DNA from: Leptonema illini DSM 21528
Lineage (GTDB): Bacteria; Spirochaetota; Leptospiria; Leptospirales; Leptonemataceae
Direction of reading: 5' to 3'
NCBI RefSeq assembly: GCF_000243335.1
Contig: NZ_JH597773.1
Coordinates: forward strand, 2,792,983-2,856,982
Length of the DNA: 64,000 nt
Part shown: piece after piece, positions 1 through 64,000 of the stretch
Layout: each line of letters begins with the position of its first letter
Numbering within the stretch: the stretch's first letter is position 1
The notes under the pieces: model-generated
What the model was told of the DNA's origin: nothing
Database searches by the model: none
The model's input: the letters and a program-made list of their open reading frames with translations, nothing else
Translations under genes and position numbers: made by a program

Positions 1-689
1 CCTGACTCCTCTCCGATCGCTTTCATGAGAACGTAGCTGACGAAGTTGATGGCCGATATCAGAACGACCATCAGCCATATCTTGTAGGGATTGAGATACT
101 GCCAGTCACCCCAGCCGAAGTTCCGATCGGGCAGAAGCGGTAGAACGATGGCCGTGATGATGGCGAACTTCAACGTGGCGCTGATATCTTCGGGCTCGAT
201 TCGCACGATCATCCGGTTAATCCATTTCTTGATCGCGAGAATAAAGGCGATGCTGACCGTCACCGAGACCGCCAGCAAAAACATGCCCTGCATACACAGG
301 CCGCCGATCAAAAAGGCAAGCATCGCCGTAATATAGGTCGTCGTGCCCGTCGTACCCGACAGATGCCACAGGACGTTTGAAGCGATCAAGAGAAGGGCCA
401 GCGCTCCGAAAACGACGACGAACATCCATTCCATTCCGAGAGATTGACCGATGTATAACGAGATGGCGCCGAGCAGGCTGATAAGTGAAAACGTGCGCAC
501 GCCGGCGAAATGCCTTTCGGAAGAATCGAGCGAACGCTCTTCGCCGGCATCTAAAGCGGCATCGTCGGGCGTCGATTTCAGCTGATCGGGAAGAAGCGAA
601 ACGTTATGCGAAAGCTGGCGTTCAAGGCCGAGAAAAAGGCCCAGCGCAAGGGATAATCCGAAACGAATACTGAGATCGATCTCATTCAT
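1..689 (-). CDS. MgtC/SapB-like membrane protein with DUF4010-type C-terminus (partial)
   Basis: The 3' end lies beyond the left edge, so about 229 N-terminal residues are visible. The start MNEIDLSIRFGLSLALGLFL, followed by GLERQ, matches the MgtC N-terminal signature of glycine-rich helices ending in LERQ. A variable hydrophilic loop follows, then at least four more hydrophobic helices, including WMFVVVFGALALLLIASNVL and the stretch around GGLCMQGMFLLAVSVTV. This layout fits MgtC/DUF4010 proteins, which are inner-membrane proteins of uncertain transport or regulatory role. The ATG overlaps the end of the upstream LuxR-type gene by 8 bases, so the two are probably co-transcribed and translationally coupled. 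Family is fairly sure, substrate unknown. Confidence 0.75.
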   Translation of the reverse strand, partial: MNEIDLSIRFGLSLALGLFLGLERQLSHNVSLLPDQLKSTPDDAALDAGEERSLDSSERHFAGVRTFSLISLLGAISLYIGQSLGMEWMFVVVFGALALLLIASNVLWHLSGTTGTTTYITAMLAFLIGGLCMQGMFLLAVSVTVSIAFILAIKKWINRMIVRIEPEDISATLKFAIITAIVLPLLPDRNFGWGDWQYLNPYKIWLMVVLISAINFVSYVLMKAIGEES

Positions 690-1263
690 CGATATCCAGG
701 ATGTCGAGAAGAAAGAAGGCGGCAAGATCGTTTCGACCGGTCATGCCCGATTTCTCGTAAATGGAAAGACTCTGGTTGCGGATCGTCTTCTCGCTCTTGT
801 TCAACCGAGCGGCTATCTCGCGAAAACTCAGCCCCTGGATGATCAGCCTGGCCGCCCTCTGTTCTTCGGGCGAAAAGCGCCAGCGCCCAAACTGATCGTT
901 CATCGCACGGCGCAGCGTCTCGAAGGCATCGCGGTTTTCCTGTCTGTATCGTCGCAGCTCATCGGCCGTCTTCTGGGCCTCCCTGCGCGCCTCATCGGCC
1001 TCGGCTCGAATCCGCTCCATCTGCTCGCCGGCCCGACCCAGGGTGCGCCGATGCCGAAGCAGCAGAAATATGGCAAAGGCCGTAATCGACGTAACCATCA
1101 CCGCCTCGGAAAGCTGGTGCAGGCTCAGCGTCTGCTCGGTGACCAGATGATACAAGACATCGTACAGATTAAGAAAGACAAGCGCCCCGACGAGAATCGC
1201 ACCGGGACGGGAAAAAGGCCCGGCGGGCATAGGATTCAGACTCTGGTGTACGGGCTCGTCCAT
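682..1263 (-). CDS. Membrane-anchored LuxR-type transcriptional regulator
   Basis: About 193 residues. Two predicted membrane helices near the N-terminus (around GAILVGALVFLNLYDVLYHL and VTSITAFAIFLLL) are followed by a charged, probably coiled-coil linker (residues about 65-130). The C-terminal 60 residues form a LuxR/GerE helix-turn-helix: FSPEEQRAARLIIQGLSFRE, then IAARLNKSEKTIRN. There is no receiver domain, so it resembles membrane-tethered LuxR regulators rather than response regulators. The ATG at 1263 is used; a GTG two codons earlier is possible. It overlaps the downstream MgtC-like gene and is divergent from the interrupted lipoprotein gene, with a perfect palindrome between them. 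Confidence 0.8.
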   Translation of the reverse strand: MDEPVHQSLNPMPAGPFSRPGAILVGALVFLNLYDVLYHLVTEQTLSLHQLSEAVMVTSITAFAIFLLLRHRRTLGRAGEQMERIRAEADEARREAQKTADELRRYRQENRDAFETLRRAMNDQFGRWRFSPEEQRAARLIIQGLSFREIAARLNKSEKTIRNQSLSIYEKSGMTGRNDLAAFFLLDILDIDE

Positions 1264-1368
1264 ACGCACAGGGTCTGGCTCAGAGGCAGCGCGGCAAGTG
1301 TTTTCACCGGGGGCAGAAGGCTCTGAGTGCCTGAGGAGGGGCTTGGGTTAGTTCCGGGGAGGTCGCTT

Positions 1369-1388
1369 TTTTTCAATTTATTGAAAAA
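1369..1388. promoter_or_regulatory. Perfect 20-bp palindrome between divergent genes
   Basis: TTTTTCAAT-tt-ATTGAAAAA has two 9-base arms around a 2-base centre. It lies 106 bases upstream of the LuxR-type gene and 40 bases upstream of the lipoprotein ATG, ahead of the lipoprotein ribosome binding site. The position suggests an operator, possibly for the adjacent LuxR-type regulator. A factor-independent hairpin is less likely because the arms are nearly pure A/T. No promoter hexamers were assigned with confidence. Confidence 0.45.
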
Positions 1389-1589
1389 TCCCGAGCGACT
1401 GTTGTCTGTGAATTGCGGAGGCCTGCCATGAAACACAAGATTTCCTCTATATTAGTATGCAGCCTGTTTTCTCTGGCCTCCTGCATGCAGGCCGAAAAGG
1501 TCTCGCTGGATACCTCGGGCGCTGAAGGCCTTCTTTTGAGCGGGCTCAGCATCGAGCTCGGGCTCTTTGGAGGCAGCGGGGGTGGTGGG

Positions 1590-3302
1590 GAGTCTGTCGA
1601 AAAACCTGAATCAATTCTGAATTCCCCTGGAAATTACCGGCCGGGTAGATTATCGGGGAGCATGGCACGCTACAAACAGCCTGACTCTGATCAGAGCCAG
1701 ATCGTTATCTTGAATTTCTCGGAGTTGTTTCCGGAGGATCATCCCATCTCCCGCCTGCTTGAGACGGTCCGGCGGCTAGATCTCAGCCGCTTTGATGCGA
1801 GTTACAGGAATGATTCGAAGCAGGGAGGTCGCCCGGCCATGCCGCCCGACCGAGTTCTGGCTATCATCATCTATTCATTGTTGTATGGAAACCTTTCCAT
1901 GCGAGCCCTTGAGCGAGATCTCGGACAGCGTGCAGATTTGATGTATCTGTCCGGTGGGATGGAGATGGATCATTCAACCCTCGGAAAGTTCCGGCTGAGG
2001 CATGCGGCAGCAATTCAGGAATTGTTCACGCAGACAGTGTTCCTCGGTATCGAATCGGGATTCATCGATCTGGATACCGTCAGCATTGACAGCACAAAGA
2101 TCAAGGCCAGTGCAAACAGACGGGATATAGGCACTCGCGAGGAACTTGAAAGGCGTTACGAGCATCTTGAATCTGTCTGTAAGAAACGCTACGATGAATG
2201 GGAGGCATCACAGAACGATGCAGAACAGGAATTACTGGCAAAGAAAATCCAACAACTGGAGATCCAGAAAGAGAAGCTGTCTCTGGGGCTGGAGTTCTTG
2301 AAATCCAGACCTGACCGAAAGCGAGTTCATCTTACAGATCCAGATGCAGACTGGCACAAAGACGGATCCAACAGCTTCATCGTGGGTTATTCGGCCCAGA
2401 ATGCAGTGGATTTCCAGAGTGGCATGATTGTTTATCAGGAAATTGTTACGGGACAGAGCGACAGTACATTCACCAGTTCGCTTGTGAACAGAGTTGAGGG
2501 CGTAAAGGCGGAGTTCCTTCCCAAAAAAACAGACGAAATCAAATACGTTCTCGATTGTGGATATGCGAGCGAGAATATTCTCAAAGAGCTTACAGGGCAT
2601 GACCTCTATATGCCAGACCGGGAACTGGCACACAAGAAGACCGGCGGTAAGATCAAGCCGGAGGAAAGAAATGAGGCTGCCGCTGAACCGCCTCTGATTG
2701 AGAGCAGCCATGCCTTGTTGCAATTCCACTACGACCGAGACAACGATTGCTTTCAGTGTCCGGCCGGCGAAATCCTCACCTTCCAGCGCGAGAGAAATCT
2801 ACAGGGAGTCCTCTACCGGCACTATCGACGTTATGGCTGTTCCCGGTGCTCTATGAAAGAGCAATGTATTGGCCCGGAAGGCAAGCGCAAAGAGCTCTGG
2901 ATTCAGACCAAACATATTCCCGATTTACAAGTCCGTAGTTTACCTCCCCATCATGGAAGCAAAAAAAGAAAACGGGGATGCGGTCTATTTCCAATCCCCT
3001 TACCCTTCTCATGAGAGAGAAGCTGGCAACTCCAGATGGGAAGAAAACCTATGCTCGCCGATTTCCATCTGTCGAGGGCGTCTTTGGTGTGATGAAAAGT
3101 GCTCGTAATGGCTGGCAGTTCTTGCGGCGAACAAGAGAAAGGGTTCAAGTTGAATGGTCTGAGCGGTGCATTGCCCATAACCTTGCCCGAATGATCGGGT
3201 TTGTCCGGGTAAATCCGATTGCGGCTGACAATATCTGAGCAAGAGCCCGGTCGGGCGACCGGGAGCTCACGCGCTTAACGAGATAGGTTTTTCGACAGAC
3301 TC
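1590..3302 (+). mobile_element. IS1182-like insertion sequence, 1713 bp
   Basis: Bounded by perfect 18-bp inverted repeats: left GAGTCTGTCGAAAAACCT at 1590-1607, and its reverse complement at 3285-3302. A 4-bp direct repeat TGGG flanks it (1586-1589 and 3303-3306). It carries one transposase reading frame in the plus direction. The length, single DDE transposase with a C-terminal cysteine cluster, and end structure fit the IS1182 group. It sits inside the lipoprotein gene and does not shift that gene's frame once excised. Confidence 0.9.
1662..3238 (+). pseudogene. IS1182-like transposase with internal frameshift
   Basis: Begins MARYKQPDSDQSQIVILNFS, typical of the IS1182/IS5-like N-terminus, and continues through GGRPAMPPDRVLAIIIYSLL, the first catalytic Asp region (VSIDSTKIKASAN), the second Asp region (YVLDCGYASENIL) and a cysteine cluster (CPAG...CSRCSMKEQC). 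The first frame stops at 3014. The conserved C-terminal part (MREKLATPDGKKTYARRFPS, then VEGVFGVMKSARN with the catalytic Glu) lies in the -1 frame up to TGA at 3236-3238. A run of seven A at 2961-2967 lies in the overlap. The two frames together cover a normal-length transposase of about 525 residues. This is either a disabling frameshift or slippage at the A-run. Confidence 0.8.
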
Positions 3303-4280
3303 TGGGACGCTGGCATGGAATCCCCCTGAAACCGTTGCTGTGTTATCGGGCCCGGGTCGCCCCTCCATAAATGCGGGCATCAGTTCCACCGGTACGGCCC
3401 ATGTGCTTTTTGCTGATTCGCCAAATACGGGCCAGACCGGAACCGTTATCGTTAAAGTAGCTCATGGCACTACCTGGATAAACCAGACTCTCGATTCCAT
3501 CAGCGCCACACTGTATGCACCACTGCCTTTAGATCTTGCAGTGAATGCTTCCGGCGCGGCCATTGCAACATGGTACAATACCCAGAACCGCGCCTCCTTC
3601 TTCGCGGGTGCTGGAACTTACGCCGTCCCGACAACAGTAACCAGCTACTGTACGTCGCCCGCTGTAGCACTATGGAGCTCAGGCCACGGATTGATGGTCT
3701 GTGGTTCTCTTTCTTCATTCGAATTCAATGGGACTGCTTTTTCTGGTCCAACAACCGTTAACAGTCTGTCTACCAACGACAACGCGCTGGCGTACACGCC
3801 GGCCGGTCTTACTGTTTATAGCGGTTGGTACCAGGCTGAGAATCATGTTTATACTTACTCGACTGGAAGCGGCTGGATAGACCGCAGCGGCCCCGGCAAT
3901 GCTATGAATATCCCGACCGCCGCAGACCTGAATGATTCCGGACAGCTATTGACAATCGTATCTGATGGATCTAATATATCGGGGTATTACTGGAATGGTG
4001 CTGCATGGGACTTCGGAACAAATCTATACTCACTGCCTCATCAGGCTCTCCGTACAACACTTGATTCATCCGGAAACGGCGTTGCTGCATGGGCGGGTGC
4101 CGGCAGCATCTCGATCCGATTCTTTTCCGGTGGTACATGGGCCCCCACCAACATCAATCTAACGAATGCGACCATCGGCACCGGCCCCGTCATCGCAGCA
4201 AGCGAAACGGGACGTGCTTACATAGCCTGGACAGAAACCAGCGGCAGTAATGTGATCTTCCCCCAATATTCCGGAGGGAA

Positions 4281-5147
4281 TCATGCAATTTGCTGTGCAT
4301 AAGCTACCGGGCTTAAGTACCCGAGAGCAGAATGCCTCCTTCTACGGTTGTAGAACACTTCGATATAGTCAAACAGAATTCTTCGTAGGTCTTCAAAATT
4401 CGGAAAAAACCCGATTCTGTATAAACATTCAGTTTTCAAGGTATGGAAGAACGATTCCTGAACAGCATTGTCCCAGCAGTTCCCTTTGCGACTCATGCTC
4501 TGGCTTATCTTCTTACCTTTCAATACATCACGATACTCTTTCGATGCATATTGTACCCCACGATCTGAATGTATAATCAGGCCTTTGGTATTCTGCCCCC
4601 TTCGATTCAAGGCCTGCCTCAAAGCGGCAACGATCGACTCCGATCGCATATTGTCAGAAAGTTTCCAGCCGACGATTTCACGATTTCCAAGGTCCATGAA
4701 GGTCGTCAGGTAAGCGAATCCTCCGGTTGTTTCGATATAGGTGATATCAGTTACCCAGATTCGATCAAGTGCACCTGGCTCAAAGTTTCGCTGAACAAGA
4801 TCGGGCGAAACCGGCAATTCATGATTGGAATCCGTCGTCTTTACACGAAAAACCCTCGGATTTCTTGCAGAAATGTCGTTTTCCCTCATCAGCCTTTCCA
4901 CCCGCTTTCGGTTAACTTTCATGCCTGTATTATGGAGCTCCGGAGTCACGCGAGGACTGCCATAGGTACCAAACGTTTCATCAGCGATCACTCTGATTGC
5001 TTCCACAATTCGAGCATCTTCTGTTGAGCGCTGTGAAGGAGGTCGAATCTGTGATTCATAAAAGCCGCTCTCCGATACATCAAGCACACGGCACATCTTC
5101 CTTACCGAAAACTCGGAGCGATTCTCCTGTATCCAGGCGAATTTCAT
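4281..5147 (-). CDS. IS3-family transposase OrfB (DDE integrase domain)
   Basis: 288 residues from its own ATG, with an HTH_21-type N-terminal region (FSVRKMCRVLDVSESGFYES) and then an rve integrase core: RIWVTDITYIETTGGFAYLT supplies the first Asp, LIIHSDRGVQYASKEY the second, and GNCWDNAVQESFFHTLKTE the catalytic Glu. It ends with the usual RRRHSALGYLSPVAYA motif. The active protein is normally an OrfAB fusion made by -1 frameshifting, and this frame is open upstream to the slippery site. The stop lies 29 bases inside the left end of the element. No defects were seen. Confidence 0.95.
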   Translation of the reverse strand: MKFAWIQENRSEFSVRKMCRVLDVSESGFYESQIRPPSQRSTEDARIVEAIRVIADETFGTYGSPRVTPELHNTGMKVNRKRVERLMRENDISARNPRVFRVKTTDSNHELPVSPDLVQRNFEPGALDRIWVTDITYIETTGGFAYLTTFMDLGNREIVGWKLSDNMRSESIVAALRQALNRRGQNTKGLIIHSDRGVQYASKEYRDVLKGKKISQSMSRKGNCWDNAVQESFFHTLKTECLYRIGFFPNFEDLRRILFDYIEVFYNRRRRHSALGYLSPVAYAQQIA

Positions 5148-5425
5148 TTTCGGGGTTTCAAGAAGATGGCAACGGACTTTTTTAGAATATCGCGCTCCTC
5201 CTGTAGCTCCATGACTTCCTTTTTTAAACGATTAACTTCCTCTTGCAGGTTTTGCTGCTGGGGTCCACCCGGTTCTGATAGATACAGCGCTTTCCATGCT
5301 CTCAAGGAATTGACAGAGATTCCAAGATCGTCGGCTACTTCCTTGCTGGTTTTGCCGCCGCGAATCCACCGATCCACCGCCATTCTGCGAAAGCTATCAT
5401 CGTAATGCTGGCCTCTTTTGCCCAT
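5144..5425 (-). CDS. IS3-family transposase OrfA (helix-turn-helix protein)
   Basis: 93 residues: an HTH_Tnp_1 helix-turn-helix (YDDSFRRMAVDRWIRGGKTS, then KEVADDLGISVNSLRAWK) followed by a leucine-zipper-like coiled coil with the classic LQEEVNRLKKEVMELQEERD and ILKKS ending. It binds the element ends and limits transposition in this family. The frame overlaps orfB by 4 bases. Upstream of its stop is an A_AAA_AAG slippery heptamer in the correct phase (5177-5183) for making the OrfAB fusion. Confidence 0.95.
   Translation of the reverse strand: MGKRGQHYDDSFRRMAVDRWIRGGKTSKEVADDLGISVNSLRAWKALYLSEPGGPQQQNLQEEVNRLKKEVMELQEERDILKKSVAIFLKPRK
5177..5183 (-). promoter_or_regulatory. Programmed -1 frameshift heptamer (A AAA AAG)
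   Basis: On the minus strand the orfA codons read CTA AAA AAG, giving A_AAA_AAG in the zero frame. A one-base backward slip continues at position 5177, exactly in the orfB frame, and the ten codons from there to the orfB ATG are open. This is the standard IS3-family frameshift arrangement. Confidence 0.8.
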
Positions 5426-5689
5426 AAATTACCCCTTTTCATTTTACTGTCTCCTGTCCAGGAAAAGGGGGGAAGATCAATGCTACCGTACAGGTTGCAA
5501 CTCTTAATCTTTCAAGCCAGGCCGTCGTGAACACTGTGACAGTTGGCACCGGGTCAGCAGATAGCTTGCTCGATATTGCTGTGAGTAGCGCGGGTCACGT
5601 AATCGTTGCATGGAGCGATACCGGTATTTCCGGGTGTGCTGTTTCAGGACGCTGCATAAAGACGGCGATTTTTCGATGAAGTGAACTTC

Positions 5690-5836
5690 TCGGCCTGATG
5701 TCGTCGTCTCCCCATTTCCCGATTCGTTACATCCCTGGATAGACGACACACAGCGGACGTAACCGAGGGCTGTTTTATCCATTTTGTCTACATCCACAAT
5801 GGTCTTCAGATCATTGATATTCGGGAGTCTCCAGGC
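5690..5836 (-). pseudogene. Remnant of a DUF1566-type lipoprotein gene
   Basis: On the minus strand, frame by frame, the stretch reads AWRLPNINDLKTIVDVDK and, a few residues later, GYVRCVSS. WRLPN(I/V)NEL-type motifs and a terminal YVRCV are hallmarks of DUF1566 domains, which are abundant in leptospiral lipoproteins. Here the two motifs are only about 10 residues apart instead of about 50 or more, and a stop codon lies just upstream of the WRLP motif. So this looks like an internally deleted, decayed copy. It overlaps nothing credible on the other strand. The identification rests on two short motifs only. Confidence 0.4.
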
Positions 5837-5839
5837 TCA

Positions 5840-6232
5840 CCACCACATAGACAGGATTGAAAAAGTGAGCCTGCAGGACGGAAGAGAATTGCGAAGATAC
5901 AAACACAGATGGACGGTGGGCAGGCTTCTTGTCAGGCTCCAACGTGTCCGCAGAATACCCAATCGATTCGGAGGGATATTGGGAGAACACATGTCCTCAC
6001 TTAGATCAGGCCGCATCGCCACGCTTTTCAGTCATTTTTGAGATGGCCTGTGGTATTAAAATGAGTTCCGATAGATACACGAAGACCACATTTTTTGCCT
6101 GCCAGCACAACAGAGCACCAAACTCGGACAAAACGACAATTTTCAGCCAATAGCCATTTTCTATTGACGCCTCATCCGATACGTATAGAAACACTCTACA
6201 ATCATAACTCGTTGTCAGTACAATATACAGCC
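5840..6232. other. Gene-poor, probably decayed intergenic stretch
   Basis: No frame here shows a signal peptide, ribosome binding site or domain motif, and short frames on both strands are interrupted. Together with the DUF1566 remnant next to it, this looks like decayed coding DNA joined to the leader region of the following lipoprotein gene. No tRNA, hairpin or convincing promoter was found. Confidence 0.4.
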
Positions 6233-7921
6233 ATGATGGGAATAAAGAAAACGATCATCCTTGCACTTTTCCTACTTCTATTTGGTTGTAGCCAGAAGGA
6301 TGCAGCCCCCTGGTGGCTGCTAACTTCTCTCAAAAGCGTTGGCAACCTGCCTCAGATTGAGCCAACGAACACTTCGATAACCTATACCGGCAACGGACCG
6401 GCATCGATAACCTATTCGATGACTATCGACGGTAAGGATGTAACAGGTGATGCTCAGTTCAGCTTGAGCAAGCCCGAGGCAGGCTCATTCACTGGATCAG
6501 AGCTGACCATTTCCGGATCGACTGCCGGCCCACTACGAGTAATCGGAACCGTGAATGGTCGGTCTGTGGAAACAGGTCTTACGGTCTTCATTGATAGCGT
6601 TGAGCTATTTCCGGGCGCCCCCCCCAACAGCATGGATCTCTTTGAGAATGCAACAGGATCAGGGGAGCAAAGCATAACGGTTGTCTACCCACAAGACCAG
6701 ACGATGATTCCGAATAATGTGAGCGGTCTGGATGTTCACTGGAAAGATTCACAAACAGAGCAGCTATTTGAAGCTACCGTTTCGAACGAATTTGTCAGGA
6801 TAAGGAAATATCTGACCCAGGCCAGTGGTCAGAACTCATGGTTCATCCTTGATGCAGATTCGACCCGTCTACTGACTCAGTCAGGCAAGCAAATAAACAT
6901 AGTTATCAAAGGGCTTTCAGGTATGACAATCAACCGATCAGCCCAGACAAAAGTGATAGCAACCGGCTCGGAATGGAGTGGTCGCGTGTTCGCAGACTCT
7001 TATTCACAGTCTCAAACTTCTGTGCTCTCACGCGATCTGGCAACTAATGAAACATCATTTACAACGTTTTATAGTGATGCTACATCAGGTGGTCGATGCA
7101 TCGGATGCCATGCCGTCTCGCAGGATAGTAACAGGCTTGCTTTTACCTATGATCAGGGCATTGGCAATGGCGGATTACTCAACGCTACGACTATGACTGT
7201 ACTTCCCGAAAACCCCGCCCGAAAATGGACCTATGCTTCTTTCTCGCCAGATGGAAGCAGACTTGTGACGGCGTTCAATGGGATACTTACCCTACGCAAT
7301 TTTTCGGATGGGAGTTCTGTTGCGGATCTACCGACGGAAGCACTGGCCACTCAGCCTGCTTTTTCGAGAGATGGCAAATATATTGCCTTCGTTACCCGAT
7401 CAAGTGGTAATGATATTGCCTTCACTGACGGAACCATAAAGCTTGCCGAATTTGATAGCGGCAACGGAACATTGAGCAATGCCATAACGCTCGTTGTCGG
7501 TAACGGGAACAACTTCGATCCCTCCTTTTCGCCAGACGGCAAATGGCTTCTCTTTACGCGGATTAGCGACAACACCAGCAACTATGCCAGCCTCAAATCC
7601 GAACTATGGGTGGTGAAAACTGACGGTTCATCCAGTCCAATCCGATTGAATAATGCCAACCTGAAACCTATGACCTCCAATAGCTCGGCAGATTGGTCAC
7701 CCACCGCTTTTTTGGGCCCTGATGGCGAGCGAATATACTGGATTCTTTTTACTTCCAGGAGAGATTTTGGAGTCCGACTCGAGAACGCACAAAAACCTCA
7801 AATATGGGCAACAGCCTTTTTCCCGGTTCTGGCTGAAGCCGGTCTTGACCCTTCTACTCCAGCCTTCTGGTTGAACGGCCAGCAAACGTCAAATCTAAAC
7901 CTTCAACCCAGCTGGCAATAA
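6233..7921 (+). CDS. Beta-propeller (TolB/PD40-like) lipoprotein with CxxCH haem-type motif
   Basis: The ATG at 6233 gives 562 residues; the open frame runs upstream but only this start yields a signal peptide (MMGIKKTIILALFLLLFGC). Cys 19 is the likely lipidated residue. Residues about 40-120 look like an Ig-like or Big domain (TGNGPASITYSMTIDGKDVT). The C-terminal half has WD40-like/PD40 repeats: YASFSPDGSRLVTAF, PAFSRDGKYIAFVTR, PSFSPDGKWLLFTR, and WSPTAFLGPDGERIYW. Between them sits GGRCIGCHAVSQDSNRLAFT, with Cys289, Cys292 and His293 forming a cytochrome c-type CxxCH. It is probably an exported, membrane-attached protein; haem attachment is inferred from the motif alone. Confidence 0.8.
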   Translation: MMGIKKTIILALFLLLFGCSQKDAAPWWLLTSLKSVGNLPQIEPTNTSITYTGNGPASITYSMTIDGKDVTGDAQFSLSKPEAGSFTGSELTISGSTAGPLRVIGTVNGRSVETGLTVFIDSVELFPGAPPNSMDLFENATGSGEQSITVVYPQDQTMIPNNVSGLDVHWKDSQTEQLFEATVSNEFVRIRKYLTQASGQNSWFILDADSTRLLTQSGKQINIVIKGLSGMTINRSAQTKVIATGSEWSGRVFADSYSQSQTSVLSRDLATNETSFTTFYSDATSGGRCIGCHAVSQDSNRLAFTYDQGIGNGGLLNATTMTVLPENPARKWTYASFSPDGSRLVTAFNGILTLRNFSDGSSVADLPTEALATQPAFSRDGKYIAFVTRSSGNDIAFTDGTIKLAEFDSGNGTLSNAITLVVGNGNNFDPSFSPDGKWLLFTRISDNTSNYASLKSELWVVKTDGSSSPIRLNNANLKPMTSNSSADWSPTAFLGPDGERIYWILFTSRRDFGVRLENAQKPQIWATAFFPVLAEAGLDPSTPAFWLNGQQTSNLNLQPSWQ

Positions 7922-8203
7922 TCCTAAATTACAAATTCGCATGGGCGATGCTCTTTCTTTCTCGTACGTCTGACGCTGCCATTCTCGCAACACGGAAGCC
8001 TGTGCAAGGAGATTCTGAGGATCACCAGTCATTCTATCTTTTTCAGACTTTCGTGACATATTTCTATTGCTATCACATCCAACTGAAGTTCCGATATTTT
8101 TAATATGCCGTGCGCTTCTGTTTTGAGTCCACATAGTGCTCCTCTACACGCTAAGCCTGCTCGCCAATGAAGCATGAACACAAGAATCTGCGGCCCCTCA
8201 GAA
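7922..8203. other. Intergenic region between convergent genes, nothing recognised
   Basis: About 280 bases between the ends of two convergent lipoprotein genes. Short frames are present on both strands but lack a signal peptide, domain or ribosome binding site. No clear terminator hairpin with a T-run was found. Confidence 0.3.
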
Positions 8204-9058
8204 CTACGGCTCCTCCAGCAGCTCGGCTTGATCCCACTCCGCTCTGAATTCATCGGGCACCGATGCCACCTGACGCCGGATCAAATTGAAGCCGCGAGCA
8301 GTCACTTCCAGTCTGGTTAATGAAATGCTTGAGAACAATCGAACATCTTCAACGAGCAACTCTTCGCCCTTCTGTAAAAGGGCATTCTGCTCCGGAGTCG
8401 GTTCACAGATCGGCACTTTAACAAGAGTATAAAGCACGTTAGCCGAACGGCGGACCTCAACGGCCGGTTGAATCGGACCAATCGGTGCATGTGAGTAGAA
8501 ACAGGAAGCTTTTTTTGAAGGGTGAAGGTGCAGCGGAATTGCTGCGACATGATCCTCCTCCAATGCATAGCTCTCAACAACAAAGCCCGGCAACTCAAGC
8601 TTCTCCACAGAATGCGAGCCTTGCAGCGACGAGGCTTCAATCAACGGAAGGCGCTCCGGGTCTGTCTCAAGAGTCATGGGACTCAGATCACCGATGTTCG
8701 TCGATGTTATGACGAATCCAGAAAAGATCCACCCTTTCTGTCCTTTCACCTCAGTTTGCATCCAGAAACCACGGCGTCCCTGGATAACCTCGACGGAAGA
8801 AGTTTGATCCAGCACCCGCCCTATCGTGTCAAAGGGAAGCGTCGTCACAATCCCTGACTGAACGCTGGCCTCACTTCGCAAATTCAGGCCCGAGGGCGTC
8901 ACCACACGAAAGTATAGCTGAGGTCGGTTATCATTCCACGTGTAAGACGAAGGCCGCTCCGCGTCACGACAACCGAACAATAGCGGTAATAGAGAAACTG
9001 CAAAGAGAAGGCCTGCCAGACTTCTGCGGAATACGGCCCTATCCCTCCAGCTTCTCAT
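8204..9058 (-). CDS. SH3-domain (SH3b) lipoprotein of the flotillin operon
   Basis: 284 residues with a signal peptide ending in LLPLLFGC (Cys30 as lipidation site). Residues about 50-115 form a bacterial SH3 domain: VVTPSGLNLRSEASVQSGIV is the usual SH3b opening and GFWMQTEVKGQKGWIFSGFV its closing strand. Such domains bind peptidoglycan or peptides. The remaining 160 residues have no recognisable domain. The start lies within the last 20 bases of the flotillin gene, so the two are translationally coupled. It is the last gene of a four-gene minus-strand unit. It probably works at the envelope with the flotillin; exact role unknown. Confidence 0.75.
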   Translation of the reverse strand: MRSWRDRAVFRRSLAGLLFAVSLLPLLFGCRDAERPSSYTWNDNRPQLYFRVVTPSGLNLRSEASVQSGIVTTLPFDTIGRVLDQTSSVEVIQGRRGFWMQTEVKGQKGWIFSGFVITSTNIGDLSPMTLETDPERLPLIEASSLQGSHSVEKLELPGFVVESYALEEDHVAAIPLHLHPSKKASCFYSHAPIGPIQPAVEVRRSANVLYTLVKVPICEPTPEQNALLQKGEELLVEDVRLFSSISLTRLEVTARGFNLIRRQVASVPDEFRAEWDQAELLEEP

Positions 9059-10592
9059 CCTTCTTCGCGCCTTTTTTCGCCGCCTCCTCGGCCACCTGCC
9101 CTAAATACTCGGGCAAATCGATACCGGCCATTCCGGCAAGATCATGCAGCGGAGGAAGGCTGCGCACAAGGCCCGAGAGAAAGTTAGCCGTCGCAGAGCC
9201 GTCAGCGGAGCCGCCGGCCGGATCCCAGACGGTGATACGGTCGATCTTGATATTCTTGATGGCCTCGACCTGCAGACGCACGATCTCTTCGAGCTTCTCG
9301 ATCAAAAGAAGCGTGGCGGCCGCCTTTGCATCGCCGCCTGTGCTTTCAACGAGCACCCTGTAGCCCTCGGCCTTGCTTTCCAGTACCTGCCTGATACCGC
9401 GCGCCTCCGCTTCGTAACGCATCAGGGTGGCGTCGGCATCGCCGCGGGCCTCACGACGTACCTTCTCGGCCTCAGCCTCGGCCTGGATCTCGATCTTCTG
9501 CCGCTCGATATTCTTGGGAACGATCTCAGAGGCGATGAGGCGCTGTTCTTCGGACTTCGCCTGCGCTCGCTGGATCTCCGCTTCGGCCTCGTAACGGGCC
9601 ACATCGCCGCGCTGTCGGGACTCAGACTCGCGCACGGCTAACTCTGCGTTGGAATCGGCAATAGCGGCTCGCGATTGGTTCTCGCCCGAGACGGCCTCGG
9701 CTTCCTGGGATTGCACATACACGCGGCGATCGGTGTCGGCCTTCTTCTTGCCTTTGTCGGCCTCGGCAAGGTTCTCGGCGACGTTGATCTCTTTCTCGCG
9801 AAGGGCCTGGGCCTCGCCGATGGCTGCCGTCGTCTCCTGTTGCTGCACGACGATACGTCGGTCGGCTTCGGCCTTTTTCTTCCCTTTCTCGGCTTCGGCG
9901 AGATTCTCGGCGACGCGAATCTCTTTGTCGCGCACCGCCTCCGCCGTTCCGATGGCTCCGATCTTGTCCTGTTCGGCGACGTCGATCTTCGCTCTGTTGA
10001 TGGCCTCGGCGGCGGCCTTTTTACCAATGCTCTCGATATAATCCGAGCTGTCCGTAATATCGGTGATGTTCACGTTGATGAGATACAGCCCGATCTTGTT
10101 CAGCTCGGGCTCGACGTTCTTTCGAATCGAGGCAAGGAAGCTCTCGCGGTCCTGATTGATCTGCTCGATGGTTAACGAGGCGACGGTGAGGCGCAGCTGG
10201 CCGAAGATGATCTCACGGGCCATATCCATGATAAGATCGGATGAAAGGCCGAGAAGGCGCTCGGCGGCGTTGTACATGATCGTCTCGTCGGTACTGATGC
10301 CGACGGTGAAGGTACTCGGCACGTTGATGCGGATGTTCTGCTGCGACAGTGCGTTCTGAAGCGGAATATTGATCGTCATCGGCGTCAGCTTGAGATAGGA
10401 ATAATCCTGTATCAACGGCAGGATCAGAGCGCCACCGCCATGAATACAGCGCGCCGATTGACCGGCGCCGACGCGACCGTAGACGACAAGGATCATATCA
10501 GAGGGGCAGCGACGATATCTCGATGCGAGAAAAACGGTCGTTGTGATAAAAAGCAGTACTCCGGCTATAACCAATAAGATCCAGTAATTCAT
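9039..10592 (-). CDS. Flotillin-family SPFH/band 7 membrane protein
   Basis: 517 residues: an N-terminal membrane helix (WILLVIAGVLLFITTTVFLA), an SPFH domain (residues about 35-200, with YLKLTPMTINIPLQNALSQQ and the region ending in LINVNITDITDSSDYIESIG), then a long Ala/Glu/Lys/Arg-rich coiled coil containing near-repeated segments (VAENLAEAEKGKKKAEADRR and VAENLAEADKGKKKADTDRR), and a C-terminal region rich in aliphatic residues. Flotillins (FloT/YuaG, YqiK) scaffold membrane microdomains. It directly follows an NfeD-like gene with ATGA overlap, the usual bacterial partnership. The near-repeats suggest an internal duplication. Confidence 0.9.
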   Translation of the reverse strand: MNYWILLVIAGVLLFITTTVFLASRYRRCPSDMILVVYGRVGAGQSARCIHGGGALILPLIQDYSYLKLTPMTINIPLQNALSQQNIRINVPSTFTVGISTDETIMYNAAERLLGLSSDLIMDMAREIIFGQLRLTVASLTIEQINQDRESFLASIRKNVEPELNKIGLYLINVNITDITDSSDYIESIGKKAAAEAINRAKIDVAEQDKIGAIGTAEAVRDKEIRVAENLAEAEKGKKKAEADRRIVVQQQETTAAIGEAQALREKEINVAENLAEADKGKKKADTDRRVYVQSQEAEAVSGENQSRAAIADSNAELAVRESESRQRGDVARYEAEAEIQRAQAKSEEQRLIASEIVPKNIERQKIEIQAEAEAEKVRREARGDADATLMRYEAEARGIRQVLESKAEGYRVLVESTGGDAKAAATLLLIEKLEEIVRLQVEAIKNIKIDRITVWDPAGGSADGSATANFLSGLVRSLPPLHDLAGMAGIDLPEYLGQVAEEAAKKGAKKDEKLEG

Positions 10593-11206
10593 CCCTTTTT
10601 CTCCTCGACTCTTTCCACCAGAAAACGTCCGCCTGCAAGCAGACGCACGACGCGAACCGACGCCCCGGTGGGAATGGCGTCATTGGATTCATGTACGGCC
10701 TCGCAGATACGACGCCGCGATCCGACGACGACCTCGATCTGTCCCGTCTCTGCCTTCGGAATCTGCAGATAGACGGTGGCTAACGTGCCGACGGCGGTCG
10801 ACATATCGGCATTGCCTTTTGACTGAAGCGAAAACATACCCTGAAAGATATAGGCGACAATCCGCACGGCGATGATGCCGGCGCCGACAGCGACGCCGAT
10901 CGACATATAGGCCGGGAACGCACTCTGCCGGTGCATGGCAAGGCCGGCAAGACCCGATATCATAAAGAACGTCGATAACGTCTGCAGCGACAGGTATCTG
11001 AAGCTGCTATCGGAATCATGAGGTCCGTGATCCGACAGGCCCGCATCGGCGTCCAGATCGGCATCAAGCCCCATATCAAGATCGCCCTGTTCTGCGCCGG
11101 CAAATCCGATGAACTGAAGAATCGTCTGTATAACGAAAACCGTTCCACCAATTACGGCGCAGAAGAGAAAAACTGCATCAAGGCCCGTTTCGAGACTTTC
11201 AAACAT
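10589..11206 (-). CDS. NfeD-like membrane protein, flotillin partner
   Basis: 205 residues. A first helix (VFLFCAVIGGTVFVIQTILQ), an acidic Asp/Leu loop (residues about 40-68), two more helices (STFFMISGLAGLAM and MSIGVAVGAGIIAVRIVAYI), then a C-terminal OB-fold-like beta domain (GTLATVYLQIPKAETGQIEV...GASVRVVRLLAGGRFLVERV). This is the YuaF/YqiJ/NfeD layout. Its stop overlaps the flotillin start (ATGA) and it starts 9 bases after the coiled-coil protein gene. It probably anchors or regulates the flotillin assembly. Confidence 0.8.
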   Translation of the reverse strand: MFESLETGLDAVFLFCAVIGGTVFVIQTILQFIGFAGAEQGDLDMGLDADLDADAGLSDHGPHDSDSSFRYLSLQTLSTFFMISGLAGLAMHRQSAFPAYMSIGVAVGAGIIAVRIVAYIFQGMFSLQSKGNADMSTAVGTLATVYLQIPKAETGQIEVVVGSRRRICEAVHESNDAIPTGASVRVVRLLAGGRFLVERVEEKKG

Positions 11207-11215
11207 GCGTTCTTT

Positions 11216-12253
11216 TCACTTCGGAACATGGCGCTCGAAAAAGCGCGTTCCGCTCTTGTTCCAGAAGTCTATCAGGCGGCTGCGGTTCTGATTGAGCTGA
11301 TTCATCATGTTATTGTAACGCTGGCTGGCGTCGTTCACTTCTTTCACCTTTGCGTTATACAGGTCCACATCCTTCTGAGTGCGCTCGCTCTGCTTTTTCG
11401 CTTCAAAGGCTCTCTTAATATCTTCGAATTGTTCCTGCTTTGACTGGAATTCCGATACGATCTTCAGATGTTCTTCGGCCTCTTTATTCGCGAATTCCAG
11501 ATACTCTTCACATGCATCAAGAAGCGAATCGTCTCCGTTGTAATCGTCGATATCATCCAGCAGATCAAGGCCTTTATCGGTCGTCTTTGCAAGGGCGAGA
11601 CGGTTCTGCTCGAACTTACCCATATCCTGCTTGTTAAGAGCATCGAGTAGATAAAGCTCCTGCTTGTAGCTCTTGAAGAAGATCAGATAGACCTGATTGT
11701 AGTGCGCCATCACCTCGCCGGCTTTTTTTAGATTCTTTGAAACCTCGCTTTCCGTATAAATCAGTTTGATATTATGCTTCGAGGCGTACTCTTCTTCGGC
11801 CTTGCGGAACGCCTCGGCGGCCTCGTTCATCTTCACGTTCGCCTTTTCTTTGGCAAGCAGGTAGGCCTCCATCGCGTCGTATGACTGCTCGGCCACCTCT
11901 TCCATATCGACGATCTTGCCGTAGTCTTCGGTGAGGATGATATGCAGCGTCGTCAGATAATGCACAAGAGAGTCGCGAAAGGTCGTGTCACCGTCGAATC
12001 CGGGCTGGCGTGCCGTTGCCGCGCGCACGGTGGCGACGTTCTGAATTAAAGAGCGGCGCTTGTTCTCCACCTGAACGGCGTTTTTGCTATGCGCCGCTGA
12101 CCGAATGTAATCCCACATATCAATGGGTATCTTCTCAGTCGGCTTCGATATCTTCTCCATGTACGTGAGCGCCTCCCGTCCCGAACGAGCCTGGATCGAC
12201 GCTGCAACGAGCATCACACATGCGATGGCGATGCCTTTTAACGCTTTATTCAT
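11216..12253 (-). CDS. Exported coiled-coil protein at head of flotillin operon
   Basis: 345 residues with a cleavable signal peptide (MNKALKGIAIACVMLVAASI, then QARS). The rest is almost entirely helical, Lys/Glu/Ala/Asn-rich sequence typical of coiled coils, for example AYLLAKEKANVKMNEAAEAF and EDIKRAFEAKKQSERTQKDV. No catalytic motif or known domain was recognised. It is the first gene of the unit with the NfeD-like, flotillin and SH3 genes, with 9 bases to the next gene, so it probably acts with them in the periplasm. It starts 75 bases downstream of prc, close enough for read-through. Confidence 0.65.
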   Translation of the reverse strand: MNKALKGIAIACVMLVAASIQARSGREALTYMEKISKPTEKIPIDMWDYIRSAAHSKNAVQVENKRRSLIQNVATVRAATARQPGFDGDTTFRDSLVHYLTTLHIILTEDYGKIVDMEEVAEQSYDAMEAYLLAKEKANVKMNEAAEAFRKAEEEYASKHNIKLIYTESEVSKNLKKAGEVMAHYNQVYLIFFKSYKQELYLLDALNKQDMGKFEQNRLALAKTTDKGLDLLDDIDDYNGDDSLLDACEEYLEFANKEAEEHLKIVSEFQSKQEQFEDIKRAFEAKKQSERTQKDVDLYNAKVKEVNDASQRYNNMMNQLNQNRSRLIDFWNKSGTRFFERHVPK

Positions 12254-12328
12254 AATGTTCCTTCCCTGAAATAGAATTGTTTAGATTTTTTCTGTGAGTA
12301 TGGGGCTCTTCCGTTTCACGGGCCGATT

Positions 12329-14452
12329 CTACAGCCAGTCGTCCATAATCCTGTAGCCTTCTTCGATATAAAGATCTCTTTCAATTCGCTCTCGCTGAAA
12401 GTCGTTCATCTCTTTGCGATACGGATCCATCTTCTCGATATCAAGCTCCGCCCTGTCGACGACGACGGTGTACTCTGAACTCTTCTCGAAAAGAACGGCA
12501 TCCATGGCCTCAAAATCCTTCCATTGGCCCTGCATCTTTTCAAAGAAGGCCTGAGGCTCAAGCGAGAAGCGTTCAACGGGAGCAAAGGCCGGGGCCAGAC
12601 GCTCTGCGATCTGCGTCATACGCCCGAACCTTCCGTCTGACATTCGGTTACGGCTTTTGCGCAGAAGCTTTGAACGAGGAAGCTCGCCCGATTTTTCAAC
12701 CGCGATCTTTCTATCAATACTGTCGCTTTCAAGGGCGGACGGATAACCTGCCTCTCCGCTCTGCTCTGTCGGGGCGACGGGTTCGGGCAGAACGATGTCG
12801 GGTTCGACGCCTCTGCGCTGATGACTCGTGCCCTCAAGATTATAATACACGTTCACCGTCAGCTTCAGAGAATCTATATTCAACTGACTCCAGAGTTGAG
12901 GCCGATTCAGAATACGATCGTCGAGCGTGAGCGGAAGTACGACCTGCGACGTCGCCTTGCCAAATGTGGTATTGCCCACGATAAGGGCGCGGTCATAATC
13001 TCGCAAGATCTGCGCGAAGAATTCCGATGCCGAGGCGCTCTGACCATTCACGAGAAGAATGAGCGGGCCGTCATAGACCGTTCCGCGGCTCGGATCTTTT
13101 AAAAGACGCGGTCTTCCCTCTCTCTGTCTTTCGACCATAAACGGACCGGAGTCGATAAAAAGCCCGGCAAGATTTAACGCCTCCTGTACCGAGCCGCCTC
13201 CGTTGCCGCGAAGATCAAGGATCAGGCCCTGCATACCGTCACGCTTCAGCTTCAGGATCTCGCGGGCGACGTCGTCGGCAAAGGCCGGAGCATCGGGGGA
13301 ATCCCAGTTAGCATAAAACGAGGGTAGATAGATATAGCCGACACGACTCGATCCCTTTAACAGAAAACCGTTAACCGCATTGCGCTCGCTTCTTGCCTTC
13401 TGCTTGCGCAGCGACACTCGGTCGGTCGAACCGTCCGCTCTGCGCACCGTAAGCGTCATCTGCATGGATCGCGGATGCGAGAGCTGCTCATCGGCCTCAT
13501 CAAGACTGAGATCGGCGAAGTGAACCTGTCTGACGCCGGCTGGCTCCTGTAGCTCGGCAAGCAGAAGCACGTCCTGCTTGCGCAGCTTACCTGAACGATC
13601 GGCCGCTCCGCCTGGGATCAGGCGTTCGATGCGGATCTCGCCGCCCGTGCTGCGTGAGATCGTGAAGCCATAGGTCATGGCTCGCGCCGATAACGACTCT
13701 TCCATCATCTTGCGATCCGACATACTGAAGAACGCCGTATGCGGATCATACTGCGAGCTGATGATGTTCAAGAAAAGAGAACTGAGCGACTTCTCAAACC
13801 CATCGGGATGTTCGAGTTTACGTTGAATTCGCGCCAGCTCACGCTTGCGGGCGATGGCGAGGTACGATTCCCCCTTCTTATCAAGCAGCGCCTGAAATTC
13901 CGCCACAGTCGCATCGGGCTTTTCGAAAAACGCCTGTAAAAGCATGCGATGGCGTAGCAGCTTCTTCCAGCGTTCGCGTCGTTCGGTCGGCGTTTTTGTG
14001 TACGACGGATCGGAACCCGAATGAAACTCCACCCAGGCCGGCCATTCGTTGATCTTCTCGTTATGCAGAAGCGGATCAGCCTGCATCTGCAGCAACCTTT
14101 CGCGAAGCGTGATTACGGTAGCATCGAAAAAAACGACATCACCGCTCAGAAGGCCGTCCACTCGGAGGGGGATGGACATCAGTCGGTCCACATCGTCTTT
14201 CATTAGAAAGAAGCCCGACGAATCGACGGCGGCGAGAAAGTCCCGCTTCACCAGGTCGGGCTTGACGATGGTGCGAGCATCGGCCGGCGTTCGAATATGA
14301 TAACGCTCAAGCAGGGCAAACATCGTAGCGGCACGTCCGGGAATCCCGGTCTGCCCGGCCGGAGAGGCCATTACAGACGCCGTCACGAAAACGGGCAGCA
14401 AGATTAACAGATAAGCGATACGACTGGCTCTGTGCCTCAGCATAGAAATCAT
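12329..14452 (-). CDS. prc: Tail-specific (C-terminal processing) protease Prc
   Basis: 707 residues, close to the length of E. coli Tsp/Prc. Signal peptide (YLLILLPVFVTASVMASPAG), N-terminal helical region with HTAFFS, a PDZ domain (residues about 240-345, GFTISRSTGGEIRIERLIPG), then an S41 peptidase core: VGYIYLPSFYAN, GLILDLRGNGGG, the catalytic Ser in LVNGQSASASEFFAQILRDY, and the catalytic Lys in TTFGKATSQVVLPL. The C-terminal 150 residues match the DUF3340-type extension. It degrades or trims periplasmic proteins from their C-termini. A sigma-70-like promoter lies just upstream, in the gap to the divergent tolC-like gene. Confidence 0.93.
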   Translation of the reverse strand: MISMLRHRASRIAYLLILLPVFVTASVMASPAGQTGIPGRAATMFALLERYHIRTPADARTIVKPDLVKRDFLAAVDSSGFFLMKDDVDRLMSIPLRVDGLLSGDVVFFDATVITLRERLLQMQADPLLHNEKINEWPAWVEFHSGSDPSYTKTPTERRERWKKLLRHRMLLQAFFEKPDATVAEFQALLDKKGESYLAIARKRELARIQRKLEHPDGFEKSLSSLFLNIISSQYDPHTAFFSMSDRKMMEESLSARAMTYGFTISRSTGGEIRIERLIPGGAADRSGKLRKQDVLLLAELQEPAGVRQVHFADLSLDEADEQLSHPRSMQMTLTVRRADGSTDRVSLRKQKARSERNAVNGFLLKGSSRVGYIYLPSFYANWDSPDAPAFADDVAREILKLKRDGMQGLILDLRGNGGGSVQEALNLAGLFIDSGPFMVERQREGRPRLLKDPSRGTVYDGPLILLVNGQSASASEFFAQILRDYDRALIVGNTTFGKATSQVVLPLTLDDRILNRPQLWSQLNIDSLKLTVNVYYNLEGTSHQRRGVEPDIVLPEPVAPTEQSGEAGYPSALESDSIDRKIAVEKSGELPRSKLLRKSRNRMSDGRFGRMTQIAERLAPAFAPVERFSLEPQAFFEKMQGQWKDFEAMDAVLFEKSSEYTVVVDRAELDIEKMDPYRKEMNDFQRERIERDLYIEEGYRIMDDWL

Positions 14453-14462
14453 TCCTGACGCT

Positions 14463-14490
14463 CTTATATAAGTATGCCGATGTCGTTCAA
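14463..14490 (-). promoter_or_regulatory. Putative sigma-70 promoter of prc
   Basis: On the minus strand TTGAAC and TATAAG are separated by 16 bases, with TATAAG ending 11 bases before the prc ATG at 14452. That leaves a very short leader, so transcription may start at or close to the start codon. Recognised by eye only. Confidence 0.4.
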
Positions 14491-14600
14491 CTGTTTTTTT
14501 CTATGCCCGTCGCTTATGGCTCCAGAGAAGCTCGCAAGCCTTCGGCCATAAGGGACAAATGACCCATTGCACGATTCCACTTCTGTGATACATTACCCCC

Positions 14601-15929
14601 ATGTTCTCACGTTTCATGCCGCAGATTTTGCGAGGCGGTCTCATCTTACTGATCTGGCCGGCCCTGATCCTGGCGAAGGAAGATGCGCCGGCACTTCTGC
14701 GCTATCGGGACGCCCTTCAACTCTCAGAGCAGAGCCCCGACGTTCATATCCAGGCCCTGCGCGTCCAGCGAGAGAAGAAGCAGCAGGAACAGGCCTCGAC
14801 GCTGCTGCCGGCCGCTCCTGAGCTTGACCTGAGCTATGAACGCAGCCGCACACAGTACCCGGCCGGCTACTTCGACACGGTTCCGACCGAAGAACGCATG
14901 CAGGGACGCTCCTACGAAGTCGGAGTACGGCAGCAGATCGACGTATCGGGCAGTCGCAGCAGCCTGCGCAAAGAAGCAGAGCATCGCACATCGCTGGCCG
15001 AACACATGTTGCGCCTCGAAAAACTTCAGGCGCGAAGCCGCCTGCGAGAGGCCTATCTGGGCATATCGATTCATGGCCATATGAGCGAGCATCTTGACGA
15101 ACATACGAAACGCTTCACCAGATTAAAGGCCGCCTTTGGCGAGGGCTACTTCGATCGTCGGCTCGGCGCCTACACATCGTCGGCCCTTGATATGGGCATC
15201 GCCTCGCTTCAGGCCGATTATATCGACAGCCAGACGTCATATCGCAATTCCACTCTCGCTCTTCGCAAAGAGTTGGGGTTAACGCACGAGGATTCCCTCG
15301 TCGTCGAAGACTTTTCAAAGATACCGCTTCCCGAATTAAGAGATGAGGCTCAATTGATAGAGAAGGCTCGTGCAGGGTTGCCGGTACTGCTCGGACGCGA
15401 TCGCATCGCCATGGCGCAGGCCGCCGAAGAGATGGCCTCGCGAAAGATCTTTCCCTTTGTGGAGCTTTTCGCCGCTACGGGAAAAAGAGATCTCGGAAAT
15501 TACAGCTCGCCCACCTTTCAGAATAACGCACCGGAACGCGAGAACTTCTGGAAGTTCGGCGTTCGCATACCGCTCGGCATCTTCGGGCCCGAACGATTCG
15601 GATCAGACGTGGCCGCCGCCGACAGACAGATCGCCGAAGAAGAGCTAAAACGATTCGAACAGCGCCTTGACCTGCTTGTTAAACAGGAGATCGCCCTTTA
15701 CAGAGGCGAGAAGGCAAGCTACGAGCGATTGTATCGCACATTCGTCAAGAGCGAGCCGTTGACGCAGGCGCTTGAGGCGGCGCTTGTGTCTCGCCGTATA
15801 ACCTACTTTGAATTCTGGGGCGAACACGAACGCCTTCACGATATCCTGATCCGCATGGGAGAGGCCCGTCTGAAAGCGGCCGCAGCCCTCGGTCGCCTTG
15901 AAATACTCGTCGGAGAGGAGCTCGAATAA
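14601..15929 (+). CDS. TolC/CzcC-family outer membrane efflux protein
   Basis: 442 residues with an N-terminal signal sequence (GGLILLIWPALILAKEDAPA). The body has the long alternating helices of the outer membrane efflux (OEP) family, for example LSEQSPDVHIQALRVQREKK in the first repeat and a second repeat from about residue 230. The motif GVRIPLGIFGPERFGSDVAA matches the conserved GVRIPLPLF region of CzcC-type proteins. It would form the outer membrane channel for the RND pump that starts 3 bases after its stop codon. No adaptor gene lies between them, which is unusual. Confidence 0.85.
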   Translation: MFSRFMPQILRGGLILLIWPALILAKEDAPALLRYRDALQLSEQSPDVHIQALRVQREKKQQEQASTLLPAAPELDLSYERSRTQYPAGYFDTVPTEERMQGRSYEVGVRQQIDVSGSRSSLRKEAEHRTSLAEHMLRLEKLQARSRLREAYLGISIHGHMSEHLDEHTKRFTRLKAAFGEGYFDRRLGAYTSSALDMGIASLQADYIDSQTSYRNSTLALRKELGLTHEDSLVVEDFSKIPLPELRDEAQLIEKARAGLPVLLGRDRIAMAQAAEEMASRKIFPFVELFAATGKRDLGNYSSPTFQNNAPERENFWKFGVRIPLGIFGPERFGSDVAAADRQIAEEELKRFEQRLDLLVKQEIALYRGEKASYERLYRTFVKSEPLTQALEAALVSRRITYFEFWGEHERLHDILIRMGEARLKAAAALGRLEILVGEELE

Positions 15930-15931
15930 TC

Positions 15932-18900
15932 ATGTTACATCGCCTGCAGACCTTTGCCATGAAGAACCCTCTCTGGGTTCTCTTTCTTGTCCTCCTTTTC
16001 ATTCTCTTCGGAGCGAATGCCATCACGAAGCTACCCGTCGATGCCGTACCTGATATTACGGGCATACAGGTAATGGTACAGACGAAAACGGGCGCCATGG
16101 ACCCCGAACAGAGCGAGGCCCTCGTTACTTATCCGATCGAGGTGGAGCTTGCCGGAATTCAGGATGTGCGCGAGATTCGTTCGATCACGAAATACGGGCT
16201 GTCCCTTGTCACGATCGTCTTTGAAGATCACGCCGATCTCTATCTTTCGCGTCAGCTCATCGCCGAACGCCTGCAGGGACTTCAGGGATCGTTACCCGAC
16301 GGCATTGATCCGAAGCTCGGCCCGATCAGCACCGGACTCGGTGAGGTCTTCATGTATGCCGTAAAGGCTACACCGGGTACGCCGCTTGCGTCGATGCAAG
16401 TTGAAGACCGGCTGCGTTATCTGCGCACCGTGCAGGACTGGGTAATCCGGCCGGCAATGAAGACCGTGCCCGGTGTAGCCGAAGTCGACTCCAACGGCGG
16501 TTACCTGAAAGGCGTTTTTATCGAGTTTCATCCCGATCGCATGCGTCAGAACGGAATCGGGCCGGCAACGCTTGCCGACGCATTGCAGAACGTCGGATTG
16601 AACTCAGGCGGGGGTTATATTGAGCCCGACATGCGCCGCGTGCTTGTTCGATCCGATGCGCGCTTTCGTACGATTGATGAGATCCGGCATTATCCGATAC
16701 GTCCTTATGCGGTCGGGCCGACGCCGCGTCTCGACGAATTGGCTGACGTGCGTGACGGATCGCTCCCCCGCGTCGGAGCGGCCACAGAGAACGGCGAAGA
16801 GACCGTACTCGGCACGGTGCTCATGCGTATCGGAGCAAACAGCCGCGATGTTGCGCGGGAAAGCGAAACAAAGCTGTCGACGATTCCGCTGCCCGAAGAT
16901 GTTCAGGTTGAAATCCTTTATTCAAGAACCGAGCTTGTTAACGCTACGGTAGCCACCGTCGAGAAAAACCTCGTTGAAGGCGGCATCCTCGTCATCGTGA
17001 TTCTGCTTCTGCTCCTGGGCAACCTTCGCGCCGCCATCATCGTCAGCCTTGCCATTCCGCTTTCTATGCTCATCGCTCTGATGGGCATGGAAGAGATGGG
17101 CATCAGCGCGAATCTCATGAGCCTCGGCGCCGTCGACTTCGGGCTTATCGTCGACGGGGCGGTCGTCATGATCGAGAATATCGTGCGCAAGATGGAGGAA
17201 GATCCTGATCGATTGCGCCGCGAAGGTAAGTTCACGATTATCGCCGACGCCTTAAGAGAGGTCACCGCTCCTGTCGTTACCGGAGTGCTGATCATCATCG
17301 TCGTCTACATTCCCATCCTCGGGTTAACAGGTGTAGAAGGGAAGATGTTCCGTCCGATGGCCATCACCGTACTGCTTGCCCTTGCCGCTTCTCTTGTGCT
17401 TGCCCTTTTCGTCATGCCCGTTCTCGCTCTGCTGTTTCTGAAAGAGCCGAAGCATACGCAGAGCAAGCTCACCGAATGGATTCATCGTCTTTATACGCCC
17501 GTTCTGAACTTCAGTCTGCGTCGTGGCCGGATTCTTACCGGAGCATCGCTCGGGCTCTTTGTGATTTCGCTCTTTATTTTTTCCAGACTGGGAAGCGAAT
17601 TCCTGCCCGATCTCGACGAACAGGATCTTGTCGTCGGTATGGTTCGCAGCCCCGACATCTCGCTCACCGAAATGGTAAAGCGACAGGAACACGCCGAAAA
17701 GGTTATCCGTGAGTTTGAAGAGGTCGAAACGGTCTTCTCACGCATCGGAACGCCCGAATCGGCGACCGATCCGATGGGCATCAATTTCGCCGACTGCTTT
17801 ATTATTCTAAAGAAGGATCGCGACGCCTGGCCCGTTATTGAAGAGCTCGGACGCCGCCGCACCAAGAACGAGCTCTTTGACGCCATCAGCAAACGCCTCA
17901 GCCTGGAAGAGGATCTTGCAGGCGACGAATACTCGCCCACACAGCCCATCGCCATGCGCTTCAACGAGATGCTCGAAGGATCGCGCGCCGACGCCTCGCT
18001 GCGTATCTTCGGCCCCGATCTGAGCAAGCTGATGGAGTATGTGCAGATCGCCGAAGAAGCGCTCTCGCCCGAACAGATGCCGCAGGTGCGCGAGGTCGGT
18101 CAGGATGAGCTCTCGGCGCTGCGTCGCACTCCTCTACTCGACTTCAAACCCGATCCCGAGAAGATGAACCGCTGGGGCCTCAACTCGCGCGACATTCACG
18201 TCGGCTTTCAATATGCGATGGCAGGAGAAGAGATCGGTTCTTTTTATGAAAAGGATCGCCGATTTCCGATCGTGCTGCGCATGCAGGATCGCTGGCGCGA
18301 GAACATAGGCCTGGCCTCGCGTTTTCCTCTCGATCTACCAGAAGGAGGCGTCATCGGATTTCGCGACGTCGCCAGCTTTCAGTTCACCGATCAGGTTTCG
18401 ACCATCTCGCGCATCGACTCCCGTCGTTATGCAGGGTTATCCATCTATCTGGAAGACCGGGATCTCGAAGGTTTTATTAAGAAGGCCGACGCCGACCTGC
18501 GAAGCAAGCTCAATCTGCCGAAAGAGTATCACATTGAATGGGCAGGGCAGTACAAGAACCTTGAACGGGCACGCAATCGCATGCTCATCATCATTCCGTT
18601 CACGTTCTTTCTCATCTTCATTTTGCTGCTACAGAACGTGAAGGATCTACTGCAAACGCTGCTGATCCTCGTCGGTATTCCACTCGCCACCACCGGAGGC
18701 ATTCTGCTTCTCTGGATGCGCGGCATCACGTTCAGCGTATCGGCCACAGTCGGATTGATCGCACTCTCGGGTATCGCCGTCCTGAACGGCACCGTCCTTG
18801 TGAACTTCTTCAATCAGCTGCGCAAAGAGGGCTATGAGCTTTACGAGGCCGTGCATCATGGCACGCTCACACGACTGCGCCCGGTGCTCATGACGGCCCT

Positions 18901-19087
18901 CGTAGCAGGACTGGGATTCCTGCCTATGGCCCTGAATACCGGTGTCGGCGCCGAGGTGCAGCGTCCGCTTGCGACCATCGTCGTCGGCGGCCTTTTTACA
19001 TCGACCGTGCTCACGCTTCTCATACTGCCCTACCTCTACCTCGCCCTTGAGAGACGCAGAGAGAAGCGACGACAGACAAGACTCTGA
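15932..19087 (+). CDS. CzcA/CusA-type heavy-metal RND efflux pump
   Basis: 1051 residues, normal for the HME-RND family. N-terminal helix followed by AITKLPVDAVPDITGIQVMV, characteristic of CzcA/CusA. Twelve predicted membrane helices in two halves, with two large periplasmic loops. The fourth-helix motif AVDFGLIVDGAVVMIENIVR contains the Asp residues used for proton relay in this family. The second half has the matching LIALSGIAVLNGTVLVNFFN. Metal-coordinating methionines typical of CusA were not verified, so the substrate could be copper/silver or divalent cations. It forms an operon with the tolC-like gene; no membrane fusion protein gene is present in the window. Confidence 0.9.
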   Translation: MLHRLQTFAMKNPLWVLFLVLLFILFGANAITKLPVDAVPDITGIQVMVQTKTGAMDPEQSEALVTYPIEVELAGIQDVREIRSITKYGLSLVTIVFEDHADLYLSRQLIAERLQGLQGSLPDGIDPKLGPISTGLGEVFMYAVKATPGTPLASMQVEDRLRYLRTVQDWVIRPAMKTVPGVAEVDSNGGYLKGVFIEFHPDRMRQNGIGPATLADALQNVGLNSGGGYIEPDMRRVLVRSDARFRTIDEIRHYPIRPYAVGPTPRLDELADVRDGSLPRVGAATENGEETVLGTVLMRIGANSRDVARESETKLSTIPLPEDVQVEILYSRTELVNATVATVEKNLVEGGILVIVILLLLLGNLRAAIIVSLAIPLSMLIALMGMEEMGISANLMSLGAVDFGLIVDGAVVMIENIVRKMEEDPDRLRREGKFTIIADALREVTAPVVTGVLIIIVVYIPILGLTGVEGKMFRPMAITVLLALAASLVLALFVMPVLALLFLKEPKHTQSKLTEWIHRLYTPVLNFSLRRGRILTGASLGLFVISLFIFSRLGSEFLPDLDEQDLVVGMVRSPDISLTEMVKRQEHAEKVIREFEEVETVFSRIGTPESATDPMGINFADCFIILKKDRDAWPVIEELGRRRTKNELFDAISKRLSLEEDLAGDEYSPTQPIAMRFNEMLEGSRADASLRIFGPDLSKLMEYVQIAEEALSPEQMPQVREVGQDELSALRRTPLLDFKPDPEKMNRWGLNSRDIHVGFQYAMAGEEIGSFYEKDRRFPIVLRMQDRWRENIGLASRFPLDLPEGGVIGFRDVASFQFTDQVSTISRIDSRRYAGLSIYLEDRDLEGFIKKADADLRSKLNLPKEYHIEWAGQYKNLERARNRMLIIIPFTFFLIFILLLQNVKDLLQTLLILVGIPLATTGGILLLWMRGITFSVSATVGLIALSGIAVLNGTVLVNFFNQLRKEGYELYEAVHHGTLTRLRPVLMTALVAGLGFLPMALNTGVGAEVQRPLATIVVGGLFTSTVLTLLILPYLYLALERRREKRRQTRL

Positions 19088-19100
19088 GCGATCTGCACAC

Positions 19101-19127
19101 GGCTTAGAGGCCAATGGCTTCTAAGCC
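19101..19127. repeat. Intergenic stem-loop after RND pump gene
   Basis: GGCTTAGAGGCC-aat-GGCTTCTAAGCC forms a 12-pair stem with one G-T pair, 13 bases after the pump gene. There is no T-run, so it may be a weak terminator or an mRNA 3' stabiliser. The arm GGCTTCTA recurs in the stem-loop at 62072-62103. Confidence 0.5.
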
Positions 19128-19220
19128 TGCAGGATGTAGCCTCGCCGGTCGGTCCATGAGATAGCACGTTGAAGCAATTGTACTTGACGCTTCTCGGGAA
19201 CACGGCTCCCCTGCCTGTCA

Positions 19221-21380
19221 ATGGCATTCGTCCAGCGGTTCCTTTCAGCGAAGGGAATCCATCAAGGATTACTCTTTCTATCTTTAATAACGCTACCTCT
19301 GTTTGGATTGGCCAACTTCGTCGAGCCCGATCGCATTCCCGGCGATCTTGGAGATGCTCGCTTCAACATGTTTGTTCTGGAACATGGTTATCGCTGGCTC
19401 ACCGGTCAGGAACCGTCGTTCTGGCATGCGGATTTTTTCTTTCCCACAGAAGACAATACCATCGCCTACTCCGACAGTCATATCGGGAATCTGCCCATCT
19501 ACGGTGCCCTGCGAATACTGGGCCTACCGTATGACCGGGCCTTCCAGGCCTGGATCGTCATCGTCTTCTCCTTGAACTTCGCGTCGGCTCTGGCGGTCTT
19601 GCTTCGGTTCGGCCCGCATAAATGGGAGGGGGCTATCACTGGCGCCTTTGTTTTTGCCTTCGGGTTACCGGTGATGCAGCAGCTCGGCCATATACAGTTA
19701 GTACCCCGCTATTTCATTCCTCCCGCTTTCTACTTCCTGCATCGCTTCTTCACGAAAGGACGCAGTATCGATTTTTCATTCGCCGCAGGAAGCGTCGTTG
19801 CTCAGTTCTTGATTTCTATCTATACAGGAGTCTTTCTCGTTTTTGGTCTAACGATCTTTGCAATGATAAGCGTTCTCTCAATGCGAAGGTCGAAGCGATG
19901 TCCGTTCTGTTCCCTAAAGGTCGGCCGGATCATCGCCTTGACAGCGACAATCGCCATAAGCGGCCTCATTCTGTTACCTTACCTGTACCCATACTATAAA
20001 ACAGGGATGACCCATAGTCGCTCCTGGGTAGAAGTGCTTCCTCTTCTCCCTGCTCTGACATCTTACTGGCTTCCAGCTGAAACAAGCACGACCTGGATCT
20101 GGATGAAGGATATTCTTCCGGAAACGACCGCAAGTCACGAGCATCGCATGTTTCTTGGTCTTTTACCAACGGCATCGACATTGCTTTTCATGTTCCTACT
20201 GCGAAAGCATAAGAAACTTCATCGCTATCCTGTTCACCGAGCCCTGCTTCTGTCCTGGGTTTTATTGGTACTTTTAACGCTGAGATGGCCCGGTGGATTG
20301 TCGTTATACGTTCTTCTGTTCAACTATTTACCAGGCATCTCCGCTCTTCGTGCTATTGCTCGTATCTCTCTGCTGTTCACTTTTTTCGGGGCGGTGATGA
20401 CCGCCTGGGCTGTGAATCGATGCATACTCCTTTCGCGGAGGCATAGAAAAAGAGGCTTACGCGGGACTGTCGTCTACGTTTTGTTTATAGCGGTTCTTGT
20501 CACCGATCAATGGACCGCTAATCATGATGCCTTCTCAATAGAGGGGAACCGACAACGTATCGAAGCGATCGCTACACAGTTGAGAGAATCGGATCAACCG
20601 AGACCGTCTTCTTTTTTTCTCATTCCCGACGGCCAGCCTTTCTTCTACAGGCATGTCGATGCCATGCTGGCATCGCAGCAAACGGGCATTCCGACGATCA
20701 ATGGATATAGCGGTAACATACCTCAGGATTATTCTCTCGAATTGCTGCTTGATGATCCATCTGAGCATTTATGCAGGGCAATTGCAGCATGGATTATGAT
20801 GAATGGTAAGATCAGGATACAGGGTATTCGCCTTATCGGACAGAACCCATGTCAGGGGGGCGGTCACGAAAACATGCCGAATCTGCACACTTCTGGTGAT
20901 AAACAAGCCTCCCGCCAGATCACGGAAAGTCCTTTTACATTCAAGAACGAAGCCATAGTGTACCGGATGGATGATCCATCGATCCGCACCATTGTCGGCG
21001 AAAAGAAAGGATCCTCTCTCTTAAGTGCGACACAGGGAGGCGTCCTTACATTCGGTCCCTACACATCGCTGCCTGCGGGCGTATATCGCATCACCTGGGA
21101 TGGCATCTTGCTCCAGGGATCAGAAGCAGAAGCACGAGTCGAGTTCGACGTGGCCGGCAATATGGGCAAAGAAACAATGGCGTCTGCTCTCTTCGAATCA
21201 AGAGAAGTGCAAAAGATAGATGTCCCATTTCGAAAAAGTATCGTTTTCGAGATTGCCAGACCGACGCCTAACATCGAGTTTCGAATTTTCGTACAGGACG
21301 GAATACGCCTTCAGTTGAACAAAGTTACACTCTCCCCCGAAAACGATATAAAGCTAAGCAAGCCTCCGCCTCAGGAATAA
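19221..21380 (+). CDS. Large polytopic membrane protein, possible GT-C-type glycosyltransferase
   Basis: 719 residues with about 10-12 hydrophobic helices in the first 450 residues and a soluble C-terminal domain of about 250 residues. The first extracytoplasmic loop has VEPDRIPGDLGDARFNMFVL, followed by HADFFFPTEDNTIAYSDSH. The acidic first loop and overall topology resemble GT-C glycosyltransferases and YfhO-like proteins, but no diagnostic signature was confirmed. The C-terminal part (GPYTSLPAGVYRITWDGILL) looks like a beta-sandwich carbohydrate-binding domain. The ATG at 19221 is accepted because a hydrophobic helix follows soon after. It stands alone, with no obvious operon partner. Confidence 0.65.
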   Translation: MAFVQRFLSAKGIHQGLLFLSLITLPLFGLANFVEPDRIPGDLGDARFNMFVLEHGYRWLTGQEPSFWHADFFFPTEDNTIAYSDSHIGNLPIYGALRILGLPYDRAFQAWIVIVFSLNFASALAVLLRFGPHKWEGAITGAFVFAFGLPVMQQLGHIQLVPRYFIPPAFYFLHRFFTKGRSIDFSFAAGSVVAQFLISIYTGVFLVFGLTIFAMISVLSMRRSKRCPFCSLKVGRIIALTATIAISGLILLPYLYPYYKTGMTHSRSWVEVLPLLPALTSYWLPAETSTTWIWMKDILPETTASHEHRMFLGLLPTASTLLFMFLLRKHKKLHRYPVHRALLLSWVLLVLLTLRWPGGLSLYVLLFNYLPGISALRAIARISLLFTFFGAVMTAWAVNRCILLSRRHRKRGLRGTVVYVLFIAVLVTDQWTANHDAFSIEGNRQRIEAIATQLRESDQPRPSSFFLIPDGQPFFYRHVDAMLASQQTGIPTINGYSGNIPQDYSLELLLDDPSEHLCRAIAAWIMMNGKIRIQGIRLIGQNPCQGGGHENMPNLHTSGDKQASRQITESPFTFKNEAIVYRMDDPSIRTIVGEKKGSSLLSATQGGVLTFGPYTSLPAGVYRITWDGILLQGSEAEARVEFDVAGNMGKETMASALFESREVQKIDVPFRKSIVFEIARPTPNIEFRIFVQDGIRLQLNKVTLSPENDIKLSKPPPQE

Positions 21381-21460
21381 AGCTGACGTCCCGATCCAGA
21401 AAAGGCAAGAGGCGGCCTCAAAATTTTTCGCTCTCCCAGAAAAACCGCGCTTGACACCCT

Positions 21461-21484
21461 TATAAATAACGAATTAGTTATATA
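21461..21484. promoter_or_regulatory. Operator-like palindrome before SRPBCC gene
   Basis: An AT-rich imperfect palindrome, TATAaaTAACgaattaGTTATATA, with arms ATAAC and GTTAT around a 6-base centre. It lies downstream of a TTGACA box at 21451-21456 and about 28 bases before the ATG, so it would cover the -10 region. AHSA1/SRPBCC genes are often controlled by ArsR-type repressors that bind such sites, but no arsR gene is in the window. Confidence 0.45.
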
Positions 21485-21511
21485 ATCAACCCGTTATTAC
21501 AGGAGAGCAGA

Positions 21512-22024
21512 ATGTCCCTTCCGAAAAAACTGACTGTAGATCTTCAGGGCGACGCCGATGTCGTATTCCAGCGCTATTTCGACGCTCCGCCCGCCTTTGT
21601 GTATGATTGTAATACGAAGCCCGAGCTGTTGCAGCGCTGGCTGACCGGTCCGGACGGCTGGTCCTTTTCCACATGCCGCATTGATCTGAGCGTCGGCGGT
21701 GAATATCTCTTTGTCTGGCAGAAGGAAGGCGAAAGCTCTTTCGGATTCGGTGGTGTTTATAAAGAGATAAAAGCTCCGGAAATCATCACCAATACCGAGA
21801 TCTTTATTCCTGATCCCACGCAGCTTCCGTCGTTAAGCGACTCCAGCCAGGCATCGGTGAACACGCTTCAGCTCGCTGCGGCGGGCAAGGGAACGCTGAT
21901 GACGCTCACCTGCCGTTATCCATCGGCCGAGATCCGCAAGATGGCGCTCGAAACGGGAATGGAAGAGGGGATGGAAATCAGCTACGTCAGGCTTGATGAG
22001 ATGTGCCTGCAGGCCGGGGTATAA
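21512..22024 (+). CDS. SRPBCC/AHSA1-domain protein (activator of Hsp90 ATPase homologue-like)
   Basis: 170 residues of a single START/SRPBCC fold: the opening ADVVFQRYFDAPPAFVYDCN, then LLQRWLTGPDGWSFSTCRID, LSVGGEYLFVWQKEGESSFG and KEIKAPEIITNTEIF are the conserved elements of AHSA1-type proteins. These bind hydrophobic ligands, but the ligand cannot be predicted. Ribosome binding site AGGAGAG is well placed upstream of the ATG. The stop lies 9 bases from that of the convergent lipoprotein gene. The palindromic leader suggests repression by an ArsR- or MarR-type regulator elsewhere. Confidence 0.85.
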   Translation: MSLPKKLTVDLQGDADVVFQRYFDAPPAFVYDCNTKPELLQRWLTGPDGWSFSTCRIDLSVGGEYLFVWQKEGESSFGFGGVYKEIKAPEIITNTEIFIPDPTQLPSLSDSSQASVNTLQLAAAGKGTLMTLTCRYPSAEIRKMALETGMEEGMEISYVRLDEMCLQAGV

Positions 22025-22032
22025 CGCTGATC

Positions 22033-23187
22033 CTAATTCCGCAGGCCGACGACGACCATCTCATAGCGCGCCGGCTTGCGACCACCCAGAGCCCAGAGCG
22101 AGGCCTGAAAGCGCGTCTGCTGGCCGGGTTGCAGCTCTTTATCATCGCCGAAGCCCTGGGCGCTTCCAATAAAGGAGCCGCCGGCATCAAAGAAAGAGGC
22201 GATGACGCGAGGGTATTTGACGGGGATCTTTCCGGAATGCTGGATGGTCCCCGTCAGATTGTATGCAAAGCCGTCATAACGCAGGTTATGCCTGACCACC
22301 GAGAGATCGTGAACATAGAGGTCGGAGCGCGTCGGTTGTGGTTTGAAATGAAGCAGCCTGGTCGACGCAAACCGATCCCTTGTATTAAGCGAAACACACT
22401 GAAAAGGCAAAAGAGCTCCCGGTGGAAGGTCGACGCCGGGAAAGCATTGCACGCTATCGATCTCTTCACCTTTCGCATCAAAGAGGCCTACGCGAAGAGA
22501 GGGCGTTCCGATGGTTATACTTCCTGTATTGCGCATGCGCCCTATAACGACGATATTGCCGACGCTGGGGATGGCGGCGAGATCAAGGATCTCCCCTCGC
22601 GCCTCTCTCTGCGCCTCATCGTCTGCCTTCACCTCGCCGATGATCGGCTTAATACGCGCAATGTTCGGTTTATCCGTTTGAGCGTTCTGTTCGGATGTGC
22701 TCTGGCCGGAATCGCTTTCGCGCCGGCGATCATCGGACGGTCTGCCCTCGCGCACCTGACGATGGGCGCTTTTCAAAATCACGCCCGATTCGACGTCAAT
22801 CAGGCGGATAAACAGATCCGCTCCGTCAGGACGGCCATAGGCCATTCCCGTAATGACAAGTCTTGCCGAAAGCAGTCTGCCGATGCGCGCCGCCTGGTCG
22901 GTGTCGGCCATTCCTGAGTTCTGAAACTTCTGTTCTTCGAGAATACGATCGACAAGCGAACGTTCAAGCACGCGATAGCGTCCGGAACGAACGAGCTCAT
23001 CGACGATTCGATCGCCATGATAACGCCCGGCTTCGGCCGGTAGCCCTGATGTGATCAGAGGAAGCACGGCTACGGTCGCGTCTTTATAGCCGTCGGGGTT
23101 GAGTTCACGAACAAGTTCAGCTGTCGGATTCGACTGACAGCCGATCAGCAGCAGAGTCGCCGCGATACTCAGACAACGCTTGAACAT
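22033..23187 (-). CDS. Lipoprotein with CsgG/TolB-type N-terminus and FxLYD-like C-terminus
   Basis: Start set at ATG 23187, which gives MFKRCLSIAATLLLIGCQ with a lipobox; the longer frame would begin inside the HU terminator hairpin. 384 residues. Residues about 30-150 resemble the CsgG/FlgO/TolB N-terminal alpha/beta domain: ATVAVLPLITSG, HGDRIVDELVRSGRYRVLER and QAARIGRLLSARLVITGMAY. A low-complexity Asp/Ser/Gln-rich linker (about 153-180) leads to a C-terminal beta-rich region with two FxLYD/DUF3426-like repeats (VGNIVVIGRMRNTGSITIGT and GFAYNLTGTIQHSGKIPVKY). Probably a periplasm-facing envelope lipoprotein of unknown role. Confidence 0.7.
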   Translation of the reverse strand: MFKRCLSIAATLLLIGCQSNPTAELVRELNPDGYKDATVAVLPLITSGLPAEAGRYHGDRIVDELVRSGRYRVLERSLVDRILEEQKFQNSGMADTDQAARIGRLLSARLVITGMAYGRPDGADLFIRLIDVESGVILKSAHRQVREGRPSDDRRRESDSGQSTSEQNAQTDKPNIARIKPIIGEVKADDEAQREARGEILDLAAIPSVGNIVVIGRMRNTGSITIGTPSLRVGLFDAKGEEIDSVQCFPGVDLPPGALLPFQCVSLNTRDRFASTRLLHFKPQPTRSDLYVHDLSVVRHNLRYDGFAYNLTGTIQHSGKIPVKYPRVIASFFDAGGSFIGSAQGFGDDKELQPGQQTRFQASLWALGGRKPARYEMVVVGLRN

Positions 23188-23192
23188 AATGC

Positions 23193-23216
23193 AAAAAGGG
23201 AAGGATTCCCCTTCCC
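23193..23216 (-). terminator. Intrinsic terminator of the HU-like gene
   Basis: On the minus strand, GGGAAGG-ggaat-CCTTCCC makes a 7-pair stem followed by TTTTT. It lies 20 bases after the HU-like stop codon and ends only 5 bases before the start of the next lipoprotein gene, which therefore must have its promoter within or before the hairpin or rely on read-through. Confidence 0.8.
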
Positions 23217-23235
23217 TCATCGAGCATTCTCTGGA

Positions 23236-23634
23236 TTACTTCCAGTTCTTCTTATCTGCGAACAGATCTTTCAGCGATTTCGGGAAGCTCCAACGCGGTT
23301 TGCGGCTTGCCGGACGTGCGGCCACATCGACCATCTCGCCGGTGAAGCGGTTCAGAGCCTTGCCTGCTTTGCGAGCGGCTACATCCTTCATCATCAGCGT
23401 TCCGATGACGGGAAGACGCACCTTCTCTCCGCGAGCTGCAGCTTTGCCGGCTTCAAGCAAGGAGGCCTCAAGAGCCTGCTTCAGGTCGCTCTTCTTCAGT
23501 ACAACCTCGCCTTTCTTGTTTACCGACGTCGATTCGACGACCCCTTCAAGCAGGGAGTCAAGAAATGAGTACTTTCCGTTGCTGGCTTTTGCTTTTGCAG
23601 CGGGAGCCTTCTTCGTTGTCTTCTTAGTAGCCAC
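23236..23634 (-). CDS. HU/IHF-family DNA-binding protein with basic N-terminal tail
   Basis: 132 residues from a GTG start, with AGAGG eight bases upstream. The first 20 residues are a Lys/Ala/Thr tail (MATKKTTKKAPAAKAKASNG), followed by an HU-like fold: LKKSDLKQALEASLLEAGKA, then GEKVRLPVIGTLMMKDVAAR, KAGKALNRFTGEMVDVAARP and ASRKPRWSFPKSLKDLF. The RFTGEMV segment corresponds to the DNA-contacting arm. Canonical HU is about 90 residues, so both tails are extra. It is likely a nucleoid protein. It is monocistronic, with an intrinsic terminator downstream. Confidence 0.8.
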   Translation of the reverse strand: MATKKTTKKAPAAKAKASNGKYSFLDSLLEGVVESTSVNKKGEVVLKKSDLKQALEASLLEAGKAAARGEKVRLPVIGTLMMKDVAARKAGKALNRFTGEMVDVAARPASRKPRWSFPKSLKDLFADKKNWK

Positions 23635-23840
23635 TCGTATACCTCTAAATGATATGGAATGAAGTGCGCTTCTCTTTCCGGTGAAAGAATAAGTTGAAAA
23701 ACGCCTGAATTCCGGTGTTTTTTAGGGTTTTTTAACACCCCGTATGCCCTGTTCAAACCTGGCTAAGTGCTGTCAAGTAACTCATTCCTGTTTTTTCGAT
23801 GAAGGCCATAAAACGGTCCCGCTTCCTGCGCGTAATCCTG

Positions 23841-24470
23841 TTAGAGAGCATAGTTGATCCTGTATGCGGCGCTTGCTCCAGGAGGCGCACCGTCAAGCAG
23901 CGCGTAGGCGATGCCTTCCTGTTCTCCGGCCGCCTCTTTAAAGCTGGCCGTCACAAGGATTTCGTTGGCCTTTGCCGTATCCTCACCGAGCTTGCTTGCC
24001 GCGTTCACCTCGGCCCCGAAGCAATCCGTATCGCCGATCTTCAGCACACGACCGAATCCGAGGCCGACGCAGAGCAGGATCTGTTCTTCGGGAATTCGAC
24101 CGTTATTGTAATCCACAAGAACTCTCTGCATGGCAATAGCGGCGGCAAGCGCCTTGCGCGGACGGCGAAAGATCACGAACATGCTATCGCCTTCCATCTT
24201 CAGTAGAATGCCGTCATGCTCTTCGATAACTGGTATAAGGATGCGCTCCGATTCCTGTATCGTCTGCAAGAAGTGAATGATACCGTATTTCTCGACCCCT
24301 CTTGAAAAACCCGAAAGATCGGTCATCATGATGACCCATTCTTCGCCAAAAAGATCCCAGATCCGCTCATCGATCTTCTCTTTGTCTGCTCCGGGCTTGA
24401 GGCGATCTTCAAGCAAACGCTCAAGCCGGTCTTCTGATGCGCTGAAAACAATGTTCCGTCGAAATGCCAT
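23841..24470 (-). CDS. Class III adenylate/guanylate cyclase-domain protein
   Basis: About 209 residues starting MAFRRNIVFSASEDRLERLL; an upstream ATG would add five residues. After an N-terminal helical stretch comes a class III catalytic core: VIMMTDLSGFSRGVEKYG holds the first metal-binding Asp, ILLKMEGDSMFVIFRRP holds the substrate-contacting Lys and second metal Asp, and FGAEVNAASKLGEDTAKANE is the usual VNxAxR segment. The transition-state Arg is replaced by Lys there, so activity is uncertain. It lacks sensor and membrane domains. It is separated by about 200 bases from the HU-like gene, probably monocistronic. Confidence 0.8.
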   Translation of the reverse strand: MAFRRNIVFSASEDRLERLLEDRLKPGADKEKIDERIWDLFGEEWVIMMTDLSGFSRGVEKYGIIHFLQTIQESERILIPVIEEHDGILLKMEGDSMFVIFRRPRKALAAAIAMQRVLVDYNNGRIPEEQILLCVGLGFGRVLKIGDTDCFGAEVNAASKLGEDTAKANEILVTASFKEAAGEQEGIAYALLDGAPPGASAAYRINYAL

Positions 24471-24485
24471 AATGAAGAACGACAT

Positions 24486-24708
24486 GTCCGTCAGGCAATG
24501 TCAATCCTTTCTATAGAAAGAGAAGCAGCAATGCCAATTCGGACTATACCTGCTCTCGCTCGTCGAAGCCGCTGAGGTCAACCATTGTGATTTCGAACCG
24601 GCGTTTTTTTTCTTGCAATAAATTCTACCCCCTTTAGTTTACTGTCAAAATACAGAGTCGCTCCGGCGACGTCGTTTGACACAAACAAAAATTTGAAAAC
24701 TTAAGGAA
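24486..24708. other. Divergent intergenic region between cyclase and lipase genes
   Basis: No coding frame supported. It contains a TTGACA hexamer at 24676-24681, possibly the -35 box of the lipase promoter, but no good -10 box at normal spacing. The part nearest the lipase is A-rich. Confidence 0.3.
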
Positions 24709-24730
24709 GAGTAAAGAGAGGTCTTTACTC
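24709..24730 (+). promoter_or_regulatory. Perfect 5' leader hairpin before the lipase ribosome binding site
   Basis: GAGTAAAGA-gagg-TCTTTACTC forms a 9-pair perfect stem with a 4-base loop. It ends 2 bases before the GGAG Shine-Dalgarno sequence at 24733-24736. It could stabilise the message or modulate ribosome access. No T-run follows, so it is not a normal terminator. Confidence 0.5.
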
Positions 24731-24742
24731 CTGGAGATGATC

Positions 24743-25846
24743 ATGCGAAAGCTTATGTATCTCCTGCCGGCGCTCTTTTGCGCGGTGGCAGGACTGGAGG
24801 CCCGCGCGGCCCGAACCACCTATCCGGTGGTATTTGCTCATGGAATGGCCGGTTTTGACGATATCGCCGGCTACGATTATTGGGGAGACGATTATGGAAC
24901 GTTTGTAGGCGACCCCTGCGACGGCTTCCTTGAAATCACCTGCAACTCCTACATCGACAGCAATCAGAAGGCCTTCATCGGTCAGGTTCAGCCGTTTCAC
25001 AATTCCGAGGTTCGCGGATATGACCTTGCCAACGATACCGAAGGCTTCATGGCAACGGTCGGCGCCTCGAAGGTAAACCTCATCGGCCATTCGCAGGGCG
25101 GGCTTGATATTCGCAAAGCTGCCGTCGAACTGCGCAATCGCCGCGGAACGCCCGTCGTTCGCGTGCTGATCAGCGTCTCTTCGCCGCATCGCGGATCGCC
25201 CGTTGCGAAATTTATTCTGGATCTCGGCCCGGGCATCACCGACGTTATCGCCGCTCTTGCCAATATCTATGGCAATATCGTATATTCCAGCGGCAACGAC
25301 GGCTTCGCCGCCGCGAAACAGCTCGTGTATAACGATTATTCCTCCAGCGACGGCATTCTCACCGGAGCAAAGCAGTTCAACGAGAAATATCCGATCAACT
25401 CGAATTATGCAAACCGGTATGCCTCTATTGTTACGGCACAGACGGGACTGAGCGTGAATCCGCTGCTTTTCATTCTGCGTAACGGATTCTTCAATATTGA
25501 CGGCAACGGATACTGCGTGGATGATTGTAACAACGACGGAGCGGCCGGCAAAGGAAACGGAACGGCGACAGATCTGGACGACGACGGCCTCGTCGGCATC
25601 AACTCACAGCAGATGGGCTATCGCCTGAAATATACGGTTCGCGGCTTCGGCCTTTTCGATTCTATCGGAACGGAAAGCTCCACGGGCTATGTAAGCAACA
25701 TCAACGCGCCGAGCTCGACGCAGATGACGTCGACGGCGGCCATCGTCGAGCAGGATCATCTTGACGTCGTCGGATTACCGCCCGATACCTTCGATGAGAT
25801 GGAGTTCTATGCTGCTCTTATCGACTACATCGCCTACTACGATTGA
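24743..25846 (+). CDS. Secreted triacylglycerol lipase (alpha/beta hydrolase)
   Basis: 367 residues from ATG 24743, chosen because GGAG lies six bases upstream; the ATG at 24737 abuts it. Signal peptide MRKLMYLLPALFCAVAGLEA. The mature protein opens with TYPVVFAHGMAGFD, the oxyanion-hole region of family I Pseudomonas-type lipases. The nucleophile elbow is VNLIGHSQGGLDIRKAA with Ser117 in GHSQG. An acidic segment (NNDGAAGKGNGTATDLDDDG) resembles a calcium-binding loop, and DHLDVVGLPPD near the C-terminus supplies a candidate catalytic His. It is followed by an intrinsic terminator and then a probable lipase foldase gene, a classical pairing. Confidence 0.9.
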   Translation: MRKLMYLLPALFCAVAGLEARAARTTYPVVFAHGMAGFDDIAGYDYWGDDYGTFVGDPCDGFLEITCNSYIDSNQKAFIGQVQPFHNSEVRGYDLANDTEGFMATVGASKVNLIGHSQGGLDIRKAAVELRNRRGTPVVRVLISVSSPHRGSPVAKFILDLGPGITDVIAALANIYGNIVYSSGNDGFAAAKQLVYNDYSSSDGILTGAKQFNEKYPINSNYANRYASIVTAQTGLSVNPLLFILRNGFFNIDGNGYCVDDCNNDGAAGKGNGTATDLDDDGLVGINSQQMGYRLKYTVRGFGLFDSIGTESSTGYVSNINAPSSTQMTSTAAIVEQDHLDVVGLPPDTFDEMEFYAALIDYIAYYD

Positions 25847-25860
25847 TTCCGATTCGAACG

Positions 25861-25885
25861 GGCCCGGTTCTTCCGGGCCTTTTTT
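25861..25885 (+). terminator. Intrinsic terminator after the lipase gene
   Basis: GGCCCGG-ttctt-CCGGGCC forms a 7-pair GC stem followed by TTTTTT. It lies 14 bases after the lipase stop and before the foldase-like gene, so foldase expression would need read-through or its own promoter. Confidence 0.85.
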
Positions 25886-25953
25886 CGCTCTTTTAACGAT
25901 CGCAGAGTCACGATTCTTCTGCAAATCAAATACAACTCCCCTGAATAATAAGT

Positions 25954-27003
25954 ATGAATAAAACCAGACTCTTTTTTATTTCGGCTGCTGTAGCGGCCGT
26001 GCTCGCCATCGGCGCTGCCTTCCTTTTGCTGCGCTCGGACGATACGCTTGATGAAATCGACCGCGTTCGTCGCCATCCGCCCGCCTCGCGTACCGTCGAC
26101 GAAAATGAGGTGGCACGGTTAGTCGAGGTTATGAACGAAGAGGGAAGCCCACGCTTCTCGGACGATCTGACTTTTGAGCAGATGGTAGCCGTGCTGCGAG
26201 CCAACTACGGCAAAAACATCAAGAACCGCTGGGTGCAGATTCGCCTTATCGAAGATCTGATTCGTTCGATGAAGGCGCGCTTCGGCGAGGCCTGGGTCGA
26301 AGAGATGTATGTGACGCTGAAGGCGGCCTTTCCCGATCTCGCCGATGATATCTTCGAACGCTTTGAGAAGTATCAGCAATACCAGGAATGGCTTGAGAAG
26401 AATCGAGACGAGCTTGCCGGTATGAGCCGTGAAGAGCGGCAGGAGATCCTGAACGAAAAGCGCAACGAACTGTTCGGCGAAGAGGTGGCCGCAGAGATCT
26501 GGGCCGGTGAGATCCGCAACGAAAAGATCGCAACCTCGCTGAAGCAGATCGATCAATCGGGTGGCGATCTGAACCAGAAACTTTCAAGCTACAAGGCGGC
26601 GTTGAATGAGGCACTCGGCGAACAGACGGATCGACACATGGAGGCTCGTCGCTACGAGCTGACGAGTCGGTTCCTGGAACTTCCTTCCGTTCAGAAAGAG
26701 TTATCCCACATGAGTCCCGACGATCGGAACGAAACGCTCACCCAGATCCGCAAGGGTCTCGGTATGGACGTCGAGGCCATCGAACGCTGGAAATCGCTCG
26801 ATACGGAACGCGATGATCGCTGGAAAACGGGACAGAGCTACATGAGCGCACGCGATGCCCTGACATCGGGCGGCGCCTCGGAATCTGATCTGAATGAGCT
26901 GCGTCTCAAGTACTTCGGCCCCGACCAGGCAGAGGTTATCAAAAACGAAGAAGAGTCGGGATTCTTCAGATACAAGCAGGAGCGCGTTTACGGGAAGAAC
27001 TGA
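25954..27003 (+). CDS. Probable lipase foldase (Lif/LipB-like chaperone)
   Basis: 349 residues with an N-terminal membrane helix (FFISAAVAAVLAIGAAFLLL) and no cleavage site, as in membrane-anchored lipase-specific foldases. The remainder is almost wholly charged helix, including MSREERQEILNEKRNELFGE, then EVAAEIWAGE, which resembles the LR..LFGEE segment of Lif proteins. The RxxFDY motif that marks canonical foldases was not found, so the match is distant. Context is strong: it directly follows a secreted family I-like lipase, on the same strand, with 107 bases between. It would hold the lipase during folding in the periplasm. Alternative: an unrelated helical membrane protein. Confidence 0.6.
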   Translation: MNKTRLFFISAAVAAVLAIGAAFLLLRSDDTLDEIDRVRRHPPASRTVDENEVARLVEVMNEEGSPRFSDDLTFEQMVAVLRANYGKNIKNRWVQIRLIEDLIRSMKARFGEAWVEEMYVTLKAAFPDLADDIFERFEKYQQYQEWLEKNRDELAGMSREERQEILNEKRNELFGEEVAAEIWAGEIRNEKIATSLKQIDQSGGDLNQKLSSYKAALNEALGEQTDRHMEARRYELTSRFLELPSVQKELSHMSPDDRNETLTQIRKGLGMDVEAIERWKSLDTERDDRWKTGQSYMSARDALTSGGASESDLNELRLKYFGPDQAEVIKNEEESGFFRYKQERVYGKN

Positions 27004-27025
27004 CACCGGAGACGGAAAGTCGCGT

Positions 27026-27059
27026 CGGAACGGGCGCTCAACCGTAAGCGCCTGTTCCG
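27026..27059. terminator. Hairpin between convergent foldase and esterase genes
   Basis: CGGAACGGGCGCT and AGCGCCTGTTCCG pair over 13 positions with one wobble or mismatch, around an 8-base loop. It sits between the ends of two convergent genes, a position usual for a bidirectional terminator, but neither strand has a U-run. Confidence 0.45.
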
Positions 27060-27072
27060 AAGTCTCTTGCTT

Positions 27073-27891
27073 CTACTGGCGCCTCTGCGAGAATAACCAA
27101 TGTATAACGTCGGGCTCCTGAAAGGCCGGACGCCAGCTGCCATGTCCTTCGTTCGCATATTCCGTATAACGAACGGAGCGGCCGGCTCTCTTTAACGCCT
27201 CGACCATATTGCGGCTACGAGCGGGTTTTACTACCTGGTCGTTCGCTCCGTGAAAGGCCCAGATCGGAGAATGAATGGATCTTGCCGTATTCTCGTCGCC
27301 GCCGCCGCAGACGGCGATGCCGGCGGCAAAGAGATCGGGCCGCCTTGCAAGCACATCCCAGACGGCGAAGCCTCCCATCGAAAGACCGACGGCATAGATG
27401 CGCGACGTATCGACGGATTCGCTTGTGATCAGTTTTCGCATCAGATCAAAGAGAGCGTTTATGGGCTTCGACGGCCGTGCCGGCTGTCTGTGTGCGGGAA
27501 GGTTCCAGTCCGCCTCCACCCAGCGATAGGGCTCATCACACTGTGGAATCAATACGTATGCTTCGTCTAACGGAAAATCCGCCCGCCCGAGCATGGGCAG
27601 AAAGTGCTTCATCGTCTTTTCGTTATCCATGCCGCGTTCGCCGGCGCCGTGAAACATTACGATCAGCGGATACTTCTTCTGAGTCGAAAGCTTCCCCGGA
27701 CGCGAAAGCCTGTACGGAAGAACGACCTCGCTCGTCTCGTAACGCCCGAACGCAAAACGATCGCGGATCTTCTGCTCAGGGGGACGACGATCGACCTGAC
27801 AGGCCGCAAACGTCTGAAGCATCAGCAACAGGAGGATATAGAAGAGAAAGTGGGAGCGCTGCACGGAGACATTTTCACGCTCCGTGCACAT
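27073..27891 (-). CDS. Esterase-type lipoprotein (dienelactone hydrolase / PHB depolymerase-like)
   Basis: 272 residues. Signal peptide (FLFYILLLLMLQTFAAC) with Cys30 as likely lipidation site. An alpha/beta hydrolase: YPLIVMFHGAGERGMDNEKT is the oxyanion-hole region, RIYAVGLSMGGFAVWDVLAR contains the GLSMG nucleophile elbow, PIWAFHGANDQVVKPARSRN supplies the acid and NEGHGSWRPAFQEPDVIHWL the His. This set matches the esterase/LpqC and PHB-depolymerase-like family. The substrate is unknown. It is likely attached to an envelope membrane. It is downstream of thiC on the same strand with 60 bases between and a stem-loop at the thiC stop. Confidence 0.85.
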   Translation of the reverse strand: MCTERENVSVQRSHFLFYILLLLMLQTFAACQVDRRPPEQKIRDRFAFGRYETSEVVLPYRLSRPGKLSTQKKYPLIVMFHGAGERGMDNEKTMKHFLPMLGRADFPLDEAYVLIPQCDEPYRWVEADWNLPAHRQPARPSKPINALFDLMRKLITSESVDTSRIYAVGLSMGGFAVWDVLARRPDLFAAGIAVCGGGDENTARSIHSPIWAFHGANDQVVKPARSRNMVEALKRAGRSVRYTEYANEGHGSWRPAFQEPDVIHWLFSQRRQ

Positions 27892-27927
27892 TCGTCCAGC
27901 AATACCGGGCGGGAGCGTACGAGCTTG

Positions 27928-27951
27928 AAGAGCCGGTCCCAGGACCGACTC

Positions 27952-27953
<2 letters not shown>
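27928..27953. repeat. Stem-loop overlapping the thiC stop codon
   Basis: AAGAGCCGGTCC-ca-GGACCGACTCTT pairs over 12 positions with one mismatch, overlapping the last two bases of the thiC stop. No T-run. Its arm AGAGCCGGT is shared with the hairpin at 29985-30008 on the other side of thiC. Confidence 0.55.
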
Positions 27954-29833
<1,880 letters not shown>

Positions 29834-29860
29834 TCGGATGTTCTGCTCTTCTTCGAACAC

Positions 29861-30008
29861 GTCTCAAAACCCCTCCATGGGTTTTGAGACGGAACGGGAA
29901 ATGGTAGCAAAGCCACCATTTCCCTCACGCCTTTGCTCAATTTTCTGCCGAAAATTTCGCGGCGCAAGGTCATCCTGACCTTGTAGAGCCGGTTTTGGAA
30001 CCGGCTCT
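29861..30008. repeat. Run of consecutive perfect hairpins upstream of thiC
   Basis: Five stem-loops follow one another: 29861-29890 (GTCTCAAAACCC with GGGTTTTGAGAC, 6-base loop), 29896-29924 (GGGAAATGGT with ACCATTTCCC), 29939-29956 (AATTTTC with GAAAATT), 29965-29983 (CAAGGTCA with TGACCTTG, 3-base loop) and 29985-30008 (AGAGCCGGTT with AACCGGCTCT, 4-base loop). All stems are uninterrupted. The region lies between the end of the DUF4139 gene and the TPP riboswitch. It may hold a terminator, a structured leader or repetitive palindromes; no coding frame is credible. Confidence 0.75.
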
Positions 30009-30046
30009 TAATTCGCCTCTATCGGCCTATTGCGAAAGAGCCACCA

Positions 30047-32014
30047 TCACCGGCTTCCGTCAACAAAGAAATCAAAGCTGAGGCCGTCCATGCGCTCGCC
30101 TCGCTGTGTCATCAGCGACTCCCTGGTTTTACGAATCTCATTCAGTTCTTCTTTCAGGGATCGCAGTCGATTCTCGCCCTGTTCGAGTTCGGCAACATAG
30201 CGGCGACGCAGGGCCTTTTCTTCCTCGGCTGAGCCGAGCGCCTTCAGATTCTCACGGATGCGCTTCTGATCGACGCCGATCTCTTCGATATCATTCGTCT
30301 TCTGTCCCTCGCGCCTTGTGGCCTCATCGATCTGTATATTAAGACGGGCAATGCCATCAAGCAGGCTTCGCTGTTCAGACTGAATCAGGCCCGTCGCGAG
30401 CACCGTATCGAGCCAGTCTGATCCGACCTGCATGTGAAGCGTTTCGGTGAGCACGTACTGCTCGACGACATCGAACTCATCCGCCTCGGCCGACGTACAG
30501 AAGCGCACAAACCCCTCGCTGCGCGACTCAGGGGAGCGACCGACGACGGTCCATCCCGCCGATTCCGGATGATCGATATACAGCTTACCAAAGGCCAGAG
30601 GCCCGCCGCGTCGCAGCAGATAGACGGTACGACGCTCGACCTTGCGCTCCAGGAAAAGAAGGCCACCCCTTGCATAGAGGCGATGCACCTCTTTCGTGTC
30701 GGATTTCTGCTCGGTATTGACGAGCATACTGCCTTCGATGGCGAAGGGAACGATGACCTGTTCGTCCTGATCAAGGGCCGGCAGCATTCCTTCTCCCGTA
30801 TAACCCTCCGGAGAATAAAACGTGATCGGGCCGTCTTCGAGAGCGAAACCCGTCGTATTGCGCAAAAGCACGGCCGTCATCGGATTGTTCTTTCGAATGC
30901 TTGCTCGATAAAGAGCGACGCGGCGGCCTTCGATCGGCATAGTAAACAGTGGAACAAGCGAGCTTTTACCGGCCGGAATATGAACGGCCTCGCGAATCTT
31001 GAAGAAAGAAACAGGAGCGAACTCCGACGCCTTCGCATCGACGGCCGTACTCTCGGTAAAGGAATCGGAGGCGCCCGCAAATGCCATCTCTTCTCTTTCG
31101 TATAGCATATCAGCTTCAAACGGCGCCGATCCTACCGAAGCGGCCGCAGGGGCCATCGCAGCCCGAGACCGCTTTGCCTGCGGAGCGGGCGCCGGCGGCT
31201 CGGCATAAGATCGACCGACGACGGGAGCGGCATACTCTTCTTTATCGGGCAGTTCGGCAAAGGGTCTCTGACGATGACGCGGGGTGTACAGATCCATGCG
31301 AAACGACATCGGCATGCCCGAGGCCAGCGAAAGTTGCAGATCTTCCCAGTCTTCGTCCGATGCATTATGTACAAGAGCCCAGGCCTGCATCATACAGGCA
31401 TCCGCTTCGCGAAGAAGCAGGCGATAGCTTGAAGTCCATACGGGAACGGGCAGCATATAGCTCAAGCGCAGCTCGCCGCCCGCCGATTGTACGACGAGCT
31501 TCTTGCGCTCCGTCGCCTTCCAGTAAAGGCTGGCTTCAAGCAGTCGCTTCAGATCTTTGCCGGCCCTTTCTTCATCGGGAATGATACGGATAACGTCGGG
31601 CAGTCTTACCGATTGCAGAGCGCCGTCTTCGGCAAGCAGAACCATGTAACTGACCGAGAGTACGCTTTCGCCCGCCGCCTCCTGTCGTTCGTCGATTCCT
31701 GTAAGAACGCCTTTATACTCTGACGACGCCGTAACGACGCGAAACGGCACTCCGCGAAACTGAACCAGTAATTCGATGAGGGCGTTTGTTCCCTGCACGG
31801 GACGCAATCCAATCTCGGCAAGATCTTCAGAGGAAGGCCGTTTGCCGTCAAATGAGAGATTCTTCACGCCTTCATCGTAGACGATGATGGATTTGATGAC
31901 GTCATCGATCTCAGATGCGCGAAAGTCCAGATGCACCTCTTGATCAGCGACGATATGTCGTTCAAAGCAGCCCAGTCCGTTTTTAAACAGGATAAGTCGG
32001 CGAAGGGAGTTCAT
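30047..32014 (-). CDS. DUF4139-domain protein
   Basis: 655 residues without a signal peptide. The central part (residues about 165-520) matches DUF4139: GELRLSYMLPVPVWTSSYRL is the typical Y.(V/L)....W...Y entry, ALVHNASDEDWEDLQLSLAS follows, and IPAGKSSLVPLFTMPIEGRR and RNTTGFALEDGPITFYSPEG are conserved later blocks. An Ala/Pro-rich insert lies at about 270-305. The C-terminal 110 residues form a coiled coil. DUF4139 proteins (MuiA-like) are of unknown biochemical function. The lack of an export signal differs from many relatives. It is divergent from the TPR/metalloprotease-like gene with an 82-base gap. Confidence 0.8.
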   Translation of the reverse strand: MNSLRRLILFKNGLGCFERHIVADQEVHLDFRASEIDDVIKSIIVYDEGVKNLSFDGKRPSSEDLAEIGLRPVQGTNALIELLVQFRGVPFRVVTASSEYKGVLTGIDERQEAAGESVLSVSYMVLLAEDGALQSVRLPDVIRIIPDEERAGKDLKRLLEASLYWKATERKKLVVQSAGGELRLSYMLPVPVWTSSYRLLLREADACMMQAWALVHNASDEDWEDLQLSLASGMPMSFRMDLYTPRHRQRPFAELPDKEEYAAPVVGRSYAEPPAPAPQAKRSRAAMAPAAASVGSAPFEADMLYEREEMAFAGASDSFTESTAVDAKASEFAPVSFFKIREAVHIPAGKSSLVPLFTMPIEGRRVALYRASIRKNNPMTAVLLRNTTGFALEDGPITFYSPEGYTGEGMLPALDQDEQVIVPFAIEGSMLVNTEQKSDTKEVHRLYARGGLLFLERKVERRTVYLLRRGGPLAFGKLYIDHPESAGWTVVGRSPESRSEGFVRFCTSAEADEFDVVEQYVLTETLHMQVGSDWLDTVLATGLIQSEQRSLLDGIARLNIQIDEATRREGQKTNDIEEIGVDQKRIRENLKALGSAEEEKALRRRYVAELEQGENRLRSLKEELNEIRKTRESLMTQRGERMDGLSFDFFVDGSR

Positions 32015-32096
32015 GCCTTTATCTGAAGCCCTGTAAGAGGATGTCGAGCGGAAAAGAGATCCTTGACAGTTCAGGGATCTCGCTTTCTTTCATGTC

Positions 32097-34319
32097 ATGT
32101 TCTTCAAGGTCTTCCGGTTACTGTCAGCGGCGCTTTTTATCGCCCCCTTCTTTACCGCGTCTCTTTATGCCAATCAGAACTGGCAGAAGGCCTCGGAGCT
32201 GAACCAGAAGGGCGACCGCCTCATCGCGCAGAAGCGCTTTGATGAGGCCCTTCAGGCCTTTGCCGAAGCCGAGCGGCTCTGGAGCGACTCCGGATTCTAT
32301 GCCACTCGCCAGGGCAACGTCTATCTGTGGCATAAAAAAGATCCCGCGGCCGCTCTTCAGCATTACGACCGGGCTCTTACGCAGGGAGGGGATCGCAGCG
32401 TCTTCACCTTACGCGAACGCGGCATCGCCTTCTGTCAGATCGAGCGATACGATGATTCCGAAAAGGCGTTCCAGTCGGCCCTTCAATTAGCAGAACAGAA
32501 TCTTTCCGCCGCACCCGCCACTCAGGCAAAAGAACGCACCGGCGCCCTTGACGAGGTCCTTTACACACTCGGATACGCGTCGATCTGTAAAAGGGATCAG
32601 AAGCGTTATACAGAGGCCGTCGCCCTTGCCGATCGCGGCTTTGCACTTCGACCGAACAGCGATAACTTTGCATTGAATGAAGGCAAGGTCCATTCCGAGA
32701 TCTGGCTTGCTCATGCAGCCTTCGCCGCCGGGCGCTACGAAGAGGCGGCCACTCACTACAGAGAGGCGGAGCGTGTCACCGAACGCAGCACGCCACATAG
32801 AGACTGGCTGAAAGAGTTCAATCCCCGCTTTCACAGAGAGCTCGCCGAGCAGCGTCTTGCCGTCGAGCGCCAGGGCATTAAACCGCAGTACGTTCATCGC
32901 ATGCATGTCTTCTTTTTGAAGAAAGCCCGGTTTGATTTTAAAGATCTGAACGGAAAGCAGGTCGTCGCCAGCGACGAGATCAACGCTGATGACAGAGAGA
33001 AGGCGACTCTTTTCTTGCAGGTATTAAAACGCCAGCTTGAGGCGATGAGCGGCGGACGGCTAACTATCGAATACGACATCACAGCGCTTGATATTACCGT
33101 TACAGAGATGAGCGTAACGGCCTGGGGCGGACAGGAGTCGCGCGCCCCCATACTCGATGCTCTGCCTGATGAAGCGGCCGATGCCTACTGCGATGCGGCC
33201 CGCAGCGTCGATACGATCTGGACGTTCTGGCCGGGACGCGGCAGCGCCACAACGGCGAACGGAGGCGCTCTCACCTATCCCTGCGTACCCTTTCAACTGA
33301 ACACGCCCCTTCGCGGATACGTATCGTTTCCGGCGAACTGGAATGCGCCCGATGCGACCGTCGTCTATCTGCATGAGTTCTTTCACAATATCGAGGCGAT
33401 GAGCGGCATCAATCCGACGCATGGCTTTCAAGATCAGAATCGGGGCCGCTTCCCCTCCTGGAAGGGAACGGGGCAGATGGATTACTTTCGCTGGCATTTC
33501 CAGAACACGCTTCCCGGGAACAAACCACAGCCGCAGACCTACGCGAATCTGAATTATCTGCATCGTTATCCGAATACGGCGACGGAAGAGGTCGTCATGG
33601 CGAACCGTCTGGCCGTCGCCCGTATCACGCTCGAAAATCGGCGACAGGCGAAAGCTCTCGCCGAACAGGCCCATGAGCTCTACTGGAACCGCAAACAGCA
33701 TAAGGCGGCGCTTGAAGCGGCCGAAAAGGCCCTTGCCCAGAACCCGTATCAGAGGGACGCTCTGCTTCTTGCCGGTCTGGCCGCCGGTGATCTGAAAAAG
33801 AACGAGCTTGCCGCTGCCTATCTGCAACGCCTCGCGCCGCTTCACCCCGAGCTGTGGGTTTTGCAAAGACTTGCCTATATACAGCAGTGGCAGTTGAAAG
33901 ATCTGCCGGCCGCCATCCGCACCTTCGAGCTGATCGCCGAGCGACATCCCGAAGAGTCCGATCGTTATCCGAACTACGGCCGGGCCCTGATGGATGCAGA
34001 CCGACTCGACGAGGCCCTTGTCGTCTTTGAACAGGGCAGGAATTCTTCTAAAGAGGATGTGGCCGCGCAGAGCGCCTTCTGGAAGGGATACCTGCTCGGC
34101 GAACGTATGAATCGTCCCTCTGATGCGTTGCCGCTCGTTCAGGAGGGTTATAACCGCGGATATAAAGATTCCTTCGTCGAGTTCTTTCTAAAAAAATACT
34201 CGGGCTCGGCCGTATCAGAGCGAGCGCTTGCGCCGGATGCTCCTGTTACATCGCCGAAAACACAGAGGCCCGTTGAAGCCTCGGCCAGTCCGATGGCCTG
34301 CTCGCACTCCGGCGATTGA
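32097..34319 (+). CDS. TPR-repeat exported protein with HExxH metalloprotease-like motif
   Basis: 740 residues with a signal peptide (FRLLSAALFIAPFFTASLYA). TPR repeats fill residues about 25-260 (for example ALQAFAEAERLWSDSGFYAT) and the C-terminal 200 residues (ALEAAEKALAQNPYQRDALL). Between them, VVYLHEFFHNIEAMSG contains His426-Glu427-x-x-His430, the zinc-binding HExxH motif, preceded by a domain beginning VHRMHVFFLKKARFDFKDLN. The third zinc ligand was not identified. The protein could be a periplasmic or surface zinc peptidase flanked by TPR platforms. The family is not recognised further. The stop codon overlaps the RluA-type gene start (TGATG), so the two are coupled. Confidence 0.7.
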   Translation: MFFKVFRLLSAALFIAPFFTASLYANQNWQKASELNQKGDRLIAQKRFDEALQAFAEAERLWSDSGFYATRQGNVYLWHKKDPAAALQHYDRALTQGGDRSVFTLRERGIAFCQIERYDDSEKAFQSALQLAEQNLSAAPATQAKERTGALDEVLYTLGYASICKRDQKRYTEAVALADRGFALRPNSDNFALNEGKVHSEIWLAHAAFAAGRYEEAATHYREAERVTERSTPHRDWLKEFNPRFHRELAEQRLAVERQGIKPQYVHRMHVFFLKKARFDFKDLNGKQVVASDEINADDREKATLFLQVLKRQLEAMSGGRLTIEYDITALDITVTEMSVTAWGGQESRAPILDALPDEAADAYCDAARSVDTIWTFWPGRGSATTANGGALTYPCVPFQLNTPLRGYVSFPANWNAPDATVVYLHEFFHNIEAMSGINPTHGFQDQNRGRFPSWKGTGQMDYFRWHFQNTLPGNKPQPQTYANLNYLHRYPNTATEEVVMANRLAVARITLENRRQAKALAEQAHELYWNRKQHKAALEAAEKALAQNPYQRDALLLAGLAAGDLKKNELAAAYLQRLAPLHPELWVLQRLAYIQQWQLKDLPAAIRTFELIAERHPEESDRYPNYGRALMDADRLDEALVVFEQGRNSSKEDVAAQSAFWKGYLLGERMNRPSDALPLVQEGYNRGYKDSFVEFFLKKYSGSAVSERALAPDAPVTSPKTQRPVEASASPMACSHSGD

Positions 34320-35317
34320 TGTCAGAACTCAAGAAGATCGGCTTCGTCTGCAAAGAGAAAGGCAGGCTTGATAAAAGCCTGCAGCGCTCGATCAGCGAAG
34401 CTCACATTTCAAACTCCGCTCTGCGCAAGGCCGTCTTCGCCGGTCGGATCACGATCAACGGCGTCGTCTGTCGTCGTCCCGATTTCACGGTTCGCCCTGG
34501 AGATCGCATCGAAGGCATGGTCGAAGAAAAAGAAAAGCGGCCGGCGGTTACGGCGCCCGTGATCGTCTACCGCGACGAATTCATCATCGCCGTCGATAAG
34601 CCCGCCGGGCTGCCCACGCATAAGACATCCGACTCTTCGCGGGCCAATCTGTATGATCTGCTCTGCTCCATGCTTGCCGAAGAGAAGGGAATGACAGGAC
34701 CATCTGAGTTGCGCTCTGAGCTACAGCCCGAAAAAAGGCCCGGCCTGCTTCATCGATTGGACGCAGAAACGTCAGGATTGCTTCTTTTTACGCTGCGTCG
34801 CGAGATGAACGCCTCTCTTGCAAAGCAGTTCGAAGAGCATTCGATTGAGAAGCGGTATCTTGCTCTGGTCTCCTGTAGCTCCAGGCTTCCTTCTACATGG
34901 ACGTGCAGCGATCCCATACTGCGTGCGGAACGAAAACGCAATCGTTACCGCACCGCACGTCCCGATGAAGAGGCGATGTCGGCCGTCACACACTTTCGCA
35001 CCGTATGGCAGAAGGATAAAGTCGCTCTTATCGAGGCCCGTCCTGTAACGGGACGTCCGCATCAAATCAGGGTGCATCTCAGCGCCGGAGGTACGCCCAT
35101 CGTCGGTGATACCTTTTACGGCAAAGAGTTGAATAACAGAAGAGACGGCAACGGTCGAAAAGAACGAGAGGAAGAAGCGGGCAGATTGATGCTGCATGCG
35201 TATGAGCTTGTATTCGAGCATCCGGCAACGGGCAAGAGAATGACTCTACGAACAGAAGAGCCGGACTTCGGAGAGGCGCGAAGCGATAAACCGAAAGCAA
35301 CAGGCAGGAAGCGGTAG
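34319..35317 (+). CDS. RluA-family pseudouridine synthase with S4 domain
   Basis: About 332 residues from the ATG at 34319. An S4 RNA-binding domain occupies residues about 16-70 (SEAHISNSALRKAVFAGRIT, INGVVCRRPDFTVRPGDRIE), followed by the RluA catalytic domain: FIIAVDKPAGLPTHKT, then GLLHRLDAETSGLLLFTLRR, with the catalytic Asp in HRLD, and GRPHQIRVHLSAGGTPIVGD. It isomerises uridine to pseudouridine in rRNA or tRNA; the target site cannot be told. It overlaps the TPR gene by one base and precedes the maf-like gene by 31 bases. Confidence 0.92.
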   Translation: MSELKKIGFVCKEKGRLDKSLQRSISEAHISNSALRKAVFAGRITINGVVCRRPDFTVRPGDRIEGMVEEKEKRPAVTAPVIVYRDEFIIAVDKPAGLPTHKTSDSSRANLYDLLCSMLAEEKGMTGPSELRSELQPEKRPGLLHRLDAETSGLLLFTLRREMNASLAKQFEEHSIEKRYLALVSCSSRLPSTWTCSDPILRAERKRNRYRTARPDEEAMSAVTHFRTVWQKDKVALIEARPVTGRPHQIRVHLSAGGTPIVGDTFYGKELNNRRDGNGRKEREEEAGRLMLHAYELVFEHPATGKRMTLRTEEPDFGEARSDKPKATGRKR

Positions 35318-35348
35318 ACGGGACGACGCGGAACAGTGTTCTGCCCCT

Positions 35349-36338
35349 ATGCGTCTGATTCTCGCATCGGCCTCGGCAAGACGGCATCAGATACTGGAAA
35401 GCGCAGGCGTTTCGTTTGAAACGATGGCCGCCGATCTTAACGAAGAAGGCATGCTGCTCGACATCCCGGGCTCCACAAGAACTAAAACGGCCATCCTGCT
35501 GCCTGCGTCACATCAAACCGATGCGGCGCTGCTGCTTGCGCGTGAAAAGGCCTCAGCCGTTCTCAATACACTTGCTGGAGACGTTCGCGTACTCGCCGCC
35601 GATACCATCGTCGTACAGAATAACGCTCTATATGGAAAACCCGAGAACTCAGAGATGGCCCATGCGATGCTTCGCGAGCTATCGGGAAAAGCGCATACGG
35701 TAATCACCGCGCATGCGATGCTGCGCAGAGAAGGCGATAGGCTGATAACACTTGAAAAGGCCGTCAGCACCGTTGTGCGCTTTCGTGATCTATCAGACGA
35801 CGAGATCCGTCGCTATGTGGCGACCGGCGAGCCGCTTGATAAAGCCGGGGCGTATGCCATTCAGGGAATCGGGGCCTCGCTGATCTCTTCAATTCAGGGA
35901 GACTATCTGAACGTCATCGGACTTTCGCTTAACGCCGTGCTCGACTGGATTCGGCCGACGAGACTCTTCGCTTATGGCACATTGATGCGAAAAATGTCCG
36001 CTCACTCATTGATTGCCGGTCGGGTGAGATTTATCGATACCGGAACGATTACGGGACTTCTGTATGATCTCGGCGAGTATCCGGCCGCCGGCGAAGGTCA
36101 GGGCATCATACACGGCGAGCTTTACGAGGTGATTGATCCCCGGCTGTGGGATGAGCTGGATCGTTACGAGGACTGCAATTCCGATGAACCCGAAAAGACC
36201 CTTTACCGTCGAAAAACCGTGTCTGTAAAAACGACGGCATATGAGAGCGTCGAGGCCATGACCTATATGATGGATGCGATTCCCGAAACGGGCGCTCTCA
36301 ATCAGAGCGGTTATTACCAGGAAGAAGGCGCGGAGTAA
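35349..36338 (+). CDS. Fusion: Maf-type nucleotide pyrophosphatase and gamma-glutamylcyclotransferase-like domain
   Basis: 329 residues in two domains. Residues 1-198 are a Maf/HAM1-type pyrophosphatase: MRLILASASARRHQILESAG at the start, VLAADTIVVQNNALYGKPEN with the active-site Asp, and GAYAIQGIGASLISSIQGDY with the closing conserved block. Residues 199-329 are a GGCT/AIG2-like fold: RLFAYGTLMRKMSAHSLIAG is the substrate-binding YGTLM loop, and GELYEVIDPRLWDELDRYED holds the catalytic-type Glu. Maf hydrolyses non-canonical nucleotides; GGCT-like enzymes cleave gamma-glutamyl amines to 5-oxoproline. The two are normally separate genes. The reading frame is continuous, with no stop or frameshift. 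Confidence 0.85.
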   Translation: MRLILASASARRHQILESAGVSFETMAADLNEEGMLLDIPGSTRTKTAILLPASHQTDAALLLAREKASAVLNTLAGDVRVLAADTIVVQNNALYGKPENSEMAHAMLRELSGKAHTVITAHAMLRREGDRLITLEKAVSTVVRFRDLSDDEIRRYVATGEPLDKAGAYAIQGIGASLISSIQGDYLNVIGLSLNAVLDWIRPTRLFAYGTLMRKMSAHSLIAGRVRFIDTGTITGLLYDLGEYPAAGEGQGIIHGELYEVIDPRLWDELDRYEDCNSDEPEKTLYRRKTVSVKTTAYESVEAMTYMMDAIPETGALNQSGYYQEEGAE

Positions 36339-36345
36339 GGAAGAG

Positions 36346-37392
36346 ATGATTAGAAGTTCTGTCTTTCGCGTTCAGGCCTGCTTTTTCGCCTGCATTCTCG
36401 CTACGATGGCGCTCGGTCTTGCAGGCTGTGATTCCTTTCAACAGCGTCTGCGCTTTCTCGACCTCTCGGCCGGTGCTGAATTCTCAGACGCCCGGTTCTA
36501 CGTTCGGGCAGGCGCTCCGGAGCGAACGCTTTCTTCTCGTGACGTGAATTACGACGGCACCGTCGACCTGAACCGTGAACAGAGCAAGCTTGACTACTTC
36601 TATTCTGTCGGTTTTTTCCCGGGCCCCGTTCCCTTCGTCGGCAGCGACGGTATCGGCGACTACATGCGCATGTCGTTTACGTTGAACTCCCCGCGTACCT
36701 TTCGCGGTACCCTGCATAACTATCCCGACGACGGTCGCGTCACGACGAATCCGATGACGGCGACGACGAATCTGCTCTTTCCGCTGCCCGATGCCATCGG
36801 ACGACGAACAGAATTCGTATTCGAGGAATACAGGGCGTACATCACTCTCTTTTTCCCTCATTTCAGAAGCGAGAACTGGTACTTCGGCATCGGCCATTCC
36901 TTCGGCCAGAGTCGTTACAACCTTGATCTGCTCGAAGGCACGAACCGGGTCGCCTCTTCACGTAACGCCTGGATGGCGTTGCATGCGCTCCAGGTGGTCT
37001 ACGGCTATCGCATCGGCCGCTTCTTCGAAGAAGGCCTCTTTCACCAGACCTATCTTTATTTTGAGCTGATCGCAGACTCTCCGAACCGCACCCGCCTTGA
37101 CGTCAATCTTCAACGTGCCGACGGGCTACCGGCCGCCTCTCTTTATTATCGCAATACCTACACTCGTATAGGGATTCGCAAGACGGTCGATCTCTGGACG
37201 ACCGATTCTGTCGTCAAAGAGCGAGAAGAAATCGAGAAACAAATCGAAGAGGAAGATCGGCGAGCCGATGACGAGCAAGGCGCGGAGGAAGAGAAAAACA
37301 AGGAAGAAGAAAACGAAGCAGGCGAAGAGAAAGAAAAGCCCGCCGAATCCACTGAGCCAGAACAGGCACAACCGACAGAATATCTCCCCTGA
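36346..37392 (+). CDS. Lipoprotein with Glu-rich C-terminal tail, function unknown
   Basis: 348 residues from ATG 36346; earlier in-frame starts lie inside the maf-like gene and would spoil the signal peptide. Signal peptide QACFFACILATMALGLAGC with a lipobox. Residues 40-270 are rich in aromatic beta-strand-like segments (WYFGIGHSFGQSRYNLDLLE, FFEEGLFHQTYLYFELIADS, LYYRNTYTRIGIRKTVDL), reminiscent of a small outer-membrane barrel or beta-sandwich. The last 60 residues are a Glu/Lys/Asp-rich low-complexity stretch, then PTEYLP. No enzyme motif. The start overlaps the gene before by a few bases upstream, suggesting one transcript from the TPR gene on. Confidence 0.65.
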   Translation: MIRSSVFRVQACFFACILATMALGLAGCDSFQQRLRFLDLSAGAEFSDARFYVRAGAPERTLSSRDVNYDGTVDLNREQSKLDYFYSVGFFPGPVPFVGSDGIGDYMRMSFTLNSPRTFRGTLHNYPDDGRVTTNPMTATTNLLFPLPDAIGRRTEFVFEEYRAYITLFFPHFRSENWYFGIGHSFGQSRYNLDLLEGTNRVASSRNAWMALHALQVVYGYRIGRFFEEGLFHQTYLYFELIADSPNRTRLDVNLQRADGLPAASLYYRNTYTRIGIRKTVDLWTTDSVVKEREEIEKQIEEEDRRADDEQGAEEEKNKEEENEAGEEKEKPAESTEPEQAQPTEYLP

Positions 37393-37478
37393 AACGAGAC
37401 ATCTCCCCGGCAATGAGGCAGCATATTTCAGATGACGCTCCTCTGTGCTGCGGCCGAATGGCATCAGGAGCCTCGTCA

Positions 37479-38447
37479 ATGAACGTCACCGAACTGTTCT
37501 TCGCAAGTTACCGACATCAGATCACCGAGCTACAGAATAACCTCACGCTGATCGGCGACGAATCGTTACAACAGGCCATCGATATCTTGATGAACTGCAA
37601 AGGTAAGGTCGCCTGCACGGGTATGGGAAAATCGGGCCTCATCGCCCAGAAGCTTGCGGCCACCTTCTCGTCGACGGGGACTCCGGCCTTTTTTCTTCAT
37701 CCTGGCGAAAGCCTGCACGGCGATCTTGGCGCCTTGCAGAAAGACGATGTCGTACTCTGCCTTGCAAAAAGCGGCGAGTCGGATGAGGTCGTGCAGATGC
37801 TTCAGGTCGTGCAGAAGATGGGGAATCGCATCATCTCCATCCTTGGCAATGCCGAATCCCGCGCCGGCCGCATGTCTGATGTGATCATCATGGCAAAGGT
37901 CAGCCGGGAGGCCGATCCTCTTAACCTTGCGCCGACCGCTTCGACGACGGTTTCACTTGTCGTTGGCGATGCGCTCGCCTCGGCGCTGGCAGAGCTGCGC
38001 GGCTTCAAGCCCGAGAACTTTGCCCTGTACCATCCGGCCGGACAGCTCGGCAAGCGACTCCTGCTTAACGTCGAGGATTTGCTTGTGCTCGATCATGGTA
38101 TTCCCGTCGTCGGCCAGGATGCATCGATGAAAGAACTGCTCGAAACGGTGACAAAGCCCAATCTGGGCGGCGCCATGATTACCGATGCATCGGGCAAGTT
38201 GATCGGCATCGTAACCGACGGTGATATACGCCGCTCCATACTGAGATTCGGAAACGTTCTTGAACAGAGTATCGCCTCGGTGATGACGGCCTCTCCGCTT
38301 CGCATAAAAAAAGGCAGCCGTGCCATCGACGCACTGCATATGATGGAAGAGCGCAAATCGCCGATCAACGTTCTGCCTGTCGTCGACGATGAGGATCATC
38401 CCATCGGCCTCCTGCGCCTGCACGATCTGGTCAGAGCAGGATTATAG
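37479..38447 (+). CDS. kdsD: Arabinose-5-phosphate isomerase (KpsF/GutQ/KdsD family)
   Basis: 322 residues beginning MNVTELFFASYRHQITELQN; the longer frame starts in the intergenic region and lacks family similarity. A SIS sugar-isomerase domain (residues about 20-195) shows CTGMGKSGLIAQKLAATFSS, TGTPAFFLHPGESLHGDLGA and CLAKSGESDEVVQMLQVVQK. Two CBS domains follow (about 205-322), with TDASGKLIGIVTDGDIRRSI and DEDHPIGLLRLHDLVRAGL. It converts ribulose 5-phosphate to arabinose 5-phosphate, the first step towards Kdo in lipopolysaccharide. No other kds gene is adjacent. Confidence 0.9.
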   Translation: MNVTELFFASYRHQITELQNNLTLIGDESLQQAIDILMNCKGKVACTGMGKSGLIAQKLAATFSSTGTPAFFLHPGESLHGDLGALQKDDVVLCLAKSGESDEVVQMLQVVQKMGNRIISILGNAESRAGRMSDVIIMAKVSREADPLNLAPTASTTVSLVVGDALASALAELRGFKPENFALYHPAGQLGKRLLLNVEDLLVLDHGIPVVGQDASMKELLETVTKPNLGGAMITDASGKLIGIVTDGDIRRSILRFGNVLEQSIASVMTASPLRIKKGSRAIDALHMMEERKSPINVLPVVDDEDHPIGLLRLHDLVRAGL

Positions 38448-38486
38448 ATCGGATTGACAGATTGCGCCCGGCGTGCTACGTTCGCA

Positions 38487-39764
38487 ATGCGCACTATGGA
38501 GCCCATCGATCTACTACAAGAAGAGAACCGTCGCCTCAAAAGTCTGACGGAATCGTTCTATCTTCTTAACTCTTCTCTCGATCTGCAGACGGTGCTACAT
38601 AATACGCTGACTCAGGCGACCGAGCTGATGAATGCCGAGATCGGCTCCATCGCCCTTCTGAACGACGAGCGCACGCACCTTGTTTTCGTCGAATCCACCG
38701 ATAAAAAGTTCAGTCTGCTCAAACAGCTTCAGGTTCCCATCACAAAAGGCATCGCCGGCGCCGTAGCGATGAGTGGCCGCTCTGAACGCATCGCCGATAT
38801 TCGCAACGATCCGCGCTACTACGGTAAGGTCGATCAGACCCTCGGCCATGCAACCTACTCCTACCTCTGCGTTCCGCTAATCGTAAACGGCGAGATCATC
38901 GGCACGGCTCAGCTGCTCAATCGAAAAGACGGACAGGTTTTCACCGAAGAGGACGAACGCCTGATGGAAGGGTTTGCGAGGCAGGCCAGCCTGGCCATTC
39001 AAAACGCCCGAATGCATGCCATCATGCTCAAACAGAAGGCCATTGAGTCCGAGCTTTCCGTCTGCTCCGAAATCCAGCAGAAGCTCTTTCCCGACGCCCC
39101 GCCGCAGTTGCCCGATTACGAGATCTACGGCGAATCGACGCCCTGTCGCGAGGTCGGCGGCGATTATTACGGCTATTACAAACGCCCCGACGGAACGATC
39201 GACTTTATCCTTGCCGACGTTTCGGGTAAGGGGTTGTCGGCCGCTCTGCTTGTTAGCGAGTTCCATACGGGCATCCGTATGCTTGATGCGCTCTCGGACG
39301 ATCTCGCGACGGCGGTCAATATTCTGAACCGCCACCTTGTCGAGACGATCGTCATCGGCCGCTTTATCGGAATCTTCCTGCTGCGACTGTTTCCCGATAC
39401 GGGCCGGGCTCAGTATATTCTTGCAGGCACTCCTCCGCCGTATCTTTACAAGGCGGACGGCTCCGTGCTCGAGTTCGAAACGACGGGCCCGGTCCTCGGC
39501 CTCAAAGGAGCGAACTACAGAGCGAACGAGATAGAGATCGGTCGCGGCGATCTTCTGCTTGCCGTCTCTGATGGTTATACAGAGGCCATGAACCCCGCCG
39601 ACGATCTTTTCGGAGAGGATCGTCTCAAGGCCATCGGCGTGGAATGGTTCCGGTCGCCCGTCGACCAGATTGCCGTCGAAACGAACCGCCTGGTCGACGC
39701 CTTTCGCGAAGGCCGCGCCGCAAACGACGACGCTACGATGATGATCATCAGGCGTCTGCCGTAG
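38487..39764 (+). CDS. GAF-SpoIIE (PP2C-type) serine phosphatase
   Basis: 425 residues from ATG 38487 (38496 also possible). A short coiled coil, then a GAF domain at residues about 20-180 (ATELMNAEIGSIALLNDERT, VPITKGIAGAVAMSGRSERI, YSYLCVPLIVNGEIIGTAQL). A linker helix with ELSVCSEIQQKLFPDAPPQL leads into the SpoIIE/RsbU phosphatase: REVGGDYYGYY, FILADVSGKGLSAALLVSEF, LLLAVSDGYTEAMNPADDLF and ANDDATMMIIRRLP carry the metal-binding acidic residues, all intact. It probably dephosphorylates an anti-sigma antagonist in partner switching in response to a small ligand. It follows kdsD closely. Confidence 0.9.
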   Translation: MRTMEPIDLLQEENRRLKSLTESFYLLNSSLDLQTVLHNTLTQATELMNAEIGSIALLNDERTHLVFVESTDKKFSLLKQLQVPITKGIAGAVAMSGRSERIADIRNDPRYYGKVDQTLGHATYSYLCVPLIVNGEIIGTAQLLNRKDGQVFTEEDERLMEGFARQASLAIQNARMHAIMLKQKAIESELSVCSEIQQKLFPDAPPQLPDYEIYGESTPCREVGGDYYGYYKRPDGTIDFILADVSGKGLSAALLVSEFHTGIRMLDALSDDLATAVNILNRHLVETIVIGRFIGIFLLRLFPDTGRAQYILAGTPPPYLYKADGSVLEFETTGPVLGLKGANYRANEIEIGRGDLLLAVSDGYTEAMNPADDLFGEDRLKAIGVEWFRSPVDQIAVETNRLVDAFREGRAANDDATMMIIRRLP

Positions 39765-39789
39765 ATTCAGGTCCGGTTCTGATAGAGAC

Positions 39790-40533
39790 TCAGGCCGTCG
39801 CCACGAGCGCCTTTCCGTCACGCACGATCAGCGTATGCTCGAACTGAGCCACCCTGCTATTATCGCGCGTCGTCAGCGTCCAGCCGTCACGCTTCTGAAT
39901 GACCTGCTCGGCTCCGGTAGAAACAAAGGTTTCAAGGGCGATGACCTGCCCCGAGCGAAGCTTGCGCCGATCGCCCGGATCATAGTAGTTCACCAGATCG
40001 ACGGGCTCTTCGTGAAGGGCTCGGCCCACGCCATGCCCGGCAAGATTACGGATCACCTTGAATCCGCGCAGACGGGCGGATTTCTCAATCACACGGCCGA
40101 CCTCGGCGATTTTCGCTCCATGCCGCGCCGCCCGGATCGCCTGATCAAGCGCATAGCGGCTCGTATCGATAAGGCGTCGCGTATCGACAGAGACGGGTTC
40201 GATAAATGTAGTATAACCCATGTCGGCGAAATACCCGTTCAATTCAAGAGACACGTCGACGTTGATGACATCGCCTTTTTCTAAGATGCGGCTTCCCGGA
40301 ATGCCGTGAGCGGCCTCTTCGTTCACGCTGATGCAGGTCGCGCCCGGAAAGCGGTAGGTGAGCTCAGGAGCAGAACGCCCTCCTCGCTCTTCAAAATAGC
40401 GACGGCCGATCTGATCGAGCTCCAGCGTCGTCATTCCCGCGCGAATCGATGTAACCATATGACGCATGGTATCGGCGACGAGACGCCCGGCGGCGAGAAT
40501 GCCGTCCAGGTCTTCTTTTGAATCAATGGACAT
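39790..40533 (-). CDS. map: Type I methionine aminopeptidase
   Basis: 247 residues, normal for MetAP type I. It removes the initiator methionine from new proteins. Metal ligands appear in the usual blocks: VINVDVSLELNGYFADMGYT (two Asp), RNLAGHGVGRALHEEPVDLV (His) and VIALETFVSTGAEQVIQKRD (Glu), with a final Glu in VAQFEHTLIVRD. The N-terminal half has FPGATCISVNEEAAHGIPGS, which includes the conserved substrate-side His. It is convergent with the phosphatase gene upstream and probably monocistronic. Confidence 0.95.
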   Translation of the reverse strand: MSIDSKEDLDGILAAGRLVADTMRHMVTSIRAGMTTLELDQIGRRYFEERGGRSAPELTYRFPGATCISVNEEAAHGIPGSRILEKGDVINVDVSLELNGYFADMGYTTFIEPVSVDTRRLIDTSRYALDQAIRAARHGAKIAEVGRVIEKSARLRGFKVIRNLAGHGVGRALHEEPVDLVNYYDPGDRRKLRSGQVIALETFVSTGAEQVIQKRDGWTLTTRDNSRVAQFEHTLIVRDGKALVATA

Positions 40534-40579
40534 TCAGAATTACCTCAAAAGTAGGGAGTGCGACGCCTCTTAACGCTTC

Positions 40580-41011
40580 TCAACGCTTTTCGACAAGGGC
40601 CTTGAAGCGATTGAGATCTTCTCTAAAGCGCCGCTCAATTTTCGAACGCATAAAAAGAGAGAGGAACCAGTACAGGCCTCGAAAGCGATGATCCGTTTCG
40701 ACGACCCACATCGTTCCCCCCTCGGCGGGAAGAAAGCGGTTCTCGATATGGCTGACGACAAGCGGAGAGGTATATTCGAGGTCCATGGCGACCCCCTCCT
40801 GCCTGTAGCGGATGCGCTCGCGCAGCACGACCTCTTTGCCGTCTTCAATGTACGTGACTTCGCTGATGGCGCCCTGCTGGCCCGGCTTGCCTTCAATGTG
40901 CCTGATGGACTTCAAAGCCGGCTGCCAGCGCTGCAGATTCTCGATCTTTTCGAAGGCGCCCCAGACTTCGGCGATGCTACCTCGAATGAGAGTGCGGAAT
41001 CGCAACTGCAT
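40580..41011 (-). CDS. SRPBCC-family (polyketide cyclase/START-like) protein
   Basis: 143 residues with the SRPBCC pattern: an N-terminal strand and helix (FRTLIRGSIAEVWGAFEKIE, then NLQRWQPALKSIRHIEGKPG), strands with ISEVTYIEDGKEVVLRERIR, and a C-terminal long helix (SLFMRSKIERRFREDLNRFK). Likely binds a hydrophobic ligand; the ligand is unknown. The gene is 46 bases upstream of map on the same strand and could share its transcript. It is divergent from gltB with about 250 bases between. Confidence 0.75.
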   Translation of the reverse strand: MQLRFRTLIRGSIAEVWGAFEKIENLQRWQPALKSIRHIEGKPGQQGAISEVTYIEDGKEVVLRERIRYRQEGVAMDLEYTSPLVVSHIENRFLPAEGGTMWVVETDHRFRGLYWFLSLFMRSKIERRFREDLNRFKALVEKR

Positions 41012-41091
41012 GGTCGTCTATCGCCTTTTCCTTCAACACCGTCAAGGCGATTTTTCGCACCGGAAGCGGATCGGTTCCTTTATTGAACGAA

Positions 41092-41120
41092 TTGCCCTTC
41101 TCACTGCAAGCTTCTATATT
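41092..41120 (+). promoter_or_regulatory. Putative promoter of gltBD
   Basis: TTGCCC at 41092-41097 and TATATT at 41115-41120 with 17-base spacing, about 144 bases before the gltB ATG, leaving a long leader. Recognised by eye only; the -10 box deviates at two positions. Confidence 0.35.
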
Positions 41121-41263
41121 TACAGAACGGGGCTTGCTGAATTTATGGTACATTTGCTCCCCCAGAGGCAATAAAACAACAGAAATCAGGGGATGGAGCG
41201 CGAGACCGGTCTTCTCCAGGCAGGGTTGGGCCGTCCAGAAGCGCTCCCATTGGATGGACACAC

Positions 41264-44200
41264 ATGGACAACGAACAGTACCTCGATCAGGATTTTGAGA
41301 CTCCCGCCATATCGGGCATGTATGACCCCGATATGGCCCGTGACGCCTGTGGCGTCGGCTTTATTGCCGATATTACGGGGAAAAAGTCCCGTAACATTAT
41401 TGAACAGGGGCTCGAGATCCTCAAGCGTCTCGAACACCGTGGTGCTGTCGGTGCCGATCCTCTTACAGGCGACGGTGCCGGCCTGCAGATGCAGATTCCC
41501 GATCGTTTCTTTCGTAAAGTCGCAAAAGACGAGCTGAATATCGATCTGCCCCCCGAGGGGCGATATGCCGTCGCATTCATCTATTTACCGCGCAACAAGA
41601 CGATCCGCCATGCCGTGCAGAACATCATCGAAAAGGTCATCGTCGATGAAGGACAGCACTTCCTCGGCTGGCGCGTCGTTCCGACCGATCCCGACCAGAC
41701 CGGCGAATCGGCTCGCAAGACCATGCCGGCCTTCCGTCACTGTTTTATCGGCGCCTCGGACGACATCAAGTCGAACGAGGATTTTGAGCGTCGACTCTAT
41801 CTGATCCGCCGCGTCATCGATCGCCGCGTGCGCGCCGAACACAAACTGGATCGTTCGAAATACTACGTGCCTTCGTTCTCGAGCCGCACCATCAACTACA
41901 AGGGCATGCTGCTGGCCGCTCAGCTTCCGCAGTTCTACCTCGACCTGCAGAGTCCTTTTATGGAGTCGGCGTATGCGATGGTGCATATGCGATTCTCAAC
42001 GAACACATTCCCGACATGGGATCTCGCGCATCCGTTCCGCATGATCGCCCACAACGGCGAGATCAACGCCCTGCGCGGCAACATCAACTGGATGGCCGCT
42101 CGACAGATGGTGATGGAATCCCCCTATTACGGCAAAGATCTGAAGCGCATGCTTCCGATCATCATGGAAGGCCAGTCCGATTCTGCCACCTTTGATACGG
42201 TCGTCGAGCTGCTCTATATGGCCGGCCGTTCGCTTCCGCATTCCATGATGATGATGATTCCCGAGGCCTGGTCTAAAAACTCGGCGATGGATAACGACAA
42301 GCGCGGATTCTACGAATACCATGCCGCTCTGATGGAGCCGTGGGATGGTCCGGCCGCCGTCGCCTTTTCAGACGGGCAGCTGATCGGCGCCACACTCGAC
42401 CGGAACGGCCTGCGTCCGGCACGCTATATCATCACAAAAGACAACCTGGCGATCATGTCGTCCGAGGTCGGCACGATTCCCGTCGATCCGTCTAACGTCG
42501 TCAAAAGCGGAAAGCTCGAGCCTGGAAAAATGTTCCTGATCGACCTGAACGAAGGCCGTATCGTCGACGATGAAGAGATCAAGGCGAAGATCGTTCGCCA
42601 GCAGCCGTATCGCGAATGGGTGGAGAAGCATATGATCCGCCTTGAGAATCTACCCGATCCGGCATTCGTGCACCAGCCCGATCATACGACCATCGTCGAG
42701 CGTCAGCGCGTCTTCGGCTATTCGACCGAAGACGTCATGACCATCATGAAGCCGATGGCCGAGAAAGGCGAAGAGGCCATCGGAGCGATGGGCGAAGACG
42801 TGGCGCTTGCCATCCTGTCGTCAAAGCCGCAGCCGCTCTTCCGTTATTTCAAGCAGCTTTTCGCTCAGGTAACGAACCCGCCCATTGATCCGATCCGCGA
42901 AGAGTTAGTCATGGAGCTGACGAGCTACGTCGGCCCCGAAGGCAACCTGCTCGACGAGAAGTCCGAGTACGCTCACCGCATCGAACTGAAGAATCCTGTT
43001 CTGACGAACCATGAACTTGAAAAGATCCGCAATATCTCGGAGGGTGTGTTCAGCTCGATCACGATACCGATTCTTTTCGATCCGGATCAGAAGCACGGTA
43101 TGCGGAACCGTCTTGATCAGCTCTGCGACGAAGCCGCCGAGGCCGTGCGCCGCGGGTATAACCTGATCATCCTGTCGGATCGCGGCGTGGCCGAAAAACA
43201 GGCGCCGATTCCGTCACTACTTGCCGTCGCCGCCGTGCATCACTTCCTGATCCGCGCCGGCCTTCGCACGAAAACGGGCATCATCATCGAATCAGGCGAG
43301 CCGAGAGACGTGCCGCATTTCGCCATGCTGATCGGCTACGGCGCAAACGGCATTAACCCGTATCTGGCCTTTGAAACGCTGCATGACCTTCATAAAGAAG
43401 GCCTGCTGCCCGAGATCGGCGAACCGCGCGATGCGCGTAAGAACTTCATCAAGGCCGTGAATAAAGGCCTGTTCAAGATCTTCTCGAAGATGGGAATCTC
43501 TACGTTGCAGTCGTATTGCGGCGCGCAGATCTTCGAAGCCATCGGCCTTGATTCAGAGCTTGTAAACCTGTATTTCACCGGTACGCGTACCGTAATCGAA
43601 GGCCTCTCTCTTGAGATGCTTGAAGAAGAGACGATGCGACGTCATCGCGTCGCCTATGATCCGAACGCTTCGCGCGGCGAGCTGCAGACGGGCGGCGTGC
43701 ATTACTGGCGCAAGTATTCCGAAGAGCATCTGTGGCGCCCGACGACCATCCATCTTCTTCAGCATTCGACGCAGAAGAACGATCGTGATATGTATCGCAA
43801 GTTCGCCGAAGAAGTGAACGACCGGGAGCGCGATCTCATCACGTTGCGTTCGCTTTTCGATTTCTCAGATGCGCCTGAACCCGTTCCTCTTGAAGAGGTC
43901 GAACCGGCTTCAGAGATCGTTAAGCGCTTCCAGACCGGAGCGATGAGCTTCGGCTCGATCTCCTGGGAGACGCATACGAACCTGGCCATCGCCATGAACC
44001 GTATCGGCGCCAAGTCCAATACGGGCGAAGGCGGCGAGGATGCCATTCGATTCAAGCCTCTGCCGAACGGCGACAGCATGCGCAGCGCCATCAAGCAGGT
44101 AGCCTCGGGTCGCTTTGGCGTCACCGCCTACTACCTCGTCAATGCCGACGACATCCAGATCAAGATGGCGCAGGGAGCAAAGCCAGGCGAAGGCGGACAG

Positions 44201-45841
44201 CTGCCGGGCTTCAAGGTCGATAAAATCGTGGCGAAGCTGCGTTACTCCACTCCGGGCGTGACGCTGATCTCGCCGCCGCCGCATCATGACATCTATTCGA
44301 TCGAAGACCTGGCACAGCTTATCTTCGACCTGAAAAATGTTAACCCCCGCGCTCGTATCAGCGTGAAGCTCGTCTCGTGCGCCGGTGTGGGCACGGTGGC
44401 GGCCGGTGTGGCCAAAGCACACGCCGATCACATCCTGATTGCCGGCCATGACGGCGGAACGGGCGCAAGTCCGATCTCGTCCATTCACTACGCCGGAACG
44501 CCGTGGGAGCTCGGCCTTTCAGAAACGCATCAGACTCTGGTGGCCGAAGGTCTGCGCGATCGCGTTCATGTCGCCGTCGACGGAAAGCTGATGACGGGAC
44601 GCGACGTCGTCATCGGAGCCCTGCTTGGAGCCGAAGAATTCGGCTTCGCTACGGGAGCGATGGTTACCCAGGGCTGCATCATGATGCGCAAATGCCATCT
44701 GAACACCTGCCCCGTCGGTGTGGCCACGCAGGACCCGGTGCTGCGTCAGAAGTTCTTCGGTAAGCCCGAATACCTGATCAACTATATGTTCTTCGTCGCC
44801 GAAGAGACCCGCGAGATCATGGCTCGACTCGGCTACCGCAGCATCAACGAGATGGTCGGGCAGCAGAAAAGCCTCAAATTCACGCGTCCCCAGAATCACT
44901 GGAAGGCGCGCGGTATCGAGCTCAGCCGTATCTTGCAAAAGCCGAAGCCGGCCTTTGGCACCGGTCTGACGAAAGCAAGAGAGCAGGATCATGGCCTGGA
45001 ACGTCAGCTCGATCAGAAACTGATCGAAAAGGCGAAACCCGCTCTCGAAAGCCGTCAGCCCGTAACGATCGACATGCCGGTAACGAACGAAGACCGTACC
45101 ATCGGCGCCATGCTTTCGGGAGAAGTCGCCCGCCGCTTCGGCGAAGAGGGCCTTCCCGACGATACGATCCATATTCGCATGCAGGGTTATGCAGGCCAGA
45201 GCTTCGGCGCCTTTTTGATGAAAGGCATCACGATCGAGCAGGACGGGCAGGCGAACGACTACGTGGGCAAAGGCATGTGCGGCGGACGTTTGATTATCCG
45301 CACGCCGGCTAACTCGGCTTATGATCCGGCACGTAATATCCTCATCGGCAACACCTGTTTATACGGAGCGACATCGGGCGAGGTCTACGTGAACGGTATG
45401 GCCGGCGAACGTTTTGCCGTCCGTAACTCGGGCGTGCATGCCGTCGTCGAAGGCGTCGGCGATCATGGCTGCGAATACATGACGGGAGGACGTGTCGTCG
45501 TTCTCGGCGATACGGGCCGCAACTTTGCCGCCGGTATGTCGGGCGGTATCGCCTACGTCTGGGATCCCGATCATACCTTCGCTTCGCGCGTAAACACTGG
45601 TATGGTCGATCTGGAACAGCTCACCGATACCGAAGAGATCGATCAGCTGTTGCATATGATCACCCGTCACCGCGAATACACGGGGTCTTTGCGAGCCGAG
45701 TTTATCCTGAAAACGTGGGAAGAGCAGCTCGACAACTTCGTGAAGGTGATCCCGGGCGATTATAAACTCGCCCTGCAGCGACTCGAAGAAGAAAAACTGA
45801 CAAATAAAAGTAGCGAGGAAGAGGAAGTTTTACATCATTAA
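41264..45841 (+). CDS. gltB: Glutamate synthase large subunit
   Basis: 1525 residues, the full length of bacterial NADPH-GltB. It transfers the glutamine amide nitrogen to 2-oxoglutarate to give glutamate. A short leader ends before Cys29 in [20 protein letters not shown]; this Cys is the N-terminal amidotransferase nucleophile after processing. The central domain, FMN-binding synthase domain ([40 protein letters not shown]), the 3Fe-4S cysteines ([20 protein letters not shown]) and the C-terminal beta-helix ([20 protein letters not shown]) are all present. gltD starts 18 bases after its stop. Operon of the standard kind. Confidence 0.97.
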
Positions 45842-45859
45842 AATCCGGATGGTATTTGA

Positions 45860-47308
45860 ATGGGTAAGATAACCGGCTTCATGGACTACCGGCGCTCCGA
45901 GATCTCGAAGCAGCCGGTAGAAGAACGGATCAAGCATTTCAAAGAGTTCGAGAAGACCTTTGACGAAAATACGGCGCGCGTCCAGGGCGCGCGCTGTATG
46001 GATTGCGGCATTCCCTTCTGCCACGGAGAAACCGGCTGCCCCGTGGATAACCTCATCCCCGAATGGAACGACCTCGTCTACAGAGGCCTCTGGCAGGAAG
46101 CCCTTCAGAATCTGCATTCGACGAATAACTTTCCCGAATTCACGGGTATGCTATGCCCCGCGCCCTGCGAATCGGCATGCGTTCTCGGGTTAACCGACCC
46201 GCCTGTGGCGATCAAGTCCATAGAGCGCTTCATCATCGACCGCGGCTTCGAAGAAGGCTGGGTGGAACCGCTCCCGCCGAAAGCGCTGTCGGATCGTTCC
46301 GTGGCCATTATCGGATCGGGCCCGGCCGGACTGGCGGCCGCCCAGCAGCTGCGACGTGCCGGCCACGATGTGACCATCTTTGAAAGAGAGGATCGCATCG
46401 GCGGACTGATGCGTTATGGCATCCCCGATTTTAAATTCGAGAAATGGCGCATCGATCGGCGGCTCGATCAGCTGAAAAAGGAAGGCGTTCAGTTCCGAAC
46501 GGGCGTCAATGTCGGCGTCGACATCTCTCTCGATGAATTGCGCACGCAGTTCGATGCCGTCATCCTTGCCATGGGAGCTGAAGAACCGCGACGCATTCCG
46601 ATCCCCGGCGCCGATTTAAAAGGCGTGCACTTCGCCATGGATTACCTGACGCAGGCGAATCGATTTGTGGCTGGTGAAAAGGTCGCCGATCAGATCACGG
46701 CCACGGATAAACACGTCATCGTCATCGGCGGCGGCGACACCGGATCGGATTGTATCGGTACGGCGAATCGGCAGGGAGCGAAATCGGTCACTCAGCTCGA
46801 CTATAATCCCGAGCCTCCAAAAGAACGCACGGACGACGATCCGTGGCCGCTGTATCCTCGCATTCTGCGCACTTCTACGTCGCAGGAAGAGGGAGTGGAA
46901 CGAAAATGGAGTCTGCATACGAAAAGCTTTCGCGGCGAATCGGGTCGCGTCGTCGCCGTGACGGGTAACCAGGTCGTTAAAAAATCGCGCACCGAGATCA
47001 TCGACATCCCCGGAACGGAATTCGAGATCCCCGCCGATCTTGTTCTCATCGCTATTGGATTCACGGGCCCGAAGGCCTCTCCTCTGATCGATCAGCTGAA
47101 ACAGGCCGGTGTTGCCTTCGATTCACGTCAGAACGTAAAGGCATCGTTCGGCGTCGGCGGCGACCACTTCACGACTACGGCGCCGGGCATCTTTGCCGCC
47201 GGTGACGTGCGCCGCGGTCAGTCCATCATCGTCTGGGCCATCTCAGAAGGCAGGAAATGCGCCCAGGTCGTCGATCGTTACCTGACCGCTCTGAAAAAAG
47301 CCGACTGA
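45860..47308 (+). CDS. gltD: Glutamate synthase small subunit
   Basis: 482 residues. N-terminal iron-sulfur domain with two cysteine groups (GARCMDCGIPFCHGETGCPV and GMLCPAPCESACVLGL), FAD-binding motif SVAIIGSGPAGLAAAQQLRR, and NADPH-binding motif VIVIGGGDTGSDCIGTANRQ, then the C-terminal FAD loop ending GIFAAGDVRRGQSIIVWAIS. It supplies electrons from NADPH to GltB. Co-transcribed with gltB. The stop codon overlaps a terminator-like hairpin shared with the convergent transporter gene. Confidence 0.97.
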   Translation: MGKITGFMDYRRSEISKQPVEERIKHFKEFEKTFDENTARVQGARCMDCGIPFCHGETGCPVDNLIPEWNDLVYRGLWQEALQNLHSTNNFPEFTGMLCPAPCESACVLGLTDPPVAIKSIERFIIDRGFEEGWVEPLPPKALSDRSVAIIGSGPAGLAAAQQLRRAGHDVTIFEREDRIGGLMRYGIPDFKFEKWRIDRRLDQLKKEGVQFRTGVNVGVDISLDELRTQFDAVILAMGAEEPRRIPIPGADLKGVHFAMDYLTQANRFVAGEKVADQITATDKHVIVIGGGDTGSDCIGTANRQGAKSVTQLDYNPEPPKERTDDDPWPLYPRILRTSTSQEEGVERKWSLHTKSFRGESGRVVAVTGNQVVKKSRTEIIDIPGTEFEIPADLVLIAIGFTGPKASPLIDQLKQAGVAFDSRQNVKASFGVGGDHFTTTAPGIFAAGDVRRGQSIIVWAISEGRKCAQVVDRYLTALKKAD

Positions 47309-47322
47309 TTGGTCAGGCTTTT
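47294..47322. terminator. Bidirectional terminator between gltD and the CDF-like gene
   Basis: A stem GCCGAC (47300-47305) pairs with GTC-A-GGC (47312-47318) with one bulge. AAAAAA precedes it and TTTT follows, so each strand has a U-rich tail after the hairpin. It overlaps the ends of both convergent genes. Confidence 0.5.
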
Positions 47323-47990
47323 CAATGACAGCCATCACATCCGCATGATTTTCCCGTTCGAGCCTTCTCAAAGGACTCGCGGCCTTCGCGAAAGGCGAAC
47401 CATGCGATGGCGAGAGATCCGACGGCGTCAACATAAGGCAACCTGAACAGTTCATAAAGCAGCGATGCCGTTAGCAGCACAAAAGAAAGCTGAAGACAGG
47501 TACGTGTACAGTTTGCGTCGGCGAGAACGGCCTGTGATTGCAGCGCCGCTCCGGCACGGCGTTTCTCGCGAATCAGAAGCCACATGGTAAGAATTGAAAC
47601 CAGCGAAATGATGACGCCGGCAACGGTCGCATCCGGGCGATGATCGCTGACGATGCTCATAATAGCGCCTGCCGGCAACGCTACGGCCAGAACAATAAAT
47701 CCGATTCCCGTTATGCGAAGGGCCGTCTTTTCGAAACGATCGGAATCCACGTCCGCTCCGATATTCTGCATCCGCCAGACCATATGTGCGATTCCGATGC
47801 CTGAGATCACCTCTACAAAGCTATCGACGCCAAAACCGAACAGCGACAGGGACTCATCATCGGCTCCGAAGAAGATCGAAACAAGCCCTTCGATCAGATT
47901 ATAAGAGATTGTGATGAATGCAAGAATAGCGACAATTCGCAACCATCGACGACGCTCATCTTGCGCTTCCAGAACGACTTCCGATTCCAT
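47322..47990 (-). CDS. CDF-like cation efflux transporter with Cys-rich C-terminus
   Basis: 222 residues from ATG 47990 (MESEVVLEAQDERRRWLRIV); the longer frame upstream has no membrane character. About five hydrophobic helices, beginning AILAFITISYNLIEGLVSIF, with SLFGFGVDSFVEVISGIGIA matching the second helix of cation diffusion facilitators, where the Asp can bind metal. It ends with GKSCGCDGCH, a likely metal-binding tail. No cytoplasmic zinc-binding domain is present, so it is a short version. Substrate metal unknown. The protein is convergent with gltD. Confidence 0.75.
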   Translation of the reverse strand: MESEVVLEAQDERRRWLRIVAILAFITISYNLIEGLVSIFFGADDESLSLFGFGVDSFVEVISGIGIAHMVWRMQNIGADVDSDRFEKTALRITGIGFIVLAVALPAGAIMSIVSDHRPDATVAGVIISLVSILTMWLLIREKRRAGAALQSQAVLADANCTRTCLQLSFVLLTASLLYELFRLPYVDAVGSLAIAWFAFREGRESFEKARTGKSCGCDGCH

Positions 47991-48229
47991 AACGGCAATG
48001 TAATGGAAAAGACGGCCACAGTCAAAATGGATTTCCTTATGCCTTGCAGGCTTTCCACTAAACTCACGCCAGCCCGCCCGTTCCGTCCGCGTAATGAAGA
48101 ATGGTCGAGCGACAGCGCCTCGCGTCAAAACAGAACAGTCGACTTTTTGAGTCCAATTGCCCCATTCCGTAAATTTTTTTGCATCCGTTCCGCTCATTCC
48201 GCACCTTGAAGTTCAATGAGAGGTTCCCT

Positions 48230-48793
48230 ATGCCACAATTCCTGACATTACCGGAGGAGGTGGCCGCTGTCTTCGGTGATGCCGCCCCAAAATTTGTTGA
48301 CTTTCTCGTCTCTACCTTCTCTCTACAGAAGGAGGAAGTCGCTCATATGTCAGCACTCACGTTCGAAAATAAGCTCGAGAAAGCAACCGGCGTCATTCGT
48401 CTGGAGATTGCCGAGCTGCGAACCGACACGCAAACCGCCATCGCCGAACTCAGGACTGACACACAGACCGCCATCGCCGAACTCAGGACTGATACACGGA
48501 CTGCCATCGCCGAGCTCAGGACTGAGATGCAGGCCTCTATTGGTGAACTCCGGACTGAGGTGCAGACTTCTATCGCCGAATTGAGAACAGAGACTCAATC
48601 ATCTATAGCAGAGGTTCGTCTTGAAGTTGCAGAGCTGCGCGCTGAAATGAAGGCAGACTTCGCCGATGTTCAGAAGCAGATATCGGGGCTTCATAAAGAC
48701 ATCACCTCGCAGACAAAGTGGATTCTTGCCGGCCTTGCGACAGCAGTAACGATGTATCCGATCCTTGTGCGCCTGGTGGATCGGTTAATCTAA
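48230..48793 (+). CDS. Coiled-coil repeat protein with C-terminal membrane anchor
   Basis: 187 residues from ATG 48230, preceded by GAGAGG. After a short N-terminal domain (PEEVAAVFGDAAPKFVDFLV) comes a coiled coil built of 11-residue units, IAELRTDTQTA and variants, repeated about six times (residues 60-125), then LRAEMKADFADVQKQISGLH and a hydrophobic C-terminal helix (KWILAGLATAVTMYPILVRL). The layout resembles DUF1640-type or other tail-anchored coiled-coil proteins whose repeat number varies between strains. Function unknown; perhaps a filament or scaffold at the membrane. Confidence 0.7.
   Translation: MPQFLTLPEEVAAVFGDAAPKFVDFLVSTFSLQKEEVAHMSALTFENKLEKATGVIRLEIAELRTDTQTAIAELRTDTQTAIAELRTDTRTAIAELRTEMQASIGELRTEVQTSIAELRTETQSSIAEVRLEVAELRAEMKADFADVQKQISGLHKDITSQTKWILAGLATAVTMYPILVRLVDRLI
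48407..48604 (+). repeat. Six tandem 33-bp repeats encoding 11-residue coiled-coil units
   Basis: Units at 48407, 48440, 48473, 48506, 48539 and 48572. The first four are very similar (ATCGCCGAACTCAGGACTGA as core), the last two more diverged. Each unit encodes IAELRTxTxTA or a variant. The near-identity of units 2 and 3 points to recent copy-number change by slippage or recombination. A partial seventh unit follows. Confidence 0.9.
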
Positions 48794-48800
48794 TACGTAT

Positions 48801-48847
48801 TCCCCCTGAAGGGGACTTCCCCACGCCAGGACAAAGGCGTGGGGAAG
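48801..48847. terminator. Two hairpins between convergent genes (possible bidirectional terminator)
   Basis: A small hairpin at 48801-48815 (TCCCC with GGGGA) adjoins a perfect 12-pair stem at 48816-48847 (CTTCCCCACGCC with GGCGTGGGGAAG, 8-base loop). It lies 8 bases after the coiled-coil gene and 6 bases before the end of fabG. No U-run follows on either strand. Confidence 0.5.
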
Positions 48848-48852
48848 CATAC

Positions 48853-49614
48853 TTACATTCCGATTACGGTGCCGCCATCAACACGGATAACGTTACCCGT
48901 GATAAAGCCGGCGTCGTCGGAACAGAGAAAGCGAACGACGCGCGAAATGTCTTTCACCTCGCCGGGACGGCCAAGCGGAACGGACTTACGCAGCTCCTCC
49001 TTTACGGCATCAGGAAGGGCGTCGGTGAGATCCGTGCGTACATATCCGGGGCATATCGCATTACAGAGCAGGCCCTTCTTCGCGTATTCGCGAGCGACCA
49101 CCTTTGTGAATCCGATAAGACCCGATTTGCTGGACGCATAGTTCGCCTGTCCTGCCTGACCGAGCAGACCCGAAATGGAGCTGATGTTTACGACTCGACC
49201 GCCGCTCTTCGCCTTCATAAGCATAGAGAGGAAGGCCTTCGTTACGAGGAACGGCCCTTTCAGGTTCACGTCCATAACGACGTCCCACTCTTCTTCTTTC
49301 ATGCGAAGCAGTAGATTGTCTCGCAGGATACCTGCATTGTTCACGAGGAAGTCGAGTCCCCCGAACTCATTCTTCACACGCTCAGCGGCGGCGTCAACGT
49401 CGGCGCTGTTAATTACGTTACAGGCGATGCCGATCGTTTTGACGCCGTAGGTTTCGGCGATCTCTTTCGCAGTACGATCACAATCTTCCTGTTTTACATC
49501 GAGGATTACCTGGTTTGCACCCCAGGCCGCCAGATCTTCAGCAATGGCACGACCGATGCCGCGGGCAGAACCCGTGACAAGAGCCGTCTTGCCCTGAAAA
49601 GGTTTTTCAGACAT
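48853..49614 (-). CDS. fabG: 3-oxoacyl-ACP reductase-type short-chain dehydrogenase
   Basis: 253 residues from ATG 49614 (MSEKPFQGKTALVTGSARGI); upstream frame extension is not credible. Short-chain dehydrogenase: TGSARGIGRAIAEDLAAWGA is the NAD(P)-binding TGxxxGIG motif, FLVNNAGI the NNAG motif, and VNISSISGLLGQAGQANYAS with SSKSG following gives the catalytic Ser-Tyr-Lys. The C-terminal GFITGNVIRVDGGTVI is typical of FabG. It reduces beta-ketoacyl-ACP in fatty acid synthesis, though relatives acting on other substrates cannot be excluded. Likely monocistronic. Confidence 0.85.
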   Translation of the reverse strand: MSEKPFQGKTALVTGSARGIGRAIAEDLAAWGANQVILDVKQEDCDRTAKEIAETYGVKTIGIACNVINSADVDAAAERVKNEFGGLDFLVNNAGILRDNLLLRMKEEEWDVVMDVNLKGPFLVTKAFLSMLMKAKSGGRVVNISSISGLLGQAGQANYASSKSGLIGFTKVVAREYAKKGLLCNAICPGYVRTDLTDALPDAVKEELRKSVPLGRPGEVKDISRVVRFLCSDDAGFITGNVIRVDGGTVIGM

Positions 49615-49736
49615 GTCGCAAAATGAAAAGGCGAAAGAAGGGCACAACTCTTTTTCAAACGAGCGCTTGAATTGCACTCTTCGCCATATCGTAACGCCGT
49701 CGTAATACGGATCCCCCTTCATTGAGGTTTATGAGT

Positions 49737-51020
49737 ATGACCCTCGAACGACGACCCGATGAAAAGCAAACCGCTCTGATTGAAGAGCGCATAGGAGAAA
49801 GGCCCGTCTTTTCGGCCTATGAAGTCGGACGGGCAACGATCATTCGGGAGACGCTTCAGGCGCAGACCGGCTACAGCTTCACTCTGCCGCGGGAAGATCA
49901 GAGCCCGGTCGAAATTTTTGAGCTGTATCAGGAGTTTCCAGAGCTGGATTTCCTGCCCGTACGCGACGGCTCCGGTTGGATTACGGGATACCTGACACGA
50001 CAGACGTTTCTGGCCTCGCTCAGCGAATCGCAATTCTCGCGTGATCTTCTTTTTAGAAAGGAGGCACGACTCAACAACCTGATCAATCGTGATATCGTCT
50101 GCCTGAACGCCCATACGAATCTTTCAGAGGCGTCCGAAATACTGATGCGCCGACCCGATCGGATGCGCTTCGATCCTTTCGTCGTCACGCTTGACAGGCA
50201 TTTCTTCGGCATCTCGACGGTGGATCGCGTCATTCGCGGAATCAACTACTTCCTCACCCGCGAGATGGAAGCCGTGCGCGATGCGCAAGTCCGAATCCTC
50301 GAAGCGCCCTGTATTCCCCCGGAAATCGAGCATGAGCTTCGCCATCATGCCCATGTTCAGCCCTTTCAGGGACCGGGCGGGGACTTTGCGAAAGTCTATG
50401 AAATCGATGATCGCTTCGCTGTGGCTACGCTCTTTGACGTTTGCGGGAAGGGCGTAAAGGCGGCCGCTATGGTTTCGGTACTCGGTACTCTTCTTCATAC
50501 GATGTGGAAGGAGTTACAGAAACATCCTTCGTTCAGTCTTCGCACTCTCGAAAACGAGCTTTACAGATTGAATAACGAGCTTGTGAAGCTCAGCTCTCTG
50601 GAGATGTACGCTACGGGCGTCGTCTGCCTGATCGACAAACAGAATTACGTGCTCTCAGTATTTGATTACGGCCACGGGATGATCTGGCTTAGAAGAAACA
50701 ATCGCGTACATGTGCTGCGAAATCCCGGCAGTGATCCATCGATGCCTTTTATCGGCATTACCGAGAATCTGCGTCTGAATCCGTTTTCGTTTCGCATCAA
50801 ACCTGGCGATCTATTGCTTACCTGTTCCGATGGCATCGTTGAACAGGCAAACCATAACCGGGAGATGTACGGGCCCGTTCGAGTGATGGAGGCCTTTCAG
50901 ATCGCCTCGGCGGATTCATTACCAGAGATGAACAGACAGATTCTCGATGACTGGACGGAGTTTCGAGGTGGCGCCCGCATTCGGGACGACCTATCTCTCC
51001 TACTTTTGCAGATCGATTAG
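49737..51020 (+). CDS. SpoIIE (PP2C-type) phosphatase with CBS-like N-terminal domain
   Basis: 427 residues from ATG 49737, where GAGG lies nine bases upstream; 49731 is an alternative. Residues about 45-160 look like a pair of CBS-like modules (IFELYQEFPELDFLPVRDGS, GWITGYLTRQTFLA, and LSEASEILMRRPDRMRFDPF with VVTLDRHFFGISTVDRVIRG). The phosphatase domain has GPGGDFAKVYEIDDRFAVAT, LFDVCGKGVKAAAMVSVLGT, DLLLTCSDGIVEQANHNREM and GARIRDDLSLLLLQID, so catalytic Asp residues are kept. It is likely a ligand- or nucleotide-sensing partner-switch phosphatase. It lies upstream of argJ on the same strand, 134 bases apart. Confidence 0.85.
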   Translation: MTLERRPDEKQTALIEERIGERPVFSAYEVGRATIIRETLQAQTGYSFTLPREDQSPVEIFELYQEFPELDFLPVRDGSGWITGYLTRQTFLASLSESQFSRDLLFRKEARLNNLINRDIVCLNAHTNLSEASEILMRRPDRMRFDPFVVTLDRHFFGISTVDRVIRGINYFLTREMEAVRDAQVRILEAPCIPPEIEHELRHHAHVQPFQGPGGDFAKVYEIDDRFAVATLFDVCGKGVKAAAMVSVLGTLLHTMWKELQKHPSFSLRTLENELYRLNNELVKLSSLEMYATGVVCLIDKQNYVLSVFDYGHGMIWLRRNNRVHVLRNPGSDPSMPFIGITENLRLNPFSFRIKPGDLLLTCSDGIVEQANHNREMYGPVRVMEAFQIASADSLPEMNRQILDDWTEFRGGARIRDDLSLLLLQID

Positions 51021-51154
51021 TTTTCAGCTGGCTTCAATAAGACTACGGATCATGCCTTTCAGGGCTGAGGGCATACCGGAACCCGATGGGGGATTTTGAA
51101 TCAGGCTCTTACAATAGCAATTGACAGGGGCAAGCCTCGCCGTTTTCTTCGGGA

Positions 51155-52456
51155 ATGGGCGATCTGTTTCTTCCCGCCGGATTTCGGGCCACAGGCTGGC
51201 GTATAGGCGTAAAAGAATCAAACTCTACAAAAGAGGACTTCGGCGTTCTTTTCAGCGAGACGCATGCAACGGCGCATGGCGTTTTCACGAAAAATCGCTT
51301 CCCGGGCCATCCCGTCGTCGTCGGTCGCCGCCATATTGAAGGGGGACGCCTGCGACTTATTGTCGTCAACTCAGGCAACGCAAACGTCGCCAACGGCCCT
51401 GACGGCCTGGCGCTCGCCGAAGCGGAATGCGAACGCGCCGCCGCCTCTTTGCAGATCCAATCCACCGAAGTGCTGCCTTCCAGCACTGGCGTCATCGGTC
51501 GCCCCATGCCGGCTGAGAAGATCCTGACTGCCTGCGACGCCATCAAGGACCGGTTACAGAATTCCGATCCGATGTCCTTTGTTCGCGCGATTATGACGAC
51601 CGATAGATTCCCCAAATATCGTTGTCTGCGGTTATCGCCTGGATTCGCGTTAACAGGAATCGCCAAAGGCGCCGGTATGATCGAGCCGAATATGGCTACG
51701 ATGCTCTCCTATATGTTAACCGACGCCGAAATCGACGCAGACGATCTGCGACGCTGGTTGCCTTTCCTGGCGGACCGATCCTTTAACCGTATATCGGTCG
51801 ACTCCGACACGTCAACAAGCGATACGTTCGTTATTCTCGCAAGCGGAGCAAGCGGCATTCGCGTTCGCATTCGTCCCGAAGACGTCGCCGGCCTGCGTTC
51901 GATGGCCTTCGACGACATGGAGACGCTTCTTCAATCTCTTTACGTAACGGATCCGGCCGGCCTCGTTGAGGCGTCGAACTTCTTGCAGAATCGATTGAAT
52001 ACTGATCCGACCTCGGCGACGTTTATGGCCGCTTCACTTCAGGTGGCGCTTTATCTTGCTCTGCAGATCGTACGTGACGGCGAAGGAGCGACGCGCATCT
52101 TTCGCGTCATCGTCAGAGGAGCAAGAGATGGCGAACAGGCGATGAAGATCGGCAGATCCATCCTCAACAGCCCGCTTGTAAAAACGGCCGTATTCGGCGC
52201 CGATCCGAACTGGGGACGCATCATGGCCGCCGTCGGCAAGGTCTTCGATGAACAGCATCCCGACCCAGAGATTCGCGTCGGCCCGCATCGTATGTATCCT
52301 CCGGGTCATGCGACGCTCGCCGATCTTGAAGAACAGATGAAGCAGGAAGAAGTGGATTTCACCGTCCATCTTGGAGCCGGTAATGCATACGAAATCCTGT
52401 ACGGCTGCGATCTTACGGAAGCATACGTGCGGCTGAATTCCGAGTACACCACATAG
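51155..52456 (+). CDS. argJ: Glutamate N-acetyltransferase / amino-acid acetyltransferase
   Basis: 433 residues. Arginine-pathway enzyme that recycles acetyl groups between acetylornithine and glutamate. Typical blocks: GFRATGWRIGVKESNSTKED, VNSGNANVANGPDGLALAEA, VLPSSTGVIGRPMPAEKI and the self-cleavage site GAGMIEPNMATMLSYMLTDA, where Thr of MATML becomes the nucleophile of the beta subunit. The second half has ISVDSDTSTSDTFVILASGA and AVFGADPNWGRIMAAVGKVF. Its stop abuts the next gene's ATG, so the three genes to 56113 probably form one operon, although their products look unrelated. Confidence 0.95.
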   Translation: MGDLFLPAGFRATGWRIGVKESNSTKEDFGVLFSETHATAHGVFTKNRFPGHPVVVGRRHIEGGRLRLIVVNSGNANVANGPDGLALAEAECERAAASLQIQSTEVLPSSTGVIGRPMPAEKILTACDAIKDRLQNSDPMSFVRAIMTTDRFPKYRCLRLSPGFALTGIAKGAGMIEPNMATMLSYMLTDAEIDADDLRRWLPFLADRSFNRISVDSDTSTSDTFVILASGASGIRVRIRPEDVAGLRSMAFDDMETLLQSLYVTDPAGLVEASNFLQNRLNTDPTSATFMAASLQVALYLALQIVRDGEGATRIFRVIVRGARDGEQAMKIGRSILNSPLVKTAVFGADPNWGRIMAAVGKVFDEQHPDPEIRVGPHRMYPPGHATLADLEEQMKQEEVDFTVHLGAGNAYEILYGCDLTEAYVRLNSEYTT

Positions 52457-53677
52457 ATGGCGTCGCTGCGAAGATTTCTATATCGTCGGTGGAGTTCTTT
52501 CCTCGCCGGGATGCTCATCATCGCAGGCTATACATACCTGCAATCGGCGATTTTCCTCGTCGGCTACGAGCAGGAACTTGCCACCGTCATTTTTGTGGTG
52601 CTCGCCGTCGTCATCCTGATTCCTGTGCGCGACTATCTGCTTGAGCCGTTTCTGACCTTCCCTTCCTGGGAGACGTTGATCGAAACACAGCAGCATCACC
52701 TTGAGTTTCTTGCCCGTCCGTTCACGCTGCAAACGCTGCTGAATCAGATCATGCCCGATTTGATGATCTGGCTTCGAATCCCCGATGCGCGCCTTTTTAT
52801 TCTGCAGCAGGAAAGACGCTTCTTCGACATGCATGTTTACCGTCGCGGCGCTCTTAAGGGATCAAGACGAATCACTCGAAAAAACGTCATCCCCATAACG
52901 CGCATGTTCCGGCAATTCGGGCGTGTCGCTCGTCGCGAAGATCCGACCGTTCCCGAACACGTCGAAAAGATTATGGCGGCCTACCGCATCGCCATTGCCG
53001 TTCCGTTTATTCATCGCGGACGACTGCTTGGAATGCTCATCTTCCATCATCCTACGCAGAACCGACACGCCGAGCGCGGACTCGAACTGTTTGCGGCAAA
53101 GGCGGCGATAACCATTCACGATCATATTCTGAAAAGCCGCATGCAGAACATCGCCGAGTATGACGAAGAGCTGCGTATAGCGACAAAGATAAGGCAGATG
53201 CTTCAGATGCAGGAAGCGCCCGAGGTTCCAGGCTGGGTGCTGAAAACGGGCCGTATTCGCTCCGCCACGCTTATAGAGTACTTTCACACCAACGATCGTC
53301 AGTATGCGGTGCTGCTATCGACGAAGGCGGCCGGCGGAGTACAGGCGATGATTCTTTCCGGAGCGCTCGGCTATCTATTTGCAACCGTTCGTATCAAGGG
53401 GCCCTCCCTTCGCCTCTCATCGCTTCTACGACGGATGCAGCAATACACGCAGGAAAACGACCTGACCGGAAAGCTTGAGATTCTCGTCGTCGGATTGCGA
53501 CCCGGCGCAAAAGAGATGACCGTCGCCAGTATGGGTAGATCTTACCGCCTTTTAAATGAAGACGGTGAAGAAACGGCTCTGCCGCCTGGCCGTACGACCT
53601 TCCGCTGTCGCCCCGATTCGACGATTTCCCTGCACTACCAGGATGAGGAGATACTGAGTTTCTCGAAACTCCCGTAA
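52457..53677 (+). CDS. Membrane protein with GAF-like domain and degenerate SpoIIE phosphatase domain
   Basis: 406 residues; ATG follows directly after the argJ stop. Two hydrophobic helices (SSFLAGMLIIAGYTYLQSAI and TVIFVVLAVVILIPV), a GAF-like domain at about 85-235 (PDLMIWLRIPDARLFILQQE, IAIAVPFIHRGRLLGMLIFH), then a SpoIIE-like region with EELRIATKIRQMLQMQEAPE and WVLKTGRIRSATLIEYFHTN. The acidic positions expected for metal binding (GGDYY and DVSGKG blocks) read IEYFH and STKAAGG, so catalysis is unlikely. It may act as a pseudo-phosphatase partner or a sensor for the active enzyme encoded 3 bases downstream. Confidence 0.65.
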   Translation: MASLRRFLYRRWSSFLAGMLIIAGYTYLQSAIFLVGYEQELATVIFVVLAVVILIPVRDYLLEPFLTFPSWETLIETQQHHLEFLARPFTLQTLLNQIMPDLMIWLRIPDARLFILQQERRFFDMHVYRRGALKGSRRITRKNVIPITRMFRQFGRVARREDPTVPEHVEKIMAAYRIAIAVPFIHRGRLLGMLIFHHPTQNRHAERGLELFAAKAAITIHDHILKSRMQNIAEYDEELRIATKIRQMLQMQEAPEVPGWVLKTGRIRSATLIEYFHTNDRQYAVLLSTKAAGGVQAMILSGALGYLFATVRIKGPSLRLSSLLRRMQQYTQENDLTGKLEILVVGLRPGAKEMTVASMGRSYRLLNEDGEETALPPGRTTFRCRPDSTISLHYQDEEILSFSKLP

Positions 53678-53680
53678 TCC

Positions 53681-56113
53681 ATGTTGCACAATCTTCGCAT
53701 ATCCATTCATTATCCGATCGCGATCTCTTTGCTTGCCGCGCTCTATCTCTTCCTGTTCAACGAGCCGGTCATGCACCCTCCCGTATATTATATGGGAGAC
53801 GGACTCGTCGTTCTTTCAGAGACTCCTGAAATAGAAGCCGGGACAAGGCTCGTCTCGCCTTATTGCAGAGCTTTCGAGGCAGGCAAGTTTCTATGCAGCA
53901 TTCGCAGCAACAGCGCCGTCCTTGATATCGTTCTACCCGGAAAAACGATCAACGCCGCTGAGTTTCTGCGACTCTTTCATATTCCGGTTCTTCTCAGCTT
54001 CCTTCTACTTTTTTTCGCCGCGTGGTTTCTCGACAACAGTCGCGACTTTCTGATATCCTCGTTCTTTTTCTGGCTAACCATATTTGTCGTCCTCACTCTC
54101 TATACGATCCTGTACGACAGAGCGGTCGTGGTCTGGACGATGCTCGGGTATTTCGTTCCGATCACCCTGCTCAATCTCAATCTGCGTATTTCGGGTCGGA
54201 TTATCAACGCCCGTCTTCTCATCACAGAAAGCGTGCTTCTTCTATTTCTCGGGCTGCTTGTACTGGCGGCCGAAGGATCGACGGGCTTTCGATCTGGAAC
54301 CATCCAGATCATCTCACTGCTTTTCTGGTCGGTTACGGCGTTATCCGTAATGATCCAGGTGATGGCGGCTTTCGATAAAAGCAACGATCGTATTGATCGC
54401 GTCAAGAAAATCGTCGCCTCGGCCGGAACTCTGCTCGGAGTCGCCCTGCCCGTCGCACTGCTGCTTTATCTTCCGAATTTTTTACCGGGATTCTTCTATT
54501 TACTGCTGCTGATTTTCTTTCCTCTGTCATTGATCTACGGTACCTACCGGATGCATCTTGTACCGTTTCAGTTCTTCGTCACGCGCAGCATCGCCGCCGC
54601 CCTGTTAACATTCCTGTTTCTTGCCATCTATTCGGTCGTTCTCTACGTTTATTCGATGGCGCTGCCCGAGACAGAGAATCGCTGGATCGTCAACACGGTA
54701 TTTCTTCTTCTCCTGGTGTTTTTTCTCGATCCGCTGCGAACTCGCATCAGCTCTTTTATCGAGCAGCGATTTCTGCTGCCGCGCGGAGAACACAGCGAAT
54801 CCTTGAAACGACTGGCCGAGATCATTTCGCGATCCTCCCGTCCGCGTGTCGCCGTCCAGGCTATCCTCGATGAGATCAATCAGACGCTGGGATTGCAGCG
54901 TAGCTACTTCCTGACCGCCCCTGACTTCTTCTTCTATCTTGATCTGCGAGAGCAGCATGTTCTTCGTCTTTCAGCCGGTTCGCCGATCTGGTCTCTTTTG
55001 AAACCTGAGAAGATGCACTTTGCAGCATATCTCACCTACGGCACAGGAGCACGCAAAGAGCTGTTCGAATTCCTGTATCATAAGCGTATCGTTCTCGCCA
55101 TAGGTCTCGGCGAAAGACGCAACCTGATCCAGAGGATACATGCGGTGATTGATGGACGCCTGCGCTCACCGAAAAAGGCGGCGACTTCAGAGAATCTCGC
55201 CTGCGCATTTCTCGTGGGTTACCCGCACGGTCGCGACAGGCTGTATCTGCATGAGATTCGCTACTTGCAGGAAGCGGCACGCCTCGCAGGCATGATGCTC
55301 TTTAACATGCATGCTCTGATTCGCGAGGTGGATAAACGCAAAAAGGTGCGCGACCTGCAGCAGAGCGGACAGTATCAGAAGCTTTACACGCTCAATCCCG
55401 ATCCGCCATCCGATACGCTCGACTATCGCTTTTTCAACCGCCCGGTCCTATCGGTCACTGGAGACTACATCGACATCGTCCGGTTGGATTTTCAGCGAAC
55501 GGCCGTTTTTCTCGGCGACGTAAGCGGGCATGGTCTCGGTACGGGATTTCTCGTAAGCGCGCTGCGAGCCATCGTGCGTACGTCGATCGGATCAGGAAAA
55601 ACTCTGCCCGAGGTACTCGACATCCTGAACGAATTCCTCACCGATCGATACAGCGGCTATGAATTTCTCACTCTTTTTGCCATGATCCTGAATCTCCAGG
55701 ACGGCCGTATCGAGTATATCAATGCCGCCCATCCAGGAGCTTACCTGAAACTACCTGGAGGCCCTCTGGAAAAGCTCGAGAATACGCAGCGTCTGCTCGG
55801 CATCCTTCCCGGTCCTTACAAGAGCTTTACGTATCAGATCAAGCCGGGGCAGAGAGTCTTTCTTTTTTCGGACGGCGTTCTTGAGACGGCTAACTCAAGA
55901 GATGAGTTTTTCGGCGAGAGCCGGCTTGCGGCCTTCCTTACCGAGAAAGGCGACGATCCGCTTGATGATGTCGTCGCAGGATTGCAGACCTCGCTGATCG
56001 GTTTTCGAGGATCGGCTCCTCCAGGGGACGATACGAGCTTTCTCGTTCTTGAATACCTGCCGGCCCGCTCTCTGCTTGATTTTGTGCTTCGGGGCCTTGG
56101 CATCAGGCGTTAA
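53681..56113 (+). CDS. Seven-helix receptor SpoIIE (PP2C-type) phosphatase
   Basis: 810 residues. N-terminal helix, an extracytoplasmic region of about 65 residues, then about seven further helices to residue 345 (for example LLSFLLLFFAAWFLDNSRDF), recalling 7TM receptor-type histidine kinases. A cytoplasmic GAF-like region at about 370-560 (PRVAVQAILDEINQTLGLQR). The phosphatase domain is intact: VTGDYIDIVRLDFQRTAVFL with Asp595, GDVSGHGLGTGFLVSALRAI with Asp613, RVFLFSDGVLETANSRDEFF and SAPPGDDTSFLVLEYLPARS. It probably reads a membrane or periplasmic signal and dephosphorylates a regulator. It overlaps nothing; the degenerate phosphatase gene immediately precedes it. Confidence 0.85.
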   Translation: MLHNLRISIHYPIAISLLAALYLFLFNEPVMHPPVYYMGDGLVVLSETPEIEAGTRLVSPYCRAFEAGKFLCSIRSNSAVLDIVLPGKTINAAEFLRLFHIPVLLSFLLLFFAAWFLDNSRDFLISSFFFWLTIFVVLTLYTILYDRAVVVWTMLGYFVPITLLNLNLRISGRIINARLLITESVLLLFLGLLVLAAEGSTGFRSGTIQIISLLFWSVTALSVMIQVMAAFDKSNDRIDRVKKIVASAGTLLGVALPVALLLYLPNFLPGFFYLLLLIFFPLSLIYGTYRMHLVPFQFFVTRSIAAALLTFLFLAIYSVVLYVYSMALPETENRWIVNTVFLLLLVFFLDPLRTRISSFIEQRFLLPRGEHSESLKRLAEIISRSSRPRVAVQAILDEINQTLGLQRSYFLTAPDFFFYLDLREQHVLRLSAGSPIWSLLKPEKMHFAAYLTYGTGARKELFEFLYHKRIVLAIGLGERRNLIQRIHAVIDGRLRSPKKAATSENLACAFLVGYPHGRDRLYLHEIRYLQEAARLAGMMLFNMHALIREVDKRKKVRDLQQSGQYQKLYTLNPDPPSDTLDYRFFNRPVLSVTGDYIDIVRLDFQRTAVFLGDVSGHGLGTGFLVSALRAIVRTSIGSGKTLPEVLDILNEFLTDRYSGYEFLTLFAMILNLQDGRIEYINAAHPGAYLKLPGGPLEKLENTQRLLGILPGPYKSFTYQIKPGQRVFLFSDGVLETANSRDEFFGESRLAAFLTEKGDDPLDDVVAGLQTSLIGFRGSAPPGDDTSFLVLEYLPARSLLDFVLRGLGIRR

Positions 56114-56125
56114 CCGGAGTCTGGC

Positions 56126-56908
56126 ATGCTTGAAACGACACGGCAGCTGTTCGACGAGATCCATGCGACTTATAACAAAAGAATTTACGTGCAGAGCGAT
56201 CCGCTTCGCTACGTTTATCGCTACGAAAATCCGGAGGATCGCGAAATCGTCGCTCTCCTGAGCGCTCTTTTCGCCTACGGACGAGTTGCGTCCATCTTCT
56301 CGTTTCTGGACAGGCTCTTTCTTCGGCTCGGCCCGAATCCGGCAGCGACTCTTTGCGAAACTCGCATCACGGGAAGAGATCTCTATTATCGATTTCAAAC
56401 ACAGAAAGATACGGAGCGTCTGCTGGCCGTTCTTGGCGAATGGTTGCAGAGGCGATCGTTTCCGATTCTTGAACGTCCCGTCTCGCTCGACATCTATGAT
56501 GCCATCGACACCCTGATTGACGAGCTAACGGCATCGATTCCCGCCGCGGGACGAACGCAGGGCTGGACGTTTCTGGTCGGCAAACCCGGAGCCAGATCGG
56601 TGGCGAAGCGATGGTGTCTTTTCTTTCGCTGGATGGTGCGCAGAGGTCTTCCTGACCCGGGACTTTACTCTACGATTCGCCCCGACAGGCTCATTTATCC
56701 GCTTGATACGCACATCCTCAAGATTGCCCGCTGGCAATCGCTTACGTCAAGACGCTCGACAACAAGAGAGACGGCCCGGCAGATCACGGCGGCCTTTAAG
56801 AATCTTTCTAAATCCGATCCTTTGAAATATGATTTTGCTCTTACCCGACCCGGCATCCTGAATGATAGAGCTCTCCTCGACAGGCTTCAGCTCAATACTC
56901 TTATTTGA
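56126..56908 (+). CDS. TIGR02757-family protein (DUF2400)
   Basis: 260 residues with blocks typical of this family: YVQSDPLRYVYRYENPEDRE, IVALLSALFAYGRVASIFSF, RWCLFFRWMVRRGLPDPGLY and LIYPLDTHILKIARWQSLTS. Members are small, uncharacterised, mostly helical proteins found in several phyla, including spirochaetes and Bacteroidetes. The HEAT-like or nuclease-like fold has not been established. It starts 12 bases after the receptor phosphatase, so it may be the last gene of that operon. Confidence 0.85.
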   Translation: MLETTRQLFDEIHATYNKRIYVQSDPLRYVYRYENPEDREIVALLSALFAYGRVASIFSFLDRLFLRLGPNPAATLCETRITGRDLYYRFQTQKDTERLLAVLGEWLQRRSFPILERPVSLDIYDAIDTLIDELTASIPAAGRTQGWTFLVGKPGARSVAKRWCLFFRWMVRRGLPDPGLYSTIRPDRLIYPLDTHILKIARWQSLTSRRSTTRETARQITAAFKNLSKSDPLKYDFALTRPGILNDRALLDRLQLNTLI

Positions 56909-56968
56909 GCTTCGAGGCATCAGGTGATTTTTCCTTTCCTCTGGCGATTCCGTCATTAAATTGGAAAC

Positions 56969-57649
56969 ATGTCTTTGCGAATCCTCTGTGTCGGCGCCCA
57001 TCCTGATGATGTGGAAATCGGCATGGGAGGGACGGTAGCGTCGCTTGTTCAGAAGGGCCATGAGTTGTTGCTTCTTGATTTAACAAACGGCGAACCCACG
57101 CCGTTCGGTTCGCCCGAGATCCGGGCGCGCGAATCGCAGGAATCGGCGGCCGTCCTCGGAGCACGACGTAAAACGCTGAGTATGCCTAACCGCTTTCTCG
57201 AAGATACGATCGACAATCGCAAGGCGATCGCCGCAGAGATTCGCGCCTTTCGCCCCGATTACGTGTTCGCCCCTTACTTCGACGACGCTCATCCCGATCA
57301 TATCGCCGCCTCTGCCCTTGTCGATGCGGCCCGCTTTTATGCGAAACTGACGAAGAGCGACATCCCCGGCGATCCGTTCTTCCCGAAGCGAGTGATCTAC
57401 TATTATCCGGTGCATCTGCGGCTTCGCATTCAGCCGAGCTTCTTGAACGACATATCGACGACGATCTCGACTAAAGCCGGAGCCATTCGGTGCTATCACT
57501 CACAGTTCGAAGCGGCCGGCAAGGCAGATCTCGTCGAACGTTTTCTCGACGAGAACCGCTACTGGGGATTCCAGGCAGGATGCGCGGCGGCCGAGCCCTT
57601 CTTTCAGAAAGAGATCCCGGCCTTTTCCTGGCCGGAGGGCTATATCTGA
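56969..57649 (+). CDS. BshB1-like PIG-L deacetylase (bacillithiol synthesis)
   Basis: 226 residues of the PIG-L/LmbE zinc deacetylase fold. RILCVGAHPDDVEIGMGGTV contains the zinc-binding HPDD and the EIGMGGT loop typical of BshB1; LLLDLTNGEPTPFGSPEIRA, then RESQESAAVLGARRKTLSMP, and YFDDAHPDHIAASALVDAAR carry the remaining metal ligands. BshB1 removes the acetyl group from GlcNAc-malate during bacillithiol synthesis. It lies 34 bases upstream of a BshC-like gene, which supports this role. Other PIG-L deacetylases share the fold, so the assignment depends on context. Confidence 0.8.
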   Translation: MSLRILCVGAHPDDVEIGMGGTVASLVQKGHELLLLDLTNGEPTPFGSPEIRARESQESAAVLGARRKTLSMPNRFLEDTIDNRKAIAAEIRAFRPDYVFAPYFDDAHPDHIAASALVDAARFYAKLTKSDIPGDPFFPKRVIYYYPVHLRLRIQPSFLNDISTTISTKAGAIRCYHSQFEAAGKADLVERFLDENRYWGFQAGCAAAEPFFQKEIPAFSWPEGYI

Positions 57650-57683
57650 TGATGGTCTTCTGTTCAGGAGAGTCGAGAATTCG

Positions 57684-59219
57684 ATGAGCGTAACGATCCA
57701 GCATGGCGTAACCGAGCTTGACGGATTGATCAGGCAGCATCTCGGGCGCCCTATTCCCGAAGCCGGTCAACAGATCTGCACCGAGACCATCCGTCTTTAC
57801 GCCGACGAACTGAAGGCATCCCTCGGCATAAAGGGACCTGTCTTTCTTGCCGGCCATCAACCGATCTTCTATCATCCGGGCATTCTTGCCAAAGATTACC
57901 TTGTACAGGCGCTCGTTCGCCGGCACGGCGGAACGGCCGTTTCGCTTATCCTCGACACCGACCAGGAAGCCATCGATTTCGCCTGGCCGGGTACCGGCAG
58001 GCATTCCATCGTGCTCTCGGACGTTAGTCGAATCGTCGCCGGTCAGCGTTTGAATCCCAGTCGCAAGGCGCAGCTTCTGCGTTCTATAGATCAGGCGTTG
58101 ATCGATCTTTCGGCGACGTTCACTCCGGCAGCGGCACAACGAGCTCGTCCGTATCTCTTTCATCTGCATCGGGCTGTAAATCAAACCGACGATATCGTAA
58201 CGATTACGAATTCCGTGCGCGAATTTCATGCCAGCCGTAACGGCTGGAAGATTGCGTTTCTCAAGGCATCCGACCTGATCAAAACAAGGGCCTTTCGCTT
58301 CTTTGCATCCGAGGTCTGTCGCCGACCCGATGAATTCCGTAATGTCTTTAATTTCGCCCTTGCCGAATACCGGCGCAAACACGACATCAAGAACCACGCC
58401 CAGCCCTTTCCCGACCTGAAAGAATCGGAGTTGCCGTTCTGGTATTCTCTTCACGGGAATCGCAGGCCTCTTGTGGACAGCGACATCCGCGAAGCCGGCC
58501 TTTTTGACGCCGGTAGAGACGCCCCCGCCTTTACTGCGCTGTTCGAGCAGGGGCATGTTCTTCCGCGAGCCATCACGCTCAGTCTATTTATGCGGCTTTT
58601 CGTCTGCGACCTTTTTGTACACGGAACAGGCGGCGGACGATACGATCGTATAACCGAAAAGGTCATCGAGCGCTTCTTTAACTGCCACGCGGCGCCGATC
58701 ACCGTCGCGACGGCCACTCTGCGTCTCGAAGCGAGAGCTGACTTCGCGCTACAGAGCCGAAGTCGAGAAGCCCTGCATGAAGAAGAGCGACGCCTGCTTT
58801 TCGATCCTGTACGCTTTCTGCCAGACGAATGCGCCCTGCATGCAGAAAGAGAAGTGCTGATCCACATACGACGACATTTGAGCGGACCGGACGGCCATCT
58901 GCTATACGAATCGCCTCTGCCTGATTTGCAAAGAGTGCGTCCTGCCTTTGCCGCCCATATGCAGCGTCTTGCATTGCGGTTAAAGAATCCGGCGATGAAC
59001 CCGCCGGCATTGCTGCATCGCGAATTCGTCGCCCTGAGAAGACGCGCCGCTCCTTATCTGAAACGACGACGAAAGCTGCTCGAACTGGAAGTTGAACGAG
59101 AGAAGCGCTGTGCTGAGAATCTGAGGCTTTTCACCGATCGCACACTGCCGTTCTTTTTCTACGATCTCGCAGAGATAGAAGAGGCAGTCAGGCCCTACGG
59201 CGACGTAACTCCGCCCTGA
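57684..59219 (+). CDS. BshC-like cysteine-adding enzyme (divergent)
   Basis: 511 residues. The N-terminal half recalls BshC: FLAGHQPIFYHPGILAKDYL corresponds to the TGQQPGLFTGPLYTIYKA-like block, and AVSLILDTDQEAIDFAWPGT to the EDHDFDE-like block. LFVCDLFVHGTGGGRYDRIT matches the conserved (L)FVHGIGG(A)KYD region, and the C-terminus ends with LPFFFYDLAEIEEAVRPYGD. BshC adds cysteine to GlcN-malate to form bacillithiol. The motifs are diverged from Bacillus BshC, so this could be a related but distinct thiol ligase. It lies directly after the BshB1-like gene. No BshA-like glycosyltransferase is in the window. Confidence 0.6.
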   Translation: MSVTIQHGVTELDGLIRQHLGRPIPEAGQQICTETIRLYADELKASLGIKGPVFLAGHQPIFYHPGILAKDYLVQALVRRHGGTAVSLILDTDQEAIDFAWPGTGRHSIVLSDVSRIVAGQRLNPSRKAQLLRSIDQALIDLSATFTPAAAQRARPYLFHLHRAVNQTDDIVTITNSVREFHASRNGWKIAFLKASDLIKTRAFRFFASEVCRRPDEFRNVFNFALAEYRRKHDIKNHAQPFPDLKESELPFWYSLHGNRRPLVDSDIREAGLFDAGRDAPAFTALFEQGHVLPRAITLSLFMRLFVCDLFVHGTGGGRYDRITEKVIERFFNCHAAPITVATATLRLEARADFALQSRSREALHEEERRLLFDPVRFLPDECALHAEREVLIHIRRHLSGPDGHLLYESPLPDLQRVRPAFAAHMQRLALRLKNPAMNPPALLHREFVALRRRAAPYLKRRRKLLELEVEREKRCAENLRLFTDRTLPFFFYDLAEIEEAVRPYGDVTPP

Positions 59220-59274
59220 AAGTCACCGAGATGCACTCCATCCGGGCGGCGCATAACGCCTCGCTGCGGCATTG

Positions 59275-59577
59275 TTAACCGAACAGCCCGCTCAGATTAT
59301 TCTTTGCCGTCGCCTTCTCCCAGTCGTCGCGATCGATGACGGTGACGTTTCGACCGTCCTGTTCGAGCCGGGCGAGGATTTTTGGCGTTTCAGAGGGGAT
59401 GCGCGTCGCCAGATAGCGGAACTCCGCCCCGCATTGCGTACACTTGAGATCTTTTGTGTAGTTCAGACCGACATGCCGGCAGTTCGCGCAGCTGCCGTAC
59501 AGATCGTCGATGAGAAGCAGATGGCCTTTAATCTCGTCGACGTCAAGATGCTTGTAGATGCGAAGATACTGTTTCAC
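59275..59577 (-). CDS. Small zinc-ribbon protein downstream of pyrD
   Basis: 100 residues containing two CxxC pairs, GSCANCRHVGLNYT and LKCTQCGAEFRYLATR, spaced like a rubredoxin-type zinc ribbon. The rest is unfamiliar; it ends WEKATAKNNLSGLFG. It starts 30 bases after the pyrD stop on the same strand, so it is likely co-transcribed. Function unknown. Confidence 0.7.
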   Translation of the reverse strand: MKQYLRIYKHLDVDEIKGHLLLIDDLYGSCANCRHVGLNYTKDLKCTQCGAEFRYLATRIPSETPKILARLEQDGRNVTVIDRDDWEKATAKNNLSGLFG

Positions 59578-59607
59578 TCCTCTATTGAAGATGGCCGTGC
59601 GGCGCTG

Positions 59608-60672
59608 TCAAGTCGCATCGCAACCGGTGAGCTGATCGAGCGTCTTACCAGATTTATCGAGAAACGTATCGATGGAGCGACAGATCTGCGCCGGTAGACC
59701 CGGGCCTCTGTAGATGTAACCCGTGTACACCTGAACAAGAGAGGCGCCCGCTTTGATCTTTTCAAGCGCATCCTCTCCTGAAAAGATGCCACCGACGCCG
59801 ATAATGGGCGTTCTGCCCTCTGTAAGCTGAAACGCACGTCGGATGATCTGCGTCGAACGCTGTCGCACGGGTGCTCCGGATAACCCTCCCTGCACGTCGA
59901 CGGCTGCGGGCACGGAGCTTTTATCAAGGCTTGTATTCGTAAGAATCAGGCCGTCCGCACGAGCGGCGACGATGGCTTCGATCGAGGCCTTGAGCTCCTC
60001 TTCGCTCAGATCGGGAGCGAGCTTCACAAAAAGCGGAACCCTGCGATTCTCGTCGATAAACGAACGCAGGGCGGCGACCAGACTGTGAATCTTCGAGGCC
60101 TCCTGTAAAAGACGAAGGCCCGGCGTGTTCGGCGAGCTCACATTGACGGCAATATAATCGGCATAAGGGAGAAGCAGGGCCAGGCTTTTCAGATAGTCCT
60201 CTTCAGCCTCTTCGACGGAAGCTGCCTTGCTCTTGCCGATATTGATGCCGCGAACGATGCTGCGCGGCTGATGGGCAAGGATCGCGGCGACGGCCTGCGC
60301 TCCTGGATTATTGAACCCCATGCGATTCACAAGGGCGTCATGATCGGGAAAGCGAAACATACGCGGCTTCGGGTTCCCTTCCTGTGCAAGGGCCGTGAAC
60401 GTGCCCGATTCAACAAAGCCGAAGCCCATGCGCGCGAGAAACGGATACAGCTCTGCCGTCTTGTCGAATCCGGCAGCCATGCCCACCGGATTCTCAAAGC
60501 GCAAACCGCAGACAGTACGACCGAGACGCGAAGAGCCATAATGAAAGGCGGCCTGCATCGCCGCAGCCGCTCCGGGAATGCGCACCGCCGCCGACATGAA
60601 ATGCGACACACGCTCATGAGCGGATTCAGGATCAGACAGAAACAGCAGGGAACGCAAAGCGGAATAGAACAT
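59608..60672 (-). CDS. pyrD: Dihydroorotate dehydrogenase, class 2 (quinone)
   Basis: 354 residues. It oxidises dihydroorotate to orotate in pyrimidine synthesis, passing electrons to quinone at the inner membrane. The N-terminal helical extension (MFYSALRSLLFLSDPESAHE) marks class 2. Conserved blocks: NPVGMAAGFDKTAELYPFLA, VESGTFTALAQEGNPKPRMF, AVNVSSPNTPGLRLLQEASK with the catalytic Ser, and IIGVGGIFSGEDALEKIKAG with the FMN phosphate loop. The next gene is a zinc-ribbon protein. Upstream lies a 3-copy 14-bp repeat. Confidence 0.95.
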   Translation of the reverse strand: MFYSALRSLLFLSDPESAHERVSHFMSAAVRIPGAAAAMQAAFHYGSSRLGRTVCGLRFENPVGMAAGFDKTAELYPFLARMGFGFVESGTFTALAQEGNPKPRMFRFPDHDALVNRMGFNNPGAQAVAAILAHQPRSIVRGINIGKSKAASVEEAEEDYLKSLALLLPYADYIAVNVSSPNTPGLRLLQEASKIHSLVAALRSFIDENRRVPLFVKLAPDLSEEELKASIEAIVAARADGLILTNTSLDKSSVPAAVDVQGGLSGAPVRQRSTQIIRRAFQLTEGRTPIIGVGGIFSGEDALEKIKAGASLVQVYTGYIYRGPGLPAQICRSIDTFLDKSGKTLDQLTGCDAT

Positions 60673-60762
60673 GGGTCAATTCTTCTTTTCCAGATGCCGA
60701 GGCAAGCCCGAACGAGACGGCCGGGGCATGCCGACCGGCAGAGTAGAAGACCACGATTAGAG

Positions 60763-60804
60763 GATTACAATCCGGCAATTGCGATCCGGCGATTACGATC
60801 AGGC
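60763..60804. repeat. Three imperfect 14-bp tandem repeats upstream of pyrD
   Basis: GATTACAATCCGGC, AATTGCGATCCGGC and GATTACGATCAGGC follow head to tail, ending 2 bases before the reductase stop codon and about 91 bases upstream of pyrD. They could be binding sites for a regulator of pyrD or plain sequence decay. Confidence 0.5.
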
Positions 60805-60806
60805 TA

Positions 60807-61358
60807 TCAGGTCGACTGATAACTCAATAGAACGACGCCGCTTGAGAACTGCCGGCTCTCCGTTAGCCTGAGTCGCTGGACCTCGGGCAGTCCCTGAAAG
60901 GGCGAGCGACCGGTGCCAAGCACGACCGGATCGATCATAAACTGATACTCATCAATCAGACGAGCGGCGGCAAGCTGTGCAATCACCGACCCGCTTCCCA
61001 GTACGGTCATATCGGCGCCGTCTTCCTGCTTGAGGCGTTTCATATCTGCGATCAAATCGGTCAACACTGTCGTATGCTGCCAGGCAGCAGAAGGCATCGT
61101 TTTCGAGAAGACGATCTTCGCTGAATCGTTCATGCCTCTCGCCACATCGGGCATCTGCTTCATCGCCATCTCGGTCGGCCAGAACGACGCCATCATCTCG
61201 TAGGTCTTACGGCCGAATACGAGAACGTCTCGCACGGACAGCGATTCCGCGGCGTAGGCCGCCTCTTCGGCGTCGTGTACATGCCATGAGGTGTCACCGT
61301 CCTTCGAGGTATAGTATCCATCGAGAGATAAGAAATTATAGGCCCTCAGCTTTCGCAT
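60807..61358 (-). CDS. RibD/dihydrofolate reductase-like protein
   Basis: 183 residues of the RibD C-terminal/DHFR fold: MRKLRAYNFLSLDGYYTSKD at the start, VLVFGRKTYEMMASFWPTEM, then KIVFSKTMPSAAWQHTTVLT, MTVLGSGSVIAQLAAARLID and YQFMIDPVVLGTGRSPFQGL. Members are NADPH-dependent reductases of uncertain substrate; most are not true DHFRs. A strong AAGGAGGAGC ribosome binding site precedes the ATG. It is divergent from a TetR-family regulator with a shared operator, so it is probably repressed by it. Confidence 0.9.
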   Translation of the reverse strand: MRKLRAYNFLSLDGYYTSKDGDTSWHVHDAEEAAYAAESLSVRDVLVFGRKTYEMMASFWPTEMAMKQMPDVARGMNDSAKIVFSKTMPSAAWQHTTVLTDLIADMKRLKQEDGADMTVLGSGSVIAQLAAARLIDEYQFMIDPVVLGTGRSPFQGLPEVQRLRLTESRQFSSGVVLLSYQST

Positions 61359-61392
61359 ATGCTCCTCCTTTTTTCATATTGGAACATTGTCA

Positions 61393-61410
61393 ACATACCA
61401 CTCGGTATGT
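61393..61410. promoter_or_regulatory. TetR-type operator between divergent genes
   Basis: ACATACC-actc-GGTATGT is a perfect inverted repeat with 7-base arms and a 4-base centre, midway between the reductase and TetR gene starts. A TTGACA hexamer on the minus strand overlaps its edge. Size and position fit an operator through which the adjacent TetR-type protein represses both genes. Confidence 0.75.
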
Positions 61411-61470
61411 AAAGAAAAATAAGGTCCGGAAAATACTTTTCACAGGAAGAGGGATTGCGTCGCTGTCCCT

Positions 61471-62076
61471 GTGGGCGGTCCGATACGAAACCTCGAACGA
61501 ACGCGTGAAGCGCTTCTTGCAGCCGGATTTCAATTAATCTTCAGACGCGGATTTCAGGGCGTAAGCGTCGCCGACATCGTGCAGCAGGCCGGCCTGACTA
61601 AAGGCGCCTTCTTTCATCATTTTGAGAATAAACAGGAGCTCGGCTACGCCGTCGTCGACGAAACCATCCGCGAGCTGATGATGAATCGCTGGATTCATCC
61701 GATAGAGAACAGTGCCCATCCAGCGAAGGCCATTCTCACTCAGCTGAAAAAGGTGATCGACGAAACCCCTGAAGAGCGGCTGGCGCTTGGCTGCCCGCTC
61801 AATAATCTCATGCAGGAGATGTCGTCGATCGATACCGTCTTTCACGAAAAGCTGCAGAGCGTTCTACTGATGTGGATCGACGAAACGGAACGGCAGCTCA
61901 AAAGGGCAAAGCAGATGGGCCAGCTGAAACCGGGTGTGAAGCCGAGGCAGGCCGCCGAGTTCATCGTCATGGCGCATGAGGGCTTTTTTGGAATCATCAA
62001 AGGTCTCGGTGATAAGCGCATCTTCCGCTCTCTGTATGAATCCCTGAAGATCTATATCGAAGCCATCTCGCTGTAG
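61471..62076 (+). CDS. TetR/AcrR-family transcriptional regulator
   Basis: 201 residues from a GTG start; no ATG is available in frame upstream of the helix-turn-helix. The N-terminal DNA-binding region reads TREALLAAGFQLIFRRGFQG, VSVADIVQQAGLTKGAFFHH and FENKQELGYAVVDE, a standard TetR/AcrR HTH. The C-terminal ligand domain has EERLALGCPLNNLMQEMSSI and RQAAEFIVMAHEGFFGIIKG. It is divergent from the RibD/DHFR-like gene and probably represses it and itself. No strong Shine-Dalgarno lies close to the GTG, so the exact start is uncertain by a few codons. Confidence 0.9.
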   Translation: MGGPIRNLERTREALLAAGFQLIFRRGFQGVSVADIVQQAGLTKGAFFHHFENKQELGYAVVDETIRELMMNRWIHPIENSAHPAKAILTQLKKVIDETPEERLALGCPLNNLMQEMSSIDTVFHEKLQSVLLMWIDETERQLKRAKQMGQLKPGVKPRQAAEFIVMAHEGFFGIIKGLGDKRIFRSLYESLKIYIEAISL

Positions 62077-62103
62077 AAGCCATCGCCCAGAATGGCTTCT
62101 ACA
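62072..62103. terminator. Perfect 12-bp stem-loop at the tetR stop codon
   Basis: TGTAGAAGCCAT and ATGGCTTCTACA pair fully around an 8-base loop; the 5' arm includes the TAG stop of the TetR gene. It lies between the convergent tetR and glpD genes and may end both transcripts, though no U-run follows. The arm TGGCTTCTA resembles the hairpin after the RND pump gene. Confidence 0.55.
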
Positions 62104-62115
62104 AGTTATCTCGTT

Positions 62116-63786
62116 CTATTCCGGAAGCTTAAGTCGTCGTGTGATCTCTTCGATCTCAAGGGCCTTCTTGTGCGGCGACCAGCTCAGCTCGGCAGCGACG
62201 ATATCGGCGACGGCCTGCACGACCTCTGCGCCCGGATAACCAAGCGTACCGAGTCCGGTGCGGCGAAGAAAGACGTCGGCAAGCGAACAGGCCATCTCAT
62301 GGCGAACGGCAAAAACGACCTGAGCCATGATCTCGCCATCGGCGTCGAGAACACGCGCAAACGCAGGACTGGAGCGAGCCAGATCAAGGATGGTCTCGGT
62401 GTCGGTCCCATAATGACGCATCAGGTAGTCGACCGTACTCGCGGCAAAGTCAGAGTGACGACGCTTCGCCTCTTCAATGACCTGTTCCACGGTCAATCCT
62501 CTCGCCTGAGCTCCCGTCTGTGGAAGACGATCGATGTCGCAGGCATACAGCGCTTCTTTTGCCGAAATCGACGCAACGGCCTTCTTGCCGATCTTCTTCT
62601 GAATGGCCTTAAAGATCTTCACCGCAAAATCACGGCTTGTCGTGTACTTTCCACCCGCTGCCGTAATCAAACCCTCGATACCGTCCTTTGCATGATCGTG
62701 CAGGTCGCTTCTTCTGGATGCCGAATAGGTGTCGCCCTCGCTTTCCACAAGCGGTCGCAATCCGCCATAGGCGAATTTCACATCGGCTAACGTCAGCTTC
62801 TCAGGCAGTCGAGCCGAGCTGTTAATCGCATCAAGAAATTCGACGATGCTTTCGCGCGTGAGCTTCCAGTCTTCAACCGGCCCGGTATAAGATTTCTCAG
62901 TCGGACCGATCATGCTATGCCCTCTCCAGGGTGCGAAGCTGAAATGGCCATGCTTTTCCACATACAGCGTCATCACATCGGATAACTTTCGCGTGATGAG
63001 ATAGATGCCCTCCGATCGTTGCTTCGGCATGGCCGTCTCGGTTTCTTTTGTGCGATTCAAAAGATCCTGCGTCCACGGGCCTGCGGCGTTTACAACGACA
63101 TCGGCTCTGATCTCATAGACGGGCCCGCCTGTGTCCTCAGCATCCGCGCTGCCAGACGCAAGAAGATCGCGCACCTCTGCCCCAACGACGCGCCGGCCGT
63201 CGAAGATCAGTCGCTCCACTTTTGTATAATTCGCAACAGACGCCCCGCAGGCGACGGCCGACTTCACAAAGGCGAGCGTCAGGCGTTCGGGACTGATCAT
63301 GATGCAGTCATAGAAATAGATGGCTCTCTCAAGCGAACCAAGCCCGAGCTTCTCAAGAGCCTTCTTGCCGATGATTCTATGCCACGGTATCTTCTTGCTC
63401 GGATCCCGCGTCCATCCGCTGTCAAACGAAAGCAGATCGTAGGCGATCAATCCGACTCGCTCAAGCAATCCTGGATTCGGCAGAACCATCGGATAAGGAT
63501 ACACAAGATTCGGCGCAATATCAGAAAGTATGCGCCGCTCACGCAGCGCCTCGCGCACAAGGGCTATGTCGAATTTCTTGAGATAACGAAGCCCGCCGTG
63601 AATCAGCTTTCCCGTGGCCGCCGACGTGGCGCCGCCAAAATCCGACTTTTCGACAAGCGCTACCGTATAACCCCGGCTCGCCGCCTCATAGGCGACGGCC
63701 GCTCCGGTGATTCCGCCGCCAATAACAAGCACATCATAGCGCCCCACGGTACCGAGGCGTTTCATCTGCAATGGGGATCGATCCAT
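62116..63786 (-). CDS. glpD: Aerobic glycerol-3-phosphate dehydrogenase
   Basis: 556 residues. FAD enzyme that oxidises glycerol 3-phosphate to dihydroxyacetone phosphate at the membrane. YDVLVIGGGITGAAVAYEAA is the FAD-binding motif, followed by SDFGGATSAATGKLIHGGLR and YLKKFDIALVREAL, both highly conserved. Later blocks include VVNAAGPWTQDLL, LTLADVKFAYGGLRPLVESE and GLITAAGGKYTTSRDFAVKI. The C-terminal helical domain is present (YLMRHYGTDTETILDLARSS). It starts 1 base after the preceding partial gene's stop, so it is co-transcribed with it. Confidence 0.95.
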   Translation of the reverse strand: MDRSPLQMKRLGTVGRYDVLVIGGGITGAAVAYEAASRGYTVALVEKSDFGGATSAATGKLIHGGLRYLKKFDIALVREALRERRILSDIAPNLVYPYPMVLPNPGLLERVGLIAYDLLSFDSGWTRDPSKKIPWHRIIGKKALEKLGLGSLERAIYFYDCIMISPERLTLAFVKSAVACGASVANYTKVERLIFDGRRVVGAEVRDLLASGSADAEDTGGPVYEIRADVVVNAAGPWTQDLLNRTKETETAMPKQRSEGIYLITRKLSDVMTLYVEKHGHFSFAPWRGHSMIGPTEKSYTGPVEDWKLTRESIVEFLDAINSSARLPEKLTLADVKFAYGGLRPLVESEGDTYSASRRSDLHDHAKDGIEGLITAAGGKYTTSRDFAVKIFKAIQKKIGKKAVASISAKEALYACDIDRLPQTGAQARGLTVEQVIEEAKRRHSDFAASTVDYLMRHYGTDTETILDLARSSPAFARVLDADGEIMAQVVFAVRHEMACSLADVFLRRTGLGTLGYPGAEVVQAVADIVAAELSWSPHKKALEIEEITRRLKLPE

Positions 63787-63787
63787 A

Positions 63788-64000
63788 TCAGCCCTCCTGC
63801 ATCTGCGCCGACAGAGCGGTTAACAGCATCTTCTGCAGGCGAGGCCGTTCGCTCTGCACGTTCCACTGCCCCATGCGCAGCATCAGCGCCGCAAGCCTCC
63901 AGGCGTCGATGGCCTCGTCGCTCATGCCGGTGATTTCCTGATACGTTTTACGATATTTCTTGAGAACGTATTTGCGAATAAACGAATAGAGGAAGACCTT
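63788..64000 (-). CDS. Partial gene upstream of glpD, unrecognised
   Basis: Only the C-terminal 70 residues are visible, with the 5' part beyond the right edge. The sequence is helical and basic (FIRKYVLKKYRKTYQEITGM, then SDEAIDAWRLAALMLRMGQW) and ends SAQMQEG. The pattern of an aromatic/basic helix followed by WRLAALMLRM loosely recalls the C-terminus of kinases of the aminoglycoside-phosphotransferase type, but this is weak. One base separates its stop from the glpD ATG, indicating an operon. Confidence 0.6.
   Translation of the reverse strand, partial: KVFLYSFIRKYVLKKYRKTYQEITGMSDEAIDAWRLAALMLRMGQWNVQSERPRLQKMLLTALSAQMQEG

Follow-up and report, generated by a model that had tools for sequence, protein, structure and literature searches.

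A PPM-fold protein without metal ligands adjoins a receptor phosphatase in spirochaetes and may be its regulatory subunit

Does a SpoIIE-like protein that has lost its metal ligands regulate the receptor phosphatase encoded directly after it? The locus that raises this question lies in a stretch of 64,000 nucleotides from Leptonema illini DSM 21528 (contig NZ_JH597773.1, positions 2,792,983 to 2,856,982; the whole stretch is referred to as “the window”). Here, the ORF of a 406-residue protein (defined as “P”) precedes that of a receptor phosphatase (defined as “R”). An earlier note on the window had suggested that the two may form a heteromer in which the dead partner senses or restrains the active one. 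It placed the start of R three bases after P and, indeed, the TAA stop codon of P is followed by TCC and then by the ATG of R at 53681. The features of the locus are listed in Table 1.

Table 1. Features of the P-R locus, with positions in the window and the basis of each assignment
Feature	Position	Strand	Basis
argJ, ends where P begins	51155..52456	+	
P, 406-aa membrane GAF pseudo-PPM protein	52457..53677	+	ORF, Pfam, AlphaFold2, ligand alignment
P residues 2-62, predicted helical hairpin (two membrane helices)	52460..52642	+	AlphaFold2 helices 2-35, 39-62; aligned to R 302-365
P residues 80-204, GAF domain	52694..53068	+	PF01590 E 1.4e-5; VIA-align Z about 12-13 to GAF domains
P residues 205-249, linker helix, most conserved P segment	53069..53203	+	AlphaFold2 model, conservation scores
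P residues 250-406, degenerate, C-terminally shortened PPM domain	53204..53674	+	alpha1/alpha2 (294-333) kept, metal ligands gone
R, 810-aa receptor phosphatase, intact PPM ligands	53681..56113	+	Pfam, AlphaFold2, ligand alignment
R residues 100-288, seven-helix block after one N-terminal helix and extracytoplasmic beta domain	53978..54544	+	AlphaFold2 model
R residues 302-571, collinear with P: helical hairpin, then GAF-like region, then linker helix	54584..55393	+	AlphaFold2, profile alignment
R residues 572-792, active SpoIIE/PPM domain (D595, D613, D731, D783, D784)	55394..56056	+	PF07228, ligand alignment

In every one of the 66 spirochaete genomes whose contigs permitted the test (25 from the first set, 40 others and one more), P lies immediately 5′ of R in the same orientation; four further genomes were cut by contig ends. 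Across the phylum, R is present in 66 of 392 genomes, with P adjoining in 64 and the contig cut in two. Lack of conservation of the pair had been set beforehand as a possible refutation; the pairing instead recurs in every testable genome and is beyond chance. Where the spacing was measured, 29 of 40 genomes have a P/R overlap of exactly 4 bases (gap -4). Of the 25 pairs in the first set, that of the window among them, 23 have argJ immediately upstream. The neighbors vary while the pair itself remains intact, with argJ in the families nearest the window and thymidylate kinase in others, and we thus rejected the idea that it is an accident of the argJ operon. Eight genomes have a match to the P profile and no R. 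These matches are mostly in long or otherwise different ORFs, and in the one genome that was opened (G189) the match is a soluble GAF-PPM paralogue. In one pattern scan with R that reached beyond the phylum, the weaker matches cover little besides the PPM domain. Scans for promoters and terminators scored lower than shuffled sequence or close to it.

Pfam found GAF alone in the P of the window and left the SpoIIE/PPM domain undetected, and comparing the P sequence with Pfam, NCBIfam and PDB yielded GAF alone or nothing useful. At E ≤ 0.01, PF07228 was matched by none of 25 close P orthologues; it was matched by 7 of 22 deep-branching P sequences. In the AlphaFold2 model of P (pLDDT 84), two helices form a membrane anchor and are followed by a GAF domain, a linker helix and, last, a SpoIIE/PPM-fold domain. 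In Foldseek searches with this model the top match was E. coli RssB and the best matches include P. aeruginosa RssB; the E-value against 6z4e was 1.6e-8. VIA-align superimposed P on 3f79_E with a Z of 15.6 and an rmsd of 3.1 Å over 169 aligned residues. A different fold for P, also set beforehand as a possible refutation, was rejected on the model and on the Foldseek and VIA-align matches, which all place the C-terminal domain in the PPM fold. The earlier description of P as a protein that keeps a SpoIIE-like scaffold was thus correct for the predicted fold and incomplete for the rest, as P has more than the scaffold (the transmembrane hairpin, GAF domain and linker helix) and is without the last PPM helices.

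The structural matches raise the alternative that P is an RssB-like adaptor, which would bind, deliver or sequester a sigma factor or anti-sigma antagonist while R acts on the same client, so that a shared pathway and operon would suffice and contact between the two would be unneeded. Like E. coli RssB, which is described as lacking the end of its PPM domain (PMC12143880), the P of the window has a PPM domain without the last helices and without ligands. However, the fold match reflects shared PPM ancestry and not function, and P has no receiver domain: Pfam gave no match to one, and the membrane hairpin and GAF domain occupy that end of the protein instead. Moreover, an adaptor role leaves unexplained the strict adjacency to one receptor phosphatase in all 66 testable genomes. 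We consider this reading unlikely.

The earlier note reported that P has lost the acidic metal ligands and that those of R are intact, and both statements hold well beyond the window. All of the PPM metal ligands are gone from the P of the window. In the domain alignment, none of the 67 P sequences has D at the positions of R D595 and D613, so the loss is no oddity of one protein; D occurs at the D731 position in six, at D783 in one and at D784 in 21. In comparison, all five aspartates are D in each of the 63 R sequences that were long enough for the domain alignment. As the last PPM helices and the ligands are missing, we infer from sequence and model that P is catalytically inactive. Two additional active phosphatases noted earlier, at 49737-51020 and 38487-39764, are real and keep their ligands. 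Several SpoIIE domains in one window are not special by themselves, because the genome holds 25. All five ligands are kept in 14 other SpoIIE domains of this genome and in three in the window; the ligand scoring left out eight of the 25, seven of which aligned in part and one of which was unaligned.

A protein without ligands could be a decaying remnant, or could be active by a different ligand set, and P is indeed very divergent, with none of 25 orthologues recognized as SpoIIE. Against this, 66 genomes from many families retain the P ORF, none of the 67 P sequences has either of the two N-terminal ligands, and amino-acid changes are strongly suppressed (pN 0.022-0.118 vs. pS 0.68-0.81 in three genome pairs). 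Judged from these sequences, P is under purifying selection, like R. We regard a remnant or a different ligand set as highly improbable, and pair conservation, uniform ligand loss and purifying selection equally argue against a spurious ORF.

R was previously called a seven-helix receptor. The AlphaFold2 model includes the seven-helix block, and the total is larger: ten predicted helices lie outside the soluble domains (the N-terminal one, the seven, and the hairpin at residues 302-365 that follows the block). No known 7TM receptor family was matched in Pfam by R at E ≤ 1 or by 25 members at E ≤ 0.01. Among the PDB matches listed for R, none extends over the helical part, which is no evidence of a new fold. 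PF07228 was matched by the R of the window with an E-value of 5e-41 and by all 25 R sequences searched.

Comparison of the P and R profiles using hhalign (E 2.1e-27, probability 99.8) showed that P matches the C-terminal half of R end to end and is collinear with it over the hairpin, GAF, linker and PPM regions, although some generic GAF-PPM paralogues, as single sequences, score no worse than R against the P profile. In the phylogeny, P forms one clade and R one clade, with matching subgroups; in the tree of linker plus PPM the two were not placed as sisters, and three paralogues from the same genome were long-branched. Across 11 genomes, P and R showed a partial distance correlation of 0.78, only slightly higher than the 0.63-0.72 of other neighbors.

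That the hairpins of P and R are equivalent, and that the genes overlap with P always first, would also suit a pair made for assembly only, in which P folds, inserts or stabilizes R and has no signaling role. Such a factor would have no need of the GAF domain and linker, which are among the most conserved parts of P, and this explanation seems to us quite improbable. Conservation of the linker is 0.419 in P and 0.422 in R, that of alpha1/alpha2 is 0.35 vs. 0.438, and that of strands b1-b3 is 0.293 vs. 0.457. Within P, conservation is highest in the linker, in alpha1/alpha2 and in GAF rather than in the strands that surround the former active site. The same pattern speaks against the possibility that P acts as a decoy or as a subunit that presents the substrate, in which case it would bind the phosphorylated form, leave it uncleaved and set the output of R by competition. 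This possibility draws on the PPM fold that P keeps without metal ligands, and on the fact that R never occurs without P where testable, but we judge it rather doubtful.

Given that P is without a catalytic site, keeps its regulatory parts and is encoded next to R, the two probably form one mixed sensor complex. We give slightly better than even chances to the reading that P, a dedicated and paralogue-like partner of R, is the non-catalytic, allosteric half of a heterodimeric receptor phosphatase. We infer this heterodimer, its geometry, allosteric control, membrane topology and substrate as follows. P and R would be produced from one coupled message, held together in the cytoplasmic membrane via their equivalent helical hairpins, and paired pseudo-symmetrically via their GAF domains, linker helices and PPM switch helices (alpha1/alpha2). 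R would contribute the seven-helix receptor block and the only active site. P would add another GAF sensor, and its switch-helix surface would determine the conformation of the R switch. This conformation would in turn control metal binding by R and its activity toward a phosphoprotein substrate, for which the likeliest candidate is an anti-sigma antagonist of the STAS type from another locus.

The PPM dimers of SpoIIE, RsbU and RssB are described as formed by the linker helix and the alpha1/alpha2 switch helices (PMC5468089, PMC12143880), and by analogy the same parts kept in P fit a heteromer. Gene-pair conservation and overlap do not prove contact between P and R, and R could be a homodimer, like its relatives. 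Because R was never found without P where the contig allows, we lean moderately toward P as a required positive or sensing subunit rather than a restraint.

P-R is a strictly conserved signaling unit over many spirochaete families. It is about an even bet that it represents an ancient two-gene unit of the phylum, an obligate pseudo-PPM/active PPM receptor heterodimer whose dead subunit keeps the sensor, linker and switch surface and controls the active-site switch of its partner in trans. If true, this would give kinase/pseudokinase receptor pairs a counterpart among bacterial PPM proteins. Regulation of SpoIIE-type phosphatases has so far been understood from dimers of one active chain. In a pair with one half ligand-free, as in the 67 P sequences, the regulatory part played by the linker and switch helices is separated from catalysis, and the model can be tested directly. 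The pair also suggests a way for RssB-like pseudo-PPM proteins to arise and to be maintained.

Our literature search found neither a dedicated pseudo/active PPM receptor pair nor a function assigned to the P-R unit. R resembles 7TMR-DISM receptors in that, in the AlphaFold2 model, an extracytoplasmic beta domain is followed by a seven-helix block; it differs from them in that its 7TM part has no Pfam match and an extra hairpin precedes the GAF-like region. Among eukaryotic proteins, P may be compared with TAB1. TAB1 and other pseudo-PP2C proteins share with P a PPM fold without phosphatase activity (PMC5468089); TAB1 is not described there as encoded beside an active PPM partner. E. coli and P. 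aeruginosa RssB are like P in that their PPM-fold domain lies behind a linker helix, and in E. coli this domain is C-terminally truncated and inactive (PMC12143880), but RssB carries a receiver domain and serves ClpXP as the adaptor for sigma-S, whereas P has a predicted membrane anchor, a GAF domain and constant pairing with an active receptor phosphatase. Pseudo-PPM domains as such are, on the evidence of these sources, already known. RsbU, RsbP and SpoIIE-type phosphatases share the layout of sensor, linker helix and PPM domain (PMC5468089, PMC12143880), and the conserved linker helix before the PPM domain is present in both P (residues 205-249) and R (residues 523-570 in the AlphaFold2 model). 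Those phosphatases are described in the same sources as dimers of one active polypeptide, whereas P-R consists of two adjacent polypeptides, one of which lacks ligands in all cases.

Conservation of the pair formed by P, a 406-aa GAF and pseudo-PPM protein, and R, a receptor phosphatase, is well attested. A search with P matched 30 of 198 Spirochaetota genomes (E<=0.001), and in all 24 loci opened from that search, as in the window, P and R adjoin on one strand. Upstream, argJ is the immediate neighbor in 23 of these 25 pairs; in the window its stop directly precedes the P start. Profiles built from 25 P and 25 R sequences matched 45 and 47, respectively, of 48 genomes of the class, paralogues included. 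Across the phylum, the P profile matched 73 of 392 genomes (E<=1e-10) and the R profile 66 (E<=1e-62). Among these 66 R-bearing genomes, P is adjacent in 64 and cut by a contig end in two; one genome with R has no P profile match, yet P adjoins R on inspection. The pair is carried by 40 of 44 further opened loci, and the other four reach a contig end at the expected partner position. The pairing described in the earlier note therefore holds in 66/66 testable genomes, with four more cut by contig ends.

The note's reading that R begins three bases after P was also correct: three bases separate the TAA of P from the ATG of R. P and R overlap by exactly 4 bases in 29 of 40 listed spacings, and the few large overlaps reflect start-codon choice. 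In other families the upstream gene is a thymidylate kinase. As upstream neighbors vary by family, what is conserved is the pair, not the operon around it. In deep-branching L266, the order is phosphoglucose isomerase (465 aa), thymidylate kinase (~205 aa), P-R and peptidase S49 (~830 aa); L265 and L271 share this arrangement of gene lengths. Many same-family members keep the window's DUF2400 gene position, and many carry the deacetylase and 511-aa genes downstream of P-R. From its position, we take the 511-aa protein to be BshC.

Window features in and around the P-R pair
Feature	Position	Strand	Description
Phosphatase	38487-39764		GAF + SpoIIE; ligands kept
Repeat-bearing ORF	48179-48793		204 aa; series of near-identical repeats (AELRTDTQTAI); probably forms a coiled coil
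Upstream phosphatase	49737-51020		weak CBS match + SpoIIE; ligands kept
P	52457-53677	+	406 aa; stop TAA
R	53681-56113	+	810 aa; start ATG
DUF2400/TIGR02757 protein	56126-56908		immediately 3' of R
BshB1-type deacetylase, then 511-aa protein	56969-59219		TIGR04001, 174 bits, slightly below cut-off; probable bacillithiol synthesis

The sole Pfam match in P is GAF. Its AlphaFold2 model (25-row alignment, mean pLDDT 84.3, pTM 0.47) begins with a helical hairpin (2-35 and 39-62), followed by the GAF domain, and a linker helix (205-234 and 236-249). The PPM-like domain at its C-terminus includes alpha1 (294-317) and alpha2 (320-333) but lacks the last PPM helices. The top Foldseek match in the PDB is the E. 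coli RssB C-terminal domain (6z4e, E 1.6e-8), ahead of further RssB chains, RsbX and the SiaA PP2C domain. VIA-align gave Z 15.6 (rmsd 3.1 A, 169 residues) with P. aeruginosa RssB 3f79_E, Z 13.1 (rmsd 4.1 A, 170 residues) with 6z4e, and Z of about 12-13 between residues 79-231 and GAF domains. The predicted fold thus agrees with the SpoIIE-like scaffold proposed earlier rather than with a different one. The R model (pLDDT 79.7) starts with an N-terminal helix and an extracytoplasmic beta domain. Seven helices (100-288) and a hairpin (302-365) come next, then a GAF-like region and a long linker helix (523-570) that leads into a full PPM domain; this domain matches SiaA PP2C with Z 28.6 over 240 residues (rmsd 2.4 A). 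From helix length and make-up, we infer that helices of both models span the membrane with the sidedness given here.

In a joint domain alignment (63 R, 67 P), D595, D613, D731, D783 and D784 (R numbering) are all Asp in 63/63 R, which together with PF07228 (E 5.4e-41) bears out R as a SpoIIE phosphatase with intact ligands; the two other phosphatases reported nearby are likewise real. The claimed ligand loss in P is equally clear, as the D595 and D613 positions are Asp in 0/67. The D595 position is Glu in 17 of the 19 deepest-branching P. The D731 position is Asp in 6/67 P and the D784 position is still Asp in 17 of those 19, C-terminal columns being uncertainly aligned in truncated forms. 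Deep-branching P have a full-length PPM domain, and 7 of 22 match PF07228 (E<=0.01) vs none of 25 closer relatives of the window P. P therefore derives from a PPM phosphatase; loss of catalysis probably preceded the divergence of these families, and the C-terminal end was lost later, in the window's lineage.

P and R profiles align collinearly from the hairpin across GAF and linker into the PPM domain, at E 2e-10 for profiles of 25 sequences and at E 2.1e-27 (probability 99.8) for profiles of 68. A window GAF-SpoIIE protein scores against the P profile equally to single R sequences, over GAF to PPM only, hairpin excluded. In a 73-row tree, P (26) and R (26) each form one clade (SH-aLRT 97 and 99) with corresponding internal groups; a sister relation of the two clades was not recovered in this tree.

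In comparisons of closely related genomes, P shows as little change as R does (pN 0.022, 0.052 and 0.118 vs 0.041, 0.045 and 0.129), with synonymous sites near saturation. The most conserved P segment is the linker (0.419; R linker 0.422), followed by alpha1/alpha2 (0.35) and GAF (0.347), whereas the former ligand-bearing strands score 0.293 vs 0.457 in R. Partial distance correlation over 11 genomes, weak support for co-evolution of P and R, was 0.78 for P-R and 0.63-0.72 for other gene pairs.

Genome-wide, 18 STAS and six HATPase_c_2 matches exceed the cut-off, none of them inside the 64-kb window; the substrate of R is therefore presumably encoded elsewhere. The genome has 25 SpoIIE domains vs those six HATPase_c_2 matches, few of which lie in short stand-alone proteins, and a small set of kinase modules may be the point of convergence for many phosphatases. 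At C1:2643371-2647500 of G000, a STAS protein adjoins a large HATPase_c_2 + SpoIIE protein, a kinase-phosphatase fusion of the partner-switching kind.

Searches of open-licence papers (including PMC8638967) on pseudophosphatases, inactive PPM/SpoIIE-type proteins and such spirochaete receptors turned up no account of a pair of this kind; absence from this coverage is not proof.

According to PMC5468089 and PMC12143880, dimerisation of SpoIIE via a long regulatory helix turns switch helices alpha1/alpha2 and so completes the metal site, and RsbU and RssB use the same switch elements with crossing linkers. Because P retains the linker and switch elements without the ligands, we propose that P and R would form a heterodimer in which P would control the switch of R in trans; the heterodimer, direction of control, signal and substrate are putative. 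The E. coli RssB PPM domain is described there as inactive and C-terminally truncated (PMC12143880), and the window P likewise lacks the last PPM helices.
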